DNA of 64,000 nucleotides, taken from the IMG/VR virus record IMGVR_UViG_3300020420_000009, positions 62,001 through 126,000 of that record; one strand, written 5' to 3'. The position numbers were made by a program, and so were the translations under genes. This document shows positions 1 through 64,000 of this stretch, piece by piece; the stretch's first letter is position 1; each line of letters begins with the position of its first letter. This DNA comes from a virus. A model generated the notes under the pieces. That model did no database searches. It saw nothing but the letters and a program-made list of their open reading frames with translations, and was not told where the DNA came from.

Positions 1-2
1 AG

Positions 3-176
3 TTTCAATCACAAATAATTCACTCAGACGACCTAGTTCAGACTGCACCTTTTAGTGGGAAAGAACTTGGTTCTCTATTGGTGTTCCCTTCATGGTTGCA
101 CCACCAAGTGACACCCGTGACTAGAGGAGTCAGACAATCTCTAGTGATATGGAATACAGGATGGCCTCTGAAATAA
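3..176 (+). CDS. 2OG-Fe(II) oxygenase, C-terminal end (5' truncated by window)
   Basis: An open frame enters from the left edge and stops at 174-176. The visible 57 residues contain FPSWLHHQVTPV followed by RGVRQSLVIWN. This is the last part of a double-stranded beta-helix oxygenase: the distal iron-binding His (in LHHQV) and the 2-oxoglutarate-binding Arg a few residues later. The HxD half lies outside the window, so activity cannot be judged. It overlaps the start of uvsW by about 28 bases. It is one of about eight proteins of this fold in the window. Confidence 0.7.
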   Translation, partial: FQSQIIHSDDLVQTAPFSGKELGSLLVFPSWLHHQVTPVTRGVRQSLVIWNTGWPLK

Positions 177-1582
177 TTCTCAAGAAGATTGACGAAGTCT
201 TCATGCAAGTTCAATGTGATGACGGTCTGGCAAGAGACCTCTTCGATTTCTTTTCGTTTACAGTTCCTAATGCAAAGTTTATGCCTTCGGTAAAGAATAG
301 GTATTGGGACGGTAAGGTTCGTCTATTCTCAATCAAAACAAATAAAATTTACATAGGATTACTTCCATATGTAGACGAGTTTTGTAGAGAAAGAGGATAT
401 GATATTATAGGTATAAATGATATCATTGGTAATAAAGAGAGACAACCTAACGAAGAGTTTATAGAAGAATTAGGTTTACCTTTTGAACCTAGAGATTATC
501 AATTAGAAGCATTCAGAACTGCTGTGCAATACGGCAGACAACTATTACTCTCACCAACTGCAAGTGGTAAGTCACTTATCATTTATTTACTTGCAAGATA
601 TTACAACAAGAAAACTGTTATAATTGTTCCTACAACTTCATTAGTAGAACAAATGACAAAGGATTTTAAAGATTATGGATATGATAAAAAGATTTGTAAA
701 ATTTATTCGGGTCAGCCTGTATTTGATTCGGACATTACGATTACGACATGGCAGTCATTTAGTAAGGCTCCTAAGAATGTCTTGGAATCTTTCGAGGTCG
801 TCTTCGGGGACGAAGCCCACCTCTTCAAGGCAACAGTCCTCAAAGGAATCCTTGAAAAAATGAAAAAGACTGCAATTAGATTTGGGACTACTGGAACTTT
901 AGACGGTTCAGAGTGTCATAGATTGCAACTTGAAGGTATGTTTGGCCCAGTCAAAAAGGTCATAAGCACAAAACAATTAATGGACGAAGGAACAATTGCA
1001 AATTTATCCATAGATTGTGTCATACTAAGTCACACCAAACAAAAGAAATTGTCATACCAAGAAGAAATGGATTACCTTGTTTCTAATGATGCAAGAAATA
1101 TGTTTATTGTAAATCTTGTTAGAAGTCTAAAAGGTAATACTTTATGTTTATTTCAATATGTAGAAAAACATGGTGCAAAATTATTTGATATAATGTCTAA
1201 TACAGACATGGGTGGTAATTTACATTATGTGTATGGTGGAACAGACACAGAGGACAGAGAAGCTGTTAGAGAGATTGTAGAGAATAATAAGGACGATACT
1301 ATCCTTGCATCATATGGAACCTTCTCTACAGGTGTGAATATTAAAAGAATAGACAATATAGTATTTGCAAGTCCTTCTAAATCTAAGATACGGAACCTAC
1401 AATCGATTGGTAGGGGTCTTCGTAAGGTAGAAGGTAAAAGTAAAATGAGATTGTTTGACATTGCAGACGATTTGCAATATGATAATTATACTCTTGGTCA
1501 CCTCAAAGACCGTATAAATATATACAACGAGGAAAGATTCCAATATGAAATCAAACAATTCGAATTAAATGACAACACCTAA
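149..1582 (+). CDS. uvsW: UvsW-type recombination DNA/RNA helicase
   Basis: Superfamily 2 helicase of 477 aa. In T4 UvsW drives branch migration, fork regression and R-loop removal, and so helps switch from origin-dependent to recombination-dependent replication. Visible motifs: Walker A SPTASGKS near residue 135, DEAH box GDEAH near 219, motif III-like GTTGTLDG near 247, and motif VI IGRGLRK near 425. The N-terminal 90 residues (WDGKVRLF region) match the UvsW substrate-binding domain. ATG149 is used here; ATG161 (MASEIILKK) is an equally possible start and neither has a strong ribosome binding site. It overlaps the next gene by 14 bases. Confidence 0.93.
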   Translation: MEYRMASEIILKKIDEVFMQVQCDDGLARDLFDFFSFTVPNAKFMPSVKNRYWDGKVRLFSIKTNKIYIGLLPYVDEFCRERGYDIIGINDIIGNKERQPNEEFIEELGLPFEPRDYQLEAFRTAVQYGRQLLLSPTASGKSLIIYLLARYYNKKTVIIVPTTSLVEQMTKDFKDYGYDKKICKIYSGQPVFDSDITITTWQSFSKAPKNVLESFEVVFGDEAHLFKATVLKGILEKMKKTAIRFGTTGTLDGSECHRLQLEGMFGPVKKVISTKQLMDEGTIANLSIDCVILSHTKQKKLSYQEEMDYLVSNDARNMFIVNLVRSLKGNTLCLFQYVEKHGAKLFDIMSNTDMGGNLHYVYGGTDTEDREAVREIVENNKDDTILASYGTFSTGVNIKRIDNIVFASPSKSKIRNLQSIGRGLRKVEGKSKMRLFDIADDLQYDNYTLGHLKDRINIYNEERFQYEIKQFELNDNT

Positions 1583-2093
1583 AGACTTAATACCACAAAG
1601 ATACGAAGTTCTAAAATTAAGAACTGGTTCTGAAATTGTTGGAATGGTTAGAGACACAGAACAAGGTGTCGAAATAACCTTACCTATGATTTGTCAATTA
1701 GAAGTCGTTCCCGATAAAAGTGCAACTCTTGCTACTTTTTACCCATACTCACCTTTGAGTTCTGACCCAACAGTTCAAATACCTTATGATTTAATTGCAC
1801 ATAGAAATACTATGAATGACCAGTTTGTAAATTTCTATGACGAGGCAAGTTCAAAATGGTTTGACATGGTTGAGAATAAAAAGATACCATTGGTGACGAA
1901 TCCTAAAACAGCTCATAGAGATTATATCAAAAGAGTCGTTGACGAATTAATGAATGCAACAGGTGGCCCAATCACAGAAAGAGAAGAAAGAATGTTGAGA
2001 AGGATTGAAGAAGAAGAATGGAACATAGACGATGAAGTCTTTGCAGATTTTGAATCTTCGATAGTTCCAACAGATAAGAAGAAAATTCATTAG
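1569..2093 (+). CDS. Sm-like-fold candidate protein, paralogue of the 30743 gene
   Basis: 174 aa. The N-terminal half has the pattern KLRTGSEIVGMV ... GVEITLPM, a short five-strand beta protein that resembles LSm/Hfq-like phage proteins. The same pattern (LNTGEVIMGFV ... GFEIIEPQ) occurs in the protein at 30743-31090, so the two are likely paralogues. The C-terminal half is charged and helical (EREERMLRRIEEEEW). It starts inside the end of uvsW, suggesting translational coupling. Function unknown; RNA binding is only a guess from the fold resemblance. Confidence 0.75.
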   Translation: MTTPKDLIPQRYEVLKLRTGSEIVGMVRDTEQGVEITLPMICQLEVVPDKSATLATFYPYSPLSSDPTVQIPYDLIAHRNTMNDQFVNFYDEASSKWFDMVENKKIPLVTNPKTAHRDYIKRVVDELMNATGGPITEREERMLRRIEEEEWNIDDEVFADFESSIVPTDKKKIH

Positions 2094-2105
2094 ACTTTTA
2101 AATTA

Positions 2106-2117
2106 CCTATATACTAA
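2106..2117 (+). promoter_or_regulatory. CCTATATAYTA motif, copy 1
   Basis: CCTATATACTAA lies 13 bases after a stop codon. Near-identical motifs occur at 8926, 15576, 25620 and 63687, always right after a gene end. It may be a middle-type promoter or a processing site. No matching -35 box is seen. Confidence 0.35.
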
Positions 2118-2179
2118 CGATAATTTATGGTTATAACCAATCATAAGTCTTCTTTATAAAACAAATTAAGGAAAAATCC

Positions 2180-2350
2180 ATGACCACAGCAATTACTGAG
2201 ATTGCGAAGAGCATGGTGGTGAAAATCGAAACCATTATTGAGACAAAGATTATATCAATGTTGATAGAAGCATTAGAATTTCTAACACTATTGACTCTTC
2301 CCATATTACTACCTTTTGGCATAATGATACTGTCAGGCTGGAGTATATAA
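2180..2350 (+). CDS. Small membrane protein (56 aa)
   Basis: ATG at 2180, stop at 2348-2350. The N-terminal half is amphipathic (TEIAKSMVVKIETIIETK) and the C-terminal half is one hydrophobic segment (LEFLTLLTLPILLPFGIMIL), consistent with a single-pass or hairpin membrane protein. It is the first of five tiny ORFs that run into one another. The next ORF starts on the last A of this stop codon. Function unknown. Confidence 0.6.
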   Translation: MTTAITEIAKSMVVKIETIIETKIISMLIEALEFLTLLTLPILLPFGIMILSGWSI

Positions 2351-2451
2351 TGTCGAAAGAACAGAAAGATAAGATAAGAGATAACCTCGAACTCACAGCG
2401 TTGGTGGCTATCTTTTGTCTATCTATCTTAGGAGTTTCACCAGCAATATGA
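2350..2451 (+). CDS. Tiny membrane protein (33 aa)
   Basis: Its ATG overlaps the previous TAA (TAATG) and its TGA overlaps the next start (ATGA). A charged N-terminus (SKEQKDKIRDN) is followed by one hydrophobic helix (TALVAIFCLSILGV). The tight coupling on both sides supports real translation. Function unknown; holin-like or inner-membrane-modifying roles are possible but unsupported. Confidence 0.55.
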   Translation: MSKEQKDKIRDNLELTALVAIFCLSILGVSPAI

Positions 2452-2720
2452 TTAATCCTGACCCGTGGAAAAGAGAATCACTCCCTTCAGCAGTAGACGA
2501 TGCAGCCGATGTGATAAGTAGATATCCACAACAACTAGAAATACAATTAAACAAAACAGTGGACGCAACTCCCGAAGAATTTGAAGAATGGCAAGAGAAA
2601 GAACTAAAATGGTGGGCAGACAGACAATTCCCTATAGTGTGGATTGCATGTTTCGTTCAACTCTCTGCATTGGGAATGATGGCTGCAGTAATGTTGTTCA
2701 ACCAATCGGCGTTCGGATAA
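2448..2720 (+). CDS. Small tail-anchored membrane protein
   Basis: 90 aa starting at ATG2448, which overlaps the preceding TGA as ATGA; a longer frame extends upstream but this start fits the chain. A soluble N-terminal part of about 60 residues (INPDPWKRES onward; WADRQFP) is followed by one transmembrane helix (IVWIACFVQLSALGMMAAVM). Its stop overlaps the next ATG. Function unknown. Confidence 0.6.
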   Translation: MINPDPWKRESLPSAVDDAADVISRYPQQLEIQLNKTVDATPEEFEEWQEKELKWWADRQFPIVWIACFVQLSALGMMAAVMLFNQSAFG

Positions 2721-2794
2721 TGAAATACTTAATATACGCTGCAATACTTATACCTTGGGAGGTAGGAATAGTCTTCCTATTTCGTTTCGTATGA
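2720..2794 (+). CDS. Tiny hydrophobic protein (24 aa)
   Basis: ATG2720 overlaps the previous TAA, and TGA 2792-2794 overlaps the next ATG. The product is almost entirely one transmembrane helix (MKYLIYAAILIPWEVGIVFL). The overlapping start and stop on both sides are the main evidence that it is translated. Function unknown. Confidence 0.5.
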   Translation: MKYLIYAAILIPWEVGIVFLFRFV

Positions 2795-2922
2795 AGTCCT
2801 ATATAATATATGCAATGCTAGGAATGTCATATCTAGAGTTAGTGACGGGTGATATAGATAGAATGGGACGCAGTTCCGAAATGAAAATGGCAATCCTAAG
2901 ACAACAATCCCTTTATAGCTAA
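2791..2922 (+). CDS. Small protein (43 aa), last of the overlapping chain
   Basis: ATG2791 overlaps the preceding stop as ATGA; stop at 2920-2922. A short hydrophobic start (KSYIIYAMLGMSYLEL) is followed by a polar tail (DIDRMGRSSEMKM). A terminator-like inverted repeat begins directly after the stop. Function unknown. Confidence 0.5.
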   Translation: MKSYIIYAMLGMSYLELVTGDIDRMGRSSEMKMAILRQQSLYS

Positions 2923-2923
2923 T

Positions 2924-2980
2924 ACCCTCTCGGGAACAATATTATTTTATCATAGATTTTTGAATATACAAGAGGGTTTT
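2924..2980 (+). terminator. Candidate terminator with long loop
   Basis: ACCCTCT (2924-2930) can pair with AGAGGGT (2971-2977), followed by TTT. The roughly 40-base loop is long, so this is weaker than the hairpin at 3009. Confidence 0.3.
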
Positions 2981-3008
2981 CTAAAAAAAGCCAAAAAAAT
3001 AAATACTT

Positions 3009-3037
3009 AAAAACCCCCTTACAAATCAGGGTTTTTT
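3009..3037 (+). terminator. Candidate rho-independent terminator
   Basis: AAAAACCC (3009-3016) pairs with GGGTTTTT (3029-3036) across a 12-base loop and runs into a T tract. It separates the small-ORF chain from the gene 55 promoter. Confidence 0.55.
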
Positions 3038-3046
3038 GTGTATAAT
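3018..3046 (+). promoter_or_regulatory. Promoter of gene 55
   Basis: A perfect -10 box TATAAT at 3041-3046 lies 7 bases before ATG3053. A weak -35 (CTTACA, 3018-3023) sits 17 bases upstream. With the start codon so close, the message would be leaderless or nearly so. Confidence 0.5.
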
Positions 3047-3052
3047 ATAAAC

Positions 3053-3604
3053 ATGACTACTAAAAAACAAAATGAACACTATGTGAATAACAAAGAGTTC
3101 ACTCAAGCAGTCTCCGAGTTTAACCAAGCGTGTAAACTTGCAGAATCAAAGGGTAAAACCCCACCTAGAATGACAGAATACATTGGTGAATGTATCTATA
3201 AAATTGCTACTCGATTATCGACTAGACCTAATTTTATTAATTACACATACAGAGATGAAATGATATGTGATGCAATCGAAAATTGTATCCAGTATATCGG
3301 TAATTTCAATCAAGAAAAATCAAATAACGCGTTTGCATATATCACACAGATATGTTATTTTGCATTCCTTCGAAGAATTCAAAAGGAGAAGAAACAGGTT
3401 TTTATAAAACAAAAATCTATAGAGGAAGCAAACATTACTATGGACGCATACACAACTATAGACGGTGAACACGACCCAACTCTTACCAATACAAATGTAG
3501 AATGGATGCAAGAGAATATGAATCGGGTTGAATACAATCCTAGAAAATCAAAAAGAACTAAAAAGGTAAAAGAAGCAACTAATTTAGAAAAATTTACTGA
3601 ATGA
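3053..3604 (+). CDS. 55: Late-transcription sigma factor gp55
   Basis: 183 aa, close to T4 gp55 (185). Gp55 directs host RNA polymerase to late promoters of the TATAAATA type. The conserved core is visible: EMICDAIENCIQYIGNF, then FAYITQICYFAFLRRIQKEKKQ, which is region-2-like promoter recognition sequence. The basic C-terminus (RKSKRTKKVKEATNLEKFTE) fits the segment that contacts the clamp and core polymerase. ATG3053 is preferred over an in-frame GTG at 3038 because the -10 box lies between them. The stop overlaps the gene 47 start (ATGA). Its product fits the many NATAAATA boxes in this window. Confidence 0.93.
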   Translation: MTTKKQNEHYVNNKEFTQAVSEFNQACKLAESKGKTPPRMTEYIGECIYKIATRLSTRPNFINYTYRDEMICDAIENCIQYIGNFNQEKSNNAFAYITQICYFAFLRRIQKEKKQVFIKQKSIEEANITMDAYTTIDGEHDPTLTNTNVEWMQENMNRVEYNPRKSKRTKKVKEATNLEKFTE

Positions 3605-4668
3605 AAATAGCAATACTTAACGACACACACGCAGGTGTCCGTGGTGATATGGTTGCAATGGCCGAATACCAAGGACGATTCTACAAGGAAATTTTCTTTC
3701 CTTATCTAAAGGAGAATAATATCACTCACATATTACACTTGGGTGATTACTTTGATAGGAGAAAATACATAAACTTCTCTACTCTTAAACTTAATAGAGA
3801 ACATTTTATTGAACCTATGTTAGAAAATGGTATGACTATGGATTTGATTATAGGTAATCATGATACTTATTTTAAAAATACCAACGAAGTAAACTCTCCC
3901 GACCTTTTATTATTTGAATCAGATAATATTAATGTTATCCAAGAACCCGAAGTAAAAAATTACGACGGCCTCGACATTGCATTAGTTCCATGGATTAATT
4001 CAGAAAACTATGCAGATTCAGTTGAGTTTCTCATGTCTGCAAATGCAGCTATCTGTATGGGTCACTTTGAGTTTGAAGGAGCTCTTATGATGCCAGGCAT
4101 GACATGTCAACATGGTCTTGACCATTCATATGTTAGTAGATATGAAAAGGTTTACAGTGGTCACTTCCACCAAAAATCAGAGTTTGCAAATATCAAATAT
4201 CTTGGTTCTCAAATGCAGTTTACTTGGTCAGACTTTGGAGATAACAAATACTTCCATATCTTTGATACTGATACAAGAGAAATGCTACCAGTTGCAAATC
4301 CACTAACAATATTTGAAAAGATATTCTATGACGATACTAAAGAAACTTTTGAAACTATTGTTAATAAAGATTATAGTAATGTCACTAACAAATTCACAAA
4401 GGTTATAGTAGTTAATAAAGACAATCCATATTGGTTTGATTCGTTCTTAGATAAGATTCATGGTGCAAGTCCTCTACACTTAAATGTAGTAGACGACCAC
4501 AAACACATGGATTTATTAGACGATAAAGATGTAGAAAATGTAGAAGATACCCTAACCATACTCAACAAGTATGTAGAAGAGATGGATATACAGGGTAAGA
4601 AAAAGCCTCTTACAGATTTAATGACTACATTGTATAATGAAGCGTTAGACGAACATACATTTATATGA
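3601..4668 (+). CDS. 47: Recombination endonuclease subunit gp47 (SbcD/Mre11-like)
   Basis: 355 aa calcineurin-like phosphoesterase that pairs with gp46 to resect DNA ends. The five metal-binding motifs appear in order: LNDTHAG (about 6-12), HLGDYFDRR (about 46-54), GNHDT (about 80-84), MGHFEFEG (about 151) and SGHFHQKS (about 180). Overlaps gene 55 by 4 bases at its start and gene 46 by 4 bases at its end (ATGATA), so subunit synthesis is coupled. Confidence 0.95.
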   Translation: MKIAILNDTHAGVRGDMVAMAEYQGRFYKEIFFPYLKENNITHILHLGDYFDRRKYINFSTLKLNREHFIEPMLENGMTMDLIIGNHDTYFKNTNEVNSPDLLLFESDNINVIQEPEVKNYDGLDIALVPWINSENYADSVEFLMSANAAICMGHFEFEGALMMPGMTCQHGLDHSYVSRYEKVYSGHFHQKSEFANIKYLGSQMQFTWSDFGDNKYFHIFDTDTREMLPVANPLTIFEKIFYDDTKETFETIVNKDYSNVTNKFTKVIVVNKDNPYWFDSFLDKIHGASPLHLNVVDDHKHMDLLDDKDVENVEDTLTILNKYVEEMDIQGKKKPLTDLMTTLYNEALDEHTFI

Positions 4669-6380
4669 TAAAATTTACAGAAGTAAGATACAAGAATTTG
4701 TTATCTTCGGGAAATAGATTTACAACAATACCACTGGATACTCACCAAACCACACTTATATTAGGTGAGAATGGAGCTGGTAAATCCACACTACTTGACG
4801 CATTGTGTTATGCACTTTATGGTCGTGGATTCAGAAATCTCAAGAAAGACCTTCTTGTTAACTCAATCAATCAAAAAGAATTATTAGTCGAACTCGATTT
4901 TACTATCGGAAAGAAAGACTATAAGATAGTCCGTGGAACCAAACCTAATAAGTTTGAATTATGGAGTAATGGTATCATGGTGAACCAAGACGCCAATGTT
5001 CGTGACTATCAAGACCACCTAGAATCAAACATACTCAAAATGAGTTATCGTTCATTCACACAGGTGGCAATCCTAGGGTCTGCAAACTTTACTCCCTTTA
5101 TGCAACTAAGAGCAAAAGACAGAAGAAAGTTAGTAGAAGACCTTTTGGATATCACCATCTTTACAACCATGATGCAATTGTTGAGAAAAAAGAAATCTAA
5201 TCATGCATTAGATATAAAAGAAAATCAACATGAGATTGCAATACTTGAAGAAAGAATCAATGGTTTGAATTCTCAACTTAATGCACTCCGTGAAAATAGA
5301 GAAGAAAAAATCTCTAAATTCGAATCAACGATAGAGCAAACCCAAAGTAATATTAATAACTTATTAGGAGAAGTTGATGAAAAGACGCAAAATGTGGTGG
5401 AGAAAGAATCCAGTATCTCGAATAAAGATACTACGAAAACTAGATTGCAACAAACGATTGAAGTGGAGAAATCACTCGCAACAGCTAGAAAGAAAGCAGT
5501 TGCAGATATTGAATTCTACGAAAACCATGACAACTGCCCAACATGTAAACAGGACTTAACAGGTGAACACAAAGAGAAATGTATTAAGGAGAAACAGGAT
5601 AAGGTTGCAGAAATCAAGGAGGCGGTGTCAACTCTTGACAAACAAGTCAACGAACTCCATGAAGAAATCGATAGAATCAATACAGTTCAAGGAGAAATCA
5701 CTGTAATTCAGAGAGAGATAGGTTTAATTCAGACAGAAGTTGTATCTAATCAAAAGTATGTTATAAAACTACAAGGTGAAATAGAAACCTTAGAAAAAGA
5801 ACAAGAAGGAAATACAGATACACATGAGGATTTAACTAAAGCTGAAGATGATTTAGGTATACTTCAAGGTAAAAAGGAATTTTTGTCTGAACATGGTCAC
5901 TATCTAGAGATTGCAACACTTCTATTGAGAGACCAAGGTGTAAAAGAAAAGATAATAAAACAGTATGTCCCTATCATGAATAAACTAATTAACAAGTATC
6001 TTGCACAATTAGAGTTCTATGTTGGGTTTGAATTAGACGAAAGTTTCGATGAAACAATCAAATCTAGATTTAGAGATGTATTCAAATACGAGAACTTCTC
6101 TCAAGGTGAGAAAATGAGGATTGACCTTGCATTACTATTCACATGGAGAGCAGTTGCAAGAATGAAGAACTCTGTAAACACTAATCTACTGATACTAGAC
6201 GAGGTATTTGATAGTTCATTAGACGCAAGTGGAACAGATGAATTCATGAAAATGTTGAATACACTAACAGAAAATACAAATGCATTTGTTATCTCTCACA
6301 AAGGTGATATACTATATGACAAATTTGAGAATGTAATCAAGTTTGAAAAGTATAAAAACTTCTCAAGAATAGCAGAATAA
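4665..6380 (+). CDS. 46: Recombination endonuclease subunit gp46 (SbcC/Rad50-like)
   Basis: 571 aa ABC-type SMC-like ATPase. Walker A GENGAGKST at about residues 36-44; two coiled-coil arms around a zinc hook CPTC at about 291-294; ABC signature NFSQGEKMRID near 476; Walker B LLILDEVFDSSLD near 508; switch His in ISHKGD near 540. It works with gp47 to process ends and fuel recombination-dependent replication. Length is like T4 gp46 (560). A late-type promoter follows immediately. Confidence 0.96.
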   Translation: MIKFTEVRYKNLLSSGNRFTTIPLDTHQTTLILGENGAGKSTLLDALCYALYGRGFRNLKKDLLVNSINQKELLVELDFTIGKKDYKIVRGTKPNKFELWSNGIMVNQDANVRDYQDHLESNILKMSYRSFTQVAILGSANFTPFMQLRAKDRRKLVEDLLDITIFTTMMQLLRKKKSNHALDIKENQHEIAILEERINGLNSQLNALRENREEKISKFESTIEQTQSNINNLLGEVDEKTQNVVEKESSISNKDTTKTRLQQTIEVEKSLATARKKAVADIEFYENHDNCPTCKQDLTGEHKEKCIKEKQDKVAEIKEAVSTLDKQVNELHEEIDRINTVQGEITVIQREIGLIQTEVVSNQKYVIKLQGEIETLEKEQEGNTDTHEDLTKAEDDLGILQGKKEFLSEHGHYLEIATLLLRDQGVKEKIIKQYVPIMNKLINKYLAQLEFYVGFELDESFDETIKSRFRDVFKYENFSQGEKMRIDLALLFTWRAVARMKNSVNTNLLILDEVFDSSLDASGTDEFMKMLNTLTENTNAFVISHKGDILYDKFENVIKFEKYKNFSRIAE

Positions 6381-6388
6381 TATAAATA
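6381..6388 (+). promoter_or_regulatory. Late promoter box TATAAATA, 5 bases before ATG6394
   Basis: Exact match to the T4 late promoter -10 element. Only GTTCT separates it from the ATG, so the usual T4 late start site would fall at or near the start codon. Confidence 0.75.
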
Positions 6389-6393
6389 GTTCT

Positions 6394-6846
6394 ATGAAGC
6401 AATTCAAGGACTTTATTACCGAGAAAAAGGCACAGTTCCAAGCAGCTTTCTATAAAGGATTATACTCTAGAAATAAGGGTATATTCTATAGGGGAACAGG
6501 AAAGTCAACTGGGAACAAAATGCATGACCTACAAGCATTAGGTGCTGGAACATACTATTCATGGGATAAAAAAATGGCTCAAGCATTTGCAGATATGAAG
6601 GGTGGTGAAGTTAAAGAATTTAAGTTCCCAAGAGGATTAAAACTTGCAGACGCACAGGGACAGGACATGGCAGAAATCAAAAAACTCATGGGTCTACAAC
6701 CATGGGAATATAGTGGTGGTAAAATGTTTGCAAGAGTATTAAAAGTAGAATTTGAAAGAAAAGGATATGACGGTGTTATATCAGATAAGGCTGCAGAAGG
6801 AATAGTCATATTCGACAAAGCAAACAGGAAGGTTAAAGAACAATGA
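6394..6846 (+). CDS. Predicted capsid-packaged ADP-ribosyltransferase-like protein
   Basis: 150 aa. The N-terminus MKQFKDFITE matches the T4 capsid-targeting sequence pattern, with an I-x-E site for the prohead protease at residue 10. The rest resembles small ART-fold proteins: FYRGTG (NAD-binding Arg region), GTYYSWDKKMAQAFA and, near the C-terminus, KGYDGVI ... EGIVIFD. T4 packages the Alt ADP-ribosyltransferase in the same way, so a role in modifying host proteins at injection is plausible. The catalytic Glu is not certain from sequence alone. It lies directly behind a late promoter and is coupled to the next gene. Confidence 0.55.
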   Translation: MKQFKDFITEKKAQFQAAFYKGLYSRNKGIFYRGTGKSTGNKMHDLQALGAGTYYSWDKKMAQAFADMKGGEVKEFKFPRGLKLADAQGQDMAEIKKLMGLQPWEYSGGKMFARVLKVEFERKGYDGVISDKAAEGIVIFDKANRKVKEQ

Positions 6847-7562
6847 GACAAGTATTTAAAGATATCAGAACCATTATGGAAGCAGGCGGTGCAGCTGCAG
6901 GAAGCCTAGAGTTAATTAAGATTAGCTATGAAAAAGCAGTTGAACATGCAAAATCAAAAGGTATTGATATAGAAGAATTGATACCGTCATTCAAAAAGAA
7001 TTTTGAAATGGCAAAAAAACTAGCAGGAAAAGGATTTGCAAAAAGGTCAGAAATGCCTGTGATTAATAATAATGATGTCAAGAACTTCCAAACAAGATTA
7101 GCAAAAGGTTTCATAGATATAAACAAACCTTTTGCAAGTAATGAACTTCCCGATGAACCTTTTCCTCAAGGATTAGATAGGAACACAGGTAAAACATGGA
7201 TTAAAAGTGGTTTACCAAGATTTGACGGAGATGCAAAAGACGATGTTGTCACTGTAAAATCAAAAAAGGTTGCAGTGAAAAACCTAAAACCTATACAGAA
7301 ACAAATATATTTTGATAAGTCATTCAAAAACATTTCAGATTATGACTTCAAAGATACTATGAAGTTTTTAAAAAGTGATAGAAACATATTCATTATATCG
7401 AGTGACAATGCAATCATAGACGGACACCATAGATTTTTAACTGCAATGTTGATAGACCCAAACATAACTGTCAATACTATTGCAATCGATTTACCTATAA
7501 AACAATTATTACCTCTAACACTATCTTATACAGACGCAATCGGCAATCAAAGGAACAAGTAA
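6843..7562 (+). CDS. ParB/sulfiredoxin-fold protein, likely virion-packaged
   Basis: 239 aa. The C-terminal half has the ParB-like signature NLKPIQKQIYFDKS followed by NAIIDGHHRFLTAM (about residues 190-204); the DGHHR motif is typical of ParB/Srx-fold nuclease or NTPase-like domains in phages. The N-terminus MRQVFKDIRTIME carries an I-x-E site at residue 13 and may be a capsid-targeting sequence. Start overlaps the preceding gene (ATGA). It may act on host DNA after injection, which is an inference. A second, unrelated-looking ParB-like protein is at 28518. Confidence 0.6.
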   Translation: MRQVFKDIRTIMEAGGAAAGSLELIKISYEKAVEHAKSKGIDIEELIPSFKKNFEMAKKLAGKGFAKRSEMPVINNNDVKNFQTRLAKGFIDINKPFASNELPDEPFPQGLDRNTGKTWIKSGLPRFDGDAKDDVVTVKSKKVAVKNLKPIQKQIYFDKSFKNISDYDFKDTMKFLKSDRNIFIISSDNAIIDGHHRFLTAMLIDPNITVNTIAIDLPIKQLLPLTLSYTDAIGNQRNK

Positions 7563-8923
7563 TGTTTACTTTTCAAGAACTACAAGAAGCTTCACTTACT
7601 GAAGCCTCCACAGAACTAGAACAAGTTTTAGTTAAAGTATGTGGTGGAACCACACCAAGAAAAGAATACAAAAATGTTTTGAATGTTGCTCAAAAAAATG
7701 GTTTTGAAACAGCAGAAGAACTAGGTGAAGCAATTTTAAAAGACGCAGGAATCAGTCTCAAAAGTTCTAACCCAAGAATGTCAGAGAATGGCCCAACCGA
7801 CCCCGACTGGGAAGGTGATAACAATACTTCTAAAACAGATATCCACTTAGGAAAGTATGATATATCATTAAAAAGTGGAAGTGCAGCTCTAATGAGTGGT
7901 GGTTCAAAAGAATCTCGTGCAACATTCAAAGCTGCATTAGAACATGCAAAAACATCTTTTCAAGGAGACATAGCAGATATTGCAAAAGAAATAGAAGATG
8001 GATTCGAAAAAATGATTCCTTCAACTCTAGGACAAATGCCAGGCGGTATTATTGCACAGAAAGCAGGGACAGTATTCCCTCATGAAAAAGGTGGTTCACT
8101 TGGTCAAGGTAAACGAAAAATGGCAAAGGTTGGAAAACAAGCTTTTAAATTGTTAGATAAAGATGTGCAAGATACAGATGTCACTTATGATAAACCTTCA
8201 ACTAAAGAATTCAAAAAAAGGTCAGGTTATAGATATTATAAAGACGATAGTGGGAAGGAATATGAATATAAAGGAGACTATCATTTACTCAAAGTAAACC
8301 CAAAATCATTTGATAAAGACCAAATTCTAAAAGACGCAGACGACCTTCATACAAAAATGAAGAAACAAGTTGCAGACCTTTTCAATGGAAGTGAAGATTT
8401 TAAAAATGCATTTGTGTTTGAGGCAATGACTGGATACAAAAAATTCTCACCCTCCAATCCTAATATTGCAAAACATTTTTTAGTTGCAACCTTTCAAGGT
8501 AAAGGAAACTTAATAGGTGAGATTAAAAATTATAATGATTCATATGTTAAAAAAGTTGCAAAACAAGTCAAACCTGATGTTAGATTCAAAAGCACCTCTC
8601 AAGAAAAAACAATAGACAAGAAAAAACAAAAAACAGGATATAAAAGATTTTGGTCTGTTCTCCAACTTAATTATAATCATATACAAGAACAAACTGAAAT
8701 CATGGAAAGAGAAGCAGAACAAATGCAGAAGTTCTTATCAGAAGGACTTATATCAGAAGTTGCATTTTTCTCATGGGCAAAAAAGAAAATCAAAGGAATA
8801 GTAAACTATATTAAAAGAGTGTTCAACGCAGTCAAGAATTTTATAATGGAGAAAGTGGAAAATATACTGGAGTTTTTAGATATGACACCAGTAGTATCAT
8901 TTAATAATACCGTTAAGTGGTAA
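7562..8923 (+). CDS. Late protein, possible PD-(D/E)XK-type nuclease with capsid-targeting N-terminus
   Basis: 453 aa, unrecognised overall. The N-terminus MFTFQELQEASLTEA has two prohead-protease-like sites (LQE, LTE). The segment TDIHLGKYDISLKSGSA (about residues 80-96) resembles the metal-binding core of restriction-endonuclease-fold proteins, where a D and an S/E-x-K triad coordinate metal. The C-terminal 60 residues are strongly amphipathic (FFSWAKKKIKGIVNYIKRVF), as in membrane-active or DNA-associated internal proteins. Coupled to the preceding gene (TAATG). The nuclease assignment is tentative; a purely structural role is the alternative. Confidence 0.5.
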   Translation: MFTFQELQEASLTEASTELEQVLVKVCGGTTPRKEYKNVLNVAQKNGFETAEELGEAILKDAGISLKSSNPRMSENGPTDPDWEGDNNTSKTDIHLGKYDISLKSGSAALMSGGSKESRATFKAALEHAKTSFQGDIADIAKEIEDGFEKMIPSTLGQMPGGIIAQKAGTVFPHEKGGSLGQGKRKMAKVGKQAFKLLDKDVQDTDVTYDKPSTKEFKKRSGYRYYKDDSGKEYEYKGDYHLLKVNPKSFDKDQILKDADDLHTKMKKQVADLFNGSEDFKNAFVFEAMTGYKKFSPSNPNIAKHFLVATFQGKGNLIGEIKNYNDSYVKKVAKQVKPDVRFKSTSQEKTIDKKKQKTGYKRFWSVLQLNYNHIQEQTEIMEREAEQMQKFLSEGLISEVAFFSWAKKKIKGIVNYIKRVFNAVKNFIMEKVENILEFLDMTPVVSFNNTVKW

Positions 8924-8925
8924 AC

Positions 8926-8937
8926 CCTATATATTAA
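8926..8937 (+). promoter_or_regulatory. CCTATATAYTA motif, copy 2
   Basis: CCTATATATTAA lies just after the stop of the preceding gene and 3 bases before ATG8940 of the deformylase gene. It is the closest such motif to a start codon in the window. Confidence 0.35.
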
Positions 8938-8939
8938 CA

Positions 8940-9566
8940 ATGTATGATTTAGTAGAAGAAGCTTCGAAGGTTTTACGCAACCCTACAACAGAGTTCGACT
9001 TTGAAAACCCACCCGAAGACCCAAAAGAAATAGAAAAGAATCTTGGACAAGCCATGGAAAGATTTGGAGGTATAGGATTATCTGCAAATCAATTAGGTTT
9101 AGATTATAGAGTTTTTGTCATGGCAACAGCAGACAGTGGAATCAAAGCATTCTTCAATCCCGAGATAACTAAATTATCAAAAGAAACAGACTTATTGAAA
9201 GAAGGTTGTTTATCTTTTCCCGACATTTACCTAATGATTAAACGGTCAAAGGTAATAGAGTTTGATTACACAGACTCAGACGGAGAGAGAAGAACCTTAC
9301 AATTAGATGGAATAGGTGCAAGGTGTGTTCAACATGAACTAGACCACCTAAATGGTATCATATTCCTACAACGAGCTTCTCGTTTAAAAATAGAAAGAGC
9401 TTTACAAGCTCGACCAAAAGAGAGAAGAAAGAGAATAGATTATGAGCGCAGAATGGAAATTGCTAGACAACTCCAAAGTATACAATCACAAGCTGATTCC
9501 GATACTAACGAAGGAACAGTGCCAAGCGATGATACGGTGGCACCAATCTCACAAACATCTTCGTAG
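8940..9566 (+). CDS. def: Peptide deformylase with C-terminal extension
   Basis: 208 aa metalloenzyme that removes the formyl group from new proteins; common in marine myophages. The three catalytic motifs are present: GIGLSANQLG (about 41-50), EGCLSFP with the metal Cys (about 87-93) and QHELDHLNG with the two metal His and catalytic Glu (about 130-138). The last 40 residues (QSQADSDTNEG onward) are low complexity and overlap the next gene by 125 bases in another frame, so this tail may be a by-product of overprinting. Confidence 0.92.
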   Translation: MYDLVEEASKVLRNPTTEFDFENPPEDPKEIEKNLGQAMERFGGIGLSANQLGLDYRVFVMATADSGIKAFFNPEITKLSKETDLLKEGCLSFPDIYLMIKRSKVIEFDYTDSDGERRTLQLDGIGARCVQHELDHLNGIIFLQRASRLKIERALQARPKERRKRIDYERRMEIARQLQSIQSQADSDTNEGTVPSDDTVAPISQTSS

Positions 9567-10227
9567 AGTTGGTGACGGCTCCGATTATTGGGGTGTCCGA
9601 AAAATACATATACAGAATGAAGCAATTCGTAGGATTTTTCAGCAAGTAGAAAATCATTGTATATCCGAAATATATAAAGCAACAAATAAAGTATTTCATA
9701 CAGAAATGGCTACACTTACAGAGTGGCCAATAGGTGGTGTCCAAACACCTCACCTCGATACATATTCTAATCAAGAATATTCAATAGACCCTGAGTATGA
9801 TAAAAAGATAGAGAGAGGAGAACAAGGCCCTTCAAGAGAATGGACTTGTATTCTTTATCTTAATGACGACCACGGTGGTGGTGAAACTTATTTTCCACCT
9901 TCTGATTATTACCCTTTTGGTTGGCAGTCTGCAAACATGGGTGAAGACAGAAAAACTGGAGACGGTCTTTTATTTCAAGGAATTTATCATTCACACGGAG
10001 TTTTTCCAGTAAGAAGAAACTCAAGACATACCATGGCATTATGGTTCACAGAGGACATTGAAAAATGTGCAACTCAACAATATGTGGGTGACTTGGAACA
10101 TAATGAATCTTCAATCAAACAACACCTACAAACACAATTAGGTGATGTTTTATATACACAACAGACTGAAATGCACAGAGATAAAACTCTCTGGCATGAA
10201 TATCTAAATCACGCCAAAAAATTCTAA
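9442..10227 (+). CDS. 2OG-Fe(II) oxygenase, prolyl-4-hydroxylase type
   Basis: 261 aa. The HxD iron motif is TPHLDTYS (about residue 103), the distal His is in YHSHGVFPV and the 2OG-binding Arg follows in RRNSRHTMALWF. CILYLNDDHGGGETYF is a typical P4H core strand pair. ATG9442 gives a convincing N-terminus (EWKLLDNSKVYNHKLIPILT) but overlaps the deformylase gene by 125 bases; ATG9529 would shorten the overlap and lose this part. Substrate unknown. Confidence 0.8.
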   Translation: MSAEWKLLDNSKVYNHKLIPILTKEQCQAMIRWHQSHKHLRRVGDGSDYWGVRKIHIQNEAIRRIFQQVENHCISEIYKATNKVFHTEMATLTEWPIGGVQTPHLDTYSNQEYSIDPEYDKKIERGEQGPSREWTCILYLNDDHGGGETYFPPSDYYPFGWQSANMGEDRKTGDGLLFQGIYHSHGVFPVRRNSRHTMALWFTEDIEKCATQQYVGDLEHNESSIKQHLQTQLGDVLYTQQTEMHRDKTLWHEYLNHAKKF

Positions 10228-10235
10228 CTCAAGCC

Positions 10236-10265
10236 TTGACAATGACTATGCCTTTCTGTTAGCAT
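10236..10265 (+). promoter_or_regulatory. Early-type promoter (18-base spacer)
   Basis: TTGACA at 10236-10241 and TAGCAT at 10260-10265 with 18 bases between. The stretch CTGTTAGCATA is shared with the promoters at 10400 and 13286. Drives the small ORF at 10272. Confidence 0.75.
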
Positions 10266-10271
10266 AGTAGT

Positions 10272-10391
10272 ATGAGTTGTGATTATACACAAATATTTTT
10301 AGAAAACATGTTCGAAGAGGGACTTGAACAAGGTCTAAATGAAGACCAAGCAGCTGCATATGCACTGGAAGCCCTTGAAAACATTGAGTAA
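10272..10391 (+). CDS. Small acidic protein (39 aa)
   Basis: ATG10272 to TAA 10389-10391, lying exactly between two promoters. The product is acidic and helical (FLENMFEEGLEQGLNEDQAA) with an Ala-rich end. Placement 7 bases behind a strong promoter supports expression. No family recognised. Confidence 0.5.
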   Translation: MSCDYTQIFLENMFEEGLEQGLNEDQAAAYALEALENIE

Positions 10392-10399
10392 ATCAGGCC

Positions 10400-10429
10400 T
10401 TGACTATGTGTCAGGCTTTATGTTAGCAT
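10400..10429 (+). promoter_or_regulatory. Early-type promoter (18-base spacer)
   Basis: TTGACT at 10400-10405 and TAGCAT at 10424-10429, spacer 18. It starts 8 bases after the small ORF and serves the HExxH/VWA gene at 10436, again with almost no leader. Confidence 0.75.
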
Positions 10430-10435
10430 ATACAT

Positions 10436-12832
10436 ATGAATGAGAGATTAACAAACCAAAAAGACAACCTTGCAAAACTAATGGCAACAGAGAATCTTAC
10501 TGTTGTTCATAGGAAGGTTCCTACTGCATACTTTGATTTGAAGAATAGACTACTTTGTTGTCCTATTCTTAAAGAGGATATATCCTCTGAACTTTATGAC
10601 TTGTTTATGGGTCATGAAGTTTCTCATGCATTACATACACCATATGAAGGTGTTCATTCTGCTGTCACTAAGAACAAGACTCTTAAAGGATATCTCAATG
10701 TTGTTGAAGATGTAAGGATTGAGAGATTTATCAAAGACAAATATCCAGGCTTAAGAAAATCATTCTTCAAAGCATACAACGAACTTATGGAAATGGACTT
10801 CTTTGGAGTTCATGGAAGAGACCTAAACAAAGAAGCTTCATTGATTGACAAAATCAATTTGATTACTAAGTGTGGTTCTAGAGTAAATATCACTCTTAAT
10901 AAAGAAGAAAAGTTCTTCCTTGATTGGGCAATGAAATGTGATACATGGGAAGAGGTTGAAGAATGTGCAAATGCAATCTACAACTGGTCAAAAGAAAACG
11001 AAACAAGAACAGAAGTTGACGAGGACTTAGTTCCTCAAATGTTTGATGTTGGTGACGAAGACGAAGACGAAGATTACGAAGACGGAGAAGAAGAGAACGA
11101 AGGTGAGTCTTGGGAAGATTCATACGGTGACTCTGATGAAGAAGAGGAAGAAGATAATCTTCCCGAAGTAGAACAAGAATCCAGTGGAAGTGGTGACCAA
11201 GAATCAGAAGAAGGTGACGAAGAAACAGAAGAAGAAAACAAAACTACAGGAACTATTGCTGGTAAAGGAGCTCCTTCAACAGCAGAAGACTATGACGATG
11301 AAGACGGTGCAAGGGAATCAATCACTGAACACAATGCACACAACAATGAAGAGATGTTTATTTCAGAAGACAACTCAACAAGATATCAAATCAAACTAGA
11401 TGATGAGTTCAAGAAAAAGAATTTCTTCAAAGACTATGTGACTTCATACAAAGAAGTTGACAAGGTCTTTACAGATTACCACAATAATCAAGAAGACAAG
11501 TATTACTCAGAAAAAATGGAAGAGTCACTTAGAAGAGCAAAACATTCTGCAAAAAAACTAGAATCAAAAAACAAATCAATTGTCATGCACATGGCAAAAG
11601 AATTTGAAATGAGACAAACTGCACAAAGAGCTGTTCATGCATTCAGTGGTAAAACTGGAAAACTAGACATGAACAGACTTGCAAAATATCAGATTGTTGA
11701 TGATGTTTTCAAAAGAGTGACTTACATGCCTGACGGTAAAAACCATGGTGTCAATATTCTAGTTGACTGGAGTGGTTCTATCCACAATGAAGTTATGGAT
11801 ATTCTAGAACAAACATTTATTCTTACAATGTTCTGTAGAAAAGTTGATATCCCTCACAGAGTTTACTTATTCAGTGACGCTTATCACTGTGGTGAAGATG
11901 ACTGGAGAGGTGACAGGTCTACATTGATTGAATTATTCTCAAATGAAATGAATGGAAGAGAATTCAAAAAAGGTTTGATATGGGCTGCTTCACTTTACAA
12001 CGAATACCTTCAAGAGAAGTTTGGTTATAGTTGGGGAAGAGGTTGGGAAAAGAAAGTTCAAAAGTATGACGAGTGGTATAAAGAGATTCAAGACCCACTA
12101 GGTAAATTTGACAGTGAAGGTAATCATATTGGTGGATACATTGACTTCCCTAGAGAATGGATTCCTCACCAGTTCAGACTAGGTGGAACACCTCTTGACC
12201 AAGCACTTGTTGCCACAAGAACACTTCTAAAAGATTTTATCAGAAACTACAATGTTGAGAAATCAATATTGACAGTTATCACAGACGGATATTCACACAC
12301 AGCTGATTCATTGAAAAAATCAGATGACGAGTATGCAAGTGAGAGAGAACAAAGAGGTAATGGAGATAGTTGGAATACTAAACATATCAGAGAAATTATT
12401 GACCCTTATTCAAAAAGAGTTTATCCTTTATCATCAGATGGAAGATACTACAGTTCAACTTTCAAAACTACTCAAAACCTACTAGACTGGTTGAGTAAAG
12501 AAACAGGAACTACGGTCACTGGATACTTTGTTTGTTCTAAGAAACAAGAAGCAACTAATGTTATCAGAGAGGCAGAAAAAGTTTCTTACGAAACAGATAT
12601 TGACGATGCTTGGAGACAAGCAAGAAAAGGTGGGTTCATATTAGAAGCTCACGGATACAACAAATTATTCATAACCGCTGCTTCAAATCTTGGAGTGGAA
12701 GGTTCAGACGAACTAGATGACGAGTTAGTCGACGCTAAAAAAACTAGAGTGTTGGCTGCTTTTAAGAGAAACCAAAAGTCAAAGACAACATCTAGGTTTT
12801 TGACTAACGAATTTATCAAGGAGATAGCATAA
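10436..12832 (+). CDS. HExxH metallopeptidase-like / acidic linker / VWA-domain protein (CobT-like)
   Basis: 798 aa. An N-terminal zinc-peptidase-like motif GHEVSHALH sits at about residues 59-67 with a downstream Glu-rich helix (NVVEDVRIERF). A very acidic linker runs from about 200 to 300. The C-terminal von Willebrand A domain has the MIDAS motif VDWSGSIH near 443 and the conserved LGGTPLDQAL near 583. This layout (acidic linker plus VWA) is that of CobT and of partners of MoxR-family AAA+ ATPases, and such an ATPase is encoded two genes downstream (13344). Together they probably form a remodelling or chelatase-like complex. The target is unknown. Confidence 0.75.
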   Translation: MNERLTNQKDNLAKLMATENLTVVHRKVPTAYFDLKNRLLCCPILKEDISSELYDLFMGHEVSHALHTPYEGVHSAVTKNKTLKGYLNVVEDVRIERFIKDKYPGLRKSFFKAYNELMEMDFFGVHGRDLNKEASLIDKINLITKCGSRVNITLNKEEKFFLDWAMKCDTWEEVEECANAIYNWSKENETRTEVDEDLVPQMFDVGDEDEDEDYEDGEEENEGESWEDSYGDSDEEEEEDNLPEVEQESSGSGDQESEEGDEETEEENKTTGTIAGKGAPSTAEDYDDEDGARESITEHNAHNNEEMFISEDNSTRYQIKLDDEFKKKNFFKDYVTSYKEVDKVFTDYHNNQEDKYYSEKMEESLRRAKHSAKKLESKNKSIVMHMAKEFEMRQTAQRAVHAFSGKTGKLDMNRLAKYQIVDDVFKRVTYMPDGKNHGVNILVDWSGSIHNEVMDILEQTFILTMFCRKVDIPHRVYLFSDAYHCGEDDWRGDRSTLIELFSNEMNGREFKKGLIWAASLYNEYLQEKFGYSWGRGWEKKVQKYDEWYKEIQDPLGKFDSEGNHIGGYIDFPREWIPHQFRLGGTPLDQALVATRTLLKDFIRNYNVEKSILTVITDGYSHTADSLKKSDDEYASEREQRGNGDSWNTKHIREIIDPYSKRVYPLSSDGRYYSSTFKTTQNLLDWLSKETGTTVTGYFVCSKKQEATNVIREAEKVSYETDIDDAWRQARKGGFILEAHGYNKLFITAASNLGVEGSDELDDELVDAKKTRVLAAFKRNQKSKTTSRFLTNEFIKEIA

Positions 12833-13008
12833 TGGAAGCAATTCTGAATAAAGACGACTACAGGGAATTCACTCAAAGAGTGGACATTGCAAGTTCGAAG
12901 GGAGTAGAAGTTCCTCACCTAGTCGAAACTATAGGTGACAAATACAAGATTACTTTGTTAGAAAAAGTAGACTTAGAATTATTAGATGATATAACGGAGA
13001 CAAAATAA
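12832..13008 (+). CDS. Small hypothetical protein (58 aa)
   Basis: ATG12832 overlaps the preceding TAA and the stop overlaps the next ATG. The charged product (NKDDYREFTQRVDIASSKG; a short LLEKVDLELLDD end) has no membrane segment. It is sandwiched between the VWA protein and a Cys-rich protein in one operon. No family recognised. Confidence 0.55.
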   Translation: MEAILNKDDYREFTQRVDIASSKGVEVPHLVETIGDKYKITLLEKVDLELLDDITETK

Positions 13009-13280
13009 TGAGAGACCCTTTAAGAGTTGACCCGTCTTACTATTCACCAGTGGTGAATGAAGTGTCAAAGTTCGCTGACGCTGTAATGGAAGTTGGGCCA
13101 AGTCCCTGTGTTTTTCACAAATGTGATAGATATGAAGCTTGTAAAAATGAGAGAGTGGAATGTTTTGCATTTAGGACTTGGGTGAATAACGGTGAACCTT
13201 ATCTTACTGAAAAGAATAAGAAGGGTGATAAGATTAAATGTGTTGAGAAAATTGGAAGGAACCTTGAACCTATCAAGTAA
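13008..13280 (+). CDS. Small cysteine-rich protein
   Basis: 90 aa. Four Cys lie in PCVFHKCDRYEACKNERVEC plus a fifth near the C-terminus, a spacing that suggests a bound metal or Fe-S centre. Similar small Cys proteins are common in marine phages, but their role is not known to me. It is translationally coupled to the preceding ORF, and a new promoter follows its stop by 5 bases. Confidence 0.65.
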   Translation: MRDPLRVDPSYYSPVVNEVSKFADAVMEVGPSPCVFHKCDRYEACKNERVECFAFRTWVNNGEPYLTEKNKKGDKIKCVEKIGRNLEPIK

Positions 13281-13285
13281 TGGCC

Positions 13286-13315
13286 TTGACAATGCCACCA
13301 GCTTTCTGTTAGCAT
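13286..13315 (+). promoter_or_regulatory. Early-type promoter (18-base spacer)
   Basis: TTGACA at 13286-13291 and TAGCAT at 13310-13315. It shares CTTTCTGTTAGCATA with the promoter at 10236, so the ATPase and its VWA partner are under matching promoters. Confidence 0.75.
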
Positions 13316-13343
13316 ATATGTATTGATGAGAAAAGGAGACTAT

Positions 13344-14600
13344 ATGAAGAAATCAATAAAAGTGAATGGTAAGGATTTTCCCCTTACCCCCGATAAGACA
13401 GAGGTTCTAGATACTCTATCTTCTGCTTATCCTAATCAGACCTCGTTCTCGAGGGCTGAAATCAAAGAGGCAACCGATGGTTATCTCCCATACTGGGTGA
13501 AGTCGTCTAGGTTCCCTTTCAAAGAGAAACAACCTGATGGTTCAGTTCTCTTTAATCTTGAAGCTGTAATCAGTGGATACAACGGTGGATATTCTCACGG
13601 TGGTGAGACTCCAGTTGCACCACAACCAGTGGCAGTTCCTTCGAAGGCAGTCCCTTCAAACATGCCAGTTGCAGCTGCAACGGAGTCTGTGAACATTCTT
13701 GATGACAATATCAAAATTGTTCCCGAGAAAATGTCAAACTATGTTCCGTTTGGTCATTTCAAAGATGTCAAAAACATTATCAAGTCTAAAATTTTCTTTC
13801 CAGTTTTTGTGACTGGTTTGAGTGGTAATGGTAAAACTCTTATGATTGAACAAACATGTGCTCAATTGAAGAGAGAACTTTACAGAGTCAATATCACTAT
13901 TGAGACTGATGAAGATGACTTAATGGGTGGTCACACTCTAGTAAATGGAAACATTGTTTTCAGAGAAGGCCCAGTGGTCAAAGCAATGAGAAAAGGTGCA
14001 GTCCTTCTTCTTGACGAAGTTGACTTGGGTTCTAACAAACTAATGTGTTTACAATCAGTTCTTGAAGGTAAAGGATACCTAATCAAGAAAACTGGTGAGT
14101 GGGTGACACCTAAACAAGGTTTTACAGTTCTTGCAACTGCAAACACTAAAGGACAAGGTTCCGAAGATGGAAAGTTCATTGGAACTCAAATCATGAACGA
14201 AGCTATGTTGGAAAGGTTTGCAATCACAATGCAACAAGAATATCCTCCAGTGAAAACTGAGTTGAAGATTCTTGAAAAAGAAATGGCTTTGACTGGTGAA
14301 GTTGATTCAGAGTTCACTAAGAAATTAGTTGACTGGGCTGACATAATCAGAAAAACTTATTATGAAGGTGGTATTGAAGATGTGATAACAACAAGAAGAC
14401 TTGTTCACATTGTTAATGCTTTCAGAATGTTCAAAGATAGACTCAAGTCAATTGAGATGTGTATTTCTAGGTTCGATATTGAGACTAGAAACTCTATCCT
14501 TGACCTTTATTCCAAGATTGACGCTGGGGTTAATCTGAACGAAGAAGCGGAAGTTTCAGATTCAGAAGAAAACCCAGTTGACGAATCAGACTACGAGTAG
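13344..14600 (+). CDS. cobS: AAA+ ATPase, MoxR/CobS type
   Basis: 418 aa from ATG13344, chosen because AAAGGAG (13332-13338) sits just upstream; TTG13323 and ATG13326 are weaker. A winged-helix-like N-terminus is followed by a linker rich in Ala, Pro and Val. The AAA+ core has Walker A GLSGNGKT near 158, Walker B LLLDEVD near 221, sensor 1 LATANTKGQG and an arginine-finger region NEAMLERFAI. Marine phage homologues are usually named cobS. Because the VWA/HExxH protein is encoded just upstream, a MoxR-type pair is at least as likely as cobalt chelation. Confidence 0.85.
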   Translation: MKKSIKVNGKDFPLTPDKTEVLDTLSSAYPNQTSFSRAEIKEATDGYLPYWVKSSRFPFKEKQPDGSVLFNLEAVISGYNGGYSHGGETPVAPQPVAVPSKAVPSNMPVAAATESVNILDDNIKIVPEKMSNYVPFGHFKDVKNIIKSKIFFPVFVTGLSGNGKTLMIEQTCAQLKRELYRVNITIETDEDDLMGGHTLVNGNIVFREGPVVKAMRKGAVLLLDEVDLGSNKLMCLQSVLEGKGYLIKKTGEWVTPKQGFTVLATANTKGQGSEDGKFIGTQIMNEAMLERFAITMQQEYPPVKTELKILEKEMALTGEVDSEFTKKLVDWADIIRKTYYEGGIEDVITTRRLVHIVNAFRMFKDRLKSIEMCISRFDIETRNSILDLYSKIDAGVNLNEEAEVSDSEENPVDESDYE

Positions 14601-14604
14601 TATA

Positions 14605-14910
14605 ATGGTTTCAATGTTTGGAAAAAACAAAGTTGACTACAAATACAACGAGAAGGAACTCCTCAAGGAGTTCTCTTCTTATGTAGAGAAAACTTATGAC
14701 CAACACTATTCCAAAGATAAGTTTCAGGCAACTGAATTTATTATGGACGGTGGTCACGGAGAGGGATTCTGTATTGGTAATATCTTAAAGTATGCACAAA
14801 GATACGGTAAGAAGGACGGATACAATCGTGCTGACTTGTTGAAAGTCATACATTATGGGTTCCTTGCTTTATATAATCACGATACGCATATAAAGGAGGC
14901 TAACAAGTGA
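14605..14910 (+). CDS. DUF3310 (SaV-like) small nucleotide-metabolism-associated protein
   Basis: 101 aa. The pattern FIMDGGHGEGFCIGNILKY followed by QRYGKKDGYNRADLLKVIHY matches the widespread phage DUF3310 family, whose biochemical role is not established. ATG14605 follows the ATPase stop by 4 bases. Its end overlaps the gene 45 start, placing it at the head of the clamp/clamp-loader operon. Confidence 0.7.
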   Translation: MVSMFGKNKVDYKYNEKELLKEFSSYVEKTYDQHYSKDKFQATEFIMDGGHGEGFCIGNILKYAQRYGKKDGYNRADLLKVIHYGFLALYNHDTHIKEANK

Positions 14911-15575
14911 TGAAAATTAGTAATGATACGAGGAGTGTTCTTAAGAACTTTTCTACTATTAACTCGGGTATAAGAGTTAAGACTGGAAATAAACTTGAGA
15001 CCATATCCAATATGAAAAATATTCTTGCAGTGGCAACGGTAGATGAATCGTTCCCTCAAGATTTTAGTATATATAACTTGCCTGAGTTCTTGGGTGCAAC
15101 TTCATTGTTGTCAGACCCCGAGTTTGAATTCGGAGATACAAGTTTGACGGTTGCAGACGATAACTCAAGTCTTGCATATTTTTATGCAAGTGAAGGAATG
15201 GTCACTGCACCCGATAAAATGATAACCATGCCTGACGCAGAGATTGTAATTAATCTTTCTTCTACACTCTTAAGTGAGCTACAGAAAGCTGCAAGTGTAT
15301 TAGGAGTTAATGACATGGTGTTATCCAGTGACGGAACAGTTATCAGACTGGAAGTGACTGATAAAAAGAATCCAACTTCAAATACATTCTCAAGAATAGT
15401 AGGTGAAGGAAACGGAGTATCTTATACAATGAATTTCAAGATTGAAAACTTGAAAGTTCTTGACGGAAATTATGAGGTTTCTGTATCAAGTAAAGGTATT
15501 TCACACTTCAACAATACAGATATTGATTTGGAGTATTTTATTGCATTAGAGCCAGATTCAAAATACAATGCCTAA
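14910..15575 (+). CDS. 45: Sliding clamp gp45
   Basis: 221 aa (T4 228). Gp45 is the trimeric processivity clamp of the DNA polymerase and also activates late transcription with gp55. The N-terminus MKISNDTRSVLKNFSTINSG closely follows T4 gp45, which favours ATG14910 over the GTG at 14907. AAGGAGG at 14893-14899 is the ribosome binding site. Followed by an intergenic region with two hairpins before gene 44. Confidence 0.95.
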   Translation: MKISNDTRSVLKNFSTINSGIRVKTGNKLETISNMKNILAVATVDESFPQDFSIYNLPEFLGATSLLSDPEFEFGDTSLTVADDNSSLAYFYASEGMVTAPDKMITMPDAEIVINLSSTLLSELQKAASVLGVNDMVLSSDGTVIRLEVTDKKNPTSNTFSRIVGEGNGVSYTMNFKIENLKVLDGNYEVSVSSKGISHFNNTDIDLEYFIALEPDSKYNA

Positions 15576-15587
15576 CCTATATATTAG
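15576..15587 (+). promoter_or_regulatory. CCTATATAYTA motif, copy 3
   Basis: CCTATATATTAG directly follows the gene 45 stop codon, ahead of the structured gene 44 leader. It could mark the 5' end of a separate gene 44 message. Confidence 0.35.
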
Positions 15588-15624
15588 TGTAAGTATTGTG
15601 CCAGTCTCTGCAATGCATACGGGA

Positions 15625-15685
15625 GTTATTCAATCTCATCAATCTTCAAGGGTGAATAACACTGTAAACTCGGAGGGGAGTTTAC
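15625..15685 (+). promoter_or_regulatory. Two-hairpin leader of gene 44
   Basis: Hairpin 1 pairs 15625-15632 with 15653-15660 (8 of 8 bases, 20-base loop). Hairpin 2 pairs GTAAACTC (15664-15671) with GAGTTTAC (15678-15685), 8 of 8 bases, and its 6-base loop is the Shine-Dalgarno core GGAGGG. ATG15690 follows 4 bases later. Such a display or masking of the ribosome site suggests control of clamp-loader translation, perhaps by RegA, which represses the equivalent T4 genes. Confidence 0.65.
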
Positions 15686-15689
15686 TTCT

Positions 15690-16637
15690 ATGAATCAAGA
15701 ATTTCTATTTGTAGAAAAGTATCGTCCTCAAACAATTGAGGACACAATACTTCCTGCTGGAATCAAATCCACATTTCAAGAATTTGTAAAACAAGGTGAG
15801 ATACCTAATCTCATGTTGTGTGGTTCTGCTGGTGTGGGTAAAACTACGATTGCAAAAGCACTCTGTAATGAACTGGGTGCAGACTTTATTGTAATCAATG
15901 GTTCAGACGAAGGAAGATTGATTGATACTTTACGAACTAAAATCAAAAACTTTGCGTCTACAGTTTCATTGTCAAGCGCACCAAAGGTTGTAATACTGGA
16001 CGAGGCAGATTATATTTCAGCTGATTCAGTTCAACCAGCTTTGAGAAACTTTATCGAAGAGTTCTCTTCAAACTGTAGATTCATATTTACTTGTAATTAC
16101 AAAAACAGAATCATACCACCTCTTCATTCTAGAACAACGGTGATTGATTTTACCATGACACCCGATGAGAAACAAAGACTTGCGTCAGTGTTTCTTGCAA
16201 GACTCATGGAGATATGCACAAATGAAAGTATTGAGTTCGACCAAAAGGTTCTAGTTGAACTTGTAATCAAATTCTTTCCCGACTTTAGAAGGTGTATCAA
16301 TGAGGTTCAAAGATATGGTGCAAGTGGTGTAATCGATAGTGGGTTATTATCTACATTATCAGAAGAGAAACTTACACCCTTGATTGATATGTTGCAAGAC
16401 AAAAACTGGAGTGGAATGAGAAAATGGGTCGGTCAGAATAGTGATAACGACTTCAATGCTCTATATAGAAAAGTATTTAATTCACTTGAGAAAAGATTAG
16501 AACCTTCTAGTATTCCAGCTGCAGTTCTGTTTATTGCAGACTATCAATACAAAGCTGCATTTGCAATGGATTCGGAGATTAATTTTACTGCATGTATGAC
16601 AGAGATTATGTCAGAGTGTAAATTCAAGGAGAAGTAA
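15690..16637 (+). CDS. 44: Clamp loader large subunit gp44
   Basis: 315 aa (T4 319), AAA+ ATPase of the RFC type that opens the gp45 clamp with gp62. N-terminal FVEKYRPQTIEDTILP, Walker A GSAGVGKTT near 45, Walker B VVILDEADY near 103, sensor 1 FIFTCNYKNRI and the arginine-finger region PPLHSRTTV. The ATG lies behind the two-hairpin leader; the stop overlaps the next start (TAATGG). Confidence 0.95.
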   Translation: MNQEFLFVEKYRPQTIEDTILPAGIKSTFQEFVKQGEIPNLMLCGSAGVGKTTIAKALCNELGADFIVINGSDEGRLIDTLRTKIKNFASTVSLSSAPKVVILDEADYISADSVQPALRNFIEEFSSNCRFIFTCNYKNRIIPPLHSRTTVIDFTMTPDEKQRLASVFLARLMEICTNESIEFDQKVLVELVIKFFPDFRRCINEVQRYGASGVIDSGLLSTLSEEKLTPLIDMLQDKNWSGMRKWVGQNSDNDFNALYRKVFNSLEKRLEPSSIPAAVLFIADYQYKAAFAMDSEINFTACMTEIMSECKFKEK

Positions 16638-16930
16638 TGGGACAATATGACGACAAAGTAGAACTACAAAGACAAATACTAAAGGCAGAAGAGTATATAA
16701 ATTCACCATTGAGTTTACATGCACACAGTCTAACTTCTATGTGGTATGATAATGACCAAACTGTAAAAGATGTCAAAGACGGAGTTATGGATATTTCATA
16801 CATGGACGGAAGGATTGAGAGAACTCTCAAGAATGGTAAAACATATATCCTTGTAGAAGGTAAAAAAGGTGCAGCTCTTGTCCAAGAAATTTCTAGAAAT
16901 CTAATGGACTCGGGTAAAGAACTTGCCTAA
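16637..16930 (+). CDS. Hypothetical protein inserted between genes 44 and 62
   Basis: 97 aa, charged and soluble. A central DVKDGVMDISYMDGRIERTL and a C-terminal helix (KKGAALVQEISRNLM) are visible. In T4 genes 44 and 62 are adjacent, so this is an extra gene in a tightly conserved operon. Coupled at both ends. Function unknown. Confidence 0.65.
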   Translation: MGQYDDKVELQRQILKAEEYINSPLSLHAHSLTSMWYDNDQTVKDVKDGVMDISYMDGRIERTLKNGKTYILVEGKKGAALVQEISRNLMDSGKELA

Positions 16931-17315
16931 AAGAAATCCATTTGATTTTGTAAAGTCTGTATCATATCAGAAGAATGACCTTATGGTTGATGAGGTCGAA
17001 GAAAAAGCATATCAACCATTCCTAATAAACAAAGCATTATCTTATCACCAAGATTCTGTTTTTCTTACTAACGAAATGAATGTCAGACATGGAGTAGACA
17101 ACCGTCTTCAATACATGTTTTTCCTAAATACCTTAAGGAAAAGACAAAGATTTTCCAAATGGCAAAAGCCATATGTTAGTAAAAAACTCGATACTGTAAA
17201 GGAATACTATCAGATATCAACTAGAGAGGCCAAAGATTATGTTGAAATCTTATCTGATAAACAGATTCGAGAATTGAAAAACAGTATGAAAACTGGTGGT
17301 AAGGATAATGGATAA
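16923..17315 (+). CDS. 62: Clamp loader small subunit gp62
   Basis: 130 aa, shorter than T4 gp62 (187). The NPFDFVKSVSYQKNDLM start and AYQPFLINKALSYHQD ... NEMN ... FSKWQKP segments are characteristic of phage clamp loader small subunits; it is the single non-ATPase subunit in the gp44/62 loader. Translation seems to begin at TTG16923, overlapping the preceding ORF by 8 bases; no ATG lies near the expected N-terminus. Confidence 0.8.
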   Translation: MPKRNPFDFVKSVSYQKNDLMVDEVEEKAYQPFLINKALSYHQDSVFLTNEMNVRHGVDNRLQYMFFLNTLRKRQRFSKWQKPYVSKKLDTVKEYYQISTREAKDYVEILSDKQIRELKNSMKTGGKDNG

Positions 17316-17712
17316 CCAAGAAGAGATAATAAAAGACCTTGTCGAGGTCACATTTCCCGAGAGAGACGACTTTTTAAAGATAAGAGAGACCTTATCACGC
17401 ATAGGAGTGGCCTCTAGAAGGGAACAAGAACTCTTCCAATCATGTCATATACTACACAAAAGGGGTAAGTATTACATTACCCATTTCAAAGAACTATTCA
17501 AATTAGACGGTAAACCCTCAAATATTGACGAGTCAGATATAGGTAGAAGGAACACAATTGTGGGTCTTTTAGAACAATGGAACCTAGTATCTGTGGTTAA
17601 TAAGACACAAATCGAGGAACCTAAAGCACCGTTATCACAAATTAAAATCATACCTTTTAAAGAAAAAGGTGACTGGAAATTGACGACTAAATACTCTATA
17701 GGTGGTAATTAG
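17308..17712 (+). CDS. regA: RegA translational repressor
   Basis: 134 aa (T4 122). RegA binds start regions of several early phage mRNAs, including those of the clamp and clamp loader genes, and blocks ribosome binding. Diagnostic segments: DDFLKIRETLSRIGVAS, ELFQSCHILHKRGKYYITHF, RRNTIVGLLEQW and the C-terminal DWKLTTKYSIGGN. ATG17308 is chosen from the T4-like N-terminus. It ends the 45-44-62-regA operon and may act on the hairpin leader of gene 44. Confidence 0.92.
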   Translation: MDNQEEIIKDLVEVTFPERDDFLKIRETLSRIGVASRREQELFQSCHILHKRGKYYITHFKELFKLDGKPSNIDESDIGRRNTIVGLLEQWNLVSVVNKTQIEEPKAPLSQIKIIPFKEKGDWKLTTKYSIGGN

Positions 17713-17713
17713 T

Positions 17714-17721
17714 CCTAAATA
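17714..17721 (+). promoter_or_regulatory. Late-type box CCTAAATA
   Basis: Lies directly after the regA stop and 38 bases before ATG17760, which has its own strong ribosome site. It opens the membrane-protein region. Confidence 0.45.
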
Positions 17722-17759
17722 ACCTTACGGAATCATAAATGGTTTCGGGAGGAGATACA

Positions 17760-17936
17760 ATGTTAGAATTCATACAATGGATTATAGTATTGATTAAAAT
17801 TGTCCCTTGGTTAGTTATGGGTGCATCTTTTGTTGCAGCCTTAACACCTACACCAAAAGATGATGAGTGGATAGCAAAATATTATAAAGTAATTGATTGG
17901 TTTGCGCTCAATATCGGAAAGGCAAAGGACAAATAA
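17760..17936 (+). CDS. Small membrane protein (58 aa)
   Basis: ATG17760 follows GGGAGGAG, one of the best ribosome sites in the window. A single long hydrophobic segment (LEFIQWIIVLIKIVPWLVMG) is followed by a polar tail with DDEWIAKYYKVIDWF. It precedes the curli-like cassette, but no direct link is shown. Function unknown. Confidence 0.65.
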   Translation: MLEFIQWIIVLIKIVPWLVMGASFVAALTPTPKDDEWIAKYYKVIDWFALNIGKAKDK

Positions 17937-17939
17937 ATA
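17932..17939 (+). promoter_or_regulatory. Late-type box AATAAATA
   Basis: Overlaps the preceding stop codon (TAA 17934-17936) and lies 34 bases before ATG17974. Confidence 0.45.
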
Positions 17940-17973
17940 CCTATAATTATTAATAATTAATGAGGAATATATC

Positions 17974-18246
17974 ATGGAAATTATAGCGATAGTAGCATTT
18001 ATAGTTGTTGCAGTTGGTGTATATCTTTGGAGAGATACTTCTAGTGAACCTGTAGTTGAAACAGTAGTTGATACTGCAAGTGAAGTCGTTGCAGATGCAA
18101 ACGATAATGGAATTACTTCAAAGGCAGAGTTAAGTAAATTAACTAAAGCCCAACTAATTCAATTTGCAGATAATAAAAACCTTTCAATCAAAAGGTCTGC
18201 AAAGAAAGCTTCAGTTATCAATGAGATACACACTCAATTGAAGTAA
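17974..18246 (+). CDS. Membrane-anchored protein with SAP/Rho-N-like C-terminal domain
   Basis: 90 aa. One N-terminal transmembrane helix (IIAIVAFIVVAVGVYLW) is followed by an acidic Val-rich linker. A 35-residue C-terminal helix pair (LSKLTKAQLIQFADNKNL ... KKASVINEIH) resembles SAP, HeH or Rho-N domains that bind nucleic acid. This could tether DNA or RNA to the membrane. A perfect terminator follows 9 bases after the stop. Confidence 0.6.
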   Translation: MEIIAIVAFIVVAVGVYLWRDTSSEPVVETVVDTASEVVADANDNGITSKAELSKLTKAQLIQFADNKNLSIKRSAKKASVINEIHTQLK

Positions 18247-18255
18247 ATTAGAGTA

Positions 18256-18283
18256 AAACACGACCTTCGGGTCGTGTTTTTTT
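18256..18283 (+). terminator. Strong rho-independent terminator
   Basis: AAACACGACC (18256-18265) pairs perfectly with GGTCGTGTTT (18270-18279) around a TTCG tetraloop, then runs into T. This is the clearest terminator in the window. Confidence 0.92.
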
Positions 18284-18304
18284 ACGCCTAGAGTATTTTA
18301 AAAG

Positions 18305-18312
18305 GATAAATA
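18305..18312 (+). promoter_or_regulatory. Late promoter box GATAAATA, 5 bases before ATG18318
   Basis: Only ACTGT separates the box from the ATG. It follows the strong terminator and so defines the start of the transcription unit that contains the curli-like cassette. Confidence 0.65.
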
Positions 18313-18317
18313 ACTGT

Positions 18318-18614
18318 ATGGAAGATTTGTTTATTTTGATAGGTGAAGTGGGAGCTCCGATTGCTGGTGCAATCGTAATGGGCTTTTTCATATTCATAGT
18401 CATAAAACAAATCTTAGAAAATGTTGTAGATGATATCAAAACACTAACAATGTTCTGTAAATCACTAGAAAATCGTGCAAGGACTATGTCCAACGAAATG
18501 GTGAAGATAGATATGTTAGTTTCAAGTGCGTTAGAATTAAGACCCGATATAGAGAGAATTGCAAGAGCTGAAAACTTTATAGAAGATGAGAGAATTGACG
18601 CTAGGAGAGATTAG
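18318..18614 (+). CDS. Small membrane protein with cytoplasmic helix, first gene of the curli-like unit
   Basis: 98 aa. N-terminal hydrophobic helix (GAPIAGAIVMGFFIFIVI), then a long amphipathic helix (VDDIKTLTMFCKSLENRA) and a charged tail. The layout is shared with the next gene and resembles small holin-like or membrane-scaffold proteins. First gene after a terminator and a late box; overlaps the next start (TAGTG). Confidence 0.6.
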   Translation: MEDLFILIGEVGAPIAGAIVMGFFIFIVIKQILENVVDDIKTLTMFCKSLENRARTMSNEMVKIDMLVSSALELRPDIERIARAENFIEDERIDARRD

Positions 18615-18877
18615 TGTCAGAAATTGGAAGTTTAATCTCTGATTATGGGTTCCCCATAGTTATGATGGTCGGTCTTGGATATTTTATATACTATATTTGG
18701 TGGTTCGTAGGTGAGAAACTAGAACCCGAAATAGAAAAACAACATATGGCACTCATAAAAGTTATTGACCAAGTGCGTATGTTAGACCAAGACCTCATAA
18801 GATTACAGCAAAAAGTTGATGTCGTTCTAGAATATAAAGAGAATGAGAAGAAGAAACGCATAAAGGAGGACACATGA
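18614..18877 (+). CDS. Small membrane protein with coiled coil
   Basis: 87 aa from GTG18614. One transmembrane helix (GFPIVMMVGLGYFIYYIWWF) is followed by a coiled coil (HMALIKVIDQVRMLDQDLIR) and a very basic end. It looks like a diverged tandem copy of the previous gene. Its stop overlaps the CsgF-like start (ACATGAAA), which ties these genes to the secretion cassette by translational coupling. Confidence 0.6.
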   Translation: MSEIGSLISDYGFPIVMMVGLGYFIYYIWWFVGEKLEPEIEKQHMALIKVIDQVRMLDQDLIRLQQKVDVVLEYKENEKKKRIKEDT

Positions 18878-19377
18878 AATTAATTTTACCTATATCGTTT
18901 TTATGTTTAATATTCAGTTTCGGTGCATATGCAGACGAGATTGTTCATAAGTTTAAGAACCCAAGCTTTTCAGGCATTGGGACGGGCGCACATTATCTCA
19001 CGATTGAGAACCAAGAACATAGCAGAAAAAAATCAATCGAAGATGCGCTTGAGGCAGCTAGAAAAGCTGCAGAAAGAGAGGCAGAAAATACAACGCTTGC
19101 CAAATTTATCAGGAATTTAGAATCGCGAATCTATGCTCAATTTGCAAAACAATTAGTTGAATCTATGTTTGCAAATGATAATCCAGTAGGTTTCGGTTCA
19201 TTTATACTAGAAGGGAATACAATTACTTGGGAAGTCATAACAGACGAATCAGGTGCAGAGTTTATCAGATTAACAATCATTGCCGAAGACGGGTCTTCAA
19301 CAGTTGTAGAGATTCCAGTAGGAACTGGAAACTTTGGACAAGACCCCGACACAGGTGGTGGTGACGGAGGAGGCTAA
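18874..19377 (+). CDS. csgF: CsgF-like curli assembly protein (secreted)
   Basis: 167 aa. Signal peptide with a hydrophobic core (LILPISFLCLIFSFGAYA, cut after AYA). The mature start VHKFKNPSFSGIGTGAHYL aligns by eye with the CsgF segment that inserts into the CsgG pore (the FxFxNPxFGG pattern). In bacteria CsgF caps the CsgG channel and links it to the fibre nucleator. The C-terminus ends in a Gly/Asp-rich tail. It overlaps the csgG-like gene by one base (TAATG), and pairing with CsgG makes the assignment secure. Confidence 0.82.
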   Translation: MKLILPISFLCLIFSFGAYADEIVHKFKNPSFSGIGTGAHYLTIENQEHSRKKSIEDALEAARKAAEREAENTTLAKFIRNLESRIYAQFAKQLVESMFANDNPVGFGSFILEGNTITWEVITDESGAEFIRLTIIAEDGSSTVVEIPVGTGNFGQDPDTGGGDGGG

Positions 19378-20279
19378 TGTTTAAAGCTTGCCTTTTAGCA
19401 ATGGTCATTGCCTTATCAGGCTGTGCTTCTTTTCCACAGTGGAGTGAAAACCCACAGGATTGTGGAAGGTGGCAAGAAGGTATAGGTAAAGATGTATATA
19501 CTGCTGTAAAAAAACAATTGTCAAGGAAATACATTTGTGTAGAACACCCTTCAATTGTTAAATTACCAGCATATCTAGAATTACTAGAATTACCACCAGC
19601 TGAAGAAAAACCAATAGTTGCAGTTTATAACTTTTTGGATAAAACTGGACAGAGAAAATCAGTGACTAACATTGCAAGTTTCTCTACAGCAGTGACTCAA
19701 GGTGCAACTGAAATGGTTATAGACGCATTAAAAACTGCTGGAGGTGGGACATGGTTCCGTGTCGTTGAAAGAAACGGTATAGACCATTTAGTCCGAGAAA
19801 GACAAATCATTCGTTCTGCAAGGTCGGATTACGCGAAGAAGACTGAACAATCAGACGAGGGAATACAACCACTGCTATTCGCGGGTATTATCATAGAAGG
19901 TGGTGTAATTGGTTATGATTCTAATATCAAAACTGGAGGAAGGGGCGCACGAACTCTAGGTATTGGTTTTAGTAGACAGTATCGACAAGACGCTGTCACA
20001 ATCTCCATGAGAGCTGTTTCAGTTCTTACGGGGGAAGTTTTATTAAATGTCCAAGCTCGAAAGACTATTTTGAGTTATGGTTCTGGCGGTGATGTTTTTA
20101 GATTCATCGAAGAAGGAACTCAACTGGTAGAAATCGAGGACGGAGTGGGAAATAATGAATCAGTGACTTACGCAACAAGGTCTGCTATTGAAGCAGCCGT
20201 GTTGGAATTAATATACCAAGGCCACGATAGAGGGTTTTGGGTAATAAAGGGGTATAACGAAAATGAAGAAAATAATTAG
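19377..20279 (+). CDS. csgG: CsgG-like outer-membrane curli secretion channel (lipoprotein)
   Basis: 300 aa. Lipobox LSGC with Cys at residue 16. CsgG landmarks are clear: VAVYNFLDKTGQ, FSTAVTQGATEMVIDALK, WFRVVERNGIDHLVRERQIIR, IIIEGGVIGYDSNIKTGGRGAR, GIGFSRQYRQD and KTILSYGSGGDVFRFI. In bacteria nine CsgG subunits form the outer-membrane pore for curli subunits. The segment between the lipobox and the core, about 65 residues, is longer and has extra Cys. It overlaps the curlin-like gene start by 17 bases. Confidence 0.93.
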   Translation: MFKACLLAMVIALSGCASFPQWSENPQDCGRWQEGIGKDVYTAVKKQLSRKYICVEHPSIVKLPAYLELLELPPAEEKPIVAVYNFLDKTGQRKSVTNIASFSTAVTQGATEMVIDALKTAGGGTWFRVVERNGIDHLVRERQIIRSARSDYAKKTEQSDEGIQPLLFAGIIIEGGVIGYDSNIKTGGRGARTLGIGFSRQYRQDAVTISMRAVSVLTGEVLLNVQARKTILSYGSGGDVFRFIEEGTQLVEIEDGVGNNESVTYATRSAIEAAVLELIYQGHDRGFWVIKGYNENEENN

Positions 20280-21006
20280 TTTATGCGTTATCGCATTAAT
20301 GTCGACAAATATTCTTTTCGCACAAGCCACTGATGATAACGAAATCAAAATCACACAGACTGGTGACACACTTAAATTATACATCGACCAAATCGGTTTT
20401 GGAAACAAAATTGGTGGAGACGATGCAAGTGGAGGCTCATTGTCAGCAATGAGTATCGAAGGTTCAGGTCTAGACTTTGACTTTGATTTTTCAGGTAATC
20501 AAAATATTTTATTTGGCCCAGTAATTTCAGATAACTCAACAATCAAGTTGGATTATGTCGGGGATTCAAATTTAATAGATTGGAATATCGGTTATATAGG
20601 TAGCACAGACGATTCTAATATAAATTTTAGTGTCACAGGTTCAAGCAATCAGTTTGACCTTGACCAAGGATATGTCTATAGTGCAGAAAGATTAGATGCC
20701 GATTTAATATTGATAGGTGATTCTAATATTTTTGATGTAGATTGGGAGAGTGACGACTTAACATGGAATTTTGATGTCACAGGTTCTTCTAATAACATTA
20801 ACACTTTACAAAACGATGGAGAACAGTCTTTGACTTTCACATTGGAAGGTGATAGTGCAGATGTTGACATTAATCAAATATCAGGAACATGTGCAGCTGG
20901 AGCAAGCAATAGTTGTGTTTCTCCAAATGCAAATATCGTATTGGATATTACAAGTGACAATTCTGAAATCCAAATTAATCAGAAAGACTCATCTAACGAT
21001 TCTTAA
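20263..21006 (+). CDS. Curlin-repeat-like secreted protein 1
   Basis: 247 aa. Signal peptide (KKIISLCVIALMSTNILFA). The mature chain is built of Asn/Asp/Gln-rich beta-strand repeats, for example NEIKITQTGDTLKLYIDQIG and later DINQISG and EIQINQK, resembling the S/N-x5-Q-x-G-x4-N-x5-Q repeats of CsgA/CsgB. Many GDSN and GSSN turns are present. It is acidic and lacks basic clusters. Lying directly behind csgG, it is the most likely cargo of the channel. It could also be a minor subunit or nucleator. Confidence 0.72.
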   Translation: MKKIISLCVIALMSTNILFAQATDDNEIKITQTGDTLKLYIDQIGFGNKIGGDDASGGSLSAMSIEGSGLDFDFDFSGNQNILFGPVISDNSTIKLDYVGDSNLIDWNIGYIGSTDDSNINFSVTGSSNQFDLDQGYVYSAERLDADLILIGDSNIFDVDWESDDLTWNFDVTGSSNNINTLQNDGEQSLTFTLEGDSADVDINQISGTCAAGASNSCVSPNANIVLDITSDNSEIQINQKDSSNDS

Positions 21007-22114
21007 TTTATTGTTCATCAGTGGGGTCACATTTGCTGACCCCATTGGAGACATAGTAGAATCAACAGGCATTGGTGCAATTGTTAGAAACAATGAATCC
21101 ATAACTTCAAAAGTTGGTTATGGGGTAGAGTTATATGACTCTGCTGAAACAGTCAATGGAAGAATGAAAATCCAATTCCTTGACAGTGAATTCTTAGACT
21201 TAATCGAACACACATTAGTTTTTATAGACGAAGTTTATTACGACCCTAATCCTTCGTTATCAAAAATGTCCTTGAGAATGGTTCAAGGAACCGCCCGTTT
21301 TGCTTCGGGCCAGGGTCAAAAAATCAAAAAAGCAAACATAGATATCTCAACACCAACAGCACAAATAGCTATCAACGGCACAGATTTTACAACAACTATA
21401 GACGAGCTCGGAAGAACTTTGGTTATTCTGCTTCCTGATGAAGACGGAGTCACACCTTCGGGAGAGATAGTTGTATCAAATGAGGGTGGAAGTATCACTC
21501 TCAATCAGGCATATCAGGCAACCATGGTATCTACAATAGAAACACCACCTACAAGTTCCGTAGTAATTAACAACTTAACAACCTCTATGATAGACAATAT
21601 GTTCATTGTATCACCGCCTCAGGAGGTCGCAGAGGCCGTAGAAGAGCAGGCAAGAGAAGATATGAATGATGATAAGGGCGTATTAGATGTAGACTTTCTA
21701 GAGTTCAATGAATTAGAAAAAGACTATGACGACTATGCAAATGACCCCGATTATGACGCAAGAGGAAATAGATTAGATGTGGATTTCTTAGATGTAGATT
21801 TTCTTACAGATGTTTTAGATGTTGTAGAAGAACTAACAAGAACAACAGCTAAACTTGCAGATAGACAAGCAACAACAGGTGGTGGTGTCAGATTAGAGGG
21901 TGCAGTCTTTGGTCTAAACAAAGATTCACAATATAATATATTTGAAGAAGACGGTAATTTAGTCTTTTTCAGAGATGTTAACGGAGTTATTGAGATTATA
22001 ATTGCTCAGGGTAATTCAGGATTCATAGATACTAGAGTAGAAGGATATGAAGGAATCATTGAATTTGGAAATGGAGACCCCGCAATTCAAATCTTCATTA
22101 ATCAATCTAACTAA
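20954..22114 (+). CDS. FecR-domain secreted/periplasmic protein
   Basis: 386 aa if translation starts at GTG20954, which yields a proper signal peptide (basic SKLIRK, then LTILNLLFISGVTFA, cleavage before DP); the frame is open further upstream without a good start. The FecR domain is clear: VESTGIGAIVRNNESI, VGYGVELYDSAETVNGRMKI, MVQGTARFASGQG and STPTAQIAINGTDF. The C-terminal half has tandem LDVDFL repeats (21682-21806). FecR proteins usually sense or relay periplasmic signals. Here it sits between curlin genes and upstream of a CHASE2 cyclase. Confidence 0.78.
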   Translation: MTILKSKLIRKTHLTILNLLFISGVTFADPIGDIVESTGIGAIVRNNESITSKVGYGVELYDSAETVNGRMKIQFLDSEFLDLIEHTLVFIDEVYYDPNPSLSKMSLRMVQGTARFASGQGQKIKKANIDISTPTAQIAINGTDFTTTIDELGRTLVILLPDEDGVTPSGEIVVSNEGGSITLNQAYQATMVSTIETPPTSSVVINNLTTSMIDNMFIVSPPQEVAEAVEEQAREDMNDDKGVLDVDFLEFNELEKDYDDYANDPDYDARGNRLDVDFLDVDFLTDVLDVVEELTRTTAKLADRQATTGGGVRLEGAVFGLNKDSQYNIFEEDGNLVFFRDVNGVIEIIIAQGNSGFIDTRVEGYEGIIEFGNGDPAIQIFINQSN

Positions 22115-22117
22115 ATA
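22110..22117 (+). promoter_or_regulatory. Late-type box ACTAAATA
   Basis: Overlaps the FecR gene stop codon (TAA 22112-22114) and lies 20 bases before ATG22138, which has its own ribosome site AAAGGAG. Confidence 0.5.
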
Positions 22118-22137
22118 CTTATTTAAAGGAGAAATAT

Positions 22138-22284
22138 ATGGACTTATTACACAAAGTTTTGCAATGGCATGAAGATTTGAGTTATAAGTGGATAGAAAGA
22201 CTTGACATAACAGAATATCAAGCCATGTGGTTTGCGTTCGTTAAAGGTCTTATTACAATGTTAGTTTTAACATGGATATTTTAA
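22138..22284 (+). CDS. Small membrane protein (48 aa)
   Basis: ATG22138 behind AAAGGAG. A polar, Trp-rich N-terminal half (VLQWHEDLSYKWIERL) and one C-terminal transmembrane helix (WFAFVKGLITMLVLTWIF). It overlaps the second curlin-like gene by 13 bases and is part of the same unit. Function unknown. Confidence 0.6.
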   Translation: MDLLHKVLQWHEDLSYKWIERLDITEYQAMWFAFVKGLITMLVLTWIF

Positions 22285-22943
22285 AGAACACATTATTAAC
22301 AATCATAGGGATATTATCTATCCCTATGGTTTTTGCAGGCCCAACTGATGATAACCATATTCATGTGGAACAGGTCGGTAATGACGGAGATAATGTTTCA
22401 TTGATTTTAAATCAATTCGGTTATGGTAATACCATAGAATTCTCTTATGCACACTCAAGTAATACTTTCAACCTAACACAAAATGGTGGTGGTAATAAAA
22501 TATCATGGGTTCCATATTGGGGTTCAGGAAAGAGTTGGGGTGGTGATGTAGACGGTTCAAACAATGTAGAAAATGTTTTACAATATGACGGTGCAGAATA
22601 TGGAAGACACATATGGGGCGACAACAACACCGTAGACATATATCAAAGTGGAGACCATACACATTACATAGACATTCATGTTGACGGTGTAGAACATGAT
22701 TCATGGCAAGAAGGAACAGGAACACATTATAGTCACACATATTTTTATGGAAACACAGACGACTCAATTACAAATTTATTACAAAAAGGAAGTGCAAATC
22801 ATAATGCACAGATTAGAATACAAGGGTCAGAACATACAACACTAAATCTTATTCAACAAGGTTCAACAAATCAATCATACACACTAACTCAAAATTGTTA
22901 TACAGTTGGTGGTTGCACGGTAAATGTGACTCAAGGACAGTAA
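22272..22943 (+). CDS. Curlin-repeat-like secreted protein 2
   Basis: 223 aa. Signal peptide (TLLTIIGILSIPMVFAG). Curlin-type repeats are more regular than in protein 1: HIHVEQVGNDGDNVSLILNQ, NTFNLTQNGGGN, NTVDIYQSGD, SITNLLQKGSANHNAQIRIQ and TTLNLIQQGSTNQSYTLTQN. His- and Asp-rich inserts interrupt the middle. Two Cys near the C-terminus could form a disulfide. Good candidate for the main fibre subunit; it begins with the same TDDN-type mature N-terminus as protein 1. Confidence 0.8.
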   Translation: MDILKNTLLTIIGILSIPMVFAGPTDDNHIHVEQVGNDGDNVSLILNQFGYGNTIEFSYAHSSNTFNLTQNGGGNKISWVPYWGSGKSWGGDVDGSNNVENVLQYDGAEYGRHIWGDNNTVDIYQSGDHTHYIDIHVDGVEHDSWQEGTGTHYSHTYFYGNTDDSITNLLQKGSANHNAQIRIQGSEHTTLNLIQQGSTNQSYTLTQNCYTVGGCTVNVTQGQ

Positions 22944-24784
22944 TGTATTCTTGGAAGACAGTCCTAGTGACCATAGGGTTGCTCTTCGGACTCAAAGTTT
23001 GGAATCCATATCTAGTAGAAAATATCACATGGTCATGGTTTGACTTCTTACACCAATCTCACGAAATAGAACAAGTCGATAATATTGTTCTAGTTGACAT
23101 AGACGAAAAATCTTTAGAAAAATATGGTCAATATCCTTGGCCAAGAAACTTATATTCAGATATACTTTTTGAATCTCACTATTCAAACACTCATGTATTC
23201 ACACAATTATTCAAAGAACCTGATAGATTTCAGGGTGACGAATCATTTGCAGAGGGATTAGTTAATCGTCTAACGATACTTTCAGCTGCACCAACAATCC
23301 AAAAAGATACTGGTTCTGCACCATATGTTAGGACTTCTATATTTGGTGGAGGAGATATATCAGAACATATATGGAACTTCTCGGGTATTGCAAGTCCAGT
23401 TGATATCCTGAAACAAAATACTTATGGAGTTGGTGTGACAGTCACTACTCCAGCTGTCAGCGGAACTCCTAACTTTGACGGGACTGTTCGTTCTGCACCC
23501 CTGATAGTTTCTGCAAATGAAGTTGTATATCCTTCTGTTGCATTAGAAGTCATGCGTGCAATGTTTGACCAAAAGAATTATCAGACTAGAGTCACACCCG
23601 AAGTTGGTATTGAATGGATTCGTATAGGAAGGAATCCACCGATACAAACTACACCAACTGCTGATGTTATGATTTCATATTGGAATGAGTTTCAAAGAAT
23701 ATCAGCAGCTGATTTATCTAATTCAGATATTCAGGGTAAGATTCTTGTATGGGGTCTGACTGCTGAGGGTCTGAATAATCCAGTTTCAACCCCAGTGGGT
23801 GTAATGTATCCCCACGAAGTTCAAGGGAATATCCTCCACTCCGTCTCCACAGGAGTTCAAATACAACAATCCTACTATCTTGAATTTGTATCTCTCGTTC
23901 TTCTTTTGTCAGTCCTTCTAGGAATATTGGTAGTGGTTTACAAACTTCCCACAGTTTTTTCGGGGATAGTGAGTCTAGGTATTGTTGGATTTCAGGTGGG
24001 TGGGGGTCTCTATTTGTGGTCTTCATCTCTCGTTCTTTTCGATATTTTCTACTCATCGATTGCCTCCATAGTTGTGTTTGGACATGCTTCCTTTAACAAA
24101 TACTATAGAACATATCAACTCAAAGAACAAATCAAGAAACAGTTCCAAAAATATTTATCTCCTGACATGGTTGACGAACTGGCTAAAAACCCTGAAAAAT
24201 TGAGACTTGGTGGAGAAAGAAAGGAAATGACCTTCATGTTCATGGACATATGTGGGTTCACTCCCATAAGCGAACACTATAAAAATAATGACGACCCCGA
24301 AGGTTTAGTCGAACTCATAAACAAGTTCTTAGATATGCAAACAAAAATCATCATAAATAATCAAGGAACTATCGATAAATATATGGGCGACTGTATCATG
24401 AGTTTTTGGAATGCTCCCTTGGACTGTAAAAACCATGCTGAACTCGCTGTAAAATCTGCACTGGAGGTGTTAGATGCAACTAAAGAACTTAATAAAGAAC
24501 TCTCTCCTCTCAATCTTCCTCCTATCAATGTCGGCATTGGTATCAGCACAGGAGAATGTATTGTCGGAAACATGGGGTCAGAAGTTAGATTTGACTATTC
24601 CGTCATTGGAGACGCAGTCAACTTGGGTGCTAGACTCGAGGGCCAAACAAGGAATTATGATGGGGTGGACTTGTTGTTATCGGAAAGAACTTATCAGTGC
24701 TGTCCAAATGGAAGCTTCACAGAAGTCGATAGGATACTTGTCAAAGGCAAATCAGAGAAGGTTCGAATATATACACCGATATGA
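22943..24784 (+). CDS. CHASE2-domain transmembrane class III adenylate cyclase
   Basis: 613 aa. An N-terminal transmembrane helix (WKTVLVTIGLLFGLKVW) is followed by a periplasmic CHASE2 sensor (VLVDIDEKSLEKYGQYPWPR onward), three membrane helices at about 315-390, a linker helix and a cyclase domain. Catalytic residues are complete: metal Asp435 in FMDICGFT, substrate Lys479 and metal Asp483 in DKYMGD, adenine-selecting Asp557 with Asn560 and Arg564 in GDAVNLGAR. Lys/Asp predicts ATP as substrate and cAMP as product. It starts on the last A of the curlin-2 stop (TAATG), so it is coupled to the secreted fibre genes. Confidence 0.9.
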   Translation: MYSWKTVLVTIGLLFGLKVWNPYLVENITWSWFDFLHQSHEIEQVDNIVLVDIDEKSLEKYGQYPWPRNLYSDILFESHYSNTHVFTQLFKEPDRFQGDESFAEGLVNRLTILSAAPTIQKDTGSAPYVRTSIFGGGDISEHIWNFSGIASPVDILKQNTYGVGVTVTTPAVSGTPNFDGTVRSAPLIVSANEVVYPSVALEVMRAMFDQKNYQTRVTPEVGIEWIRIGRNPPIQTTPTADVMISYWNEFQRISAADLSNSDIQGKILVWGLTAEGLNNPVSTPVGVMYPHEVQGNILHSVSTGVQIQQSYYLEFVSLVLLLSVLLGILVVVYKLPTVFSGIVSLGIVGFQVGGGLYLWSSSLVLFDIFYSSIASIVVFGHASFNKYYRTYQLKEQIKKQFQKYLSPDMVDELAKNPEKLRLGGERKEMTFMFMDICGFTPISEHYKNNDDPEGLVELINKFLDMQTKIIINNQGTIDKYMGDCIMSFWNAPLDCKNHAELAVKSALEVLDATKELNKELSPLNLPPINVGIGISTGECIVGNMGSEVRFDYSVIGDAVNLGARLEGQTRNYDGVDLLLSERTYQCCPNGSFTEVDRILVKGKSEKVRIYTPI

Positions 24785-25097
24785 TTTAGTTGACCCACCC
24801 ACAAAAGCTGACTGGTCACTATTTGTTTTATTACAATTTGCAGATGTCTACACAACTTCCCGTGGTCTTAAATATAAATGTGTAAAAGAAATAAATCCTT
24901 TCATAGGTGATAGACCGTCTAGAAAAGATATGATATACACAAAGGTTGCTGTATTAACTCCTGCTTTTCAAATCGATATTAATAGAGGTGAACTTACTCG
25001 AAAATCAATGAGAAGTGTAAATACAATTATGTCACTTGTAATATTGAATAATTATGAAGTGATGCAGAAGGCAGAAAGATACTGCGAAAAAATATAG
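24738..25097 (+). CDS. DUF5658-like membrane protein, start uncertain
   Basis: About 119 aa if TTG24738 is used; the frame is open further upstream but that part is a shadow of the cyclase gene. The recognisable part is WSLFVLLQFADVYTTSRGLK, then CVKEINPFIGDRPSR, resembling small membrane proteins of the DUF5658 type (LxxADxxxT ... E-x-NP). Two or three membrane segments are expected. It ends the curli/cyclase region; an early-type promoter follows 10 bases later. Confidence 0.5.
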   Translation: MSKANQRRFEYIHRYDLVDPPTKADWSLFVLLQFADVYTTSRGLKYKCVKEINPFIGDRPSRKDMIYTKVAVLTPAFQIDINRGELTRKSMRSVNTIMSLVILNNYEVMQKAERYCEKI

Positions 25098-25106
25098 AAA
25101 AGCCCC

Positions 25107-25136
25107 TTGACTTTTTACACTTTGACCCCATATAAT
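25107..25136 (+). promoter_or_regulatory. Early-type promoter (18-base spacer) for hsp20
   Basis: TTGACT at 25107-25112 and a perfect TATAAT at 25131-25136. A late-type box overlaps just downstream. Confidence 0.75.
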
Positions 25137-25137
25137 A

Positions 25138-25145
25138 TATAAATA
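25138..25145 (+). promoter_or_regulatory. Late promoter box TATAAATA behind the hsp20 early promoter
   Basis: The exact T4 late sequence begins 2 bases after the early -10 box. Hsp20 could therefore be transcribed both early and late from nearly the same place, with a leader of about 55 bases. Confidence 0.55.
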
Positions 25146-25205
25146 CTATTGTAATTGCTCAATAGAGGATTACATATATTAACTTGCTAAAAATAGGAGA
25201 AAAAT

Positions 25206-25616
25206 ATGACGCATTTAGATATATTTGGTCAATTCAGACCGTTCGCAATAGGATTTGATAGGTATTTCGAAGACCTCGAAAGAATGTCAAATATCACACA
25301 AACCAATTACCCACCTTACAATGTTGTAAAGGAAGACGATGAACATTTCAGTGTCGAACTTGCAGTTGCTGGGTTCAGTAAGAAAGATGTTTCTATCACT
25401 AAAGAGAAGAATGTCCTTGTTATTGAAGGTAAAGTAGAAGATGAATCTAAGGACTTTGTCCATAAAGGTTTGGCTTCTAGAGCATTTAAGAGAAGCTTTA
25501 CACTTGCAGATGATGTAGAAATCAGTGGTGCAAGTCTAAAAGACGGTATCTTGGTTGTGAGTTTAGAGAGAGTTGTTCCCGAAGAGGATAAACCTGTCTC
25601 TATAAAAATTTCTTAA
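25206..25616 (+). CDS. hsp20: Small heat shock protein Hsp20
   Basis: 136 aa alpha-crystallin-domain chaperone that holds unfolding proteins, common in marine T4-like phages. N-terminal FDRYFEDLERM; core PPYNVVKEDDEHFSVELAVAGF; KNVLVIEGK; the conserved AxRxFxRxFxL region as SRAFKRSFTLADDVE; LKDGILVVSLER and the C-terminal I-x-I (IKIS). ATG25206 is preceded by AGGAG. Confidence 0.92.
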   Translation: MTHLDIFGQFRPFAIGFDRYFEDLERMSNITQTNYPPYNVVKEDDEHFSVELAVAGFSKKDVSITKEKNVLVIEGKVEDESKDFVHKGLASRAFKRSFTLADDVEISGASLKDGILVVSLERVVPEEDKPVSIKIS

Positions 25617-25619
25617 AAC

Positions 25620-25630
25620 CCTATATACAG
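25620..25630 (+). promoter_or_regulatory. CCTATATAYTA motif, variant copy 4
   Basis: CCTATATACAG follows the hsp20 stop by 3 bases; its last G begins an 11-base inverted repeat. Imperfect at the final positions compared with the other copies. Confidence 0.3.
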
Positions 25631-25664
25631 AATAGACTTCTGTTGTTATAATGGAAGTCTATTC
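25624..25664 (+). promoter_or_regulatory. Candidate promoter/operator with 11-base perfect inverted repeat
   Basis: GAATAGACTTC (25630-25640) and GAAGTCTATTC (25654-25664) are perfect inverted repeats flanking a 13-base centre that contains TATAAT (25647-25652). A weak -35 (TATACA, 25624-25629) sits 17 bases upstream of it. A dimeric repressor binding both arms would cover the -10 box; alternatively the transcript folds into a stable hairpin. Upstream of the peroxiredoxin gene. Confidence 0.5.
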
Positions 25665-25690
25665 ATATTATATGAGAGAGGTATTATATT

Positions 25691-26188
25691 ATGTATGAAG
25701 TTGGAAGGATTATTCCTAGAATAAGATTTAAAGTCAGAGTTGACGGTGAATGGGATACTATTGATAGTCATGTCATAACCGAAGGTAAAAGAGTCGTAAT
25801 CTTTGCACTGCCTGGCGCATTCACACCAACATGTTCTACTTTTCAATTGCCTGGCTTCGAGGAAGCATATTCTAAATTCAAAGAAAAAGGAATAGACGAA
25901 ATTTACTGTTTATCAGTTAATGATACATTCGTCATGAATTCTTGGTTTCAAGCTCAAGGAATAGAAAAAGTAAAAGCATTGCCTGACGGAAGTGCAATGT
26001 TCACAATAGCACTAGGTGCAAATGTTCAAAAAGATAACTTAGGTTTTGGAACTAGGTCTTGGAGATATGCAATGGTTGTAAACGATACTAGAGTCGAACA
26101 GATATTTTTCGAAGATGGTTTTGGTGACAATGCAGAATCAGACCCATACGAAGTTTCTTCACCCGAGAATGTTTTAGAAAATCTTTAA
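25691..26188 (+). CDS. Peroxiredoxin (Prx5-like)
   Basis: 165 aa thiol peroxidase. The active site PGAFTPTCS places the peroxidatic Cys at residue 48 with the usual Pro and Thr; the supporting Arg is probably in FGTRSWRYAMVV. The fold markers VVIFALPGAF and IYCLSVNDTFVMNSW match the Prx5/AhpE group. It would remove peroxide during infection and could draw electrons from the glutaredoxin encoded at 57399. Such a gene in a phage is uncommon. Confidence 0.9.
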   Translation: MYEVGRIIPRIRFKVRVDGEWDTIDSHVITEGKRVVIFALPGAFTPTCSTFQLPGFEEAYSKFKEKGIDEIYCLSVNDTFVMNSWFQAQGIEKVKALPDGSAMFTIALGANVQKDNLGFGTRSWRYAMVVNDTRVEQIFFEDGFGDNAESDPYEVSSPENVLENL

Positions 26189-26196
26189 AAACCCAC

Positions 26197-26226
26197 TTGT
26201 CAATATGACTATGTTTATGTTAATAT
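26197..26226 (+). promoter_or_regulatory. Early-type promoter (18-base spacer) of the DNA-modification operon
   Basis: TTGTCA at 26197-26202 and TAATAT at 26221-26226 with an 18-base spacer; ATG26233 follows 7 bases later. It would switch on methyltransferase, TET-like enzyme and partners together. Confidence 0.65.
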
Positions 26227-26232
26227 AGTCAT

Positions 26233-27486
26233 ATGACTTACTTTCAATACAGTTTAAAAGACCTACAGGAACGCAGTTCCGAAAAGAAATTTTCTTATAT
26301 TACATTCTTTGCAGGCGGTGGTGGTTCATCGTGTGCATATAAACTCGCAGGTGGTGATGTTAGATACATGAATGAGTTTCAACAGATTCATGTAGACACC
26401 TATCTTGCAAATTTCCCAAACACAGTTCATGAATGTAAAGATATTAAACAAGTCACAGGTGAAGGTATTATGGAACTCACTGGACTTAAAAAGTTTGAAC
26501 TGGACATACTAGACGGTTCACCACCTTGTCCACCATTCTCTATGGCTGGAACTAAAAGAGAAGGTTGGGAACAAGAGAAAATGGCTTACGGTATGAAACA
26601 ACAAAATATCGAAGACCTTACTTGGGAACAAATTAGAATCACAAAAGACTTAATGCCTAAAGTTATTGTATGTGAAAATGTAAAAGGTCTATCTATGGAT
26701 TATGCAAGAGACCACCTAAACAAAATGGTAAACGATTTTGAAGCATTAGGTTATTCAGTCACATGGAAAGTTATGAAAGGTCATGAACATGGAGTTCCAC
26801 AAAAGAGAGAAAGGGTATTCATGGTTGGTGTTAGAGACGATGTATTAGATACAATCGGAATGCCATTCATGTGTTTGAGTGGTTTATTTCCACAACCTTC
26901 TAATGAAAGAACAAGTATAGGTGAAGCAATTAATGATTTAGTAGACGACCCTACAAATGTCGAAGATGCTAAATACCTAGAACAGGCAATGATTGAAAGT
27001 TCAAAAGGTCATTGGGTGCATGGATTTGAAAAACACCCCGACCCCGAACTTTCTCACTGCACTCCCTGTAAAGGGATTGACGGAGTAAACGGAGATAACA
27101 TGTCTTATATTTCTATAGGAGACCATATTGTAAAACCATGGTATCAAGAAAACATAAGACTAGGAAACATTCCACCCGAGAATGAAAAACATTCTTATTA
27201 TATGTCAAGGATTGTTCCCGAAAATCTTCCAGCTCATTCACTAACTGAACAAGGTTGTCAACCAAAATTTATGGGTGGTAATCATTTTCATTATAGTGGT
27301 AAGAGAATATATACTCCAAAAGAAATGGTTAGACTTATGTCTTTACCAAATGATTATAAAATGACAGGTGATTACAATGACAAAGGTGCAAGGATAGGAC
27401 TTATGGTTGCACCACTATGTCTATATTACCTAGTAGAACAAATTAAGGAGCAAATATTGGAACCATGGAATTCGTTGCAAAAGTAG
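26233..27486 (+). CDS. DNA (cytosine-5) methyltransferase
   Basis: 417 aa. C5-MTase motifs in order: motif I FFAGGGGSSCAYKLAGG, motif IV GSPPCPPFS with catalytic Cys99, motif VI CENVKGL, motif VIII QKRERVFMVGV and motif X GLMVAPLCLYYLV. It transfers methyl from SAM to C5 of cytosine; the target site lies in the divergent region around residues 210-330. No restriction enzyme is next to it. Instead it overlaps a TET-like dioxygenase gene, which suggests the methyl group is further oxidised. Confidence 0.93.
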   Translation: MTYFQYSLKDLQERSSEKKFSYITFFAGGGGSSCAYKLAGGDVRYMNEFQQIHVDTYLANFPNTVHECKDIKQVTGEGIMELTGLKKFELDILDGSPPCPPFSMAGTKREGWEQEKMAYGMKQQNIEDLTWEQIRITKDLMPKVIVCENVKGLSMDYARDHLNKMVNDFEALGYSVTWKVMKGHEHGVPQKRERVFMVGVRDDVLDTIGMPFMCLSGLFPQPSNERTSIGEAINDLVDDPTNVEDAKYLEQAMIESSKGHWVHGFEKHPDPELSHCTPCKGIDGVNGDNMSYISIGDHIVKPWYQENIRLGNIPPENEKHSYYMSRIVPENLPAHSLTEQGCQPKFMGGNHFHYSGKRIYTPKEMVRLMSLPNDYKMTGDYNDKGARIGLMVAPLCLYYLVEQIKEQILEPWNSLQK

Positions 27487-28463
27487 ACCACGGGTTTAAA
27501 GAAACCTTTGATAAATGGAATGGTAAGTTTCTGAAAGAAGATTCTTATGACGAAGTTATATCTTCAATTGGAGTAAAAGAAGATATCATAAAGATATCTA
27601 AACCAGTTGCAGCTATAGACGGTGATTCACCACCACTTGCATATATTGTTAAGAATGCATATACTGGAAAAGATTATCAAGATATAAAGGACACATTGTT
27701 TTCTATAGACGATGTATCTACTATGAGAGCAAATGCATCAGGCCCAATCGACCACGAAGAAATGAAAAAGAAAGGTTTGATTGAAGGAGTCCATTATAAA
27801 TTAAGAACACCTAACTCTTACTACCCTCTTAAAAAGAATGGTAAGTTCAATCGTATTGCAGAGGCAAATGCAATTCATTCAGTATTGATTGGATATAAAA
27901 GAGGAAGATTTACAGGAATGATTAATCCTAGTGGTTGGATGAAAAAGAAATCTAATCAAGAGAAATGGGAAGTATTACAAAGAATTGCACCCCTCAATGA
28001 GGCTGCATTAAAGAAAGCCTCCCCCAGTGTGTGGCGTCAGCAGAGAGCATTTGCTGACAACTATATTGAAAGTAAGTATCACATAGGGGGAGCACCTATT
28101 ACAGCTTTATCTGCAAACAGATATTCAAGTGAAGGGACTGCAAAAATGTCTGCACACTTAGACGGTAAAGATTTAGAATTTGGATTGACAACAATGTGTG
28201 TTTTTAGAATCGGTGATTTTAAAGGTGCATATCTTTGTTTTCCAAGATACGGAATTGCAATTGAAGCTGACGATGGTGATGTATTGATTGCAGATTCTAA
28301 TGAATTACATGGAGTCACACCTATCGAAGGAAACGGTGTAAGACTATCATGTGTTGCATATTGTGATGAACATGTTGCAACAAAGGGTATCGGTGGAAAA
28401 TCCGAGAATCCTATCGGGCCCCATAATAAAGATAAACAAGGGTCACTCGATGAATTCTTTTAA
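27465..28463 (+). CDS. TET/JBP-like 2OG-Fe(II) dioxygenase
   Basis: 332 aa. The C-terminal domain resembles TET/JBP enzymes that oxidise methyl groups on DNA bases: HxD iron motif AHLDGKD (His231, Asp233), distal His282 in NELHGVTP and 2OG-binding Arg293 in GVRLSCVAYC. The central region is basic and aromatic (YKRGRFTGMINPSGWMKKK), suitable for DNA contact. Its start lies inside the methyltransferase gene (22-base overlap), so the two are made together. Expected reaction: 5-methylcytosine to 5-hydroxymethylcytosine in phage DNA. This is an inference from fold and context. Confidence 0.72.
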   Translation: MEFVAKVDHGFKETFDKWNGKFLKEDSYDEVISSIGVKEDIIKISKPVAAIDGDSPPLAYIVKNAYTGKDYQDIKDTLFSIDDVSTMRANASGPIDHEEMKKKGLIEGVHYKLRTPNSYYPLKKNGKFNRIAEANAIHSVLIGYKRGRFTGMINPSGWMKKKSNQEKWEVLQRIAPLNEAALKKASPSVWRQQRAFADNYIESKYHIGGAPITALSANRYSSEGTAKMSAHLDGKDLEFGLTTMCVFRIGDFKGAYLCFPRYGIAIEADDGDVLIADSNELHGVTPIEGNGVRLSCVAYCDEHVATKGIGGKSENPIGPHNKDKQGSLDEFF

Positions 28464-28517
28464 CCGTTGTATACTGGGTATGAAGGTATATAACACTTTT
28501 GCAAAAGGAGTATAACC

Positions 28518-29513
28518 ATGCAATTGAATTATGATATAGAGAGAAGCAGAAAAGCTTATCCTCCCATTACTGGTAATGGAATCAAAAAAAATCTCGGGAG
28601 ACAGGACGGCCCGTTGTCTAGGTTGGTGACAACAGACGAAAATGGTGTTCTAAAACAACCAAGGCAAATTGCTTTGGAAGACAACCAATATGGAATAGTA
28701 AAAGACTTTCAACAATTTGGAGTTGATTACAGTAAAGAACCTATGGTTGTTGAACTGAGAGGTGACGGACAACTCGAACTCATTTCGGGTTTCGGTAGAC
28801 TTTCTGCATTATTATCAATGGGTATCAATAGATACTTTTACGAAGTCTTACAATTTGAGTCTCCAAAAGACAAAATCAAATGGAAAAGACTATTCAATAC
28901 TGGAGACGACCATAGAAAAAAGGGAACTCCAAATACACTAGACACATACAAAAAAGGTTTAGTGGAAATGAAACATGCAAGTTGTATCAATTGGAGAGAT
29001 GACGATGTTTGTAGAGCAGAAATCAGAGATATGTCTGATGGAACTCTTTCAGATACAGAAGTTGAAACTGTATTGAATAGATTTAGACAGAGTAATACTA
29101 AAGAAGAAAATGTTGTAGGATATACAACAAATGAAGCTAACAAAACAGCAAAACTATTAGGACAACCAACTAAAGGTTATGTCAAAAATACTTCTAATCC
29201 TGCTTGGGATAGAAGTGGTTATTGCAGATATGAAGGTAATTTTAGTAGTAAAATCTACGATATAGTAGAACTATATGATAACTATGGTGCAAAAATTGAA
29301 ATCGTAGGTTTCATAATGAATCCAGTTCACGACAGAATTGAGAAACAAAGAAAAGATTATCTCAAAGGTTTCAACAGAGCAAAAGCTTGGATGAAAAAAC
29401 ATCTAAAGCCTGAGTATCATGACATAGTTGTGTTCAAAGGATTTCTTCCACAAATTACAACTGCCGACCCAAAACAAAATGGTTTACCTAGGGAGAGAGA
29501 TTTAGTATTATGA
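28518..29513 (+). CDS. ParB-like protein of the DNA-modification operon
   Basis: 331 aa. The N-terminal domain is ParB-like (RQIALEDNQYGIVKDFQQFG, then VVELRGDGQLELISGFGRLS at about 75-100, where ISGFGRL stands for the usual DGxxR element). The rest is helical and charged and ends in KGFLPQITTADPKQNG. ParB-like proteins recur beside phage TET/JBP genes. It may select or prepare modified sites. AAAAGGAG precedes ATG28518; overlaps the kinase gene by 4 bases. Confidence 0.62.
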   Translation: MQLNYDIERSRKAYPPITGNGIKKNLGRQDGPLSRLVTTDENGVLKQPRQIALEDNQYGIVKDFQQFGVDYSKEPMVVELRGDGQLELISGFGRLSALLSMGINRYFYEVLQFESPKDKIKWKRLFNTGDDHRKKGTPNTLDTYKKGLVEMKHASCINWRDDDVCRAEIRDMSDGTLSDTEVETVLNRFRQSNTKEENVVGYTTNEANKTAKLLGQPTKGYVKNTSNPAWDRSGYCRYEGNFSSKIYDIVELYDNYGAKIEIVGFIMNPVHDRIEKQRKDYLKGFNRAKAWMKKHLKPEYHDIVVFKGFLPQITTADPKQNGLPRERDLVL

Positions 29514-30046
29514 TATTTCTAATTGGAGGAATACCATGTTCGGGTAAGTCAACACTTACCCGAAATCTCATTAGTCGACTCCCCGACCCAGTTGATATTG
29601 AACCTAAAAAACTATTCAAGTGTCAAGAACATGGAGATATATTAGTTGTAGGTAGATATCCCGAGGGAGAAACTTTTGGTGGAACAGATAAATTATCTCA
29701 TGGTTCTATTCCACATTTTAGAGAATTCATTGACGAGGTCACACCTAGATATAAACATACTATTATAGAAGGGGATAGATATTTTCGTAATGAAGATATA
29801 GAATGGTTGTTAGATAATCATGAAGCAAAAGTTATCATACTAACAGTTCATATAGAGATAGAACATGATAGACATAATTTGAGAGGAGATACTCAATCGG
29901 AAGTATGGTTGCAAGGTAGAAGAACTCAAATAGATAATATTAGAAAGAACTTTAATCTCATGGATAGATTAATCATACATGATAATTATGATATACAACA
30001 ATCTATGAAAATGGAAGATTACATATATGGAAAAATTATTCAGTAA
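29510..30046 (+). CDS. P-loop kinase of the DNA-modification operon
   Basis: 178 aa. Walker A GGIPCSGKST (residues 6-15), an acidic Walker-B-like TIIEGDRYF near 86, and an Arg-rich lid (HDRHNLRGDT, LQGRRTQ). The layout is that of a small nucleotide/nucleoside kinase. Kinases of this kind in phage hypermodification operons phosphorylate a hydroxymethylated base as a step toward larger adducts. The overlap with the ParB-like gene supports that role, but a dNMP kinase cannot be excluded. Confidence 0.62.
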   Translation: MIFLIGGIPCSGKSTLTRNLISRLPDPVDIEPKKLFKCQEHGDILVVGRYPEGETFGGTDKLSHGSIPHFREFIDEVTPRYKHTIIEGDRYFRNEDIEWLLDNHEAKVIILTVHIEIEHDRHNLRGDTQSEVWLQGRRTQIDNIRKNFNLMDRLIIHDNYDIQQSMKMEDYIYGKIIQ

Positions 30047-30344
30047 AACATACATAGTTGTAGAAAACCCACATGAGAAGGACGCTGCAATAGAAATTAT
30101 TGACGGTGAATGGAAAGGATTAGTATACCAATATGGTAAAGTAGAGTTCGTTGAGAATAAGAATCATTTAAACTTTCAAAGAACAATACGAAGGATACCC
30201 GAAGGTGGTGACCTTGATGAACTCCTAAATAATAACGAACTCAACAATCTTATGGGAGACATACTTGTTGAACTTATGCAAGAACAAATCGAGAGGGATA
30301 AGCATGAACATAGAAAAATTGAAGGAACAAATAAAGCGACATGA
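30027..30344 (+). CDS. Hypothetical protein
   Basis: 105 aa. A beta-rich N-terminal half (KTYIVVENPHEKDAAIEIID) with a conserved-looking GEWKGLVYQYGKVEF, then an acidic helical half (DLDELLNNNELNNLMGDILV). It overlaps the kinase by 20 bases and the lysozyme by 41. No family recognised. Confidence 0.55.
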   Translation: MEKLFSKTYIVVENPHEKDAAIEIIDGEWKGLVYQYGKVEFVENKNHLNFQRTIRRIPEGGDLDELLNNNELNNLMGDILVELMQEQIERDKHEHRKIEGTNKAT

Positions 30345-30750
30345 AGGTGAAGTATTGGAAGTATACGCAGATTCATTGGGTTATCTTACACTGGGTGTTG
30401 GACACCTCATACAACCTAATGACCCCGAACATGGGCAACCAGCTGGAACTCCAGTAAGTCAAGAAGTAGTTGACGAATATTACGCAATAGATTTTGACAA
30501 ACATTTAGAAGAAACAAAACATGTCATAGGATATGATGTTTTTGACGGACTTCCTGGCGAGATACAAGAAGTTTTAGTTAACATGTGTTTCAACTTAGGT
30601 GGAACAAGATTAGGTAAATTTAGAAACATGTTGAATGCAGTAGAAGACCACGATTGGGAAAAAATGGCAGTTGAGATGGAAGATAGCCGTTGGTTTAGAC
30701 AAGTTGGAAGAAGGTCTGTAGAGTTGCAAGAAATTGTGAGAAATGTATGA
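30304..30750 (+). CDS. e: T4-type lysozyme (endolysin, GH24)
   Basis: 148 aa muramidase that cuts peptidoglycan at lysis. The catalytic triad follows T4 lysozyme: Glu14 in KRHEGEV, Asp23 in YADSLGY and Thr29 in YLTLGVGH. GRRSVELQEIV matches the end of the GH24 fold. ATG30304 is preferred because GAGAGG lies upstream. No signal peptide is seen, so it needs a holin. It lies away from the spanin-like pair at 59485. Confidence 0.9.
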   Translation: MNIEKLKEQIKRHEGEVLEVYADSLGYLTLGVGHLIQPNDPEHGQPAGTPVSQEVVDEYYAIDFDKHLEETKHVIGYDVFDGLPGEIQEVLVNMCFNLGGTRLGKFRNMLNAVEDHDWEKMAVEMEDSRWFRQVGRRSVELQEIVRNV

Positions 30751-31090
30751 ACCAATAAAAGGATACAAAGTTAAATGTATCCGTCTCAATACAGGTGAGG
30801 TTATTATGGGTTTTGTGAAGAAAACTCCAAATGGATTTGAAATCATAGAACCACAAATTATACTTACCGTTGCAGAGAACAATCAAATGGAAGTAAATTT
30901 TGCACCATGGATACCATATGCAAGAGATTACCATTTTAGAATATTAGACCAGCAAATACAAACAGTATTTGACCCTAAACCCGAACTCACACAAAACTTT
31001 AAGTTTGTGACGGGGAATCAACCGAGAGGAGATTTGAAAGAGTTTATTGAGGAAAAAAATGAAAGAAAAAGTAATAAAAATAATAGCTGA
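30743..31090 (+). CDS. Sm-like-fold candidate protein, paralogue of the 1569 gene
   Basis: 115 aa. KCIRLNTGEVIMGFVKKT ... GFEIIEPQIIL parallels KLRTGSEIVGMVRDT ... GVEITLPMICQL in the 1569-2093 protein. Both then have an APWIPYA or FYPYSP aromatic turn. The C-terminus is highly charged (KEFIEEKNERKSNKNN). It overlaps the lysozyme gene by 8 bases. Possible RNA-binding LSm-like protein; function unknown. Confidence 0.7.
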   Translation: MYEPIKGYKVKCIRLNTGEVIMGFVKKTPNGFEIIEPQIILTVAENNQMEVNFAPWIPYARDYHFRILDQQIQTVFDPKPELTQNFKFVTGNQPRGDLKEFIEEKNERKSNKNNS

Positions 31091-31283
31091 CCATCTTAAA
31101 ATAGATGAGTCAACTGTATCACTTGACTCCCAAATAATTGAGGATTTAGGTGCAGATTCTTTACATATAGTAGAATTGGTAATGGAGATAGAAAATAATT
31201 TTGACATTACTATACCTGATGATGATGCAGAAGGTTTAACAACTGTAGGTAAAGTTGTAGAATATGTGGAGGACTATGCATAA
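31059..31283 (+). CDS. acpP: Acyl carrier protein
   Basis: 74 aa. The phosphopantetheine site is the Ser in DLGADSLHIVEL (Ser33 from this start), followed by the usual acidic helix VMEIENNFDITIPDDDA. ATG31059 has GAGG upstream and lies inside the previous ORF. ACP shuttles acyl groups in lipid synthesis; a phage copy needs the host holo-ACP synthase. It may alter membrane lipids or serve an unrecognised phage enzyme. Confidence 0.9.
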   Translation: MKEKVIKIIADHLKIDESTVSLDSQIIEDLGADSLHIVELVMEIENNFDITIPDDDAEGLTTVGKVVEYVEDYA

Positions 31284-31516
31284 TGGATTTTTTAAATAGA
31301 GTCATGACTGCTCAGGTAGGACAAGCTGATGCAATGATTGAAAAACATAAAATCAACATAGAAGTATTAACTAAAAATGCAAGTGGTGTTGCAGACCACC
31401 CCGACTTAATGAAAACAGTTGAAGATGAACTGAATCAAATTGGTCACTGGGAAGAAATTAAATCAGTTGCACTAAAACATTTCGATTTCGAAAAGAAAAG
31501 AACCTTGACAGAATAG
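31283..31516 (+). CDS. Small conserved phage protein
   Basis: 77 aa, helical and soluble (MTAQVGQADAMIEKHKINIE; GVADHPDLMKTVEDELNQIG). I recognise the pattern from marine T4-like phages but know no function. Its start overlaps the acpP stop (TAATGG). A promoter for DNA polymerase lies across its end. Confidence 0.65.
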   Translation: MDFLNRVMTAQVGQADAMIEKHKINIEVLTKNASGVADHPDLMKTVEDELNQIGHWEEIKSVALKHFDFEKKRTLTE

Positions 31517-31533
31517 TATCCCTCTAGTATAAT
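31505..31533 (+). promoter_or_regulatory. Promoter of DNA polymerase gene 43
   Basis: TTGACA at 31505-31510 and a perfect TATAAT at 31528-31533, spacer 17. ATG31540 follows 6 bases after the -10 box, so the message is probably leaderless. Confidence 0.75.
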
Positions 31534-31539
31534 TATATT

Positions 31540-34056
31540 ATGGATTTCTATACAAGTGTTTGTCGCACGAGAGACAAGATTCTCGTAAAAGGTTATAAAG
31601 GAAACAAACAAGAAAAGATTGCAGTTTCCTATAGACCCAATCACTATATCCCCTCAAAGAAAGGAGAAACAGCATTCCGTTCATTGGACGGAAGACACCT
31701 TGAAGCAGTAAATCTAAACTCCATGGGTGGTGCAAGAAAATTCAGAGAGAGATATGCTGGAGTTGACGGATTTGAAATCCATGGATATGACAGATATATC
31801 TACACATATATTGCAGACAGATTCAAGGGTGATATAGAATACAATCAGAAACTAATCAAAACTGCTTCTCTTGATATCGAGTGTGAGTGTGAGGACGGAT
31901 TCCCCGAACCTATACTTGCAAATGAAAAGGTCAATGCAATATCAATCAAACCCTTTGGTAAAGAAACTGTAGTCTTCGGTATCGGCCCATGGGAACATGA
32001 CAGAACAGATGTAATCTATCACAACTGTAAAAACGAACCACAACTTCTTATAGAATTTATCAAATACTGGAGAAAAGAATCCTTTGATATTATCACAGGC
32101 TGGAATGTAAACTCATTTGATATTACATATCTCTGTAATCGTATCGACAAGATACTTGGAGAAGACGAACACAAAAAACTATCACCATGGAATCAATCAG
32201 ATGTTAGAGAATTTGTTGCTCAAGGTTATCAGAAACAAATGGTTTATAACCTTTATGGTATTAATGTTCTTGATTACCTCGAACTCTACCGCAAACATAC
32301 TTTCGTAAATCAAGAATCATACAGACTAGACCATATTGCAAATGTCGAACTCGGTAAAGGTAAACTCGACTATTCAGAGTATGGAAATCTACATACCCTT
32401 TACCGACAAGACTATGCAAAGTTCCTTGAATACAATGTTCAAGACGCTGTATTGGTAGAGGAACTAGAAGACAAACTTGGACTGATTGAGTTGGTTCAAG
32501 CAATGTCATACAATGCAAAATGTAATTACAATGATACATTTGGTATGGTAAAGTATTGGGAAACTATTATATACAACTTCCTCAAAGACCAAAATATTCA
32601 AACTCCACCTCAAAGACTCAAGACAGGTAATGATAAGAACAAACCTATCATAGGTGCATATGTCAAAGAACCATTGGTGGGTGGACACAACTGGGTTGTA
32701 TCATTTGACTTGAACTCACTGTATCCACATATCATTATGCAATACAATATCTCTCCCGAGAAAATGGTGAAGGGGTATAAAGAAGATGTATCTATTGATA
32801 AACTTCTAAACAAACAATGTGACCTATCATATCTAAGACAACAGAACAATACCGTATGTCCTAACGGAACAAAGTTTACTAGAAACAAACAAGGTTTTCT
32901 TCCCGAACTTATGGAAAAATTCTATGACGAAAGAAAAACTTGGAAGAAAAAAATGATTGAGTATCAAGTTGAACGAGAAGCGTGCAAAGATGCAAAACGC
33001 CGAAGACAACTTGATACTCTAATCAAGCGTGCATACAACAATCAAATGGTTCGTAAGATTGCATTGAACTCTGCATATGGTGCTCTTGCAAATCAATACT
33101 TTGCATTCTTTTCTATAGACCTTGCAGAGGCAATCACTACCAGTGGTCAGTTAATTATTCAATGGTCAGAAAGAACTATCAATGAGTTTATGAACAAGAC
33201 TCTTGGAACAGAGAATGAAGATTTTGTAATTGCAATGGATACTGATTCAGTGTATATCACTATGGATAAACTGGTTCAGAAAGTTCTTCCCGAAGAAACA
33301 GACAAGAGTAAAATTATAAACTTTCTCAACAAGTCCGAAGGTATGATTGAAAAAGTTCTTTCAGACGGATTTGACGACCTTGCAGAATATACAAATGCAT
33401 ATCAAAACAAAATGGAAATGGGACGAGAGATTATTGCAGACCGTGGTATTTGGACTGCAAAGAAAAGATACATTCTAAATGTCCACGACAACGAAGGTGT
33501 AAGACTTGCAGAACCGAAACTCAAGATGATGGGTATTGAAACTGCAAAGTCTTCTACACCACAATGGGTCAGAACAAAACTCACAGACGCTTTCAAGGTT
33601 GTTATGAGTGGAACTGAACAAGACTTATGGGAGTTTGTGGAAAATGCACGAAAAGAGTTTCGTAATCTTCCTCCCGAAGAAGCTGCATTCCCTAGAGGTT
33701 GTAAGAATCTTGCACAGTATTCAGACCCAACCCACATATATGGTAAAGGAACTCCTATCCATACTAGAGGTGCATTACTATACAATCACCACCTTGGTAA
33801 AAAGAATGTGGATATGAGATACGAGAAGATTAAGAATGGTGAGAAGATACATTTTACATATCTTACAACACCAAATCCTATCAATGAAAATGTTATTTCA
33901 TTTATGAATGTTTTACCTAGAGAGTTTGATTTACATAGGTTTGTAGATTATGACATGCAGTTTGACAAAGCATTTGTTGAACCATTGAAAGTGGTTGTTA
34001 ATTTAATTAATTGGAATGTAGAACCAGTTGCAAGTTTAGATTCCTTTTTCGGATAA
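31540..34056 (+). CDS. 43: DNA polymerase gp43 (family B)
   Basis: 838 aa (T4 898), the replicative polymerase with proofreading exonuclease. Exo I SLDIECE near 111, Exo II GWNVNSFDITYL near 188, Exo III YNVQDAVLVEEL near 300. Polymerase motif A SFDLNSLYPHI near 388, motif B KIALNSAYGALANQYF near 507 and motif C AMDTDSVYI near 567. The C-terminal VASLDSFFG fits the clamp-binding tail. No intein. In T4 it neighbours regA; here it is 14 kb away. Confidence 0.97.
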   Translation: MDFYTSVCRTRDKILVKGYKGNKQEKIAVSYRPNHYIPSKKGETAFRSLDGRHLEAVNLNSMGGARKFRERYAGVDGFEIHGYDRYIYTYIADRFKGDIEYNQKLIKTASLDIECECEDGFPEPILANEKVNAISIKPFGKETVVFGIGPWEHDRTDVIYHNCKNEPQLLIEFIKYWRKESFDIITGWNVNSFDITYLCNRIDKILGEDEHKKLSPWNQSDVREFVAQGYQKQMVYNLYGINVLDYLELYRKHTFVNQESYRLDHIANVELGKGKLDYSEYGNLHTLYRQDYAKFLEYNVQDAVLVEELEDKLGLIELVQAMSYNAKCNYNDTFGMVKYWETIIYNFLKDQNIQTPPQRLKTGNDKNKPIIGAYVKEPLVGGHNWVVSFDLNSLYPHIIMQYNISPEKMVKGYKEDVSIDKLLNKQCDLSYLRQQNNTVCPNGTKFTRNKQGFLPELMEKFYDERKTWKKKMIEYQVEREACKDAKRRRQLDTLIKRAYNNQMVRKIALNSAYGALANQYFAFFSIDLAEAITTSGQLIIQWSERTINEFMNKTLGTENEDFVIAMDTDSVYITMDKLVQKVLPEETDKSKIINFLNKSEGMIEKVLSDGFDDLAEYTNAYQNKMEMGREIIADRGIWTAKKRYILNVHDNEGVRLAEPKLKMMGIETAKSSTPQWVRTKLTDAFKVVMSGTEQDLWEFVENARKEFRNLPPEEAAFPRGCKNLAQYSDPTHIYGKGTPIHTRGALLYNHHLGKKNVDMRYEKIKNGEKIHFTYLTTPNPINENVISFMNVLPREFDLHRFVDYDMQFDKAFVEPLKVVVNLINWNVEPVASLDSFFG

Positions 34057-34059
34057 ATA
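34052..34059 (+). promoter_or_regulatory. Late promoter box GATAAATA, 5 bases before ATG34065
   Basis: Overlaps the gene 43 stop codon and is separated from the iscU-like ATG by GAATT. Confidence 0.65.
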
Positions 34060-34064
34060 GAATT

Positions 34065-34487
34065 ATGGCATATAGTAAAAAAGTAGTTGACAGATTTGAG
34101 TCAGTATTAAATAACCCCGAGAAACATTCGGTTGGTCGATTCGACCCTAAAGACCCTAATGTTGCAACAGGTATGACAGGAGCTCCTGCCTGTGGTGATG
34201 TCATGAAATTACAATTGAAGTTAGACGAAGACGAAAGAATCATAGATGTTAAATTTAAAACATACGGTTGTGGTTCAGCGATAGCTTCTTCTACATTGTT
34301 TGTCGATATGTTAAAAGGCAAAACAATTGAAGAGGCAAAACTTGTAAAAGATAAAGAAATTGCAGAAGCGTTAGAACTTCCTCCAATCAAATTACATTGT
34401 TCAGTTCTTGCAGAAGATTCTATCAAGAAAGCAATAGAAGATTGGGATAACAAGACGAGGCATAGAAAACACAACCAATATGTATAG
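34065..34487 (+). CDS. iscU: IscU/NifU-N-type Fe-S cluster scaffold
   Basis: 140 aa. The three cluster-binding Cys are present with the usual neighbours: GAPACGD (Cys43, Asp45), YGCGSAIASS (Cys69) and KLHCSVLAED (Cys112). In bacteria IscU assembles 2Fe-2S and 4Fe-4S clusters with IscS. No other isc gene is in the window, so it must work with host partners. A late box 5 bases upstream suggests late expression, perhaps for Fe-S virion or accessory proteins. Confidence 0.9.
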   Translation: MAYSKKVVDRFESVLNNPEKHSVGRFDPKDPNVATGMTGAPACGDVMKLQLKLDEDERIIDVKFKTYGCGSAIASSTLFVDMLKGKTIEEAKLVKDKEIAEALELPPIKLHCSVLAEDSIKKAIEDWDNKTRHRKHNQYV

Positions 34488-34893
34488 ATATAAAGTTTCA
34501 TTAGTAAAAGTCGTAGACGGCGACACAGTAGATGTAGATATCGATTTAGGTTTCGGTATGACTTACAAAAAACAAAGAGTCAGAATGTTAGGTATTGATA
34601 CGCCAGAGAGCCGAACAAGAGATTTAGTAGAAAAGAAATTTGGAAAAGCTTCTAAAAAACATTTAAAAGGTATTTTAGAAAGTGGAGATATAGAATTAGT
34701 ATCACATGATAAAGGAAAGTTCGGAAGAATATTAGGTGAACTTTTTATGGGTGGTTCTACTTTTTCTGTAAATCAACAAATGATAAATGAACACCATGCA
34801 GTCGCATACACAGGTGGGAATAAAGAAGAAATAGAAAAGGGTCACCTTGCAAATAGAGAGATTCTTTTAGAACAAGGTGTAGTAGAATTATGA
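34480..34893 (+). CDS. Thermonuclease-like (SNase) protein
   Basis: 137 aa. Staphylococcal-nuclease-like fold: VKVVDGDTVDVDIDLGF with metal Asp, VRMLGIDTPESR with the active-site Arg and Glu region, and GKFGRILGELF with the second Arg. No signal peptide is seen, so it acts inside the cell, perhaps on host nucleic acid. Overlaps iscU by 8 bases and the next tiny gene by 4. Confidence 0.85.
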   Translation: MYRYKVSLVKVVDGDTVDVDIDLGFGMTYKKQRVRMLGIDTPESRTRDLVEKKFGKASKKHLKGILESGDIELVSHDKGKFGRILGELFMGGSTFSVNQQMINEHHAVAYTGGNKEEIEKGHLANREILLEQGVVEL

Positions 34894-35057
34894 TAATATC
34901 GGGAATGGATATTTTTTATATTTTAATGATAGCTGCAATCTTCGGTTTTATCATTCACCTAGAAGCACAAATGTCTGTAGTAAAAACCATGTTGCAAGAA
35001 ATGGTTAAGTGCGAAGAAAAACTAAAAGAAATATCAAAATCAGAAAAAAGCCACTAG
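34890..35057 (+). CDS. Small membrane protein with helical tail (55 aa)
   Basis: ATG34890 overlaps the nuclease stop (ATGA). One transmembrane helix (IFYILMIAAIFGFIIHLE) is followed by a charged coiled helix (MLQEMVKCEEKLKEISK). Its stop overlaps the -35 box of the uvsX promoter. Function unknown. Confidence 0.55.
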   Translation: MIISGMDIFYILMIAAIFGFIIHLEAQMSVVKTMLQEMVKCEEKLKEISKSEKSH

Positions 35058-35083
35058 ACATTTTACCCACTACATAGTATACT
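35055..35083 (+). promoter_or_regulatory. Promoter of uvsX
   Basis: TAGACA at 35055-35060 and TATACT at 35078-35083, spacer 17. The uvsX ATG lies 24 bases later with AGAGGT as ribosome site. Confidence 0.6.
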
Positions 35084-35107
35084 GGATATACATTATGAGA
35101 GGTGAAT

Positions 35108-36160
35108 ATGTCATTTATTAAAGACTTAGTAAAAGCATCGGGAAACGAATATGCAAATATTGTTTCAGACGGTGTAAGTGCTGGAGATGTTGACTCATTC
35201 GTAGATACGGGTAGTTATGTCTTCAATGCATTATTAAGTGGTTCACTACACGGTGGACTACCTAAAAACAAAATCACTGCAATCGCAGGAGAATCAGCAA
35301 CAGGTAAAACTTATTTTGCACTTGGAATGTGTAAACAATTCCTTGACGATAATCCTGACGCTGCAGTAATATACTTCGAATCTGAATCTGCAATCAGTAA
35401 AGATATGATTGAGGATAGAGGAATCGATTCAAACAGAATGATTATCGTGCCTGTGGTGACCGTTCAAGAATTCAGAAATCAGGCAATCAACATACTTGAC
35501 AAGTATCTTGAAACACCCGAGGACAAGAGACCGCCTATGGCAATGTGTCTTGATTCACTCGGTATGTTATCAACTACAAAAGAAATTGAGGATACTGCTG
35601 AGGGTAAAGAGACCCGAGACATGACTCGAGCTCAAGTTGTTAAAGGTGCATTTAGAGTATTGACTCTAAAACTTGGAAGGGCTGGTGTCCCTATGATTGT
35701 GACTAACCACACATATGATGTGATTGGTTCTATGTTCCCTCAGAAAGAAATGGGTGGTGGAAGTGGTTTGAAATATGCAGCCTCTTCAATTATCTATCTT
35801 TCAAAGAAGAAAGAAAAAGAAGGAACAGAAGTTGTAGGTAATATTATACATTGCAAGAATGCAAAATCAAGACTTACTGTTGAAAACAGAATGGTAGATG
35901 TTAGACTAAATTATGAAACTGGTCTAGATAGATACTATGGTCTTCTTGACCTTGCACTTGCAAGTGGGATATTCAAGAAGTCCTCAACAAGAATTGAATT
36001 ACCAAATGGTAAAACAGAATTTGGTAAAACCATTAACAATAACCCCGAAAAATACTTTACCGATGAAGTAATGGAAAGATTGGAAAAAGTAGTAGTAGAA
36101 TATTTTAAGTATGGAAACACGAATAGAACAGACGATACTCAAGAATCTGATACAGAATGA
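35108..36160 (+). CDS. uvsX: UvsX recombinase (RecA-like)
   Basis: 350 aa, somewhat shorter than T4 UvsX. Strand-exchange ATPase that starts recombination-dependent replication. Walker [11 protein letters not shown] near 64; [20 protein letters not shown]; Walker [10 protein letters not shown] near 148; IVTNHTYD with the conserved His; and the Gly-rich loop [13 protein letters not shown]. The C-terminus is acidic (DDTQESDTE). ATG35108 chosen from the ribosome site; GTG35102 is the alternative. Its end overlaps gene 41 by 50 bases. Confidence 0.95.
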
Positions 36161-37490
36161 ACAGTTTACACGGAAGTGTATTCCTTTTCTGAAGCCAGAG
36201 TATTTCACTGATACAACTGAAAGAACTGTGTATGAAGAAATTCATGCATACTTTCAGAAGTATACAAAACCACCAACGAAAGAAGCACTTCTCATAAATC
36301 TTGACAACTCAACCTCAATCAATGAGAATGTTGTTAAAGATGCAAAAACTATCGTTGGAAAGTTTGAGAGTGAAGACACTCCTCAAGATTGGTTAGTAGA
36401 CGAGACAGAATCATGGTGCAAAGATAGAGCAATCTATATTGCAGTAATGGATTCTATCGAAGTGATTGATAAGAAATCACAAAGGTCTACAGGTGAAATA
36501 CCTGAGCTTCTAAAAGATGCACTTTCCGTGTCCTTTGATACACACATTGGACACGACCAGTTGGAAGATTCAGATGATAGATTTGAATTCTATCACACGG
36601 AAGAAGAGAAGATTCCGTTTGACCTAGAATACTTCAACAAGATTACCAAGGGTGGTTTACCAAACAAGACTTTGAATATTGTTCTTGCTGGAACTGGTGT
36701 TGGTAAATCATTGTTTATGTGTCACCAAGCTGCAAGTTGTCTTATGATGAACAAGAATGTTTTATACATTACTTTGGAAATGTCAGAAGAAAGGATTGCA
36801 GAAAGGATAGATGCAAATATCATGAATGTTCCTATGAAAGAGATTCCCGAACTAACAAAGAAAATGTATGATAAGAAGGTTGATAAACTCAAGAACAAAA
36901 CAAAAGGTAAACTTATTATCAAAGAGTATCCAACTGCAGCTGCTCATGTTGGACATTTCAGACATTTACTACAGGAGTTGGATATCAAGAAAGATTTTCA
37001 ACCCGATATTATCTTTATTGATTATCTAAACATATGTGCAAGTCATAGAATCAGACCAGGCTCAGGTGCAAACTCTTACACTCTAGTCAAGAGTATTGCA
37101 GAAGAACTTCGTGGTCTTGCAGTTGAACATGATGTTCCTATGGTTTCTGCAACTCAAACAACTAGAAGTGGATACGGTTCTACAGATATTGGACTCGAAG
37201 ATACTTCCGAATCATTTGGACTTCCAGCCACAGCTGACTTAATGTTTGCATTGATTACCAGTGACGAATTAGAAGACCTTGACCAGTTAGTTGTAAAACA
37301 GTTGAAGAATCGATACAATGACCCTACAATATTCAAGAGATTTGTAATTGGTGTAGATAGAAGTCGTATGAAACTGTATGATTGTGAACAAGAAGCACAG
37401 GAAGAACTGATAGATAATGCAGAAAATCTTATATCAGACGATGTTCCAGTTGCAGATAGAGGTAGAGACTACTCAGATTTTAAAATATAG
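36111..37490 (+). CDS. 41: Replicative DNA helicase gp41 (DnaB-like)
   Basis: 459 aa (T4 475). Hexameric 5'-3' helicase that partners primase gp61. The N-terminal domain matches T4 gp41 ([20 protein letters not shown]), so ATG36111 is likely correct although it gives a 50-base overlap with uvsX. Walker [12 protein letters not shown] near 194; [17 protein letters not shown]; Walker [11 protein letters not shown] near 302; [11 protein letters not shown] near 347. C-terminus acidic. Confidence 0.95.
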
Positions 37491-37492
37491 CC

Positions 37493-37522
37493 TTGACAAT
37501 GGGCCCGATTATTTCGTATAAT
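37493..37522 (+). promoter_or_regulatory. Early-type promoter (18-base spacer) before the PseT-like gene
   Basis: TTGACA at 37493-37498 and a perfect TATAAT at 37517-37522. ATG37529 follows 6 bases later. Among the best consensus matches in the window. Confidence 0.85.
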
Positions 37523-37528
37523 ATAAGT

Positions 37529-37975
37529 ATGAAAAAACAAACAATAATCTTCGATGTTGACGGAACTATTGCAGATGTAGAGCATCGAAGACATTTTGTA
37601 AATGACGGTAATAAAGACTGGGATTCATTCAGAGCAGAGACTAGGTTTGATACTCCAGTTCAATGGGTATGTGACATTGCAAAAAGACATATTGCAAACG
37701 GTGACGAAGTTGCATTCTTCTCTGCAAGAAACGAATCAGAAAGAGAAATTACTGAATTACAAATCAAAAAATGGATTGGTGAAGGTCATAAAGGAGTTTT
37801 TCTTAGACCAAATGGTGATTACAGATGTGACGCAGAATTCAAATCTGAATTAGCTGACAAATTTGAAGAAATTGGTGGTAAAATCGACCTTGTATTTGAC
37901 GACAGAAATAAAGTTGTTGATATGTGGAGACAAAGAGGAACCAGTGTTGTTCAAGTTGCAGACGGAGACTTTTAG
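37529..37975 (+). CDS. PseT-type 3'-phosphatase domain protein (HAD)
   Basis: 148 aa. HAD motif I IFDVDGTIAD; motif II region AFFSARNESE; motif III/IV GKIDLVFDDRNKVVDMW. The end VVQVADGDF closely follows the phosphatase half of T4 polynucleotide kinase (PseT). The kinase half is absent, so only 3'-end dephosphorylation is expected, as in tRNA or DNA end repair. ATG37529 sits directly behind the promoter. Stop overlaps the lipoprotein GTG (TAGTG). Confidence 0.82.
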   Translation: MKKQTIIFDVDGTIADVEHRRHFVNDGNKDWDSFRAETRFDTPVQWVCDIAKRHIANGDEVAFFSARNESEREITELQIKKWIGEGHKGVFLRPNGDYRCDAEFKSELADKFEEIGGKIDLVFDDRNKVVDMWRQRGTSVVQVADGDF

Positions 37976-38145
37976 TGAGAACTTTAATAACCATATGGTT
38001 GATTGTATTTTCTAGTGGATTGTTAGTTTTATTGACTTCATGTGCAAGTCAAGAACATTTTTATCAAGAACCTATAGAAGTTCTTGAAGAATGTGAAACT
38101 CTCAATCCCGAAGAAGATTATAAAGACTGTATTATGGTTGCATAA
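37975..38145 (+). CDS. Small lipoprotein (56 aa)
   Basis: GTG37975 overlaps the previous stop. Hydrophobic signal (LITIWLIVFSSGLLVLLTSC) with lipobox LTSC, Cys at residue 23. The mature part is about 34 residues and acidic (CASQEHFYQEPIEV; NPEEDYKDC). Could be an outer-membrane lipoprotein for superinfection exclusion or an o-spanin, but there is no i-spanin next to it. Confidence 0.65.
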   Translation: MRTLITIWLIVFSSGLLVLLTSCASQEHFYQEPIEVLEECETLNPEEDYKDCIMVA

Positions 38146-38148
38146 ATA
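38141..38148 (+). promoter_or_regulatory. Late-type box CATAAATA
   Basis: Overlaps the lipoprotein stop codon and lies 9 bases before ATG38158. Confidence 0.5.
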
Positions 38149-38157
38149 CTTATTATT

Positions 38158-38334
38158 ATGACTAAAACATTGAAACCTTCGACAGTTATTGACACAATAA
38201 GTCTTAAAATAGAACTTAAGAAGCAACTTCGTGAGTTCAAAAGACAAGGTGAATCTAAAAAAGCACAAATCGTGCAACTCAAAATAGACCAGTTAGAGGA
38301 TAAACTTCATTCCTCACCCCTTTCAAAAATATAA
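38158..38334 (+). CDS. Small basic helical protein (58 aa)
   Basis: ATG38158 behind a late box. Basic, coiled-coil-like sequence (ISLKIELKKQLREFKRQGES; AQIVQLKIDQLEDKL). The stop overlaps the next late box (TATAAATA). A virion- or core-associated role is possible. No family recognised. Confidence 0.55.
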   Translation: MTKTLKPSTVIDTISLKIELKKQLREFKRQGESKKAQIVQLKIDQLEDKLHSSPLSKI

Positions 38335-38337
38335 ATA
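38330..38337 (+). promoter_or_regulatory. Late promoter box TATAAATA
   Basis: Exact T4 late box overlapping the previous stop, 27 bases before ATG38365, which has the ribosome site GGGAG. Confidence 0.7.
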
Positions 38338-38364
38338 GTTCATATAACTCAAAAGGGAGAAAAT

Positions 38365-38790
38365 ATGGGCGCACATTCAGACCGTATAGCACAATTAGAT
38401 ACTTTAATCTCACAGGTGCAAAAACAAGTAGATTGGATACAGGGAAACTCTAATACATGGGAAATGTATTATGGAGACCCACTTTCATTACAGGAATCAT
38501 TTACAGGTAATGGTGCAGACGCTTTTTTAACTCAATGGAGAACCAGTAATCCAAGTGCAAGTTCAAGTTCTACAGGATATGAACTAGAGATTTACAACAT
38601 GTGGAAAGATTGGTCAGACAATGGGTCTGATATGGCTGCACAAAATAGTTCCGATTTGACTACATTGCAATCTGATATCACTAATTTTAATACTGAAAAG
38701 TCAAATGTCCAAGCAAAAATTGACGCAGGATATACAGGTGACGAGACAGTTGAAGAGGCACAAGCAATAGCAGAAGCTGCAGGCTCATAA
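38365..38790 (+). CDS. Late protein, probable virion component
   Basis: 141 aa. N-terminal coiled coil (SDRIAQLDTLISQVQKQVDW), a Ser/Asn-rich middle, and a second helix (TTLQSDITNFNTEKSNVQAK). Acidic and without Cys, typical of small phage tail or head accessory proteins. Exact late promoter upstream. No family recognised. Confidence 0.6.
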   Translation: MGAHSDRIAQLDTLISQVQKQVDWIQGNSNTWEMYYGDPLSLQESFTGNGADAFLTQWRTSNPSASSSSTGYELEIYNMWKDWSDNGSDMAAQNSSDLTTLQSDITNFNTEKSNVQAKIDAGYTGDETVEEAQAIAEAAGS

Positions 38791-38804
38791 TTAGAGAATA
38801 AATT

Positions 38805-40007
38805 ATGGCTGCAAAGAATCTACATCTAGAACACATAGAGGACGAAATCATCAATCAAGGTATCGATGGTGGTCGTGGTGCAATAAACTTTTTACAAGGT
38901 CTTCGTGATATGTTAAAAGGTAATGCAACCTCGGGTGTAAATATGACAGTAAAATGGGACGGAGCTCCAGCTATCTTTTGTGGTAAACACCCCGAAACAG
39001 GTCAATTCTTTGTTGCAAAAAAATCTTTATTTAACAAAACACCTTTGTTCTATACCTCAGAACAAGAAATCAAAGATGCAACTGAACTCTCAGGAACTTT
39101 AAAAAATAAGTTCCTACATTCATTCAAATATCTATCTAAATTATCTTGGGACACAGTCATGCAAGGTGATTTAATGTATACAGACGATACAAAAATGACA
39201 AAAATAGGTGGTGAATCTTTTATAACATTTCAACCAAATACAATTTTATATGCAGTCCAAACAGATTCGGACTTAGGAAAAGAAATTGCAAGGTCTAAAA
39301 TGGGTATCGTTTTTCATACCACATATACAGGTGCAGATATAGATAGTTTATCTGCAAGTTTTGGTGCAAACATAAAAAAATTAGGATACAATTCAGATGT
39401 ATGGGTTGACGATGCAAGTTATAAAGATGTAAGTGGTAAAGGTTCTATGACTGCAAAAGAAACTGTTGCATTAACTGGTGTTTTATCAAAGACAGGTAAA
39501 GCATTCCATGGAATCAAAAGAAAAGACTTAAATAAATTCATGGAATTACAAACTGCAATCGGTTCTAAAGGAGCTGGTGCAAGTTATAAAACATATTGTA
39601 ATGCACTCATAAGGTCAGGAAAGTATAATCCTTCGTATATTGATTATATGGAATACTTCGAAACATACTGGGAAGACAAAGTTGTGGGTAAAGTAAAAAC
39701 AGAGAAGACCAAACAAATCAAAAGAGAGATTGGTGAACAGATTTATAATGAAATGAGGTCTCTAAAAAAACTAATAGAAAATCTAACCAAATTCATGGGA
39801 CATTTAGTAGAGGCTAAACAAATGGTGATAAATGTCCTAAATAGAGTAAAGAGTATTGGAACATTTAAAAAGACTTCAAACGGATTCGAAGCAGTGAACC
39901 CCGAAGGTTATGTTGCAATCGATAAAACAGGAAGTGCAGTTAAACTCGTAGATAGAATGGAGTTTGCATTTAATAACTTTACTGCACAAAAAAACTGGGA
40001 CAAATAA
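38805..40007 (+). CDS. Nucleotidyltransferase of the DNA/RNA-ligase fold
   Basis: 400 aa. The motif VKWDGAPAIFCG (about residues 47-58) is the K-x-D-G active site of covalent nucleotidyltransferases (ligases and capping enzymes). Further motif-like elements: VMQGDLMY (III), GIVFHTTY (IV region) and SAVKLVDRMEF (V region). This fits an ATP- or NAD-dependent ligase-like enzyme, but the spacing is unusual and no OB-fold is obvious. It lies in the late/virion block and overlaps the next gene by one base. It could be a packaged end-repair enzyme. Confidence 0.6.
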   Translation: MAAKNLHLEHIEDEIINQGIDGGRGAINFLQGLRDMLKGNATSGVNMTVKWDGAPAIFCGKHPETGQFFVAKKSLFNKTPLFYTSEQEIKDATELSGTLKNKFLHSFKYLSKLSWDTVMQGDLMYTDDTKMTKIGGESFITFQPNTILYAVQTDSDLGKEIARSKMGIVFHTTYTGADIDSLSASFGANIKKLGYNSDVWVDDASYKDVSGKGSMTAKETVALTGVLSKTGKAFHGIKRKDLNKFMELQTAIGSKGAGASYKTYCNALIRSGKYNPSYIDYMEYFETYWEDKVVGKVKTEKTKQIKREIGEQIYNEMRSLKKLIENLTKFMGHLVEAKQMVINVLNRVKSIGTFKKTSNGFEAVNPEGYVAIDKTGSAVKLVDRMEFAFNNFTAQKNWDK

Positions 40008-40213
40008 TGAAATCATTCAAACAATTTTTAAAAGAAAACTACCCACCTTTTGCAATTCCTGATTACCCTATGCAAAAGGACAATGTAAAATATATAGACG
40101 GTGACTGGGCAATAGGGGAAGAGGATAAAGCTTATGTCTACGATACAAGTAAAAGTGGCGAGGAAAATCTCAAAGATATGGGAGACCTCGTTAAAAAGGA
40201 CAGGGGAGAATGA
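40007..40213 (+). CDS. Small protein with capsid-targeting-like N-terminus
   Basis: 68 aa. MKSFKQFLKENYPP matches the T4 capsid-targeting pattern with an L-x-E site at residue 10, as in the proteins at 6394, 40210 and 48519. The remainder is acidic (DGDWAIGEEDKAYVYDTS). Coupled to both neighbours (TAATGA and ATGA). Likely an internal head protein. Confidence 0.6.
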   Translation: MKSFKQFLKENYPPFAIPDYPMQKDNVKYIDGDWAIGEEDKAYVYDTSKSGEENLKDMGDLVKKDRGE

Positions 40214-41493
40214 AAACACTACAAGGGTTCATAACAGAAAAAAAAGACAAAAGTGTGACTTTTTCTTTTGGTAGATTCAATCCACCTACAACAGGTCATG
40301 CATTATTAGTTAAAAAACTAAAACAGTTAGGGTCAGGAACAGACCTTATGATTTTTTCCTCCCATTCTAATGACAAAAGAAAGAACCCATTATCACATAG
40401 AGACAAAGTAAAATTCCTTCGTAAGTTTTTTGGAAGGATTATTGTAGATGCAAATGTCAGAACTGTATTTGAGATTGCAAACGAATTACACAAACAAGGT
40501 TATACAATTGTTAATATGGTTGTAGGTTCTGATAGAGTTAAAGAATTTGAAGATTTATTGACAAAATATAATGGAGTCAAAGCAAGACACGGATATTATA
40601 AATTCAAAGAAATCAATATTGTTTCAGCTGGAGAGCGTGACCCTGATGCAGATGATGTATCAGGAATGTCTGCAAGTAAAATGAGACAGTATGCAGAAGA
40701 CGGAAACTATGAAGAGTTTGCAAAGGGTGTCCCTTCGTCTAATAGTGGTGCAAAAAAACAGTTATATAAGGCAGTCAGAAAAGGAATGGGTATTGCAGAA
40801 GGAACACTCCCACATTATATGATGGAAGATTTAATTACCGAAGGTGTCTATGACCCAGGCACCTTCAAAGCAGTATTCCTCATGGGAGGCCCAGGCAGTG
40901 GTAAATCTACAGTTGTAGATAATTTAGGACTAAAAGCATTAGGTCTTAAGTTAGTCAATTCAGATAAAGCATTTGAAAGTGGATTAAAGAAAGCTGGATT
41001 ATCTCTAGACTTAAGAACATTACCTGCTGATGTCAGAGACCCAATCCGTGATAAAGCAAAGAAAATTACAGGTAATCAATTAGACCGATACATAGGTGGA
41101 AGACTAGGTTTAGTATTTGATACAACTTCTGCAAAACTGAGTAAAATTCAAAACTATAAGAAAATGTTAGATTCATTAGGATATGAATATAAAATGGTTT
41201 ATGTAAGAACAAGTCTAGATAATGCACAAAAAAGAAATGAAATGAGACCAAGAAAACTCCCACCTCAAGTTGTTCAAAAAGACTGGGAAAAGGTTGAAAA
41301 GAATGCAAGTAAACTAAAATCTATATTTAAGAAAGACTTTGTATCAGTATCAAATGACGATGACTTGAAGTCTTTAGAGAATAAAACAAGAGTTTTATTT
41401 TCAAAAATGATGTCGTGGGCAACCTCTTTTCCTAAAAACAAACTTGCTTTAGACTGGAAACAGAGTGAGTTAGATGCAAAACGAACTAAATAG
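40210..41493 (+). CDS. Predicted packaged NMN-adenylyltransferase-like / P-loop kinase fusion
   Basis: 427 aa in three parts. Residues 1-11 (MKTLQGFITEK) look like a capsid-targeting sequence with an I-x-E site at residue 10. Residues about 15-200 form a nucleotidyltransferase-superfamily domain: FGRFNPPTTGHALL and the later SGMSASKMRQ, as in NadM/NadR-type NMN adenylyltransferases. Residues about 215-400 form a P-loop kinase (MGGPGSGKSTVVD, then DTTSAKLSK and an Arg-rich lid). The order resembles NadR, which makes NAD from nicotinamide riboside. Other cytidylyltransferase-type substrates cannot be ruled out. Confidence 0.72.
   Translation: MKTLQGFITEKKDKSVTFSFGRFNPPTTGHALLVKKLKQLGSGTDLMIFSSHSNDKRKNPLSHRDKVKFLRKFFGRIIVDANVRTVFEIANELHKQGYTIVNMVVGSDRVKEFEDLLTKYNGVKARHGYYKFKEINIVSAGERDPDADDVSGMSASKMRQYAEDGNYEEFAKGVPSSNSGAKKQLYKAVRKGMGIAEGTLPHYMMEDLITEGVYDPGTFKAVFLMGGPGSGKSTVVDNLGLKALGLKLVNSDKAFESGLKKAGLSLDLRTLPADVRDPIRDKAKKITGNQLDRYIGGRLGLVFDTTSAKLSKIQNYKKMLDSLGYEYKMVYVRTSLDNAQKRNEMRPRKLPPQVVQKDWEKVEKNASKLKSIFKKDFVSVSNDDDLKSLENKTRVLFSKMMSWATSFPKNKLALDWKQSELDAKRTK
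41485..41492 (+). promoter_or_regulatory. Late promoter box ACTAAATA, 5 bases before ATG41498
   Basis: Embedded in the stop region of the preceding gene and separated from ATG41498 by GTATT. Confidence 0.6.
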
Positions 41494-41497
41494 TATT

Positions 41498-42892
41498 ATG
41501 CCAGAAATAGACACAATATTGGAGAAACTTCGAAGAACTCAACAAGATAAAGATGTTGAGGATAAAAAAGGAACTCAGCCTAAAAAATATTATGCAAAAG
41601 ACGCTGACGGTGACGAAATGTCACAGGATACAAAGGATAAGAGAGCTGCTCATTTTGCAAAGGGCAGTAAAGAACCAGCTCCTGGCGATGCAGATGCAGA
41701 AACAAAACCTTCTAAACACACTAAAAAATTCAAAAAAATGTTTGGAGAGAAATATAAGAAAACAGATATGACTGCAATTTCTTCTTGGAAGAAGAAACTA
41801 AAGAATGTGAAAGGTATATCTAAAGATATGATGCAACAATTATCTACATTACCTACACCAGTAGTCACTTCTCTAATCAATCAAATAGGTATGATTGTAG
41901 CAGGTGACATACCACTAGACGAAAGAGTCTACACAAACATTCACAACAAAATCAAGAAGATTAGAAATCTAAAAAGAAAAGAATCAGAGTATATTGCAAG
42001 TATAGACCCAGCAGTATTAGGTCAAGTAGTCAAAGCTCTTATACCTATGTTTGAAGAAGACTTGAAAGAAGCTGGTCTTTGGGATAACATTCGTGCAAAG
42101 AGAGCTCGTGGTGAGAAAATGAGACCTAAAGGTGCAAAAGGAGCTCCTACAGACGACCAAATCAAAAGAGCTCAAGAAGAAATAGAAGAAGGTAAGTTAG
42201 TTGCAAGTAATAGAGACATAGTCAGAAAGATATTAGACGATATCTATAAGAAAGTAGAGAAAGAATTATCAAAGAATAAAGAGAAAGGTATTGCACTGAT
42301 TAATACATTAGGTGCATTTGTAGGTCATAAAGTCACAGATAAAGCACAACAGAAAAATAAGTTATTCCTGAAATTCGGAGATAATATACAGGAAGACGCT
42401 GCTGTTGACGCTGCAAATCTCAAGGCAAGACAAGCAGAAGAGATAGAGAGACTCAAACAAAAACATGAAGGTGAAGTCGAGGCACTCAAAGACAGACACG
42501 AAAGAGAAATGAGAGCAATAGACCTACAGAAAGAAAAAGAAACACAGAACAAAGCGATAGACGCAGAGAGAGAAGCAGCGAGAAAGAAAGCAACAAACGA
42601 ATCCATTCAGGAAAAAGCACCTGATACAGGTGACGCAATGAAACGATATAAAGCAGGTAAAGCTGGATTCGGTGATAAAACACATTTAAAAGCAAAAGGA
42701 CTCATTCCTCGTTCAGACGGAACGAAGAGAAAATCACCCAAGTATGAGAAACTTAACCCTAAAAAAGATGACGCAGGAGATTATATTGATGACTTTAGAA
42801 AGTCTGACGCACCCCAATTTAAAGGTAAGTCAGATAAGAAAATCAGGAAAATGGCTGTTGCAGCCTATCTCTCCGATAAGGAAGGAAAGTAA
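41498..42892 (+). CDS. Large charged late protein, probable head/core or packaged protein
   Basis: 464 aa from ATG41498, chosen because it lies 5 bases behind a late box; the frame also opens at 41474. Segments: a polar N-terminus, a helical block (KKLKNVKGISKDMMQQLSTL), the motif GLWDNIRAKRARGEKMRPKG near 190 shared with other marine phage late proteins, a coiled coil at about 305-370 (KARQAEEIERLKQKHEGEVE) and a basic C-terminus (RYKAGKAGFGDKTHLKAKG). Role unknown; scaffold or packaged DNA-binding protein is likely. Confidence 0.6.
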   Translation: MPEIDTILEKLRRTQQDKDVEDKKGTQPKKYYAKDADGDEMSQDTKDKRAAHFAKGSKEPAPGDADAETKPSKHTKKFKKMFGEKYKKTDMTAISSWKKKLKNVKGISKDMMQQLSTLPTPVVTSLINQIGMIVAGDIPLDERVYTNIHNKIKKIRNLKRKESEYIASIDPAVLGQVVKALIPMFEEDLKEAGLWDNIRAKRARGEKMRPKGAKGAPTDDQIKRAQEEIEEGKLVASNRDIVRKILDDIYKKVEKELSKNKEKGIALINTLGAFVGHKVTDKAQQKNKLFLKFGDNIQEDAAVDAANLKARQAEEIERLKQKHEGEVEALKDRHEREMRAIDLQKEKETQNKAIDAEREAARKKATNESIQEKAPDTGDAMKRYKAGKAGFGDKTHLKAKGLIPRSDGTKRKSPKYEKLNPKKDDAGDYIDDFRKSDAPQFKGKSDKKIRKMAVAAYLSDKEGK

Positions 42893-43122
42893 TGTCAGGA
42901 AACAAAACAGACAACGGAGTCCTAGAGATAGGGACAGACGAGATAAGGTTATCCTATCAGGAAGACACACCAGGCCAGAGTGTGGACGAATATATCAAAG
43001 AAAAGGAAAAATCGTTTCATGAACAGAAGGATAAAGTAAAAAAATCCTTTAAACAAGTATTTGGTAATCCATTGAAAGGTTATCCAGCAAACGAAGAATT
43101 TGAAGTTGAAGAAATTAAATAA
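42892..43122 (+). CDS. Small late protein
   Basis: 76 aa, highly charged (TPGQSVDEYIKEKEKSFHEQ then KVKKSFKQVFGNPLKGY). Overlaps the genes on both sides by one base (TAATG), indicating coupled expression in the late operon. No family recognised. Confidence 0.6.
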   Translation: MSGNKTDNGVLEIGTDEIRLSYQEDTPGQSVDEYIKEKEKSFHEQKDKVKKSFKQVFGNPLKGYPANEEFEVEEIK

Positions 43123-43664
43123 TGAAAACACTGAAAGAACAAGCAATCAGTGAAACCCTTGAGGCAATGCAGTCCGAGGGTATCAATCTATTAGACAATC
43201 CATTTAGATTAGGTTCTCAAATGTTTTTTGAGACGATAAATGAGGCAAGAAAACTTATAAATGAGGGTAGATATACACTTACAGAGGTTGATAAAAATAT
43301 AATAGAAACAGATATTGGAGAGTTCGAAGTATTTGAAGGAGAATTAGTTCCCTTAGACTTACCACAATTCACTTATATAAATGAGGAAGAAAAGGTAGAA
43401 CTCAATAAACCAAAGAAAGGTGGCCCAAAAAAGTATTATGTGTATGTAAAAGACCCTAAAACAGACAAAGTAAAAAAGATTACATGGGGAGACACAACAG
43501 GTCTCAAAGTTAAACTAGGAAACGAAAAGGCAAGAAAATCCTTCGCTGCAAGACACAAATGTGAGTCTGCAAATGATAAGACTACTGCAAGATATTGGGC
43601 ATGTAGACTACCTCATTATGCAAAACAACTAGGTTTGTCAGACGGTGGGAACTTTTTTTGGTAG
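43122..43664 (+). CDS. Late protein with conserved Cys/His-containing C-terminal domain
   Basis: 180 aa. The N-terminus MKTLKEQAISETLE carries I-x-E and L-x-E sites and may be a capsid-targeting sequence. The C-terminal 75 residues (KKYYVYVKDPKTDKVKKITW; ARKSFAARHKCESANDKTTA; RYWACRLPHYAKQLGL) form a domain I recognise from many marine phages (DUF5872-like). Its Cys and His pattern may bind metal. Function unknown. Confidence 0.6.
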   Translation: MKTLKEQAISETLEAMQSEGINLLDNPFRLGSQMFFETINEARKLINEGRYTLTEVDKNIIETDIGEFEVFEGELVPLDLPQFTYINEEEKVELNKPKKGGPKKYYVYVKDPKTDKVKKITWGDTTGLKVKLGNEKARKSFAARHKCESANDKTTARYWACRLPHYAKQLGLSDGGNFFW

Positions 43665-43672
43665 ACTAAATA
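43665..43672 (+). promoter_or_regulatory. Late-type box ACTAAATA
   Basis: Follows the preceding stop codon directly and lies 2 bases before ATG43675. Confidence 0.45.
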
Positions 43673-43674
43673 CT

Positions 43675-43962
43675 ATGGTGTTAAGACCATATACAGACGA
43701 AATTTTAGAGAAACACGGAACCGAAGAGACTTACAAGATAAGAACCTTCGATGAAGACTTAGAAGATAGAGAGCTTATCTGGCATAGAGATAAAGATACT
43801 CGTAGAGTCACGGTTTTATCAGGAGATGGTTGGGAATTACAGCTTGATGACGAGTTGCCAAAACCATTAATTAAGGGAAAAAGCTATGCAATACCCAAAA
43901 TGAAGTATCACCGAGTCATAAAAGGTGGTGGTAATCTTATTGTAAAGATTGAGAATATATAA
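43675..43962 (+). CDS. Cupin-like small protein
   Basis: 95 aa from ATG43675. The sequence ELIWHRDKDTRRVTVLSGDG, then LIKGKSYAIPKMKYHRVIKG, has the strand-turn pattern of a single-domain cupin, with His in WHRD and YHRV as possible metal ligands. Recognisable in other marine myophages. Small sugar- or metal-binding virion protein is one option; function unknown. Confidence 0.6.
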   Translation: MVLRPYTDEILEKHGTEETYKIRTFDEDLEDRELIWHRDKDTRRVTVLSGDGWELQLDDELPKPLIKGKSYAIPKMKYHRVIKGGGNLIVKIENI

Positions 43963-43965
43963 ATA
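43958..43965 (+). promoter_or_regulatory. Late promoter box TATAAATA
   Basis: Overlaps the cupin-like gene stop (TAA 43960-43962) and lies 8 bases before ATG43974. Confidence 0.65.
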
Positions 43966-43973
43966 ATACTGTT

Positions 43974-44477
43974 ATGAGTTATAAATCAGAAAGTTGGCAA
44001 GAGAAACTAGAGCAAGTTCGTTCTCATATTAAACTGAAAGAAGGTTCAGTAGAGAAGAGTGCAGATGAGATTCTAGAATCACAAATCGAAGAAGAACTCG
44101 CAAATTCATTCATCGAAGAAGAAGTTATTGATGAAAAGAACATGTCCAGTGGTGACATGATTAAGAAATTGTTTAAACTCCGAAAAGATAAAGAAATCGC
44201 AGGAGTTGCAAATCTTCTGAACATGACCGATGTTAAAGTTCTACAATCTATGCAGAAACAAAATCCAAAAGGTTTTGCAAGAATGGCTGCAAAGATGGGA
44301 GAACTACCAGCCATGGAAGAAGTAGAAGAACAAGTTGTTGAAGAGTCAGTAGAAAAGACCACAGAAAAACTCGTAGAAAGAAACATGTTGGGTCGTCTCG
44401 CAAAGCAGTTGAAACTCAACGAAGAAGGTAAACAAAAAATGTTTGCATACTTTGAAAAAGGAGAATTAAAACAATGA
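43974..44477 (+). CDS. Acidic late protein
   Basis: 167 aa, helical, Glu-rich (SADEILESQIEEELANSFIE; AMEEVEEQVVEESVEKTTEK) with a conserved-looking centre (KLFKLRKDKEIAGVANLLNM). Such acidic helical proteins often belong to the prohead core. Exact late promoter upstream; overlaps the next gene by 4 bases. No family recognised. Confidence 0.6.
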   Translation: MSYKSESWQEKLEQVRSHIKLKEGSVEKSADEILESQIEEELANSFIEEEVIDEKNMSSGDMIKKLFKLRKDKEIAGVANLLNMTDVKVLQSMQKQNPKGFARMAAKMGELPAMEEVEEQVVEESVEKTTEKLVERNMLGRLAKQLKLNEEGKQKMFAYFEKGELKQ

Positions 44478-45220
44478 TAAACGACCTACCTAAGTCTCTA
44501 GTAGAAGATTCAAGAAAACTTCTACAACAAGGAGCAGATTACGAAGAGTTCTTTAAGAAAGCACTAAAGAAATTTGGTGTGAACTCCCCAGCAGATTTTA
44601 AATCAGACGAAGAAAAGAAAAAGTTTTTTGATTATGTAGATAAAAACTTCAAAGGTAAATCAGAAAGTGTATCAGTCAAAGAATTCTATAGAGGATATCT
44701 ATTAGACGAAGGTTCACTAAACTATGTCTATTTTGATAAATCAGAAGCAAATAAATTTAAGAAAAAAGTTGAACCATTTGTAGATTCAGTAGAAATGGAA
44801 AGAAGTATTGCAGGCCATTTCAATGTTATGGTCAAAGGTGAAAAGAAAGACCTTAAAAGAGCAACAGATATTGCAATCAAAATGTCAGAAGAGATTGAAC
44901 CTTTAGGAGAAGCAAAAAAGGGAAAGTATAAAAGCAAGAATCAGAACAAGGTTCTTGCACAAATGAAAAAAATCTTGTCAAGAGAAAAGAAGGCAAAAGA
45001 CGGTTCAGGCGATGACAAAAGAATAGATGATTTCATGAAAGCATACAAAAAAGGTTTTGAGACTGAAATGTATGACGACATGGAAATTCTTACAAGGCGT
45101 TCATTGAAAGATATAGATAAAATCTTTAGTAAAATGGTTAACTCACAAAACGAACAAGAACTAGCTGCAGTATTGCAGAAACATGACCCCGACTTTTATG
45201 ACATGATGTTCGGGTTTTAA
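44474..45220 (+). CDS. Late protein with possible capsid-targeting N-terminus
   Basis: 248 aa. The N-terminus MINDLPKSLVEDSRKLL has an L-x-E site at residue 11. Middle: FYRGYLLDEGSLNYVYFDKS and HFNVMVKGEKKDLKRA, then a basic segment (KGKYKSKNQNKVLAQMKKIL). The C-terminus is helical. One of a run of four similarly composed proteins (43974-47654) that look like internal head or core components. Confidence 0.55.
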   Translation: MINDLPKSLVEDSRKLLQQGADYEEFFKKALKKFGVNSPADFKSDEEKKKFFDYVDKNFKGKSESVSVKEFYRGYLLDEGSLNYVYFDKSEANKFKKKVEPFVDSVEMERSIAGHFNVMVKGEKKDLKRATDIAIKMSEEIEPLGEAKKGKYKSKNQNKVLAQMKKILSREKKAKDGSGDDKRIDDFMKAYKKGFETEMYDDMEILTRRSLKDIDKIFSKMVNSQNEQELAAVLQKHDPDFYDMMFGF

Positions 45221-45223
45221 GCC

Positions 45224-45928
45224 ATGAATATATTCCAACAACTAAAAGAAAAGAAAGTTCTAGACAAAGACGGTAAAGTCGATGCACTAGGGCCTTACGG
45301 AAAACAGAAACTAACAGGGTCAGAGGTTGCACAATACTTTAGAAAAAATAAAGTTAGAGATGCAAAAATTAAGAAAGCTGTAGAGGTTGCACTTGACCTC
45401 GGTGGTGCAATGTCAGTTGCACAAAAAGAAATCAAAAAATTCTATGGTAGTAAGATTCTAAATTCAAGAGAAGTTAAAAATGCACTTAAGTTTGCAAACG
45501 AATCATACGAATATAACAATGCAGCTGCAGATTTAGAAGAAGGATTTTTTGCAGAGGAGACTGCATTCGAGGCAATGCAAGACATAGTAAAAAACAAACA
45601 AGCAAAGAAAGTTAAGGGTGTCATGGTCGATATGTTCACTGCAAGTGTTATAACTCAAGCATATGACAAAGTTAATGATTCCAATAAAAAGAAAATAGAA
45701 AAAGCAAAATTAGAACAACTTGTCAAAATGGCACATAAAGTTATGGGCATGAAGACAAAAATGGAAGGATTAGATGAAGGTAAAATGGGTCAAGTGTTTG
45801 CAGATATACAACAAGGAGCAACTGCAAAAGAACTTGCAAAAGATTATAAAATACCTTTAGATGTTGCAAAAGATTTCTTAAAAGATTACTACATGCAAAA
45901 AAGAGATAATAGAAAAGCGTATGCGTAA
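45224..45928 (+). CDS. Late protein, probable core/internal component
   Basis: 234 aa. Starts MNIFQQLKEKK, with an L-x-E site at residue 9. Regular helices rich in Lys and Ala follow (KIKKAVEVALDLGGAMSVAQ; ATAKELAKDYKIPLDVAKDF). The last segment resembles a small helix-turn-helix. Overlaps the next gene by 8 bases. No family recognised. Confidence 0.55.
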   Translation: MNIFQQLKEKKVLDKDGKVDALGPYGKQKLTGSEVAQYFRKNKVRDAKIKKAVEVALDLGGAMSVAQKEIKKFYGSKILNSREVKNALKFANESYEYNNAAADLEEGFFAEETAFEAMQDIVKNKQAKKVKGVMVDMFTASVITQAYDKVNDSNKKKIEKAKLEQLVKMAHKVMGMKTKMEGLDEGKMGQVFADIQQGATAKELAKDYKIPLDVAKDFLKDYYMQKRDNRKAYA

Positions 45929-47075
45929 TGAGTTTAATACTGCACGAGAAATATTGGAAGACACTATAAGTGAATCGCCAGATAAAGCTCTAAAAAAGAA
46001 AGCAGATAAAACAGGAATGCCATTCGGTATCCTAAAACAAGTATTCCAAAGAGGTGTTAAAGCATGGCAATCAGGTCATAGGCCTGGAACAAACGCAGTT
46101 CAGTGGGGTCATGCACGCGTTAATTCTTTTGTCACTAAATCAAAAGGAACATGGGGTGGTGCAGATAAAGACTTGGCTGCAAAGGTTCAAGGTAAGAAAG
46201 AAGAAGTTAACGAAGTCACTGATAAAGAAATAAATGCAGTCAAAAAACTTTCAAAAGATATTGAGAAAGTTAAAAAGAATTATTTCAAGATTGCAAAAAT
46301 GGGTGATAAGACACTCAAAAATACAAGTTTCAATAAAAAATATGAATCTATCTTAAAAGCACAACAAGAAATCTTATCATTGATTGGTGAATTATCTAAT
46401 CAAAAAATGATGCAAGGTGAAGAAGTAGAAGTTTTCAAAAACATGCCAGTCATAATCGAAGACTATAAAGCAGTTATGGGAATGTTCAATGACGGTAATT
46501 GGAAAAAGATAGTCAAAAAACATAAAAAAGCAATAGACGATTTCAGAAACGAAAAGAGACAGAAAGATTTACCTTGGGAAGTTGAAACAAAATTAGTTGC
46601 ATGGGCAATAGATAATGGTGAAGTGAGACGAGAAGACGATGTCGAAGACTTTATTCAAGCAATACTAGACGAAGGATTCAAAAGTGATGCACAAAGAAGA
46701 GCTGCATTTGCAAGTGGATACAAAGCAAAAGGTAAAAAAGGTAAGAAAGATAAGAAAGAAGAAATCATAGATAATGTTTTAGACATTTGGTATAAAGCTG
46801 GTCTACAAGAGAAAAAAGAATTTAATCCAAAAGTAATTGATAAGATTGCAAAGTTAACAGATAGAAATGACCACAATGAATCAATATTGACACTTGCAAA
46901 AGAATTAAAAGACAGAGAAGCAATCAAACTAATGAATAGTATAAAGGGAATGCATAAAGTATACGGACATATGCCTAGAGAATTAATAGATTTAAGGAAT
47001 AAAATCTTTGATAATCTAATGAGACAGTCAAGTAGTAAGTATAGTAATCATAAAGATGTATACAACGCACTCTAA
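45921..47075 (+). CDS. Late protein with DUF5824-like N-terminal domain
   Basis: 384 aa. Residues 18-85 contain KKADKTGMPFGILKQVFQRG, HRPGTNAVQWGHARVNSFVT and KGTWGGADKDLA, a domain recurring in marine phage late proteins (DUF5824-like; assignment from memory). The rest is Lys/Glu-rich and helical, with a basic cluster (KGKKGKKDKKEE). The N-terminal REILEDTISE may be a prohead-protease site. Function unknown. Confidence 0.58.
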   Translation: MRNEFNTAREILEDTISESPDKALKKKADKTGMPFGILKQVFQRGVKAWQSGHRPGTNAVQWGHARVNSFVTKSKGTWGGADKDLAAKVQGKKEEVNEVTDKEINAVKKLSKDIEKVKKNYFKIAKMGDKTLKNTSFNKKYESILKAQQEILSLIGELSNQKMMQGEEVEVFKNMPVIIEDYKAVMGMFNDGNWKKIVKKHKKAIDDFRNEKRQKDLPWEVETKLVAWAIDNGEVRREDDVEDFIQAILDEGFKSDAQRRAAFASGYKAKGKKGKKDKKEEIIDNVLDIWYKAGLQEKKEFNPKVIDKIAKLTDRNDHNESILTLAKELKDREAIKLMNSIKGMHKVYGHMPRELIDLRNKIFDNLMRQSSSKYSNHKDVYNAL

Positions 47076-47081
47076 TGTCAC

Positions 47082-47654
47082 ATGAGTATTGCAAAAGAAA
47101 TAGAAAAAATTCTAACTACAGATGGTAGAACTAAACTATTCAAAGAGAAGTTAAGAAAGTTAGGATATGTAAAACAAGATACCATTGAGACTAGAAAAGT
47201 CCTCGAAAAGGTCGGAGACTTTGGAATGATGTCTGACGGTGGTAATAAAAAGATTGCTCGAGCAGTTGCAAAATCGAAGAATGAAAAAGAACTTCGTGCA
47301 AAATTAGATAAAATATCTACAATGAGTGGAGGTAAATACTCTGAAGCTCAAGAAGATGAAGTCATAGATAGAGCAATAGACGCACTTAACTCAAAGGCAA
47401 GAGGGACTCAATTGAGACCTGATGCAAATATGTTGGTGCAATTAAGAAAGTTCAAGGATACTAACAAAGACGATAAGGTTAGAACCGATGACATGAAAGA
47501 CATGAAAGTGAAGGCAAAAGATGCAATCAAAGTTCATGACACTTTAATGAAGGTTCGAGCCCCCGTAAGAGATAAATACTTGAGACTTTTACAAAAAGAT
47601 GTAAAAACATTTAAAAAGACCTTTAATGCTATATTAAAGGTTGCAAAAAAATAG
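47082..47654 (+). CDS. Late basic helical protein
   Basis: 190 aa, strongly basic and helical (IAKEIEKILTTDGRTKLFKE; RAVAKSKNEKELRAKLDK; MKVKAKDAIKVHDTLMKV). ATG47082 lies 6 bases after the preceding stop. It ends the run of core-like proteins before the Ig-like virion protein. No family recognised. Confidence 0.58.
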   Translation: MSIAKEIEKILTTDGRTKLFKEKLRKLGYVKQDTIETRKVLEKVGDFGMMSDGGNKKIARAVAKSKNEKELRAKLDKISTMSGGKYSEAQEDEVIDRAIDALNSKARGTQLRPDANMLVQLRKFKDTNKDDKVRTDDMKDMKVKAKDAIKVHDTLMKVRAPVRDKYLRLLQKDVKTFKKTFNAILKVAKK

Positions 47655-47667
47655 AGAGGATAGAAAT

Positions 47668-48237
47668 ATGGCATTATGGGGAGTATCAGACGCAGACGAA
47701 AGTAAACCAAAATATCTTTCAGACGCAGATAAAAAGAACTGTATCGCTAAATCAGAAGGTTGGGTTCTAAAGAAAACTGTAGGTTCTAGAAACCTAGAGG
47801 AAATTTTAGTCGCAACTGGAGCTGACCTATCAGTTGGTATTGGACAAGCAGATATCGTGGAAATTGATTTCGTTTCTACTGCATTTGACAAGTCAGACGG
47901 TGGAACATTATCCGCTAAAGTATTCTTTAACGAGAATGTGACTGTCAGTGGAACACCTCAACTATCAGTGACTAACGGAAACGAAGGAACTGGTTCAGGC
48001 AGAGGCCCACATGTATTATCATATGCTTCAGGTTCAACAACTAACGAACTTGTATTCAGTCTTGCAATAGGAGCTGCAAACGCTGCTACTAACGAGAATG
48101 ATGTATTAAGTATTGGTGCAAACTGTGTATCACTCAACGGTGGAACAATTGTTGATAGTGTTGGCGGTGGTAATGCAACCATTACTTCAAGTGCAGATAT
48201 AGGAACAGCTGCTGGAACAATTACAGTTGCAGCGTAA
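47668..48237 (+). CDS. Virion structural protein with Ig/cadherin-like (SwmB-type) domain
   Basis: 189 aa from ATG47668 behind AGAGGA. N-terminal MALWGVSDADESKPKYLS is a pattern seen in marine T4-like structural proteins. The C-terminal 120 residues resemble SwmB/Ig-like repeats: KVFFNENVTVSGTPQLSVTN, then VLSYASGSTTNELVFSLAIG and CVSLNGGTIVDSVGGGNATI. Such domains mediate adhesion on surfaces. Probable head or tail decoration protein. Confidence 0.68.
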   Translation: MALWGVSDADESKPKYLSDADKKNCIAKSEGWVLKKTVGSRNLEEILVATGADLSVGIGQADIVEIDFVSTAFDKSDGGTLSAKVFFNENVTVSGTPQLSVTNGNEGTGSGRGPHVLSYASGSTTNELVFSLAIGAANAATNENDVLSIGANCVSLNGGTIVDSVGGGNATITSSADIGTAAGTITVAA

Positions 48238-48251
48238 TTTAGAGGATAATC

Positions 48252-48515
48252 ATGAAGGTTAAAGTTTTAGGTTCAGAAGCTGCATGTGGAGTAAGTTCTA
48301 CAAACGGTTCTAATTTCGGTAATTCTACTGCGGTTAGACTATGCAATAGTGGAACTACAGATAGATTAGTGTCTGTAGAGACCAGTGCAGCTGCATTAAT
48401 AGGAACATTCACACTTAAAGCAGGTGGAGTCGAAGTGGTTGAGAAAGACCCAACAGACGAAATCTTCGCTGCAAATGCAGAAGTATTAGGTGTAGGTGTT
48501 GCAATAACGAGTTAA
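48252..48515 (+). CDS. Small virion-associated protein
   Basis: 87 aa, neutral, beta-rich, Ala/Gly/Thr/Ser-rich (STNGSNFGNSTAVRLCNSGT; LIGTFTLKAGGVEVVEKDPT). Preceded by AGAGGA. Composition and position right behind the Ig-like protein suggest a decoration or tail protein. Confidence 0.6.
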   Translation: MKVKVLGSEAACGVSSTNGSNFGNSTAVRLCNSGTTDRLVSVETSAAALIGTFTLKAGGVEVVEKDPTDEIFAANAEVLGVGVAITS

Positions 48516-48518
48516 CAT

Positions 48519-48923
48519 ATGAAAACATTTAAAAATTTTATAACAGAAGCACAAGGTTTTGATTTAAGAACAGCAGGATTTGTTCCTTACGAAATAGACG
48601 ATAGTGAAGTTAAAGACAGAGTTAACGCACTATTGGGTCATGTTGCAGTATCAGAATACCTAAACCCTAAAGCTGCAGTGGAACAAATGAAAGCCAAACT
48701 CTCACAAATAGGACTAAATCCTCAGGCTGCAGATGAGGAGTTAGACTTTACATTAGAAGAAGGTGAATTTAGTCTTGCATTTTCTAAATTCGGAGAAATC
48801 ACTGGTAAGTCTGTTGACACACCAATCGATGAATTCGAAAAAGAAGAAAAGATTATTAACCTTAATGTAAAGTATGAGCAACTAGATAATGGTTGCTATA
48901 AAGTTTACGGTTCATTAGATTAA
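48519..48923 (+). CDS. Protein with capsid-targeting N-terminus
   Basis: 134 aa. MKTFKNFITEAQG is the closest match in the window to the T4 capsid-targeting sequence, with the I-T-E cleavage site at residue 10 as in 6394 and 40210. The mature part is acidic (LNPQAADEELDFTLEEGEFS) and ends NGCYKVYGSLD. Likely an internal head protein or prohead core component. Confidence 0.65.
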   Translation: MKTFKNFITEAQGFDLRTAGFVPYEIDDSEVKDRVNALLGHVAVSEYLNPKAAVEQMKAKLSQIGLNPQAADEELDFTLEEGEFSLAFSKFGEITGKSVDTPIDEFEKEEKIINLNVKYEQLDNGCYKVYGSLD

Positions 48924-49008
48924 GGAGTCGTGTCCAATCTACAGTGATTAATCTCACTGTTCGAACTGTGAACTTTACCCTACGGGGTCACCTACATACT
49001 ATTACATT
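48924..49008 (+). ncRNA. Structured intergenic RNA candidate
   Basis: The 85 bases hold no gene. ACAGTGA (48942-48948) pairs perfectly with TCACTGT (48955-48961). ACCC-TACG-GGGT (48978-48989) is a stem closed by a very stable UACG tetraloop. A GTTC/GAAC pairing is also possible between them. There is no T run, so a terminator is unlikely. It could protect the 3' end of the upstream message or control the gene at 49009. Confidence 0.4.
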
Positions 49009-49380
49009 ATGAGTCTATTTGATAAATTAACAGCAAAAAACTTTCAGGCATATGCATTAAAGCATTATGATGACCCTCAGTGTCAGGACTTGGAAGACTT
49101 TCAGGAAGACCTAAGAAGATTTAGATATCTCAAAAGGTTATTACATAGATATCACACAAACGGTGAGTTAAGAGAAAGACTCATGTTGAATCATATTATA
49201 TGTCTATTCAATGTATTTGGATATCAGGCATGTATGAGAATGTTAGAGTTCAAAATCAAAGACGATAACTACTGGACTTCTATCAAAACTATGTTATTAT
49301 ATCTTGGATATGTTGAAAATACATGGAAGACAGATATAGACATAGACCCAAATCTAGCTCAGCGTTTAAGAGAACTTTAA
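49009..49380 (+). CDS. Conserved phage protein of unknown function
   Basis: 123 aa, helical. KLTAKNFQAYALKHYDDPQC, then DLRRFRYLKRLLHRYHTNGE and NHIICLFNVFGYQACMRMLE. I recognise this pattern as conserved across marine T4-like and other phages, with no assigned function. Its position in the late block suggests assembly. Confidence 0.65.
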   Translation: MSLFDKLTAKNFQAYALKHYDDPQCQDLEDFQEDLRRFRYLKRLLHRYHTNGELRERLMLNHIICLFNVFGYQACMRMLEFKIKDDNYWTSIKTMLLYLGYVENTWKTDIDIDPNLAQRLREL

Positions 49381-49385
49381 AAATA

Positions 49386-49393
49386 CCTAAATA
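49386..49393 (+). promoter_or_regulatory. Late promoter box CCTAAATA, 5 bases before ATG49399
   Basis: GTTGT separates it from the ATG. Same spacing as at 6381, 18305, 34052, 41485 and 59221. Confidence 0.6.
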
Positions 49394-49398
49394 GTTGT

Positions 49399-49986
49399 AT
49401 GAGAATTATAGATACACTAATCGTTTTCCGCATACTCAAAATGTTGACCACACCATTTAATAAACAACAAGCATTTAAGTTAGGGTTTATAGACAAGAAT
49501 GGTAAGAGAATCAAAAAGATTAAGAATGAACAGGGTTTAATGGTGGACAACAATCCTAAGACAAGAATGGAAAAAAGTTCAATGACTTTTTTACATAGAT
49601 TAGTATTTAATCTCAAGAGAATTATAGAGAAAGTTCCTTTTGGTAAATCACAGTTTGCCTCATATGCAGTTGCATTATTATTACTCAAGGAACATACAGA
49701 ACTAGACGAAGAACAAGCAGAAGAATTATACGAGAAGTTCTATAGATTCTTGAAAGACAATAATAAACTAGACCCTGAACAAATAGTTGAAGCTGTTGAC
49801 TTTGCAACATTACAAGAGAACAAAAACTACAGACTAAAAAGAAAACTATATCAAAATGACGAGACATATAACGAGAAAAGTGAGTGTCTAGTCAAGAGTT
49901 TTAAAACTAAAATCTATGGTATTGACATATACGAAGGATATGTGAATGCAGATAAAGTATATGTGTGTGCAGACGATGTATATTAA
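49399..49986 (+). CDS. Late protein of unknown function
   Basis: 195 aa. MRIIDTLIVFRILKMLTTPF start, a central FLHRLVFNLKRIIEKVPFGK, then KSQFASYAVALLLLKEHTEL and a C-terminal SFKTKIYGIDIYEGYVNADK. Mixed helical and strand composition. Late box 5 bases upstream; possibly a head-maturation or tail protein, as similar proteins occur in marine myophage late regions. Confidence 0.58.
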   Translation: MRIIDTLIVFRILKMLTTPFNKQQAFKLGFIDKNGKRIKKIKNEQGLMVDNNPKTRMEKSSMTFLHRLVFNLKRIIEKVPFGKSQFASYAVALLLLKEHTELDEEQAEELYEKFYRFLKDNNKLDPEQIVEAVDFATLQENKNYRLKRKLYQNDETYNEKSECLVKSFKTKIYGIDIYEGYVNADKVYVCADDVY

Positions 49987-50713
49987 AGAAGTATTAGATA
50001 TAGACAACATGGTTTTTAAATCTATAGAAGATTTAAAGAGACCGAAATACGATAAAATAGAAATATTCAAAGACGGTTGGCAAAAAATCATGTTAGGAGC
50101 TCCACCCAAAGGACAAGCTGTAATCAAAGAACTAAAAGAGATGCAAAATTATATAGAGACTGCAACAGACGAACAGAAAAAACAATATATCAATTGTGAC
50201 GAAGACGCTTCTTACTACATAAAACAGTATCTAGAAGACCATGATTTAGATTATGAAGAAGACGATATAGAATACATAGAACAACAATGTAGACCAGTCA
50301 TACGACACTACAAAAATCATTTTAATCGTGCAAGACCATATCAAGTTGCAGATAAAATAGATATGGAACTGGATAGATTTGATACAGATACAAGCAAATC
50401 ACCCTCATATCCCAGTGGACATACAGTTCAACCACTTGTAGTTGCAGAAGTCTATAGTAAATTATATCCACAACACAGAGCAGGACTTATAAAAGGTGCA
50501 AAGGTTTGTGGATTTGGTAGAGTTCTAGCAGGATTACATTATCCTTCTGATTATGAATCGGGAGTAAAACTTGCAGAGGGATTAGTAGATTATTTAGATT
50601 ATGATATTAAAGAAGATGCACCCGTGAATTCAACAGGAGCTGGTATATCAATGGCTCCTACAGCACTCGGAAAGAAAAAGAAAAAGAAAAAATTTGATAT
50701 CTACACCCGTTAA
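49976..50713 (+). CDS. PAP2-family phosphatase
   Basis: 245 aa from ATG49976; ATG50009 is an alternative. The three PAP2 signature blocks are present: HYKNHFNRARPYQ (K-x6-RP), YPSGHT (PSGH) and GRVLAGLHYPSDYESG (R-x5-H-x3-D). No transmembrane helices are seen, so it resembles soluble bacterial acid phosphatases or haloperoxidase-type enzymes. The C-terminus ends in a run of Lys. May free phosphate, an often scarce nutrient in the sea; substrate unknown. Confidence 0.83.
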   Translation: MYIKEVLDIDNMVFKSIEDLKRPKYDKIEIFKDGWQKIMLGAPPKGQAVIKELKEMQNYIETATDEQKKQYINCDEDASYYIKQYLEDHDLDYEEDDIEYIEQQCRPVIRHYKNHFNRARPYQVADKIDMELDRFDTDTSKSPSYPSGHTVQPLVVAEVYSKLYPQHRAGLIKGAKVCGFGRVLAGLHYPSDYESGVKLAEGLVDYLDYDIKEDAPVNSTGAGISMAPTALGKKKKKKKFDIYTR

Positions 50714-50716
50714 ATT

Positions 50717-51535
50717 ATGGAAAGATTCTTAAACTATCTTGCACTTGCGACCTCCTTGGGTATCGCAGGTATCGCTGCGTATTTTTCAGTCATAGGTATG
50801 GCAACCATATTTGCTGGTGCATTCATGGGAACTGTAGTTATGATGACTGCATTAGAGTTTGGTAAGATAGTCACTGCAACATACCTACACCTATTTTGGG
50901 ACAGACTCAATTATATGAAATACTATCTCACCTTATCGGTGTTTGTTCTTATGTTGATTACTTCATTGGGTATATTTGGGTATCTATCAAAGGCAAACAT
51001 AGAGACAACACTTGTAGGAGATTCATACACATTAGAAATGTCTATCATAGACAAGAGAATCGAAGCAAAAGAAGCTCAACTAGATAGATTCGAAGACAGG
51101 GTTGCAAACCTAGATAACATTATTGCAACTGCAAGGTCACAGGACAGAAACTATATCGATAGAAGACAGAGAGATGAAAGAATAGAAATTGCAAATGATA
51201 TTGACATAATAGTAGATGATATAGTAAAATTAAATCAAGAGAAACTACCATTTCAAAGATTACAATTAGAACAAGAGGGAGAAATAGGGCCAATCAAATA
51301 TGTTGCAGAGGTTATATACGGTCAAGACGAGTCTGTCAAGTATCTTGACAACGCTGTAAGGTGGGTCATTTTTGCCTTGATTTTTGTATTTGACCCGCTG
51401 GCAATCCTATTATTGATAACCTCAGCTGGATTAATTGCAAGACCAAAAGGTAAACTCACACCACCAGTTGTAGAGAACAGATATGTCCTACAAGTTCCCA
51501 AAAAGAAGATAGAAGAAGTAAGAAAACCCTCTTGA
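50717..51535 (+). CDS. Multi-pass membrane protein with coiled coil
   Basis: 272 aa. Three N-terminal helices (about 5-25, 28-52 and 73-93: FLNYLALATSLGIAGIAAYF; VFVLMLITSLGIFGYL), a long polar coiled segment (about 105-205, EAKEAQLDRFEDRVANLDNI) and a C-terminal hydrophobic region (WVIFALIFVFDPLAILLLIT). Recognised from other marine T4-like phages without function. Confidence 0.65.
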   Translation: MERFLNYLALATSLGIAGIAAYFSVIGMATIFAGAFMGTVVMMTALEFGKIVTATYLHLFWDRLNYMKYYLTLSVFVLMLITSLGIFGYLSKANIETTLVGDSYTLEMSIIDKRIEAKEAQLDRFEDRVANLDNIIATARSQDRNYIDRRQRDERIEIANDIDIIVDDIVKLNQEKLPFQRLQLEQEGEIGPIKYVAEVIYGQDESVKYLDNAVRWVIFALIFVFDPLAILLLITSAGLIARPKGKLTPPVVENRYVLQVPKKKIEEVRKPS

Positions 51536-51560
51536 TAAAACACCACATTTATAGTATTAT
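51532..51560 (+). promoter_or_regulatory. Promoter of the primase/ribonucleotide-reductase operon
   Basis: TTGATA at 51532-51537 and TATTAT at 51555-51560, spacer 17; ATG51567 follows 6 bases later. Confidence 0.6.
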
Positions 51561-51566
51561 AGATGT

Positions 51567-52592
51567 ATGCTATGGTTGGAAAGAAAATACCTTTCGCAAG
51601 TCGTATCTCTTTTGGATATGGCAAAGTGGAAGAACGAAAACACACTGAATCACAGGTGTCCCTATTGTGGGGATTCTGCAAAAAATACATACAAAGCACG
51701 GGGATATCATTTCCAAGTCGGTCAAAACTTTGTATATAAATGCCACAACTGTGGTAAATCAACTTCAAGTGTAAACTTTCTTAAAGACCATTTCCCTATG
51801 ATTCATAAGGAATATATAAAAGAATGGTTGAAAGAAAGTGGTAAGTCACCAAGAACAAAAAAAATGCCTAGTGCAAACGATTTTAAGTTCACTCCGCGTG
51901 AAGAAGTTCTAAATATGAAGAGAATTGATTTAAGTGCAGTCTGCTTTCCAGCAAACGAGAAAGGAGTTGCAAGGGAGTTTCTAGAATCTAGAAAAATACC
52001 CGAATCAAAAATACAAGATTTATGGTTCGTCACCCATGCACAAACTCTAGGTCTCTTATCAGACAAGTATAAGGACAGAGTATTGGGGGAAGACCCGAGA
52101 ATCGTAATACCATTCTTCGATGAGAGTGGGGAACTGGTCGGAATATCAGGTCGTGCAATCAATGATTCACCTCTACGATATTTGACCATGAGGTTCCTAG
52201 ATGATGTTCCACTCATCTATAACATTGATAAAGTGGACAAATCAAAAACTGTCTATGTCACAGAAGGGCCAATAGATAGTTTATTCCTTCCCAATGCAAT
52301 TAGTGTTGGTGGAAGTGATTTCAAAAAGATAGATGATAGTATAAAAGAGAATGCAATACTCATTTATGACAACGAACCAAGAAACGCAGAGATAGTTAAA
52401 AAGATTAATGAGGTTATAGACCTCGGGTGGTCTGTGTGTATTTGGAACGATAGAAGGGTATCTGATATAAAGGATATTAATGATATGGTTCTGAATGGAT
52501 TGAGTCAAGATGAAATAGTAGATATAATTACTTCTAATACTTACAGTGGCCTTTCTGCAAAAGTTAAGTTAAAGGAGTATGCAAAAGCATGA
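51567..52592 (+). CDS. 61: DNA primase gp61
   Basis: 341 aa (T4 342). Makes RNA primers on the lagging strand with helicase gp41. N-terminal zinc ribbon CPYCGDSAKNTYKARGYHFQ ... CHNCGKS at about 32-68; TOPRIM-like core VTEGPIDSLFLPNAISVGGS near 231 and ILIYDNEPRN near 262, then IWNDRRVSDIKDINDMVL. Coupled to nrdA by a 4-base overlap. Confidence 0.92.
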   Translation: MLWLERKYLSQVVSLLDMAKWKNENTLNHRCPYCGDSAKNTYKARGYHFQVGQNFVYKCHNCGKSTSSVNFLKDHFPMIHKEYIKEWLKESGKSPRTKKMPSANDFKFTPREEVLNMKRIDLSAVCFPANEKGVAREFLESRKIPESKIQDLWFVTHAQTLGLLSDKYKDRVLGEDPRIVIPFFDESGELVGISGRAINDSPLRYLTMRFLDDVPLIYNIDKVDKSKTVYVTEGPIDSLFLPNAISVGGSDFKKIDDSIKENAILIYDNEPRNAEIVKKINEVIDLGWSVCIWNDRRVSDIKDINDMVLNGLSQDEIVDIITSNTYSGLSAKVKLKEYAKA

Positions 52593-54901
52593 ATGGGGAA
52601 ATCAAAGTCGTCAAGTCAGACGGGTCTAAAGTATCAATAGATTTAGACAAAATTCATAAAATGGTTCATAAAGCTTGTAAAAGAATTACAGGTGTATCAG
52701 AGTCTTTAGTAGAAATGAATAGTGGTATACAATTTTTTGACGGTATCACTACAAAAGAAATACAAAAGATACTTGTCAAAAGTGCAAGTGACTTGATAAC
52801 ATTAGATAATCCAAACTATCAGTTTGTAGCTGCAAGACTATTACTCTTTGCAATACAAAAACAAGTATTCAATACAAAGTGGAAAGATGCAGAAATATAT
52901 CCACTGTTAAGAGAAATTATAGACAGAAACATAGACTATGGTGTATATGATAAAGATATACTATCATGGTATACAGATGAGGAGATTGATAAATGTAATA
53001 CATTTATTAAACACTCAAGAGACCTAAACTTTACTTATGCTGGATTACAACAGATAGTAGACAAGTATTTGGTTCAAGATAGGTCAACAGGAACGGTGTT
53101 CGAAACACCACAGTTCATGTATATGTTAATATCCATGACACTTTTCAAAAACTATGACAAAGAAAAAAGGTTAGACTATGTCAAAAGATACTACGACGCA
53201 ATCAGTGGATTCAAAATCAATATACCAACACCTATCATGGCGGGAGTTCGAACTCCTTTACGACAATTTGCATCGTGTGTGCTCGTTGACTCAGACGACA
53301 CTCTCGACAGCATATTCTCAAGTGATATGGCCATTGGAAAATATGTTGCACAACGAGCTGGAATCGGTATTAACGCAGGAAGAATTAGAGGACTTGGGTC
53401 AAAAATTAGAGGAGGCGAAGTCCAGCATACGGGAGTCGTCCCATTCCTTAAAAAATTTGAGTCAACTGTTAGATGTTGCACCCAAAATGGAGTCAGAGGG
53501 GGTTCAGCAACAGTTCACTTTCCAATATGGCACCAAGAAATCGAAGACATTATCGTCCTCAAAAATAATAAAGGGACGGAGGACAATCGTGTCAGAAAGT
53601 TAGACTACTCTATCCAGTTCAGTGAATTATTTTATAAAAGATTTCTTGCAAACGAGGATATAACATTATTCTCACCTCATGAAGCTCCAGGCTTATATGA
53701 TGCATTTGGAACAGAAGACTTTGACGAGTTATATGAAAAATATGAAAGAGCAACTTCTATACCAAAGAAGAAAGTAAATGCAAGAGAACTATTTACAGAC
53801 TTATTGAAAGAAAGAGCAGAGACTGGCAGAATCTATATTATGAATATAGACCATAGTAATACTCATAGTTCATTTAAAGATAAAGTGAACATGAGTAATC
53901 TATGTCAAGAAATTACACTACCAACAGACCCTATCCAACATATAGAAGGAGAAGGAGAGATTGCATTATGTATTTTATCTGCAATCAATGTTGGTATTGT
54001 AAAAGACGAAGAGTTGGAATCTCTCTGTGACTTATCAGTGAGAGGACTTGAAGAACTGATAGATTTTCAAGAGTATCCAGTGAATGCAGCCAAAGTATCT
54101 ACAGAATCAAGAAGAAGTCTTGGTATAGGATACATAGGACTGGCACATTATCTTGCAAAAAACAAGGTTAAATATGACGACCCTAAAGCATGGGAACTGG
54201 TTCATGATTTAACAGAAAGATTCCAATACTATCTTCTATCTTCGTCAGCTGATATTGCAGAAGAAAAAGGTGCATGTGCATACTTTGATAGAACAAAATA
54301 TGCAGATGGTATATTACCTATAGATACATACAAAAAAGAAGTTGACGAGCTTGTCAAACCCATATATAATATGCCTTGGGAAGACTTGAGGAAGAGGATT
54401 AAGAAGAATGGTCTAAGACACTCTACACTCACTGCACAAATGCCGTCAGAGAGTTCTAGCGTCGTCTCTAATGCAACGAATGGTATTGAACCACCTAGAG
54501 ACCATTTATCAGTCAAGAAGAGTAAGAAAGGAACACTTAAACAGGTTGTTCCACAGTATTCTCTACTTAAAAATGCATATACTATACTATGGGATATGCC
54601 TGACAACACAGGTTATATCAATGTAGTTGCAGTTATGCAGAAGTTTTTTGACCAAGCAATCAGTGGAAACTGGTCTTATAATCCCGAGAACTATACAAAT
54701 GGTGAAGTTCCAGTATCGGTAATGGCAAAAGACTTACTCAACACATATAAGTATGGTTGGAAGACTTCATATTATCAAAATACTATGGACGGAAAGGTTG
54801 AAGATGTAATTACAGACCCTAATTCAGCGTCGAATGAATACATACCACCCTTGATAGATTCACCAAACAGTGAGGAAGATTGTGATGCGTGTGCAATTTG
54901 A
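52589..54901 (+). CDS. nrdA: Ribonucleotide reductase large subunit (class Ia)
   Basis: 770 aa (T4 754). Reduces ribonucleotides to deoxyribonucleotides with NrdB. N-terminal ATP-cone (VKSDGSKVSIDLDKIHKMVH), active-site Cys in ASCVLVDSDDT and CQEITLP, LCILSAINVG, radical-transfer Tyr near the end and a C-terminal CDACAI (C-x-x-C) that accepts electrons from thioredoxin or glutaredoxin, matching the glutaredoxin at 57399. No intein. Confidence 0.96.
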   Translation: MNGEIKVVKSDGSKVSIDLDKIHKMVHKACKRITGVSESLVEMNSGIQFFDGITTKEIQKILVKSASDLITLDNPNYQFVAARLLLFAIQKQVFNTKWKDAEIYPLLREIIDRNIDYGVYDKDILSWYTDEEIDKCNTFIKHSRDLNFTYAGLQQIVDKYLVQDRSTGTVFETPQFMYMLISMTLFKNYDKEKRLDYVKRYYDAISGFKINIPTPIMAGVRTPLRQFASCVLVDSDDTLDSIFSSDMAIGKYVAQRAGIGINAGRIRGLGSKIRGGEVQHTGVVPFLKKFESTVRCCTQNGVRGGSATVHFPIWHQEIEDIIVLKNNKGTEDNRVRKLDYSIQFSELFYKRFLANEDITLFSPHEAPGLYDAFGTEDFDELYEKYERATSIPKKKVNARELFTDLLKERAETGRIYIMNIDHSNTHSSFKDKVNMSNLCQEITLPTDPIQHIEGEGEIALCILSAINVGIVKDEELESLCDLSVRGLEELIDFQEYPVNAAKVSTESRRSLGIGYIGLAHYLAKNKVKYDDPKAWELVHDLTERFQYYLLSSSADIAEEKGACAYFDRTKYADGILPIDTYKKEVDELVKPIYNMPWEDLRKRIKKNGLRHSTLTAQMPSESSSVVSNATNGIEPPRDHLSVKKSKKGTLKQVVPQYSLLKNAYTILWDMPDNTGYINVVAVMQKFFDQAISGNWSYNPENYTNGEVPVSVMAKDLLNTYKYGWKTSYYQNTMDGKVEDVITDPNSASNEYIPPLIDSPNSEEDCDACAI

Positions 54902-55862
54902 AGATAGAAAAATAGAATTTGAGAATACTAATACGGGTATCAGAGGAAAGACAACTCCCGAAACATGGGCATTGTGGAAACAAGGTTATGTAGTTTTAAA
55001 GGACTTTATTCCTAAAGAAATTATTAACATGACTTTGGATACATGGAAAACTGTAGAAAATACAGAAGACTTTAGTAATATAATATATCGAGAAGGAGAT
55101 ATTATACATAACTCACCTCAAGATTCACTAGAAAAATCTATGGGTTGTTATAATGCACCATGGGGTGTTGCACTGCACAGATATTGTTGGGACAAACTAA
55201 AAGGTGTAATTGACATGAATTTAGGTGAGACTTATTCATATTCTAGAAAATATGAAAGAGGTGCATATCTAAAAGCTCATGCAGATAGACCAAGTTGTGA
55301 GATAAGTGCAACTCTATGTTTGGAATACCAGTCAGATGACGAAAGACCTTGGCCAATATGGGTCGATAACTCAACTGATTGGGTAAACAAACCTAATGAG
55401 ATATACGAACAGACCCAAGCAATTCCTATCAAGAAGAGAAGAAAGGAATCTAAATCTGTTTTACTAGAGCCAGGTGATTTACTAATGTATCAAGGGCCAA
55501 ATGTTGCACACTGGAGAGAATATTTTTTGGGTTCATACTCATATCATATTTTCTTACATTTTTATAATAAAGCTGGAAAGACAATAGACATTCCAGGCTA
55601 TGATGAATTACATGCAGAGTTATTACCTCAAAAAGACGGTGCAACACAACCATGTAGATATGACGGAAGAAGGTCAAGATACCACGGTATAGACCCAAAG
55701 TCAGAAGAGAGGAGACTATTTGATTCATTCCAAGAAGAGTTTTGGAATAGTGATTACTGGGATAACAAACCCTATAAAAAGTCTGATTTTATAAACAATT
55801 TTGAAGAGTATGAATATTTTGATAGAAAAGCACATAGAGAGAAGAAAAGAAAAGCAAAATGA
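54885..55862 (+). CDS. 2OG-Fe(II) oxygenase inserted between nrdA and nrdB
   Basis: 325 aa from ATG54885 (GTG54891 also possible). HxD motif YLKAHADRPSCEISATLCLE near 129, distal His in GPNVAHWREYF near 207. A candidate 2OG Arg is in that same WREYF, which is earlier than usual. The C-terminal 100 residues are charged and carry EEFWNSDYWDNKPYKK. Overlaps nrdA by 17 bases and nrdB by 4. Substrate unknown; the setting may only reflect shared timing. Confidence 0.75.
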   Translation: MRVQFEDRKIEFENTNTGIRGKTTPETWALWKQGYVVLKDFIPKEIINMTLDTWKTVENTEDFSNIIYREGDIIHNSPQDSLEKSMGCYNAPWGVALHRYCWDKLKGVIDMNLGETYSYSRKYERGAYLKAHADRPSCEISATLCLEYQSDDERPWPIWVDNSTDWVNKPNEIYEQTQAIPIKKRRKESKSVLLEPGDLLMYQGPNVAHWREYFLGSYSYHIFLHFYNKAGKTIDIPGYDELHAELLPQKDGATQPCRYDGRRSRYHGIDPKSEERRLFDSFQEEFWNSDYWDNKPYKKSDFINNFEEYEYFDRKAHREKKRKAK

Positions 55863-56956
55863 CAGTATTTAATAAGAACAAAATAGATTTCACTAAAGGT
55901 AAATTATTCTTTGGTGACGAACTAAACACACAAAGATTTGACGAGTTCAAATATCCTATATTTGATAAACTCACGCAGAGACAGTTGAGTTTCTTTTGGA
56001 GACCCGAAGAAGTTTCACTACAGAAAGATAGAAATGATTATCAACAACTCAACGATGCACAAAAACACATATTTACCTCTAACTTGAGGTATCAAACTTT
56101 ACTCGATTCTGTTCAGGGCAGAGCTCCATCCATAGCATTTTTACCGTTTGTGACTCTCCCTGAACTAGAATCTTGTATTATTACTTGGGACTTTATGGAG
56201 ACCATACACAGTAGGTCTTATACACATATAATTAAGAATGTATATGCAAACCCAAGTGATGTCTTTGACACAATATTAGACGAAGAAGCTATTATAAAAA
56301 GAGCTGAAATGGTCACAGAGAAATACGACAAGTTTATTGAACTCGGAAGACGAAAACTTTTAGGATTAAAGGTTGACGACTACGAGTTATATAAAGCCCT
56401 ATATCTTGCATTGGTATCTGTAAACATACTAGAAGGTATAAGATTTTTTGTTTCATTTGCATGTAGTTTTGCATTCGGTGAACTCAAACTAATGGAAGGT
56501 TCTGCAAAGATTATATCTTTCATTGCAAGAGACGAAGCACAACACCTTGCAACTTCACAACATATCCTAAAATGTTATCAAAAACATGAGAACGATAAAA
56601 TCATGAACAAGGTCATGAAGGATTGTGAACAAGAAGTCTATCAAATGTATGAAGACGCAGTAAATCAAGAGAAAGAATGGGCAGAGTTTTTGTTTAGAGA
56701 TGGTTCTATGATTGGTCTTACCTCACAGGTATTAGGTCAGTATGTAGAATACATTGCAAACAAGAGAATGAGAATGATTGGATTAGACCCTATATATGAT
56801 ATATCCAGTGCAAATAACCCTTTACCATGGACTAGACATTGGTTAAATAGTAGAGGACTACAAAATGCACCACAGGAGACAGAGATAGAGTCATATCTGA
56901 TTGGAGGTATAAAACAAGATGTATCAGACGATACATTCGCAGACTTTAAACTATAA
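55859..56956 (+). CDS. nrdB: Ribonucleotide reductase small subunit
   Basis: 365 aa (T4 388). Supplies the tyrosyl radical. Di-iron and radical residues are in ITWDFMETIHSRSYTHI (E-x2-H-x3-Y). The later helix pairs LVSVNILEGIRFFVSFACSF and IARDEAQHLATSQH carry the remaining ligands. The C-terminus (DVSDDTFADFKL) fits the NrdA-binding tail. Overlaps the upstream oxygenase gene by 4 bases. Confidence 0.95.
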   Translation: MTVFNKNKIDFTKGKLFFGDELNTQRFDEFKYPIFDKLTQRQLSFFWRPEEVSLQKDRNDYQQLNDAQKHIFTSNLRYQTLLDSVQGRAPSIAFLPFVTLPELESCIITWDFMETIHSRSYTHIIKNVYANPSDVFDTILDEEAIIKRAEMVTEKYDKFIELGRRKLLGLKVDDYELYKALYLALVSVNILEGIRFFVSFACSFAFGELKLMEGSAKIISFIARDEAQHLATSQHILKCYQKHENDKIMNKVMKDCEQEVYQMYEDAVNQEKEWAEFLFRDGSMIGLTSQVLGQYVEYIANKRMRMIGLDPIYDISSANNPLPWTRHWLNSRGLQNAPQETEIESYLIGGIKQDVSDDTFADFKL

Positions 56957-56958
56957 CT

Positions 56959-57402
56959 ATGAATGATTTAGCAGGAATAATGACAGTATTTGTAATTTGC
57001 TTTGGTGGATTACTATACACAACATACGACAATCTAGAATATAAAGGATATCCTAGAGCTCAAAGTTGCACTGGTGAGTGTTATGAGGAATATGTCAGAA
57101 CACACGGAACAACAGTAGAACAACTACAGAAACAACAGGCAGCTGCAGCTGAAGACCCTTTCAGTTCTATCAAAGGACTATGGGGTGGTTGTGCAGCTTG
57201 TCATGGTAGAGAAGGTCAAGGTATGGGTGCATTCCCAAAACTTGCAGGGCAATCTTCTGATTACATAAGTCAGAAGTTATATGCATATAAAAATAGAGAG
57301 ACGGTGGGTAATATGTCTTCCACAATGTGGGCTCAAGCAGGAATGTTGAGTGATTCAGATATAGAAACATTGTCTCAATTTATTGAGGAAACTATGAAAT
57401 GA
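56959..57402 (+). CDS. Membrane-anchored cytochrome c
   Basis: 147 aa. N-terminal membrane helix (LAGIMTVFVICFGGLLY), a short linker with two Cys (CTGEC) and a class I cytochrome c domain. The haem site is CAACH (Cys78, Cys81, His82), followed by FPKLAGQSSDYISQKLYAYK and a distal Met (Met123 likely, in SSTMWAQAGMLSDSDIETL), as in c4/c5-type cytochromes. Export and host haem ligation are required. Directly behind nrdB (2-base gap) and overlapping glutaredoxin. Would donate or accept electrons in the host respiratory chain; rare in phages. Confidence 0.88.
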   Translation: MNDLAGIMTVFVICFGGLLYTTYDNLEYKGYPRAQSCTGECYEEYVRTHGTTVEQLQKQQAAAAEDPFSSIKGLWGGCAACHGREGQGMGAFPKLAGQSSDYISQKLYAYKNRETVGNMSSTMWAQAGMLSDSDIETLSQFIEETMK

Positions 57403-57632
57403 TTGAGATATGGAGTAAACCTTCATGTCCTTATTGTGTAAAAGCAAAGAATCTTTGTGAACGAGAAGGATATGAATACAAATACTATATGTTAGAAGAA
57501 GACTTTTCTAGAGAAGAACTCTTCGAAAGATTTCCAAGTGCCAGAACTTTCCCACAAATCACTGCACACGGTGAATATATTGGTGGATACACAGAGTTTG
57601 AACAATGGCATGACGGATTAAGGCGTGTCTAG
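57399..57632 (+). CDS. grx: Glutaredoxin
   Basis: 77 aa. Active site KPSCPYCVKAK (C-P-Y-C), cis-Pro region FPQIT and the glutathione-binding GEYIGGYTEFEQW. A dithiol glutaredoxin, probably the reductant for the phage ribonucleotide reductase encoded just upstream and possibly for the peroxiredoxin. Overlaps the cytochrome gene by 4 bases. Confidence 0.94.
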   Translation: MIEIWSKPSCPYCVKAKNLCEREGYEYKYYMLEEDFSREELFERFPSARTFPQITAHGEYIGGYTEFEQWHDGLRRV

Positions 57633-57903
57633 AAACTACTTAAAAGTCTGTAAATTATATTTACCTAGAGAAGATAAAAGGTGTGTTGAATCTATGAGAT
57701 GGGAACACATGTTTTTATCTATCCCTTTGGTCGATGACAAAAACATTCCAATAAACGAAAGAAGAATCTATATAGAGGGACTCGATTTCTATGAGTCAGA
57801 ATCAAAGCACCCTCTTCCGTTTGCAACTATAAACGGAAAGAAAAAGACTATGGAAAACTTTTGGGAAGAGATTCTAGGAGAGAAAAAACATGAAGATGTA
57901 TAA
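57625..57903 (+). CDS. Hypothetical protein behind glutaredoxin
   Basis: 92 aa from GTG57625, overlapping grx by 8 bases. Charged, mixed fold (LKVCKLYLPREDKRCVESMR; RRIYIEGLDFYESESKHPLP; KKTMENFWEEILGE). No family recognised. Its last bases overlap the zinc-ribbon gene. Confidence 0.55.
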   Translation: MSRNYLKVCKLYLPREDKRCVESMRWEHMFLSIPLVDDKNIPINERRIYIEGLDFYESESKHPLPFATINGKKKTMENFWEEILGEKKHEDV

Positions 57904-58051
57904 AGTATATTGTCCTAATTGCAAATCAGAATGTGAGATAGGACATGAAATGACAGAGTCTTATCAGATTCTTCATTGTCCCTTTTGTGGTTCAGATATA
58001 GATAACGATGTGATTGAAGAATTAGAGTATGACGATGGAGATATATTGTAA
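57890..58051 (+). CDS. Small zinc-ribbon protein (53 aa)
   Basis: ATG57890 inside the end of the previous gene; stop 58049-58051. Two C-x-x-C knuckles, CPNCKSEC and CPFCGSD, form a zinc ribbon. The C-terminus is acidic (VIEELEYDDGDIL). Probably binds nucleic acid or a protein partner. Overlaps the peptidase-like gene start by 23 bases. Confidence 0.62.
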   Translation: MKMYKVYCPNCKSECEIGHEMTESYQILHCPFCGSDIDNDVIEELEYDDGDIL

Positions 58052-58343
58052 ACAAAAAGGACTCTTAGACCTTGCAATGAGACATGCTAAGGCACTTAGC
58101 GTCGATTCTAAGGACGCTATAGTAAATATTAAACGATTACCACCCCAATTCACACAAAAAGGTCTTATAGAGTATCCTAGGACACTAGGAAAACGGACTT
58201 ATATAGACTTATTCATAAAAATGGACGAAGAGAAAGAGATTACCCTTGCACATGAGATGATGCATGTAAAACAGGTGTTAATTGACGGTAAAATAGACGA
58301 AAATGAGGCGTATTTGTATGAAAAAACCTACAAATTGCCTTGA
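58029..58343 (+). CDS. Small HExxH metalloprotease-like protein
   Basis: 104 aa. The zinc motif ITLAHEMMHVKQVLIDGKID (H-E-M-M-H) is followed by ENEAYLYEKTY, where a Glu could be the third ligand, as in short SprT- or M78-like phage peptidases. The minimal size is notable. ATG58029 or ATG58035 may be the start. Function unknown; second HExxH protein in the window. Confidence 0.62.
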   Translation: MTMEIYCKQKGLLDLAMRHAKALSVDSKDAIVNIKRLPPQFTQKGLIEYPRTLGKRTYIDLFIKMDEEKEITLAHEMMHVKQVLIDGKIDENEAYLYEKTYKLP

Positions 58344-58369
58344 CAATACCCGCCATTTAGTAGTATAAT
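58340..58369 (+). promoter_or_regulatory. Early-type promoter (18-base spacer)
   Basis: TTGACA at 58340-58345 and a perfect TATAAT at 58364-58369; ATG58376 follows 6 bases later. Confidence 0.85.
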
Positions 58370-58375
58370 GTATAC

Positions 58376-58594
58376 ATGATAGAGATTGAGAGAGTAAGTC
58401 CCCTAACAGGAATAACCAACAAGATGTATATGGATATATCTGCAAAACAGGCTGAAGAATGGAACAGACCTGCTGGAGAAAGAAGACTTATCCAAGACAT
58501 CTTTCCTAATCTTTCAGAAGACGAAAGAGAGTTTATTATGACAGGTTATACCCCTCAAGACTGGAAAACAATGGAGGTTGCATTTAATGAATAA
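58376..58594 (+). CDS. Small conserved phage protein
   Basis: 72 aa. The pattern SPLTGITNKMYMDISAKQ, then IQDIFPNLSEDEREFIMTGY and TPQDW, is shared by many phages, with no known function. Directly behind a consensus promoter, so expressed early. Overlaps the nucleotidase gene by 8 bases. Confidence 0.7.
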   Translation: MIEIERVSPLTGITNKMYMDISAKQAEEWNRPAGERRLIQDIFPNLSEDEREFIMTGYTPQDWKTMEVAFNE

Positions 58595-59087
58595 AAACAT
58601 AAACTACATTTTTGTAGATATGGACGGAGTTCTTGCAGACTTCCTAAGAGGTTGTGAATCTTACTTAGGACACCCTCTAACAAATGACGATAAAGGTCAC
58701 ACAGATTACGATAATAGAAAAGAAGAATTAACAAACAAAAGACTATTTGCAAACTTACCACCTATGGTAGATATGTATGACTTGATTGCATATATCAAAC
58801 ACACAGGACTTCCATGGGAGATATTGACTGCAGCTGGTTTAGTGAACAGAGATTTAGTTGTCTACGATAAAAACGAGTGGATAAAAAGATATGTTGACCC
58901 AAGTGTGGTTATAAATTGCACATTTACAGGAAGTCAAAAAGCTGCATATGCAATGGAAGGTAATGTTCTAATTGACGATAGACCAAAGAACATAGAAGCA
59001 TGGGAAACTGCTGGTGGAATCGGGATATTACATACCAGTGCAAAAGAAACAATAGAAACACTTAAAGAGTTAAGAAAGAACGACTAG
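58587..59087 (+). CDS. 5'(3')-deoxyribonucleotidase-like HAD phosphatase
   Basis: 166 aa from ATG58587. HAD motif I FVDMDGVLADF (catalytic Asp pair), motif II ILTAAG, motif III Lys in TGSQKAAYA and motif IV VLIDDRPKN. Matches the NT5C/YorS group that dephosphorylates (deoxy)nucleotides, adjusting the nucleotide pool. Followed by a structured non-coding region. Confidence 0.85.
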   Translation: MNKNINYIFVDMDGVLADFLRGCESYLGHPLTNDDKGHTDYDNRKEELTNKRLFANLPPMVDMYDLIAYIKHTGLPWEILTAAGLVNRDLVVYDKNEWIKRYVDPSVVINCTFTGSQKAAYAMEGNVLIDDRPKNIEAWETAGGIGILHTSAKETIETLKELRKND

Positions 59088-59170
59088 AAGACCGAGGGTT
59101 CGTGACCCTCTCCCGTAGACGGGCTGCAATAACAGATAACGACTGTGAGTAGGAAGATTCTAGACTAGAG

Positions 59171-59224
59171 ACCCCTCGACACTGCTGAAGAGTATTGGAT
59201 GAAGAGGGGTTTTGTTATACACTA
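59171..59224 (+). terminator. Terminator-like stem at the end of the structured region
   Basis: ACCCCTC (59171-59177) and GAGGGGT (59214-59220) enclose a 36-base loop; the stem ends in TTTTG. The long loop makes simple termination less certain. Confidence 0.45.
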
Positions 59225-59228
59225 AATA
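59221..59228 (+). promoter_or_regulatory. Late promoter box ACTAAATA, 5 bases before ATG59234
   Basis: AGACT separates it from the ATG. It sits 7-8 bases beyond the terminator-like stem, as expected for a fresh late transcription unit. Confidence 0.6.
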
Positions 59229-59233
59229 AGACT

Positions 59234-59485
59234 ATGAATGAATTCTTTATAAAAGTCAAAGATTTTCTTGTATCTACCTTTTGGTGGTTTATTGATTTGT
59301 TTAGAGAAAGATATCAAATCACTGTATCATTCAATAGAGAGTATGGTGACGCAGATGATAAGCAATATATTGCAAAGAAAATCTTTAAACAAACAGAGAA
59401 ACATTTAAAGTTTAAAGATGAAGACGGTTGTATGGTAGAGTTCAGAAGCTCTGGTGGTCTTCATTATATAATCAAGGAGTTATAA
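59234..59485 (+). CDS. Small late protein with hydrophobic N-terminus
   Basis: 83 aa from ATG59234. An aromatic hydrophobic stretch (VKDFLVSTFWWFIDLF) is followed by a soluble beta/alpha part (YQITVSFNREYGDADDKQYI; VEFRSSGGLHYIIKEL). Its stop overlaps the next ATG. Being first in the spanin unit, it could be a holin-related or lysis protein; no family recognised. Confidence 0.58.
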   Translation: MNEFFIKVKDFLVSTFWWFIDLFRERYQITVSFNREYGDADDKQYIAKKIFKQTEKHLKFKDEDGCMVEFRSSGGLHYIIKEL

Positions 59486-59868
59486 TGCAACAATTTTTTA
59501 TAGGACTCATACTTGTTCTAGGTCTATCGACATATTGGTTGTATACAACTAATCAAACTTTAGCAGAGAACAATATGAAATTAGAAATGGCTGTAGAAGA
59601 ACAAAAACAAGCCATGGAGGCTCTTCGAGAGTCTTACGAGAAACAAGGTAAAGCACTCATGAACATGAGTAGAAAGAATGCAGAGATAGAAGCAGAGAAA
59701 GCTGAATATCTTGCAATCTTTAGTAGACATAATTTAGATATGCTTGCATTGAAAAAACCTGGCCTTATAACAAATAGGTTTAACAATGGAAGTGAACAAG
59801 TAATGGAGACGATGGAAAATGATACAGAAGAACTTTATAATCTTACTGTCCCTAATGATAGTGATTAG
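59485..59868 (+). CDS. Inner-membrane spanin-like protein (i-spanin candidate)
   Basis: 127 aa. One N-terminal transmembrane helix (FFIGLILVLGLSTYWLYT) followed by a long periplasmic coiled coil (ENNMKLEMAVEEQKQAMEAL; NMSRKNAEIEAEKAEYLAIF), the layout of Rz-type i-spanins. Overlaps the lipoprotein gene by 50 bases in another frame, as Rz/Rz1 pairs often do. Would fuse inner and outer membranes at lysis. Confidence 0.68.
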   Translation: MQQFFIGLILVLGLSTYWLYTTNQTLAENNMKLEMAVEEQKQAMEALRESYEKQGKALMNMSRKNAEIEAEKAEYLAIFSRHNLDMLALKKPGLITNRFNNGSEQVMETMENDTEELYNLTVPNDSD

Positions 59869-60337
59869 TGGGTGTTCCAGTTTTGGTGCAAGAAAAATAG
59901 AAACAGTTTCTAAACCAATAGAAATTGATATCATGCAACCCGATTTACCTCGACCATTACAGCTGACAGCTCCCGAATGGTGGGTTGTATCAGATGCAGT
60001 GATTACTAATCCATGCAGAAAGGTATTTGACGAAGAGAAACAAAAAGAACTCAGACCAAAGGCATGTGCAAAAGAGGATACAGAGAATCCCGATTGGCCA
60101 GAAGGATATACATATCTAGATAGGTTCCTTGACGAAATGAGAGAACAGAATAATGGTGAAGTCTTATTTGTTGCAACCACAATAGGTGACTACAAAGTCA
60201 TGGCAGAGGACATGCAAGAATTGAGACGATACATAAAACAAATGGGTGAAGTAATAATATATTATAGGAATGTGACAATCAAAGGTGAGCCTGGGGTTGG
60301 AGCTGCAGTGAAAAAGAATGAGACCACCAAAGATTAA
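59819..60337 (+). CDS. Outer-membrane lipoprotein, o-spanin-like
   Basis: 172 aa. Signal with lipobox VISGC (Cys19). The mature part is larger than classical Rz1 but contains KPIEIDIMQPDLPRPLQLTA and PEWWVVSDAVITNPC, a pattern I recognise from spanin partners in marine phages. The C-terminus is helical (MAEDMQELRRYIKQMGEVII). Starts inside the i-spanin-like gene. Confidence 0.65.
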   Translation: MIQKNFIILLSLMIVISGCSSFGARKIETVSKPIEIDIMQPDLPRPLQLTAPEWWVVSDAVITNPCRKVFDEEKQKELRPKACAKEDTENPDWPEGYTYLDRFLDEMREQNNGEVLFVATTIGDYKVMAEDMQELRRYIKQMGEVIIYYRNVTIKGEPGVGAAVKKNETTKD

Positions 60338-61073
60338 TGCACCTAGTGACTATCAACCACTAAGTAATTTTAACATATTCGACATATTTCCCACACCTAT
60401 GTTGAGGGGAACATTTAATTATGACCATGGATATATTGCAGATTCATGTGAAGAATTACTTGACGAATGTAAAGAACTAGACCCAAATCCAAAGAGAAAC
60501 TACACCAATTATTTCTTTCAAGACAATAGAAAGAAAATGTATACACTTCCATGGTATAGAGATTTTGCAAATATAATCAAAGATACATATGTCGGATTCA
60601 TAAGAAATCAATTCGATAGGGATATCTCTTTTTTAAATAGAAAAGACATACATTTATTTTCATGGGTCAGTAGATATGAAGAAGGTATCCACCATGATAC
60701 ACACAATCATGTAAAAACAATATTGAGTGGGACATACTATCCAAGAGCTCAAGGTGCAGAACAACCAATCAAATTTTACAATCCAAGTCCAAATGTATTT
60801 TCACATTCAAGTCCTTCTAATTGTATAGACGGTAATATGCCTAATACACAAATTATGGGTGCAATAGGTTCACCTATGGAATTGTTGATACACCCAATAG
60901 AGGGAGAAGTTTTATTATGGCCGTCCTACCTATATCATAGTGTTGACGAACCACAAAATGTGCAAGAAGATTACAGTAGAATTGCAATATCTTTTAATCT
61001 TATGCATAACGAACCTCTAGAAGATACAGAAGACGGAGACAGCTTTCCTTACGAGGTTTTATACAATGAGTGA
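60318..61073 (+). CDS. 2OG-Fe(II) oxygenase-like protein (oxygenase run, 1)
   Basis: 251 aa. FNIFDIFPTPMLRGTF start is typical of phage and marine-bacterial oxygenases of this group. Iron motif region GIHHDTHNH near 122, GTYYPRAQG, distal His in YLYHSVDEPQ and the 2OG Arg in SRIAISFN. LHPIEGEV-type strand present as IHPIEGEVLLWPS. Overlaps the lipoprotein gene by 20 bases and the next oxygenase by 8. May hydroxylate a protein or base; substrate unknown. Confidence 0.75.
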   Translation: MRPPKINAPSDYQPLSNFNIFDIFPTPMLRGTFNYDHGYIADSCEELLDECKELDPNPKRNYTNYFFQDNRKKMYTLPWYRDFANIIKDTYVGFIRNQFDRDISFLNRKDIHLFSWVSRYEEGIHHDTHNHVKTILSGTYYPRAQGAEQPIKFYNPSPNVFSHSSPSNCIDGNMPNTQIMGAIGSPMELLIHPIEGEVLLWPSYLYHSVDEPQNVQEDYSRIAISFNLMHNEPLEDTEDGDSFPYEVLYNE

Positions 61074-61773
61074 TTATTATTCAATAGATACATTATACAG
61101 ACAGAGTGCAGAATGGGACATAACATACGATAATGAGAATGAAGTTATATACATTGAGAATTATTTTGAGAATCCTCATGCAGTCAAAAAACATATATCA
61201 GAGAGAGAATATCCACTATGGAAATACAACGAGGAGAGACAATCACCTAATGGTATAGACTATCTAGACTGTAGAATAGTAGATACTGTAGGACACCCAA
61301 CAAGATTATGGATAAACCAACAAGTCAGAATCACAGAACTCTTGAGACAATATGGATTTCATAGAGGTGAATACCGTTGGCAAGATTTGATAGAGGTCAA
61401 TTGTTTCAAGACAATAAAAGATTACGATAAGTCAATGCAACATTTTCCACATGTAGACGGAAACTTCAAAGACCCACAGGAAGAGAGTGTTGTCAATATG
61501 TTAGTTTATCTAGACGAGTTTGAGAATGGTGGCACAGCTGTATATAAACCTACATGGTTGCAGAATAATGAGGGAGAAGGACTCATACAACCAGTAGAAG
61601 AAATCATGGATTTAGACCATGTCATACCAGCAAAGTTTAACCGTTGTGTTTTATTTGGTGGTTCTAAAATGCATGGTGCATACATTGAAGACTATAATGA
61701 TTATAAAGAAAATTGGAGATACAGTTTCGTAAACTTCTTCTTTCCCGAGGGACATAGAAATGGACATAACTAG
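61066..61773 (+). CDS. 2OG-Fe(II) oxygenase-like protein (oxygenase run, 2)
   Basis: 235 aa. HxD motif HFPHVDGNF near 126, strand block VVNMLVYLDEFENGGTAVYK, distal His in GGSKMHGAYIED and the 2OG Arg in NWRYSFVNFFFP. Resembles DUF6445-type enzymes. The run of three overlapping oxygenase genes suggests related substrates. Confidence 0.75.
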   Translation: MSDYYSIDTLYRQSAEWDITYDNENEVIYIENYFENPHAVKKHISEREYPLWKYNEERQSPNGIDYLDCRIVDTVGHPTRLWINQQVRITELLRQYGFHRGEYRWQDLIEVNCFKTIKDYDKSMQHFPHVDGNFKDPQEESVVNMLVYLDEFENGGTAVYKPTWLQNNEGEGLIQPVEEIMDLDHVIPAKFNRCVLFGGSKMHGAYIEDYNDYKENWRYSFVNFFFPEGHRNGHN

Positions 61774-62407
61774 AGACTATGGGATACTAGACAAGTATCA
61801 ACTAAACTCAAATCTTATTATATTGTTTGACGAAATCATAAATGTTGAAATGTGTGAAACATTGATTGTTGATTTCCAAAGTATACCAGCTGTAGAAACT
61901 GTAGTTATTGACGGTGTAGAACTACCAAAAGATGAGAAAATAAGAAACGAGGGTGTGTGGAGAGTAGAAAACAGACCCGACAATCAATGGGCAGTTCTCA
62001 ATAAGACAAAAGTATTAGATGATGTAGTGCAAAAGATAGACTTTGCATTACCAAAAGGATTCCATTTTGGAAATGTCACTCAAGGACAGTTTTTTCAATT
62101 GGGTGAGGGAGACCATGTTCCATGGAGTAATGCACAAAGTGAAATGGAGAAGGGAGATAGTGGAACAGTTATTATTTTTCTCAATGACGATTTTACAGGT
62201 GGTGATTATGTTGTTAATAATCATGTAATCAAGACAAGACAAGGAACAGTGATAGGACACAACTATCACCAAAATTTATGGACAAGTTTTCAACCCATAC
62301 ATAAAGGGTGCAGATTTTATTTACAACTCTATTTTGAGTTGCCAACAGATTTACAGGAGATAGTGGACAATGCCAGTGAAGTTCGGGAAGAGTCAAGTCA
62401 GAGTTGA
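61760..62407 (+). CDS. 2OG-oxygenase-fold protein with altered HxD (oxygenase run, 3)
   Basis: 215 aa. The fold pattern is present (QFFQLGEGDHVPWSNAQSEM; VIIFLNDDFTGGDYVVNNHV; YHQNLWTSFQPIHKGCRFYL), but the usual H-x-D/E is H-V-P-W, so the iron-binding acid seems lost. The distal His and Arg (HKGCR) remain. It may be inactive, a regulator of its neighbours, or use another ligand. Overlaps the previous gene by 14 bases. Confidence 0.65.
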   Translation: MDITRDYGILDKYQLNSNLIILFDEIINVEMCETLIVDFQSIPAVETVVIDGVELPKDEKIRNEGVWRVENRPDNQWAVLNKTKVLDDVVQKIDFALPKGFHFGNVTQGQFFQLGEGDHVPWSNAQSEMEKGDSGTVIIFLNDDFTGGDYVVNNHVIKTRQGTVIGHNYHQNLWTSFQPIHKGCRFYLQLYFELPTDLQEIVDNASEVREESSQS

Positions 62408-62603
62408 CAGAGCTACAAAAAAAGTGACGATTGAACATGAGTATATGAAATGTCAATCAATAGACAAACTAATAGAAGCTTATAACAAAGACGGACAACG
62501 ACCAAAATTAAAACAAAAGGTGAAGAACGAAATTGTAAGACGAAACAAACTTGGTCTATGCAATGTAGTGTTCAAACCAAAAGAAAACGAATTGGGGCTG
62601 TAG
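62370..62603 (+). CDS. Small conserved phage protein overlapping tRNA-Ala
   Basis: 77 aa. VKFGKSQVRVDRATKKVTIE, then KCQSIDKLIEAYNKDGQRPK and KVKNEIVRRNK, a pattern conserved in marine T4-like phages without known function. Its last three codons (GGG CTG and stop TAG, 62595-62603) lie within the 5' acceptor and D-stem of the tRNA gene, so one stretch of DNA is under both constraints. Confidence 0.65.
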   Translation: MPVKFGKSQVRVDRATKKVTIEHEYMKCQSIDKLIEAYNKDGQRPKLKQKVKNEIVRRNKLGLCNVVFKPKENELGL

Positions 62604-62669
62604 CTCAGTTGGGAGAGCGCCTGCTTTGCACGCAGGAGGTCGGAGGTTCGACCCCTCTCAGCTCCACCA
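62594..62669 (+). tRNA. tRNA-Ala (anticodon TGC)
   Basis: 76 bases with CCA encoded. The acceptor stem pairs GGGGCTG with CAGCTCC (one G-U); D-arm GCTC/GAGC; anticodon stem CCTGC/GCAGG with loop TTTGCAC (anticodon TGC); T-arm GGAGG/CCTCT (one G-U... mismatch-tolerant) with TTCGACC loop. It reads Ala GCA, a codon heavily used by the phage genes here. Its sequence looks like a bacterial tRNA-Ala, so recent capture from a host is possible. Confidence 0.95.
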
Positions 62670-62676
62670 TGTTATT

Positions 62677-63255
62677 ATGAAAGATATACAAGATTTAGGA
62701 GAACACATATTATTATTCAGAGGATTCTTTGACGAGACCTATTGTAATAATTGTATAGAAATATTTGACAAGTGTGAGAGACTAGGAATCACCTATGACA
62801 GAGGTAATATACCCTCACTTGCAATGAAAGACCAAGCATTAGGTATAATAGAATTAAGTGGTTCTGCAATGCCATTTACCCAACAACTTACAGATATAAT
62901 CAATCAAGAAATCATTCCCGAGTTCTTTAAGAAATATCCAATAGAAAACAACTATCAACATATCAGTCTAGGTAGTGCAAAAATGCAAAAGACAAGACCA
63001 ACAGAAGGATATCATGTCTGGCACATGGAACACTGTAATGAAATTGCATCTAAAAATACATTACTTGCATGGGGATTGTTCTTAAATGACATAGAAGAAG
63101 GTGGAGAACTAGAATTCCTATATCAATCAAAAAGAATTAAACCACAAACAGGAGACTTTGTATTGTGGCCTGCTGGATTTACACATATGCATAGAGGTAA
63201 TCCACCATTATCGGGTGACAAATACATATTTACAGGTTGGATAGATTACATATAA
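62677..63255 (+). CDS. 2OG-Fe(II) oxygenase-like protein
   Basis: 192 aa from ATG62677, 7 bases after the tRNA; the frame is open back into the tRNA but that part is not credible. Iron motif region YHVWHMEHCN near 126 (H-x-E), strand block LAWGLFLNDIEEGGELEFLY, distal His in GFTHMHRGNPP and KYIFTGW at the end, with Lys or Arg for 2OG. Similar to the PKHD-type group. Overlaps the acetyltransferase start. Confidence 0.72.
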   Translation: MKDIQDLGEHILLFRGFFDETYCNNCIEIFDKCERLGITYDRGNIPSLAMKDQALGIIELSGSAMPFTQQLTDIINQEIIPEFFKKYPIENNYQHISLGSAKMQKTRPTEGYHVWHMEHCNEIASKNTLLAWGLFLNDIEEGGELEFLYQSKRIKPQTGDFVLWPAGFTHMHRGNPPLSGDKYIFTGWIDYI

Positions 63256-63686
63256 GACAAGCCACACCAAAAGATATACCAACTCTACAAAAACTTGAAG
63301 AGAATGGTGGTTTTGATATTCCACCAAGAGTAAGTAGTGAATGGTATAAACAGTTTAGTGCTTACGAATACGCAGAGATATTAGAAGGAGTCTTTGTCGC
63401 TGAATTAGACAGCGATATAGTCGGATATACAATAATTACACAGGTTCTAGATAGACACCACATATGTGAGACTGTTTTGCATTCTGATTATCATGGACAG
63501 GGACTAGGACAAGAACTAATGAATTTTGGAAGCACATATGAAAGAGTGTTTTGTGAAGCCAGAGTAGATAATGAACCTAGTAGAAAAATGGCATATCGTT
63601 GTGGATTTGTAAATCATTCTTACATAAGAAACTTCTATAAAGACGGGTCAGATGCCGTATTAATGGTCTCAAAAGACTGGAATTGA
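63237..63686 (+). CDS. GNAT-family N-acetyltransferase
   Basis: 149 aa, apparently from TTG63237. LHIRQATPKDIPTLQKLEEN start, acetyl-CoA loop DYHGQGLGQELMNF (Q/R-x-x-G-x-G pattern), then NEPSRKMAYRCGFVNHSYIR. Small RimI-like acetyltransferase. Coupled to the oxygenase by a 19-base overlap; target unknown. Confidence 0.83.
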   Translation: MDRLHIRQATPKDIPTLQKLEENGGFDIPPRVSSEWYKQFSAYEYAEILEGVFVAELDSDIVGYTIITQVLDRHHICETVLHSDYHGQGLGQELMNFGSTYERVFCEARVDNEPSRKMAYRCGFVNHSYIRNFYKDGSDAVLMVSKDWN

Positions 63687-63698
63687 CCTATATACTAA
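63687..63698 (+). promoter_or_regulatory. CCTATATAYTA motif, copy 5
   Basis: CCTATATACTAA directly follows the stop codon, identical over 12 bases to the copy at 2106. Two ATGTGACA repeats, 11 bases apart, follow at 63698 and 63709. Confidence 0.35.
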
Positions 63699-63777
63699 TG
63701 TGACATTTATGTGACAAGAACGAGTAGGGAAACCGAAGGTCAGTCATTGATAGTCACCAACATAACAGGAGATAAAA

Positions 63778-63897
63778 ATGCGAAAATATGCATCATTGTC
63801 TGCCTCGTATCTAAGGAAACAAGGTCGACAATTTCACAAATTTATGAAAGCAGGCAGATTACCAAAAGTAATCAAAGCATGCGGTATTAATCAATAA
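63778..63897 (+). CDS. Small basic protein (39 aa)
   Basis: ATG63778 is preceded by AACAGGAG, a good ribosome site. Very basic (YLRKQGRQFHKFMKAGRLPK) and small enough to bind nucleic acid or a host protein. Its leader (63687-63777) holds the CCTATATACTAA motif and paired ATGTGACA repeats. No family recognised. Confidence 0.6.
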   Translation: MRKYASLSASYLRKQGRQFHKFMKAGRLPKVIKACGINQ

Positions 63898-63903
63898 TAC
63901 CAC

Positions 63904-63933
63904 TTGACAATACCCATGGTTTTCATGTATAAT
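63904..63933 (+). promoter_or_regulatory. Early-type promoter (18-base spacer)
   Basis: TTGACA at 63904-63909 and a perfect TATAAT at 63928-63933; ATG63941 follows 7 bases later. Confidence 0.85.
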
Positions 63934-63940
63934 GGGAACC

Positions 63941-64000
63941 ATGGGATATTTAAACTTAAGTTCCTCTATCCGTTATGGGCCACATGGTAAGAAGAGAAAG
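63941..64000 (+). CDS. Start of a gene cut by the window end
   Basis: Twenty codons are visible, beginning MGYLNLSSSIRYGPHGKKRK, directly behind a consensus promoter. Too short to identify. The basic end suggests a small DNA- or RNA-associated early protein, but this is only a guess. Confidence 0.5.
   Translation, partial: MGYLNLSSSIRYGPHGKKRK

Follow-up and report, generated by a model that had tools for sequence, protein, structure and literature searches.

The closest described system is the type VIII secretion (curli) module of pelagiphages, for which Wittmers et al. 2022 (PMC9599517) reported the genes csgF-csgG-csgA/B-FecR-csgA/B-adenylate cyclase in SAR11 myo- and podophages. Indeed, the records of HTVC008M (gp011-gp019) and Melnitz (gp97-gp104) carry the same module in the same order. 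The stretch of DNA analysed here (the window, 64,000 nucleotides, positions 62,001 to 126,000 of IMG/VR record IMGVR_UViG_3300020420_000009) encodes this module. An earlier note, made from the sequence alone, had regarded its coupling of FecR and cyclase as undescribed, but this coupling is already present in that publication and in both records, so the novelty of the gene set is low. New with respect to published work are the complete linkage of the genes, a bacterial operon of the same composition, the tail of the FecR protein, a late-promoter box and the absence of a kinase at the position published as 'histidine kinase'.

According to the ORFs of the window and profile searches, the block consists of tightly coupled genes on the + strand at 18,318-24,784 (Table 1). 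The genes listed in the earlier note are all present: two small membrane proteins, CsgF, CsgG, the curlins, FecR, the tiny protein and the CHASE2 cyclase. In Pfam searches CsgG, CsgF and the first curlin scored above the cut-offs, and FecR, CHASE2 and Guanylate_cyc were matched. The TAATG and ACATGA overlaps were likewise confirmed: mem1/mem2 overlap by 1 nt, mem2/csgF by 4 nt (ACATGA), csgF/csgG by 1 nt (TAATG), csgG/cur1 by 17 nt, cur1/fecR by 53 nt, tiny/cur2 by 13 nt and cur2/cyclase by 1 nt (TAATG), the sole gap being the 23 nt between fecR and tiny. The extent given previously (18305-25097) holds as a coupled block, with its start corrected to 18,318 and its end to 24,784; the ORF reaching 25,097 is a separate, ill-defined DUF5658-like frame outside the block. 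An ORF overlapping the end of the cyclase resembled a signal-peptide gene but was rejected, its conservation being explicable by the cyclase frame. The FecR start is most likely the GTG at 20,954 and not 20,849, because this GTG adjoins the codon aligned with the ATG of the homologues; a non-standard start was dropped in its favour.

Table 1. Features of the curli/FecR/cyclase block and its flanking elements (positions in the window)
Feature	Position	Strand	Description
Terminator-like element	18255..18280	+	palindromic hairpin then T run, directly before the block; parts it from the upstream gene
ATAAATA	18306..18312	+	predicted T4-type late-promoter box, 5 nt before mem1
mem1	18318..18614	+	98 aa; one TM segment and coiled coil; phrog_18771
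mem2	18614..18877	+	87 aa; starts with GTG; same PHROG as mem1, whose paralogue-like partner it is
CsgF-like	18874..19377	+	signal peptide, FxNPxF CsgG-binding N-terminus; Pfam 1.9e-11
CsgG-like	19377..20279	+	outer-membrane lipoprotein pore; Pfam 5.6e-53
cur1	20263..21006	+	first curlin-repeat protein; 247 aa; signal peptide; Pfam Curlin_rpt 4.5e-5
FecR-domain protein	20954..22114	+	386 aa; GTG start; signal peptide; Pfam 5.6e-7; tail IQIFINQSN
CTAAATA	22111..22117	+	possible second late promoter, before tiny/cur2
tiny	22138..22284	+	48 aa; single TM
cur2	22272..22943	+	second curlin-like protein; 223 aa; signal peptide; C-terminal VNVTQGQ
Cyclase	22943..24784	+	613 aa; CHASE2, TM segments and class IIIb-like adenylate cyclase domain; CHASE2 1.3e-28, Guanylate_cyc 9.9e-19 (Pfam)

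The arrangement is not due to chance, since about 80 viral loci show the identical order. FecR is encoded in all 67 csgG loci with enough flanking sequence and the cyclase in 45/45; conversely, csgG and FecR precede the cyclase in each of the 45 cyclase loci. The earlier note had made its case depend on this linkage, which is conserved, and its view of the block as a curli-type secretion cassette of a phage, with FecR and a CHASE2 cyclase coupled to it, stands. The csgF/csgG genes adjoin mem1 in 64 of the 65 mem1 loci, csgG being located elsewhere on the contig in the remaining one, and tiny occurs in 40 of 83 loci, roughly half. No Pfam kinase domain was detected in mem1 or mem2 and no HATPase_c anywhere in the phage record, so that nothing supports a kinase identity for these two proteins at the position published as 'histidine kinase'. 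The first 20 residues of mem2 match a holin family weakly.

A T4-type late box lies upstream of mem1 in 50 of 52 distinct loci, as against 1/213 upstream of mem2, csgF, csgG and cur1, and TAAATA precedes tiny/cur2 in 23 of the 24 distinct loci having that gene. This signal is informative only in such a position-specific comparison across loci, a simple count of TATAAATA across the window being not above chance.

Regarding the exporter, residues F26, P29, F31, G33 and L41 of E. coli CsgF are invariant in the alignment with phage CsgF. The CsgG protein shares 42% identity with E. coli CsgG, its lipobox Cys is invariant, and in the constriction the Phe is kept and the Tyr and Asn are changed. No match to CsgE (PF10627) was found in the 129.7-kb record, which may itself be incomplete, and a closed, selective exporter is therefore not assured; CsgE raises curli release yet is dispensable (PMC7029224). 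For the presumptive cargo, the AlphaFold model of cur1 is beta-rich (pLDDT 79, pTM 0.73), with no confident fold match to the PDB by Foldseek, and cur2 matches the curlin repeat (0.01, Pfam) and CsgA (1e-6, NCBIfam) below both cut-offs. Curlin repeats are weak in the proteins of the block. The alignments used for structure prediction left out rows from GenBank phage records.

Each of the 71 complete phage FecR proteins, which between them have 31 distinct tails, ends in a curlin-like half-repeat, [IV]x[IV]xQ. Across 1,224 distinct viral ORFs with a length of 150 aa or more it was found in 150, namely 77 FecR and 73 cur2 proteins and no others. The C-terminus of E. coli CsgB (AIRVTQR) follows the same pattern. 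The moderately confident FecR model (pLDDT 67) resembles PupR/FecR cell-surface-signalling domains (Foldseek 3.5e-5); its likeness to a cell-surface anchoring domain (9.3e-3) is weak. The protein carries an N-terminal signal peptide and lacks a cytoplasmic anti-sigma domain. The record gave no match to an ECF sigma factor (Sigma70_ECF, PF07638), and a plasmid search with FecR gave none either. The earlier assignment to a periplasmic sensor type is thus borne out by the FecR domain but is incomplete because of the curlin-like C-terminus. This ending resembles that of a curli fibre protein, and FecR is probably a reporter for the fibre. The tail might not serve as an anchor, since CsgB is still taken into CsgF condensates when its last repeat is missing (PMC10133297).

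In the cyclase, the catalytic alignment recovers both metal Asp residues (D435 and D483), the substrate Lys (K479), Asn (N560) and Arg (R564). The statement that all catalytic residues are present holds for these five but not for the adenine-specifying Asp, whose position is occupied by Ser553, and by Thr in CyaB. In class IIIb cyclases, Thr or Ser replaces this Asp. The best PDB relatives by sequence, 6fht (1.1e-33) and CyaB (8.2e-29), are adenylate cyclases. No cNMP-binding domain was found in the phage record; the idea of a phage-encoded cAMP receptor was therefore dropped, and the target of cAMP would have to be the host's.

Bacterial curli operons have been stated in published work to lack FecR and cyclase. 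This is contradicted by Hyphomonas sp. TMED17 (NHBW01000006.1, locus L091, on a 705-kb contig), which encodes csgF-csgG-curlin-fecR-CHASE2-cyclase in one run on one strand; because this bacterial operon has the same genes, the module is not clearly a phage invention. Its cyclase is sister to those of the phages (clade support 100) and its CsgG falls in the phage CsgG clade (support 96). The TMED17 branch is long and is placed weakly inside the phages by CsgG (88) and outside by the cyclase (93), so the two trees disagree on the direction of transfer. Among 105 relatives from the TMED17 family (cyclase profile) and 385 Alphaproteobacteria (FecR profile), the only full-length match was TMED17 itself, and the bacterial form is thus rare or undersampled. 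FecR and CHASE2-cyclase form a bacterial gene pair: a FecR ORF lies within 3 kb of 10 of the 19 best bacterial CHASE2 cyclases (seven on the same strand), and one of these ORFs encodes a 2,190-aa cadherin/laminin-G adhesin-like protein. In Burkholderia, a FecR/CHASE2 operon (BiofilmReg) governs biofilm (PMC5192318), and Sinorhizobium CyaD1 without CHASE2 produces cAMP constitutively (PMC5498481).

The block is best read as the pelagiphage curli module, here in a T4-like marine phage and with late expression, whose FecR reports on the fibre via the CHASE2 cyclase, a proposal to which we give an even chance. CsgG would form the outer-membrane pore, with CsgF seated in its outer mouth through the FxNPxF N-terminus, and we infer that cur1 and cur2 are exported to build an amyloid-like surface fibre. 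FecR would then be a curlin-tailed reporter and not an iron regulator; its FecR domain would sit in the periplasm or at the pore's base, and the half-repeat at its C-terminus could join or cap curlin, a role that the CsgB end may have in E. coli. Through a putative contact with CHASE2, FecR would signal the export or assembly of fibre subunits to the cyclase, which would set cAMP in the infected cell. More tentatively, and with the balance against it, the phage block could be a self-monitoring exporter in which FecR, either exported or retained at the CsgG pore, links the export of amyloid to cAMP synthesis through CHASE2. It would be one case of a wider bacterial principle whereby a surface fibre or adhesin is marked by a FecR domain and its state is read by the CHASE2 receptor encoded next to it. 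The benefit to the phage might, speculatively, be that sibling cells or virions already released are kept together in late infection. Melnitz-infected cultures showed no clumping (Buchholz et al., PMC9004378), which counts against the main reading.

The same publication proposed a lysis or leakage role for Melnitz. In such a reading, CsgG/CsgF without CsgE would act as a gated secretin or pinholin and permeabilise the envelope when infection ends, the curlin-like proteins being plugs or leftovers. The missing CsgE, the late-type box and the short holin-like match of mem2 agree with this, but an outer-membrane CsgG alone cannot depolarise the inner membrane, and a bare pore explains neither the retention of CsgF and two signal-peptide curlins in nearly all complete loci nor the FecR-cyclase pair, which makes this role rather unlikely. 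A block to superinfection by the exported fibre or an altered outer membrane (an idea in PMC9599517) draws on the fact that surface amyloid can limit phage access; it is improbable, as the conserved late-type box suggests expression past the time when exclusion would be most useful.

An import pore for iron siderophores or cobalamin, with FecR as an iron-type sensor, was proposed in PMC7029224 and PMC9599517 and fits the FecR family name. The lack of an ECF sigma factor in the record and of an anti-sigma domain in the signal-peptide-bearing FecR, together with a curlin tail that points to a fibre and not to a TonB receptor, renders it very improbable. Finally, it is barely credible that the cyclase is a Pycsar-type pyrimidine cyclase serving defence or counter-defence: PADLOC PycC models do match its catalytic domain (3.1e-25), but class III cyclases broadly match one another and the match was judged generic, the record has no cNMP-binding effector, the best PDB sequence relatives are adenylate cyclases, and the linkage to FecR and curli is constant.

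The hosts of phages carrying this module are among the ocean's most abundant bacteria, and with the common tail, the late box and the bacterial sister operon, proposals that were vague become testable questions. If the proposed signalling from FecR to CHASE2 is true, it would provide a function for the FecR-CHASE2 gene pairs common in Proteobacteria.

In comparison with known systems, the block shares genes, order and phage group with the pelagiphage module (PMC9599517; Zaragoza-Solas et al. 2020, PMC7029224), differing at the 'histidine kinase' position, where it has two TM proteins of 90-100 aa that lack kinase domains, and in the extra TM gene tiny of about half of the loci. With E. coli csgBAC/csgDEFG it shares CsgG, CsgF, curlin-repeat subunits and the CsgB tail pattern, but it is one transcription unit with FecR and a cyclase and no CsgE found. 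The likeness to FecR/PupR cell-surface signalling is confined to the FecR domain fold, the ECF sigma factor, cytoplasmic anti-sigma domain and TonB receptor partner being absent from the block. The TMED17 operon lacks mem1/mem2 and encodes a single 504-aa curlin-like protein instead of two; its FecR, unlike that of the phages, has no curlin tail, so FecR-cyclase signalling would not need the tail. The other bacterial FecR and CHASE2 operons resemble the block in that a periplasmic or surface FecR-domain protein adjoins a CHASE2 receptor, but they lack csgFG and their FecR is fused to LysM or adhesin domains in place of a curlin tail; the output domain is a kinase in Burkholderia BiofilmReg and a cyclase in the phage.

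The curli-type block of the window (see the table for gene order) belongs to a module that is real, conserved and mostly published. Its genes overlap at all junctions except one. CsgF, CsgG, the curlin repeat of Cur1, FecR, CHASE2 and the cyclase domain are above Pfam cut-offs; Cur2 is below the Pfam cut-off and resembles CsgA in NCBIfam. At its N-terminus, CsgF retains F26, P29, F31 and G33, which in E. coli belong to the pore-lining segment within CsgG (structure in PMC7304575). CsgG keeps the lipobox Cys and shares the constriction Phe with the E. coli eyelet, but not its Tyr and Asn.

Features of the module region (window positions)
Feature	Position	Strand	Remarks
Nine-gene block	18,318-24,784	+	mem1, mem2 (small membrane proteins), csgF, csgG, cur1 (first curlin-like protein), fecR, tiny (48-aa single-TM protein), cur2 (second curlin-like protein), CHASE2 cyclase
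207-aa frame	24474-25097		shares the final 310 bases of the cyclase gene, read in a different frame; signal-peptide-like beginning
Frames 3' of the block	25206-28463		resemble a small heat-shock protein, a peroxiredoxin and a DNA cytosine methyltransferase

The 207-aa frame enters a weak DUF5658-like region past the cyclase stop, and a start codon near this stop is not obvious; the conservation of its early part may follow from that of the overlapping cyclase gene.

The whole virus record (129,718 bases, of which the window spans 62,001-126,000) has T4-like phage family matches for a DNA polymerase, a replicative helicase, an SbcC-like exonuclease subunit, a CobS-type porphyrin-biosynthesis protein and ribonucleotide reductase. 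The nearest named-phage polymerases are those of marine cyanomyophages (47.6% identity). The host is likely to be SAR11 or a relative, since the curli proteins are nearest to those of Pelagibacter phage HTVC008M (CsgG 44%, cyclase 39%) and Methylophilales phage Melnitz.

In pelagimyophages, csgF, csgG and a curli-associated protein were reported and 'sibling capture' was proposed (Zaragoza-Solas et al. 2020, PMC7029224); for Melnitz, a lysis role was proposed and clumping was not seen (Buchholz et al. 2022, PMC9004378). The coupling of curli genes to FecR and a cyclase, which the earlier note considered undescribed, had already been published: FecR, a second curlin gene and an adenylate cyclase were found in the same module of myo- and podophages, together with its wide distribution and expression (Wittmers et al. 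2022, PMC9599517). The linkage itself, whose absence from related phages would have spoken against that note, is present wherever enough flanking sequence is available. Among the 80 viral loci fetched with the window's CsgG, a FecR gene follows csgG in 67/67 phage loci whose downstream sequence reaches 2.5 kb or more, and the cyclase in 45/45 where it reaches 5.5 kb or more; conversely, in a search that started from the cyclase, csgG and FecR accompany it in each of the 45 loci whose upstream sequence is long enough. Each search contributed its 80 best loci, which are relatives of the window rather than a random virus sample. mem1 is tied to the block in 64 of 65 loci, the remaining contig carrying csgG elsewhere.

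A phage contig (L381, L394) with a methyltransferase-like gene after mem1-mem2, the cyclase on the opposite strand and an internal TAG in csgG carries the module in rearranged or decaying form. The same module region also occurs in two viral contigs (L384, L386) that are much longer than HTVC008M, at 216,820 and 339,794 bases; either misassembly or a large phage may account for this. A 1,499-base record titled Salmonella phage (OR851715.1) holds an unannotated csgG and may be host DNA.

FecR and the cyclase have been stated to be absent from bacterial curli operons. This is contradicted by a single genome, the MAG Hyphomonas sp. TMED17. When the CsgG alignment was scanned against one genome per species (84,980 species), phage contigs binned into bacterial MAGs, many ordinary csgFG loci and one locus with the full set were recovered. 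The latter, on a 705-kb TMED17 contig (NHBW01000006.1), carries csgF, csgG, a 504-aa curlin-like gene, fecR and a CHASE2 cyclase in a single run on one strand, flanked by ordinary bacterial genes (e.g. TonB receptor plug, acetyl-CoA hydrolase, FAA hydrolase); unlike the phage block, it lacks mem1 and mem2. In the cyclase tree it branches, with full clade support, as sister to the phages as a whole; its CsgG, on a long branch, falls among those of phages (support 96). No such cyclase (E <= 1e-60) was found in the 104 other members of its family searched, and the full-length FecR type occurs in TMED17 only among 385 Alphaproteobacteria. Other module-bearing contigs within bacterial assemblies (L084-L090, L092, L093, L100, L101), labelled Sphingobacteriales, Flavobacteriales, Rhodobacteraceae, Planctomycetes or Synechococcus, are of phage type and likely reflect binning contamination of public genomes.

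Phage FecR carries a curlin-like tail, which the TMED17 FecR lacks. The pattern [IV]x[IV]xQ, followed by no more than two further residues, ends 71/71 complete phage FecR proteins, among which 31 different endings occur; a slightly looser pattern ends 150 of 1,224 distinct viral ORFs (at least 150 aa), all of them FecR (77) or Cur2 (73). These tails compare with the E. coli CsgB C-terminus, AIRVTQR. In Cur1, IQINQKD lies near the C-terminus in the window and IDIIQRD forms the extreme C-terminus in HTVC008M. AlphaFold gives short strands of modest confidence for the last 75 residues of FecR. The FecR domain itself is similar to that of PupR and to further domains of the FecR type; a cell-surface anchoring domain is a weak match. 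We infer that phage FecR may join or cap curlin, or that the same partner may recognise both. A role of the tail in anchoring to CsgF does not necessarily follow, since CsgF droplets still take up CsgB that is missing its last repeat (PMC10133297).

Judging from its promoter-like motifs, the block probably forms a late transcription unit. ATAAATA, the late box of T4-type phages, occurs within 120 bases 5' of mem1 in 50/52 distinct loci, the commonest distances to the ATG being 5 and 19 bases, and in 1 of 213 cases 5' of mem2, csgF, csgG or cur1. A second box, TAAATA, precedes tiny in 23/24 loci, and a hairpin with a T run lies 5' of the late box in the window. In HTVC008M, the box precedes 10/32 structural-half and 4/40 replication-half genes, a modest difference.

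The place labelled histidine kinase in the published module (PMC9599517) is held here by mem1 and mem2, without a kinase domain: neither matched one, and HATPase_c was not found in the virus record. Both belong to one PHROG annotated without function, each with one TM segment and a coiled coil. In the cyclase, D435, D483, K479, N560 and R564 are conserved and Ser553 aligns with the CyaB Thr. As Thr or Ser at this site is the rule for class IIIb adenylate cyclases, the sequence would fit this class. In Melnitz-type phages, the activity may differ because Ser replaces the catalytic Asn. The same replacement, in the motif GDSVSTAAR or GDAVSTAAR, is seen in the cyclases of three loci (L003, L093, L101), which share a C-terminal extension with the TMED17 cyclase. 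No cNMP-binding protein was found in the phage record.

The bacterial operon, the curlin-tailed FecR, the late box and the absence of a kinase are thus added to the published picture, and point, with roughly even chances, to a fibre exporter monitoring itself via FecR, CHASE2 and cAMP. CHASE2 cyclases (E <= 1e-70) are encoded in 150 of 398 Pseudomonadota genomes sampled. Among the 19 best other CHASE2 cyclase loci fetched, none has csgG nearby and ten have a FecR-domain ORF within 3 kb (seven on the same strand), one of 2,190 aa with cadherin, laminin-G and Ig domains. In Burkholderia, a biofilm-regulating operon combines a FecR/LysM protein with a CHASE2 kinase (PMC5192318), and a Sinorhizobium cyclase without CHASE2 produces cAMP constitutively (PMC5498481). 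Given these bacterial FecR neighbours and the Burkholderia operon, FecR-CHASE2 is a general bacterial pair, which the phage block couples to a curli exporter.

Follow-up and report, generated by a model that had tools for sequence, protein, structure and literature searches.

A predicted membrane-anchored cytochrome c family in the operons of uncultivated marine phages

The cytochrome gene and its predicted product

The window analysed here is a stretch of 64,000 nucleotides (positions 62,001 to 126,000) of the 129,718-base IMG/VR virus record IMGVR_UViG_3300020420_000009. Its plus strand carries nrdA, the gene for the ribonucleotide reductase large subunit (52589-54901; PF02867, 450 bits), and nrdB, the gene for the class Ia small subunit (55859-56956; PF00268, 186 bits). 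Two bases after the nrdB stop, an in-frame ORF of 147 amino acids runs from an ATG to a TGA (56959-57402, plus strand), and its end is overlapped by 4 bases by the start of a glutaredoxin gene on the same strand (57399-57632; PF00462, 47 bits). The ORF between nrdA and nrdB (54888-55862) carries the PHROG label "ferrochelatase". No Pfam or NCBIfam match was obtained for it, so the label is doubtful and the ORF was not taken as a heme biosynthesis gene. Two overlapping ORFs at 59485-60337 resemble, by eye, an Rz-like protein and a lipoprotein spanin and are regarded as putative.

The Pfam profile Cytochrom_C (PF00034) matched residues 77-144 of the 147-residue protein with 38.2 bits (E 3.8e-09; cut-off 21.3 bits), the single match to this profile in the entire virus record. 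Cytochrome_CBB3 (PF13442), the other profile proposed as a check in the initial annotation, scored 25.4 bits and fell below its cut-off of 27. A transmembrane anchor is predicted at residues 4-22 (56968-57024, mean Kyte-Doolittle hydropathy 1.89), within a helix spanning residues 2-24 of the structure model. It is followed by a CxGECY motif at residues 37-42 (57067-57084; Cys37 and Cys41), the heme-attachment motif CAACH at residues 78-82 (57190-57204) and Met123 (57325-57327), the likely axial heme ligand. The coordinates, the hydropathy and the matches to PF00034, PF00268 and PF00462 bear out the initial annotation of an anchored ORF with CAACH, placed behind nrdB and ahead of glutaredoxin. 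The distal Met suggested there is likewise supported as a predicted ligand. C78, C81, H82, M123 and W124 were invariant in the 67 sequences of alignment A4, and Met123 was aligned with the methionine in the 'AAVMQAQ' segment of cytochrome c554 from Vibrio (2zzs), which is presumably the axial heme ligand in the c5/c554 group. Judged by its sequence, the ORF encodes a class I c-type cytochrome with predicted heme binding.

A first structure model from 26 sequences was too poor for use (mean pLDDT 67.9). AlphaFold2 prediction from alignment A4 resulted in a mean pLDDT of 87.8 and a pTM of 0.60, and the best solved match of this model in Foldseek was cytochrome c554 (E 2.3e-05). With VIA-align, the heme-domain model was superimposed on 8yts (Z 14.7, rmsd 1.3, 81 aligned), 1cno (Z 13.1, rmsd 1.6, 81 aligned) and 2zzs (Z 13.0, rmsd 1.6, 79 aligned), and the model on 8smr_K, a chain of the Pseudomonas bc1-cbb3 supercomplex (Z 12.2, rmsd 1.8, 81 aligned). 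Sequence profiles matched c552 (1h1o, E 2.9e-19), c554 (E 2.9e-18) and c4 (E 4.2e-18). As modelled, the phage protein has a cytochrome c fold. In the viral structure library the model had no match at E <= 0.001, and no family in PHROGs matched the window cytochrome.

The fold of the heme domain is similar to that of the monoheme c5/c554/c552 and diheme c4 cytochromes (2zzs, 8yts, 1cno, 1etp, 8smr_K; Z 8-15), and CXXCH, the aligned Met and 26-37% identity over about 80 residues are common to these chains and the phage protein. In contrast to them, the phage protein carries a CxGECY collar, a linker and an anchor that looks uncleaved. Assignment as a diheme cytochrome c4 was rejected, as the window protein has one heme motif in one heme domain (residues 77-144). 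The cbb3 subunit III, CcoP, was also rejected (TIGR00782, 18.9 bits against a cut-off of 179.95; PF13442 below cut-off; one CXXCH), and so was the cyanobacterial cytochrome c6, PetJ (NF045930, 12.7 bits against a cut-off of 135). CcoP and the CycM or cy type, which are membrane-anchored bacterial cytochromes c, resemble the predicted architecture of the phage protein in combining an N-terminal anchor with a periplasmic class I domain.

Distribution, conservation and genomic setting

A peptide-pattern scan of IMG/VR matched 298 stretches, 281 of which encode relatives of the cytochrome; 80 of these relatives were kept as loci for neighbour counts. Among 50,697 GenBank phage records no cytochrome match was observed, even at E 1. 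The earlier statement that phage cytochromes c are rare is therefore correct for named phages but not for uncultivated marine phages. A scan of 84,980 species genomes, which would miss diverged relatives because it was built on two exact peptide patterns, gave three matches, each of them a copy of this phage operon within a metagenome bin. The bins of these phage operons (L082, L083 and L084) were named Synechococcus, Planctomycetaceae and Sphingobacteriales, and 60 genomes, the L084 genome and those related to it, yielded no additional match.

The respiratory genes reported from early viromes have been questioned as cellular contamination; sdhB, cydA and coxA are listed in viromes by a paper whose title warns of it (PMC3877843). 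A misassembled or contaminating bacterial gene was accordingly considered for the phage cytochrome too, as it had been in the initial annotation. The neighbours of the cytochrome in the 80 kept loci are phage genes, in an order that recurs across independent contigs, and even the three matches in bacterial species genomes lie in this phage operon. Bacterial plasmid homologues were all less than 60% identical, and the four that were fetched lacked CxGxCY (4/4). The plasmid cytochromes were found beside PQQ-dependent or sugar dehydrogenases and were too distant for the rooting of a tree. The repeated occurrence in viral operons excludes a misassembled bacterial fragment, and bacterial contamination has a negligible probability. 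Nor is the gene a chance find, as the family is present in hundreds of viral contigs with a median pairwise dN/dS of 0.24.

nrdB was located within 1.5 kb of the cytochrome in 60 of the 80 loci, and glutaredoxin in 56. In ten loci both flanks extended for at least 1.5 kb and nrdB was absent from that span; in the remaining ten the flank was too short to judge. The ribonucleotide reductase operon emphasised in the initial annotation is thus the commonest slot, but it does not define the family. Other contexts included a putative spanin pair, gp46/gp47 with an upstream peroxiredoxin, UvsW and Hsp20; peroxiredoxin was tested (PF00578), and the other names are tentative, given by resemblance. The frequent proximity of nrdB and glutaredoxin would fit a cytochrome that is a dedicated redox partner of these two proteins. 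However, c-type heme attachment is periplasmic and ribonucleotide reductase is cytoplasmic, which places the supposed partners in different compartments. The ten long-flanked loci without nrdB also argue against such a partnership, as does the weak coupling between cytochrome and NrdB identities (Spearman 0.26, 55 loci), and it is very improbable.

This weak coupling is seen in individual pairs. Between the window and locus L056, NrdB was 98% and the cytochrome 72% identical; between the window and L002, the values were 55% and 78%. The DNA alignment of the window with L056 broke off where nrdB ends (56954) and restarted at 57072, inside the cytochrome gene past the anchor, so that the anchor could not be aligned between these near-identical phages. 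From these alignments, the anchor seems to have been swapped as a cassette between phages. Several unrelated-looking anchors precede the same heme domain across the family.

Extraction kept 133 cytochrome entries; L230 was discarded, its contig being cut off ahead of the motif. Motif and selection analyses were performed on 82 distinct copies with a length of 130 amino acids or more plus the window copy (n=83). L123 (80 amino acids, truncated) was left out, as was L311, a short copy of 106 amino acids with an apparent cleavable signal peptide and no CxGECY. C.G.CY was present in 83/83 full-length copies, as was MW; CXXCH was likewise found in all 83, having been required for extraction. Lys or Arg preceded the helix in 60 of the 83 copies. 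None is found in the window copy, the topology of which is therefore predicted from the family trend and the requirement for periplasmic heme attachment.

Pairwise dN/dS was calculated according to Nei-Gojobori for pairs with dS of 0.05-2. The medians were 0.188 for the heme domain, 0.262 for the linker, 0.779 for the anchor and 0.242 overall (n=83), values that are rough because dS was near saturation (median 1.46). On these estimates the cytochrome copies examined are under purifying selection, with the heme domain as the most strongly constrained part and the anchor nearly unconstrained. A loosely constrained anchor, exchanged between near-identical phages, is what might be expected of a non-respiratory membrane protein acting in superinfection exclusion, lysis timing or membrane stress with a structural or sensing heme, and a putative spanin pair does adjoin the gene in L016, L018 and L026. 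Such a function is nonetheless quite unlikely, considering that the heme domain is the most constrained part and that the recurrent neighbours are electron-transport genes. As a host-type gene in viral operons with a dN/dS of 0.24, the cytochrome can be classed as an auxiliary metabolic gene with a predicted effect on infection.

The nearest named NrdB proteins were those of the Pelagibacter phages HTVC008M (68.4%) and Mosig (66.4%), both of the Kyanoviridae, followed by cyanophages at about 62%. The order primase-nrdA-nrdB is alike in HTVC008M and Mosig, and 75 of the 160 ORFs of the record matched HTVC008M, with a median identity of 42.5%. G+C content was 34-37% by 8-kb step, and psbA (PF00124) was found in none of 13 large records, which may be incomplete. 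A heterotrophic marine host is likely. No heme-attachment gene (PF01578, Ccm) was detected in five phage records, so maturation of the cytochrome would fall to the host.

Electron-transport neighbours

A protein of about 90 amino acids with a C-terminal membrane helix, here called c6, is encoded far from the cytochrome in the window (2448-2720, plus strand) and adjoins it in many relatives; the two genes were at most 1 kb apart in 61 of the 69 fetched loci having both. The N-terminal motif of this c6, PSAVDDAADVMSxYE, recurs in an unrelated-looking 231-residue ORF of another phage (G004:C1:61970-62665, minus strand). A further neighbour cluster was identified as alternative oxidase (AOX; PF01786, 236.7 bits). 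L300 has a compact operon with c11 (a second small membrane protein), AOX, cytochrome and c6 in this order (8413-10164), in which the genes abut or overlap, apart from c11 and AOX, which are separated by 47 bases. L280, on a contig of 250,519 bases, encodes, in this order, the cytochrome, an EF-hand-like ORF, a pseudoazurin-like protein (PF00127, 66 bits), c6, ferredoxin and AOX. Small EF-hand proteins occur near AOX in L260 (5286-5537) and L280 (8503-8754), with PF00036 tested in L260 only.

An SdhB-like protein (PF13085, 100.4 bits) precedes AOX in L256 (8957-10579), and SdhB lies downstream of the cytochrome and glutaredoxin in L054 (1305-1988) and L057, at 71% identity. This SdhB-like iron-sulfur subunit of succinate dehydrogenase occurs in phage contigs both in a cytochrome operon and beside AOX and an FeS-assembly protein. 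A small ORF beside SdhB and AOX, seen in L256 (8711-8956), L257 and L259 only, consists of one membrane helix followed by CTSFC and recalls the anchor and CxGECY of the cytochrome. DoxX is located directly 3' of the cytochrome in L060, L073 and L125. In the record containing the window, DoxX (24.3 bits, cut-off 23.6) lies beside c11 just outside the window, and no AOX match was obtained. Adjacent to c11, a phage record of 146 kb (L102) encodes a NifU/IscU-like scaffold (PF01592, 129 bits; 14525-14974, minus strand). The sole GenBank phage record found with an AOX of this type was OQ984149.1 (Phage C48C1; L406), in which a protein of 58.9% identity (26279-26830) is annotated as hypothetical.

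The strength of linkage was assessed in 80 AOX loci against a background of 80 nrdB loci gathered with the window's own NrdB. The cytochrome was present in 29 of the AOX loci, a count biased upward because the query for AOX was taken from a phage with the cytochrome, c6 in 19 and c11 in 16. The corresponding numbers for the nrdB loci were 2, 0 and 2, with AOX in none. Counted as lineages at 90% identity, the cytochrome was found in 9/28 AOX versus 2/34 nrdB lineages (p=0.016) and c6 in 11/28 versus 0/34 (p=4.2e-05). The difference for c11 was not significant (6/28 versus 2/34, p=0.13), nor was that for the cytochrome in lineages at 80% identity (2/7 versus 2/12, p=0.6). Fifteen records were also chosen by size from these sets. 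The six with cytochrome contained c6 in five, c11 in four and AOX in three. The nine without it, most of which had been picked as AOX carriers, contained c6 in three (one weak, E 3.8e-6), c11 in five and AOX in six. A strict module was rejected, since c11 beside AOX did not exceed background (p=0.13) and all three partners are also found without the cytochrome; they are recurrent neighbours and not members of an obligate module.

These neighbours could belong to a phage-specific bypass, in which the anchored cytochrome diverts electrons from the host route by docking to the phage membrane proteins AOX, c6, c11, DoxX and SdhB by means of its collar, CxGECY, and its exchangeable anchor. An over-reduced quinone pool would be relieved in this way and proton pumping sacrificed. 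The significant excess of c6 in AOX lineages is consistent with a bypass, and so are the C.G.CY motif of every full-length copy and the overlapping or abutting order with AOX, c6, c11 or DoxX in L300, L060, L073, L125 and L139. However, quinol is a direct substrate of AOX, for which no cytochrome c is required. Many records with the cytochrome, including that of the window, also have no AOX, and c6 and c11 are proteins without known function. A bypass is, on balance, rather unlikely. Possible, though still doubtful, is a broader proposal that marine T4-like phages build a partial respiratory branch that re-routes electrons, with the anchor exchanged to fit different hosts. Its tentatively assigned parts would be a CxGECY-collared cytochrome that docks to c6, c11, DoxX and SdhB, joined in some genomes by AOX, a cupredoxin and ferredoxin.

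Proposed role and relation to known systems

The preferred explanation, to which a probability of roughly 0.6 is given, is that the phage cytochrome, a class I protein of the c5/c554/c4-like group, is a tethered, host-matured auxiliary electron carrier of respiration that links a complex oxidising quinol with a terminal oxidase. The host machinery would export the cytochrome and attach the heme, and the N-terminal helix would tether the heme domain to the periplasmic face of the inner membrane. There, the cytochrome may be reduced by bc1, or by some other membrane protein linked to quinol, and pass the electrons on to a terminal oxidase of the host. Respiration, membrane potential and NADH turnover could in this manner be maintained during the shutdown of host synthesis and the production of phage DNA. 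We infer heme binding, topology, partners, direction of electron flow and timing; the shuttle role is proposed because cytochromes of the c4/c5 family have established electron-transfer roles and the neighbours are electron-transport genes. The initial annotation had proposed a role in host electron transport analogous to phage photosynthesis genes. With AOX, SdhB, DoxX, a pseudoazurin-like protein and ferredoxin in the operons of related phages, this remains the best reading, the electron flow itself being predicted.

For photosynthesis in cyanobacteria, it is well known that phages control the energy metabolism of their hosts. The cyanophage proteins PetE, PTOX and PetF likewise provide marine T4-like phages with a small periplasmic or lumenal carrier and a quinol oxidase; in one survey, 70 of 153 cyanophages had PetE and 35 had PTOX (PMC10452541). 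In contrast to the cyanophage set, the carrier described here is a heme protein, and psbA was absent from the 13 records. The phage AOX is only distantly similar to PTOX (PTOX PHROG, E 0.016), and no c6, c11 or AOX was found in HTVC008M. The genes linked to the phage cytochrome would serve respiration and not photosynthesis. An earlier claim of viral respiratory genes concerned reads of cbb3 oxidase subunit I in Indian Ocean viromes (PMC3474794). Those were reads of an oxidase subunit and not of a carrier, and in the accessible part of that report they are given no genome context, in contrast to the phage cytochrome loci.

No account of the cytochrome family was found in the literature searched, which also spanned the available parts of PMC11480375, PMC4053976, PMC7029224, PMC9004378, PMC8115048, PMC12713726 and PMC6359870; the text of PMC9599517 held no mention of cytochrome, oxidase, electron or respirat. 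Within this search, which covered mostly open-access literature and may have missed an earlier mention, the proteins constitute a genuine, widespread and apparently unreported phage cytochrome c family, a variant form of phage electron-transport auxiliary genes. Being common in uncultivated marine phages and absent from GenBank phages, it represents a widespread gene without a laboratory model.

The occurrence of a cytochrome together with respiration-gene neighbours suggests that viruses manage the breathing of infected cells, and by analogy the phage cytochrome is best read as the respiratory counterpart of cyanophage plastocyanin and PTOX. If this is true, a redox protein must be exported by the host and fitted with heme in the middle of an infection, and phages without a photosystem gene would steer respiration as cyanophages steer photosynthesis. 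The small heme protein gives a direct handle on whether phages sustain respiration in the cells they are killing.
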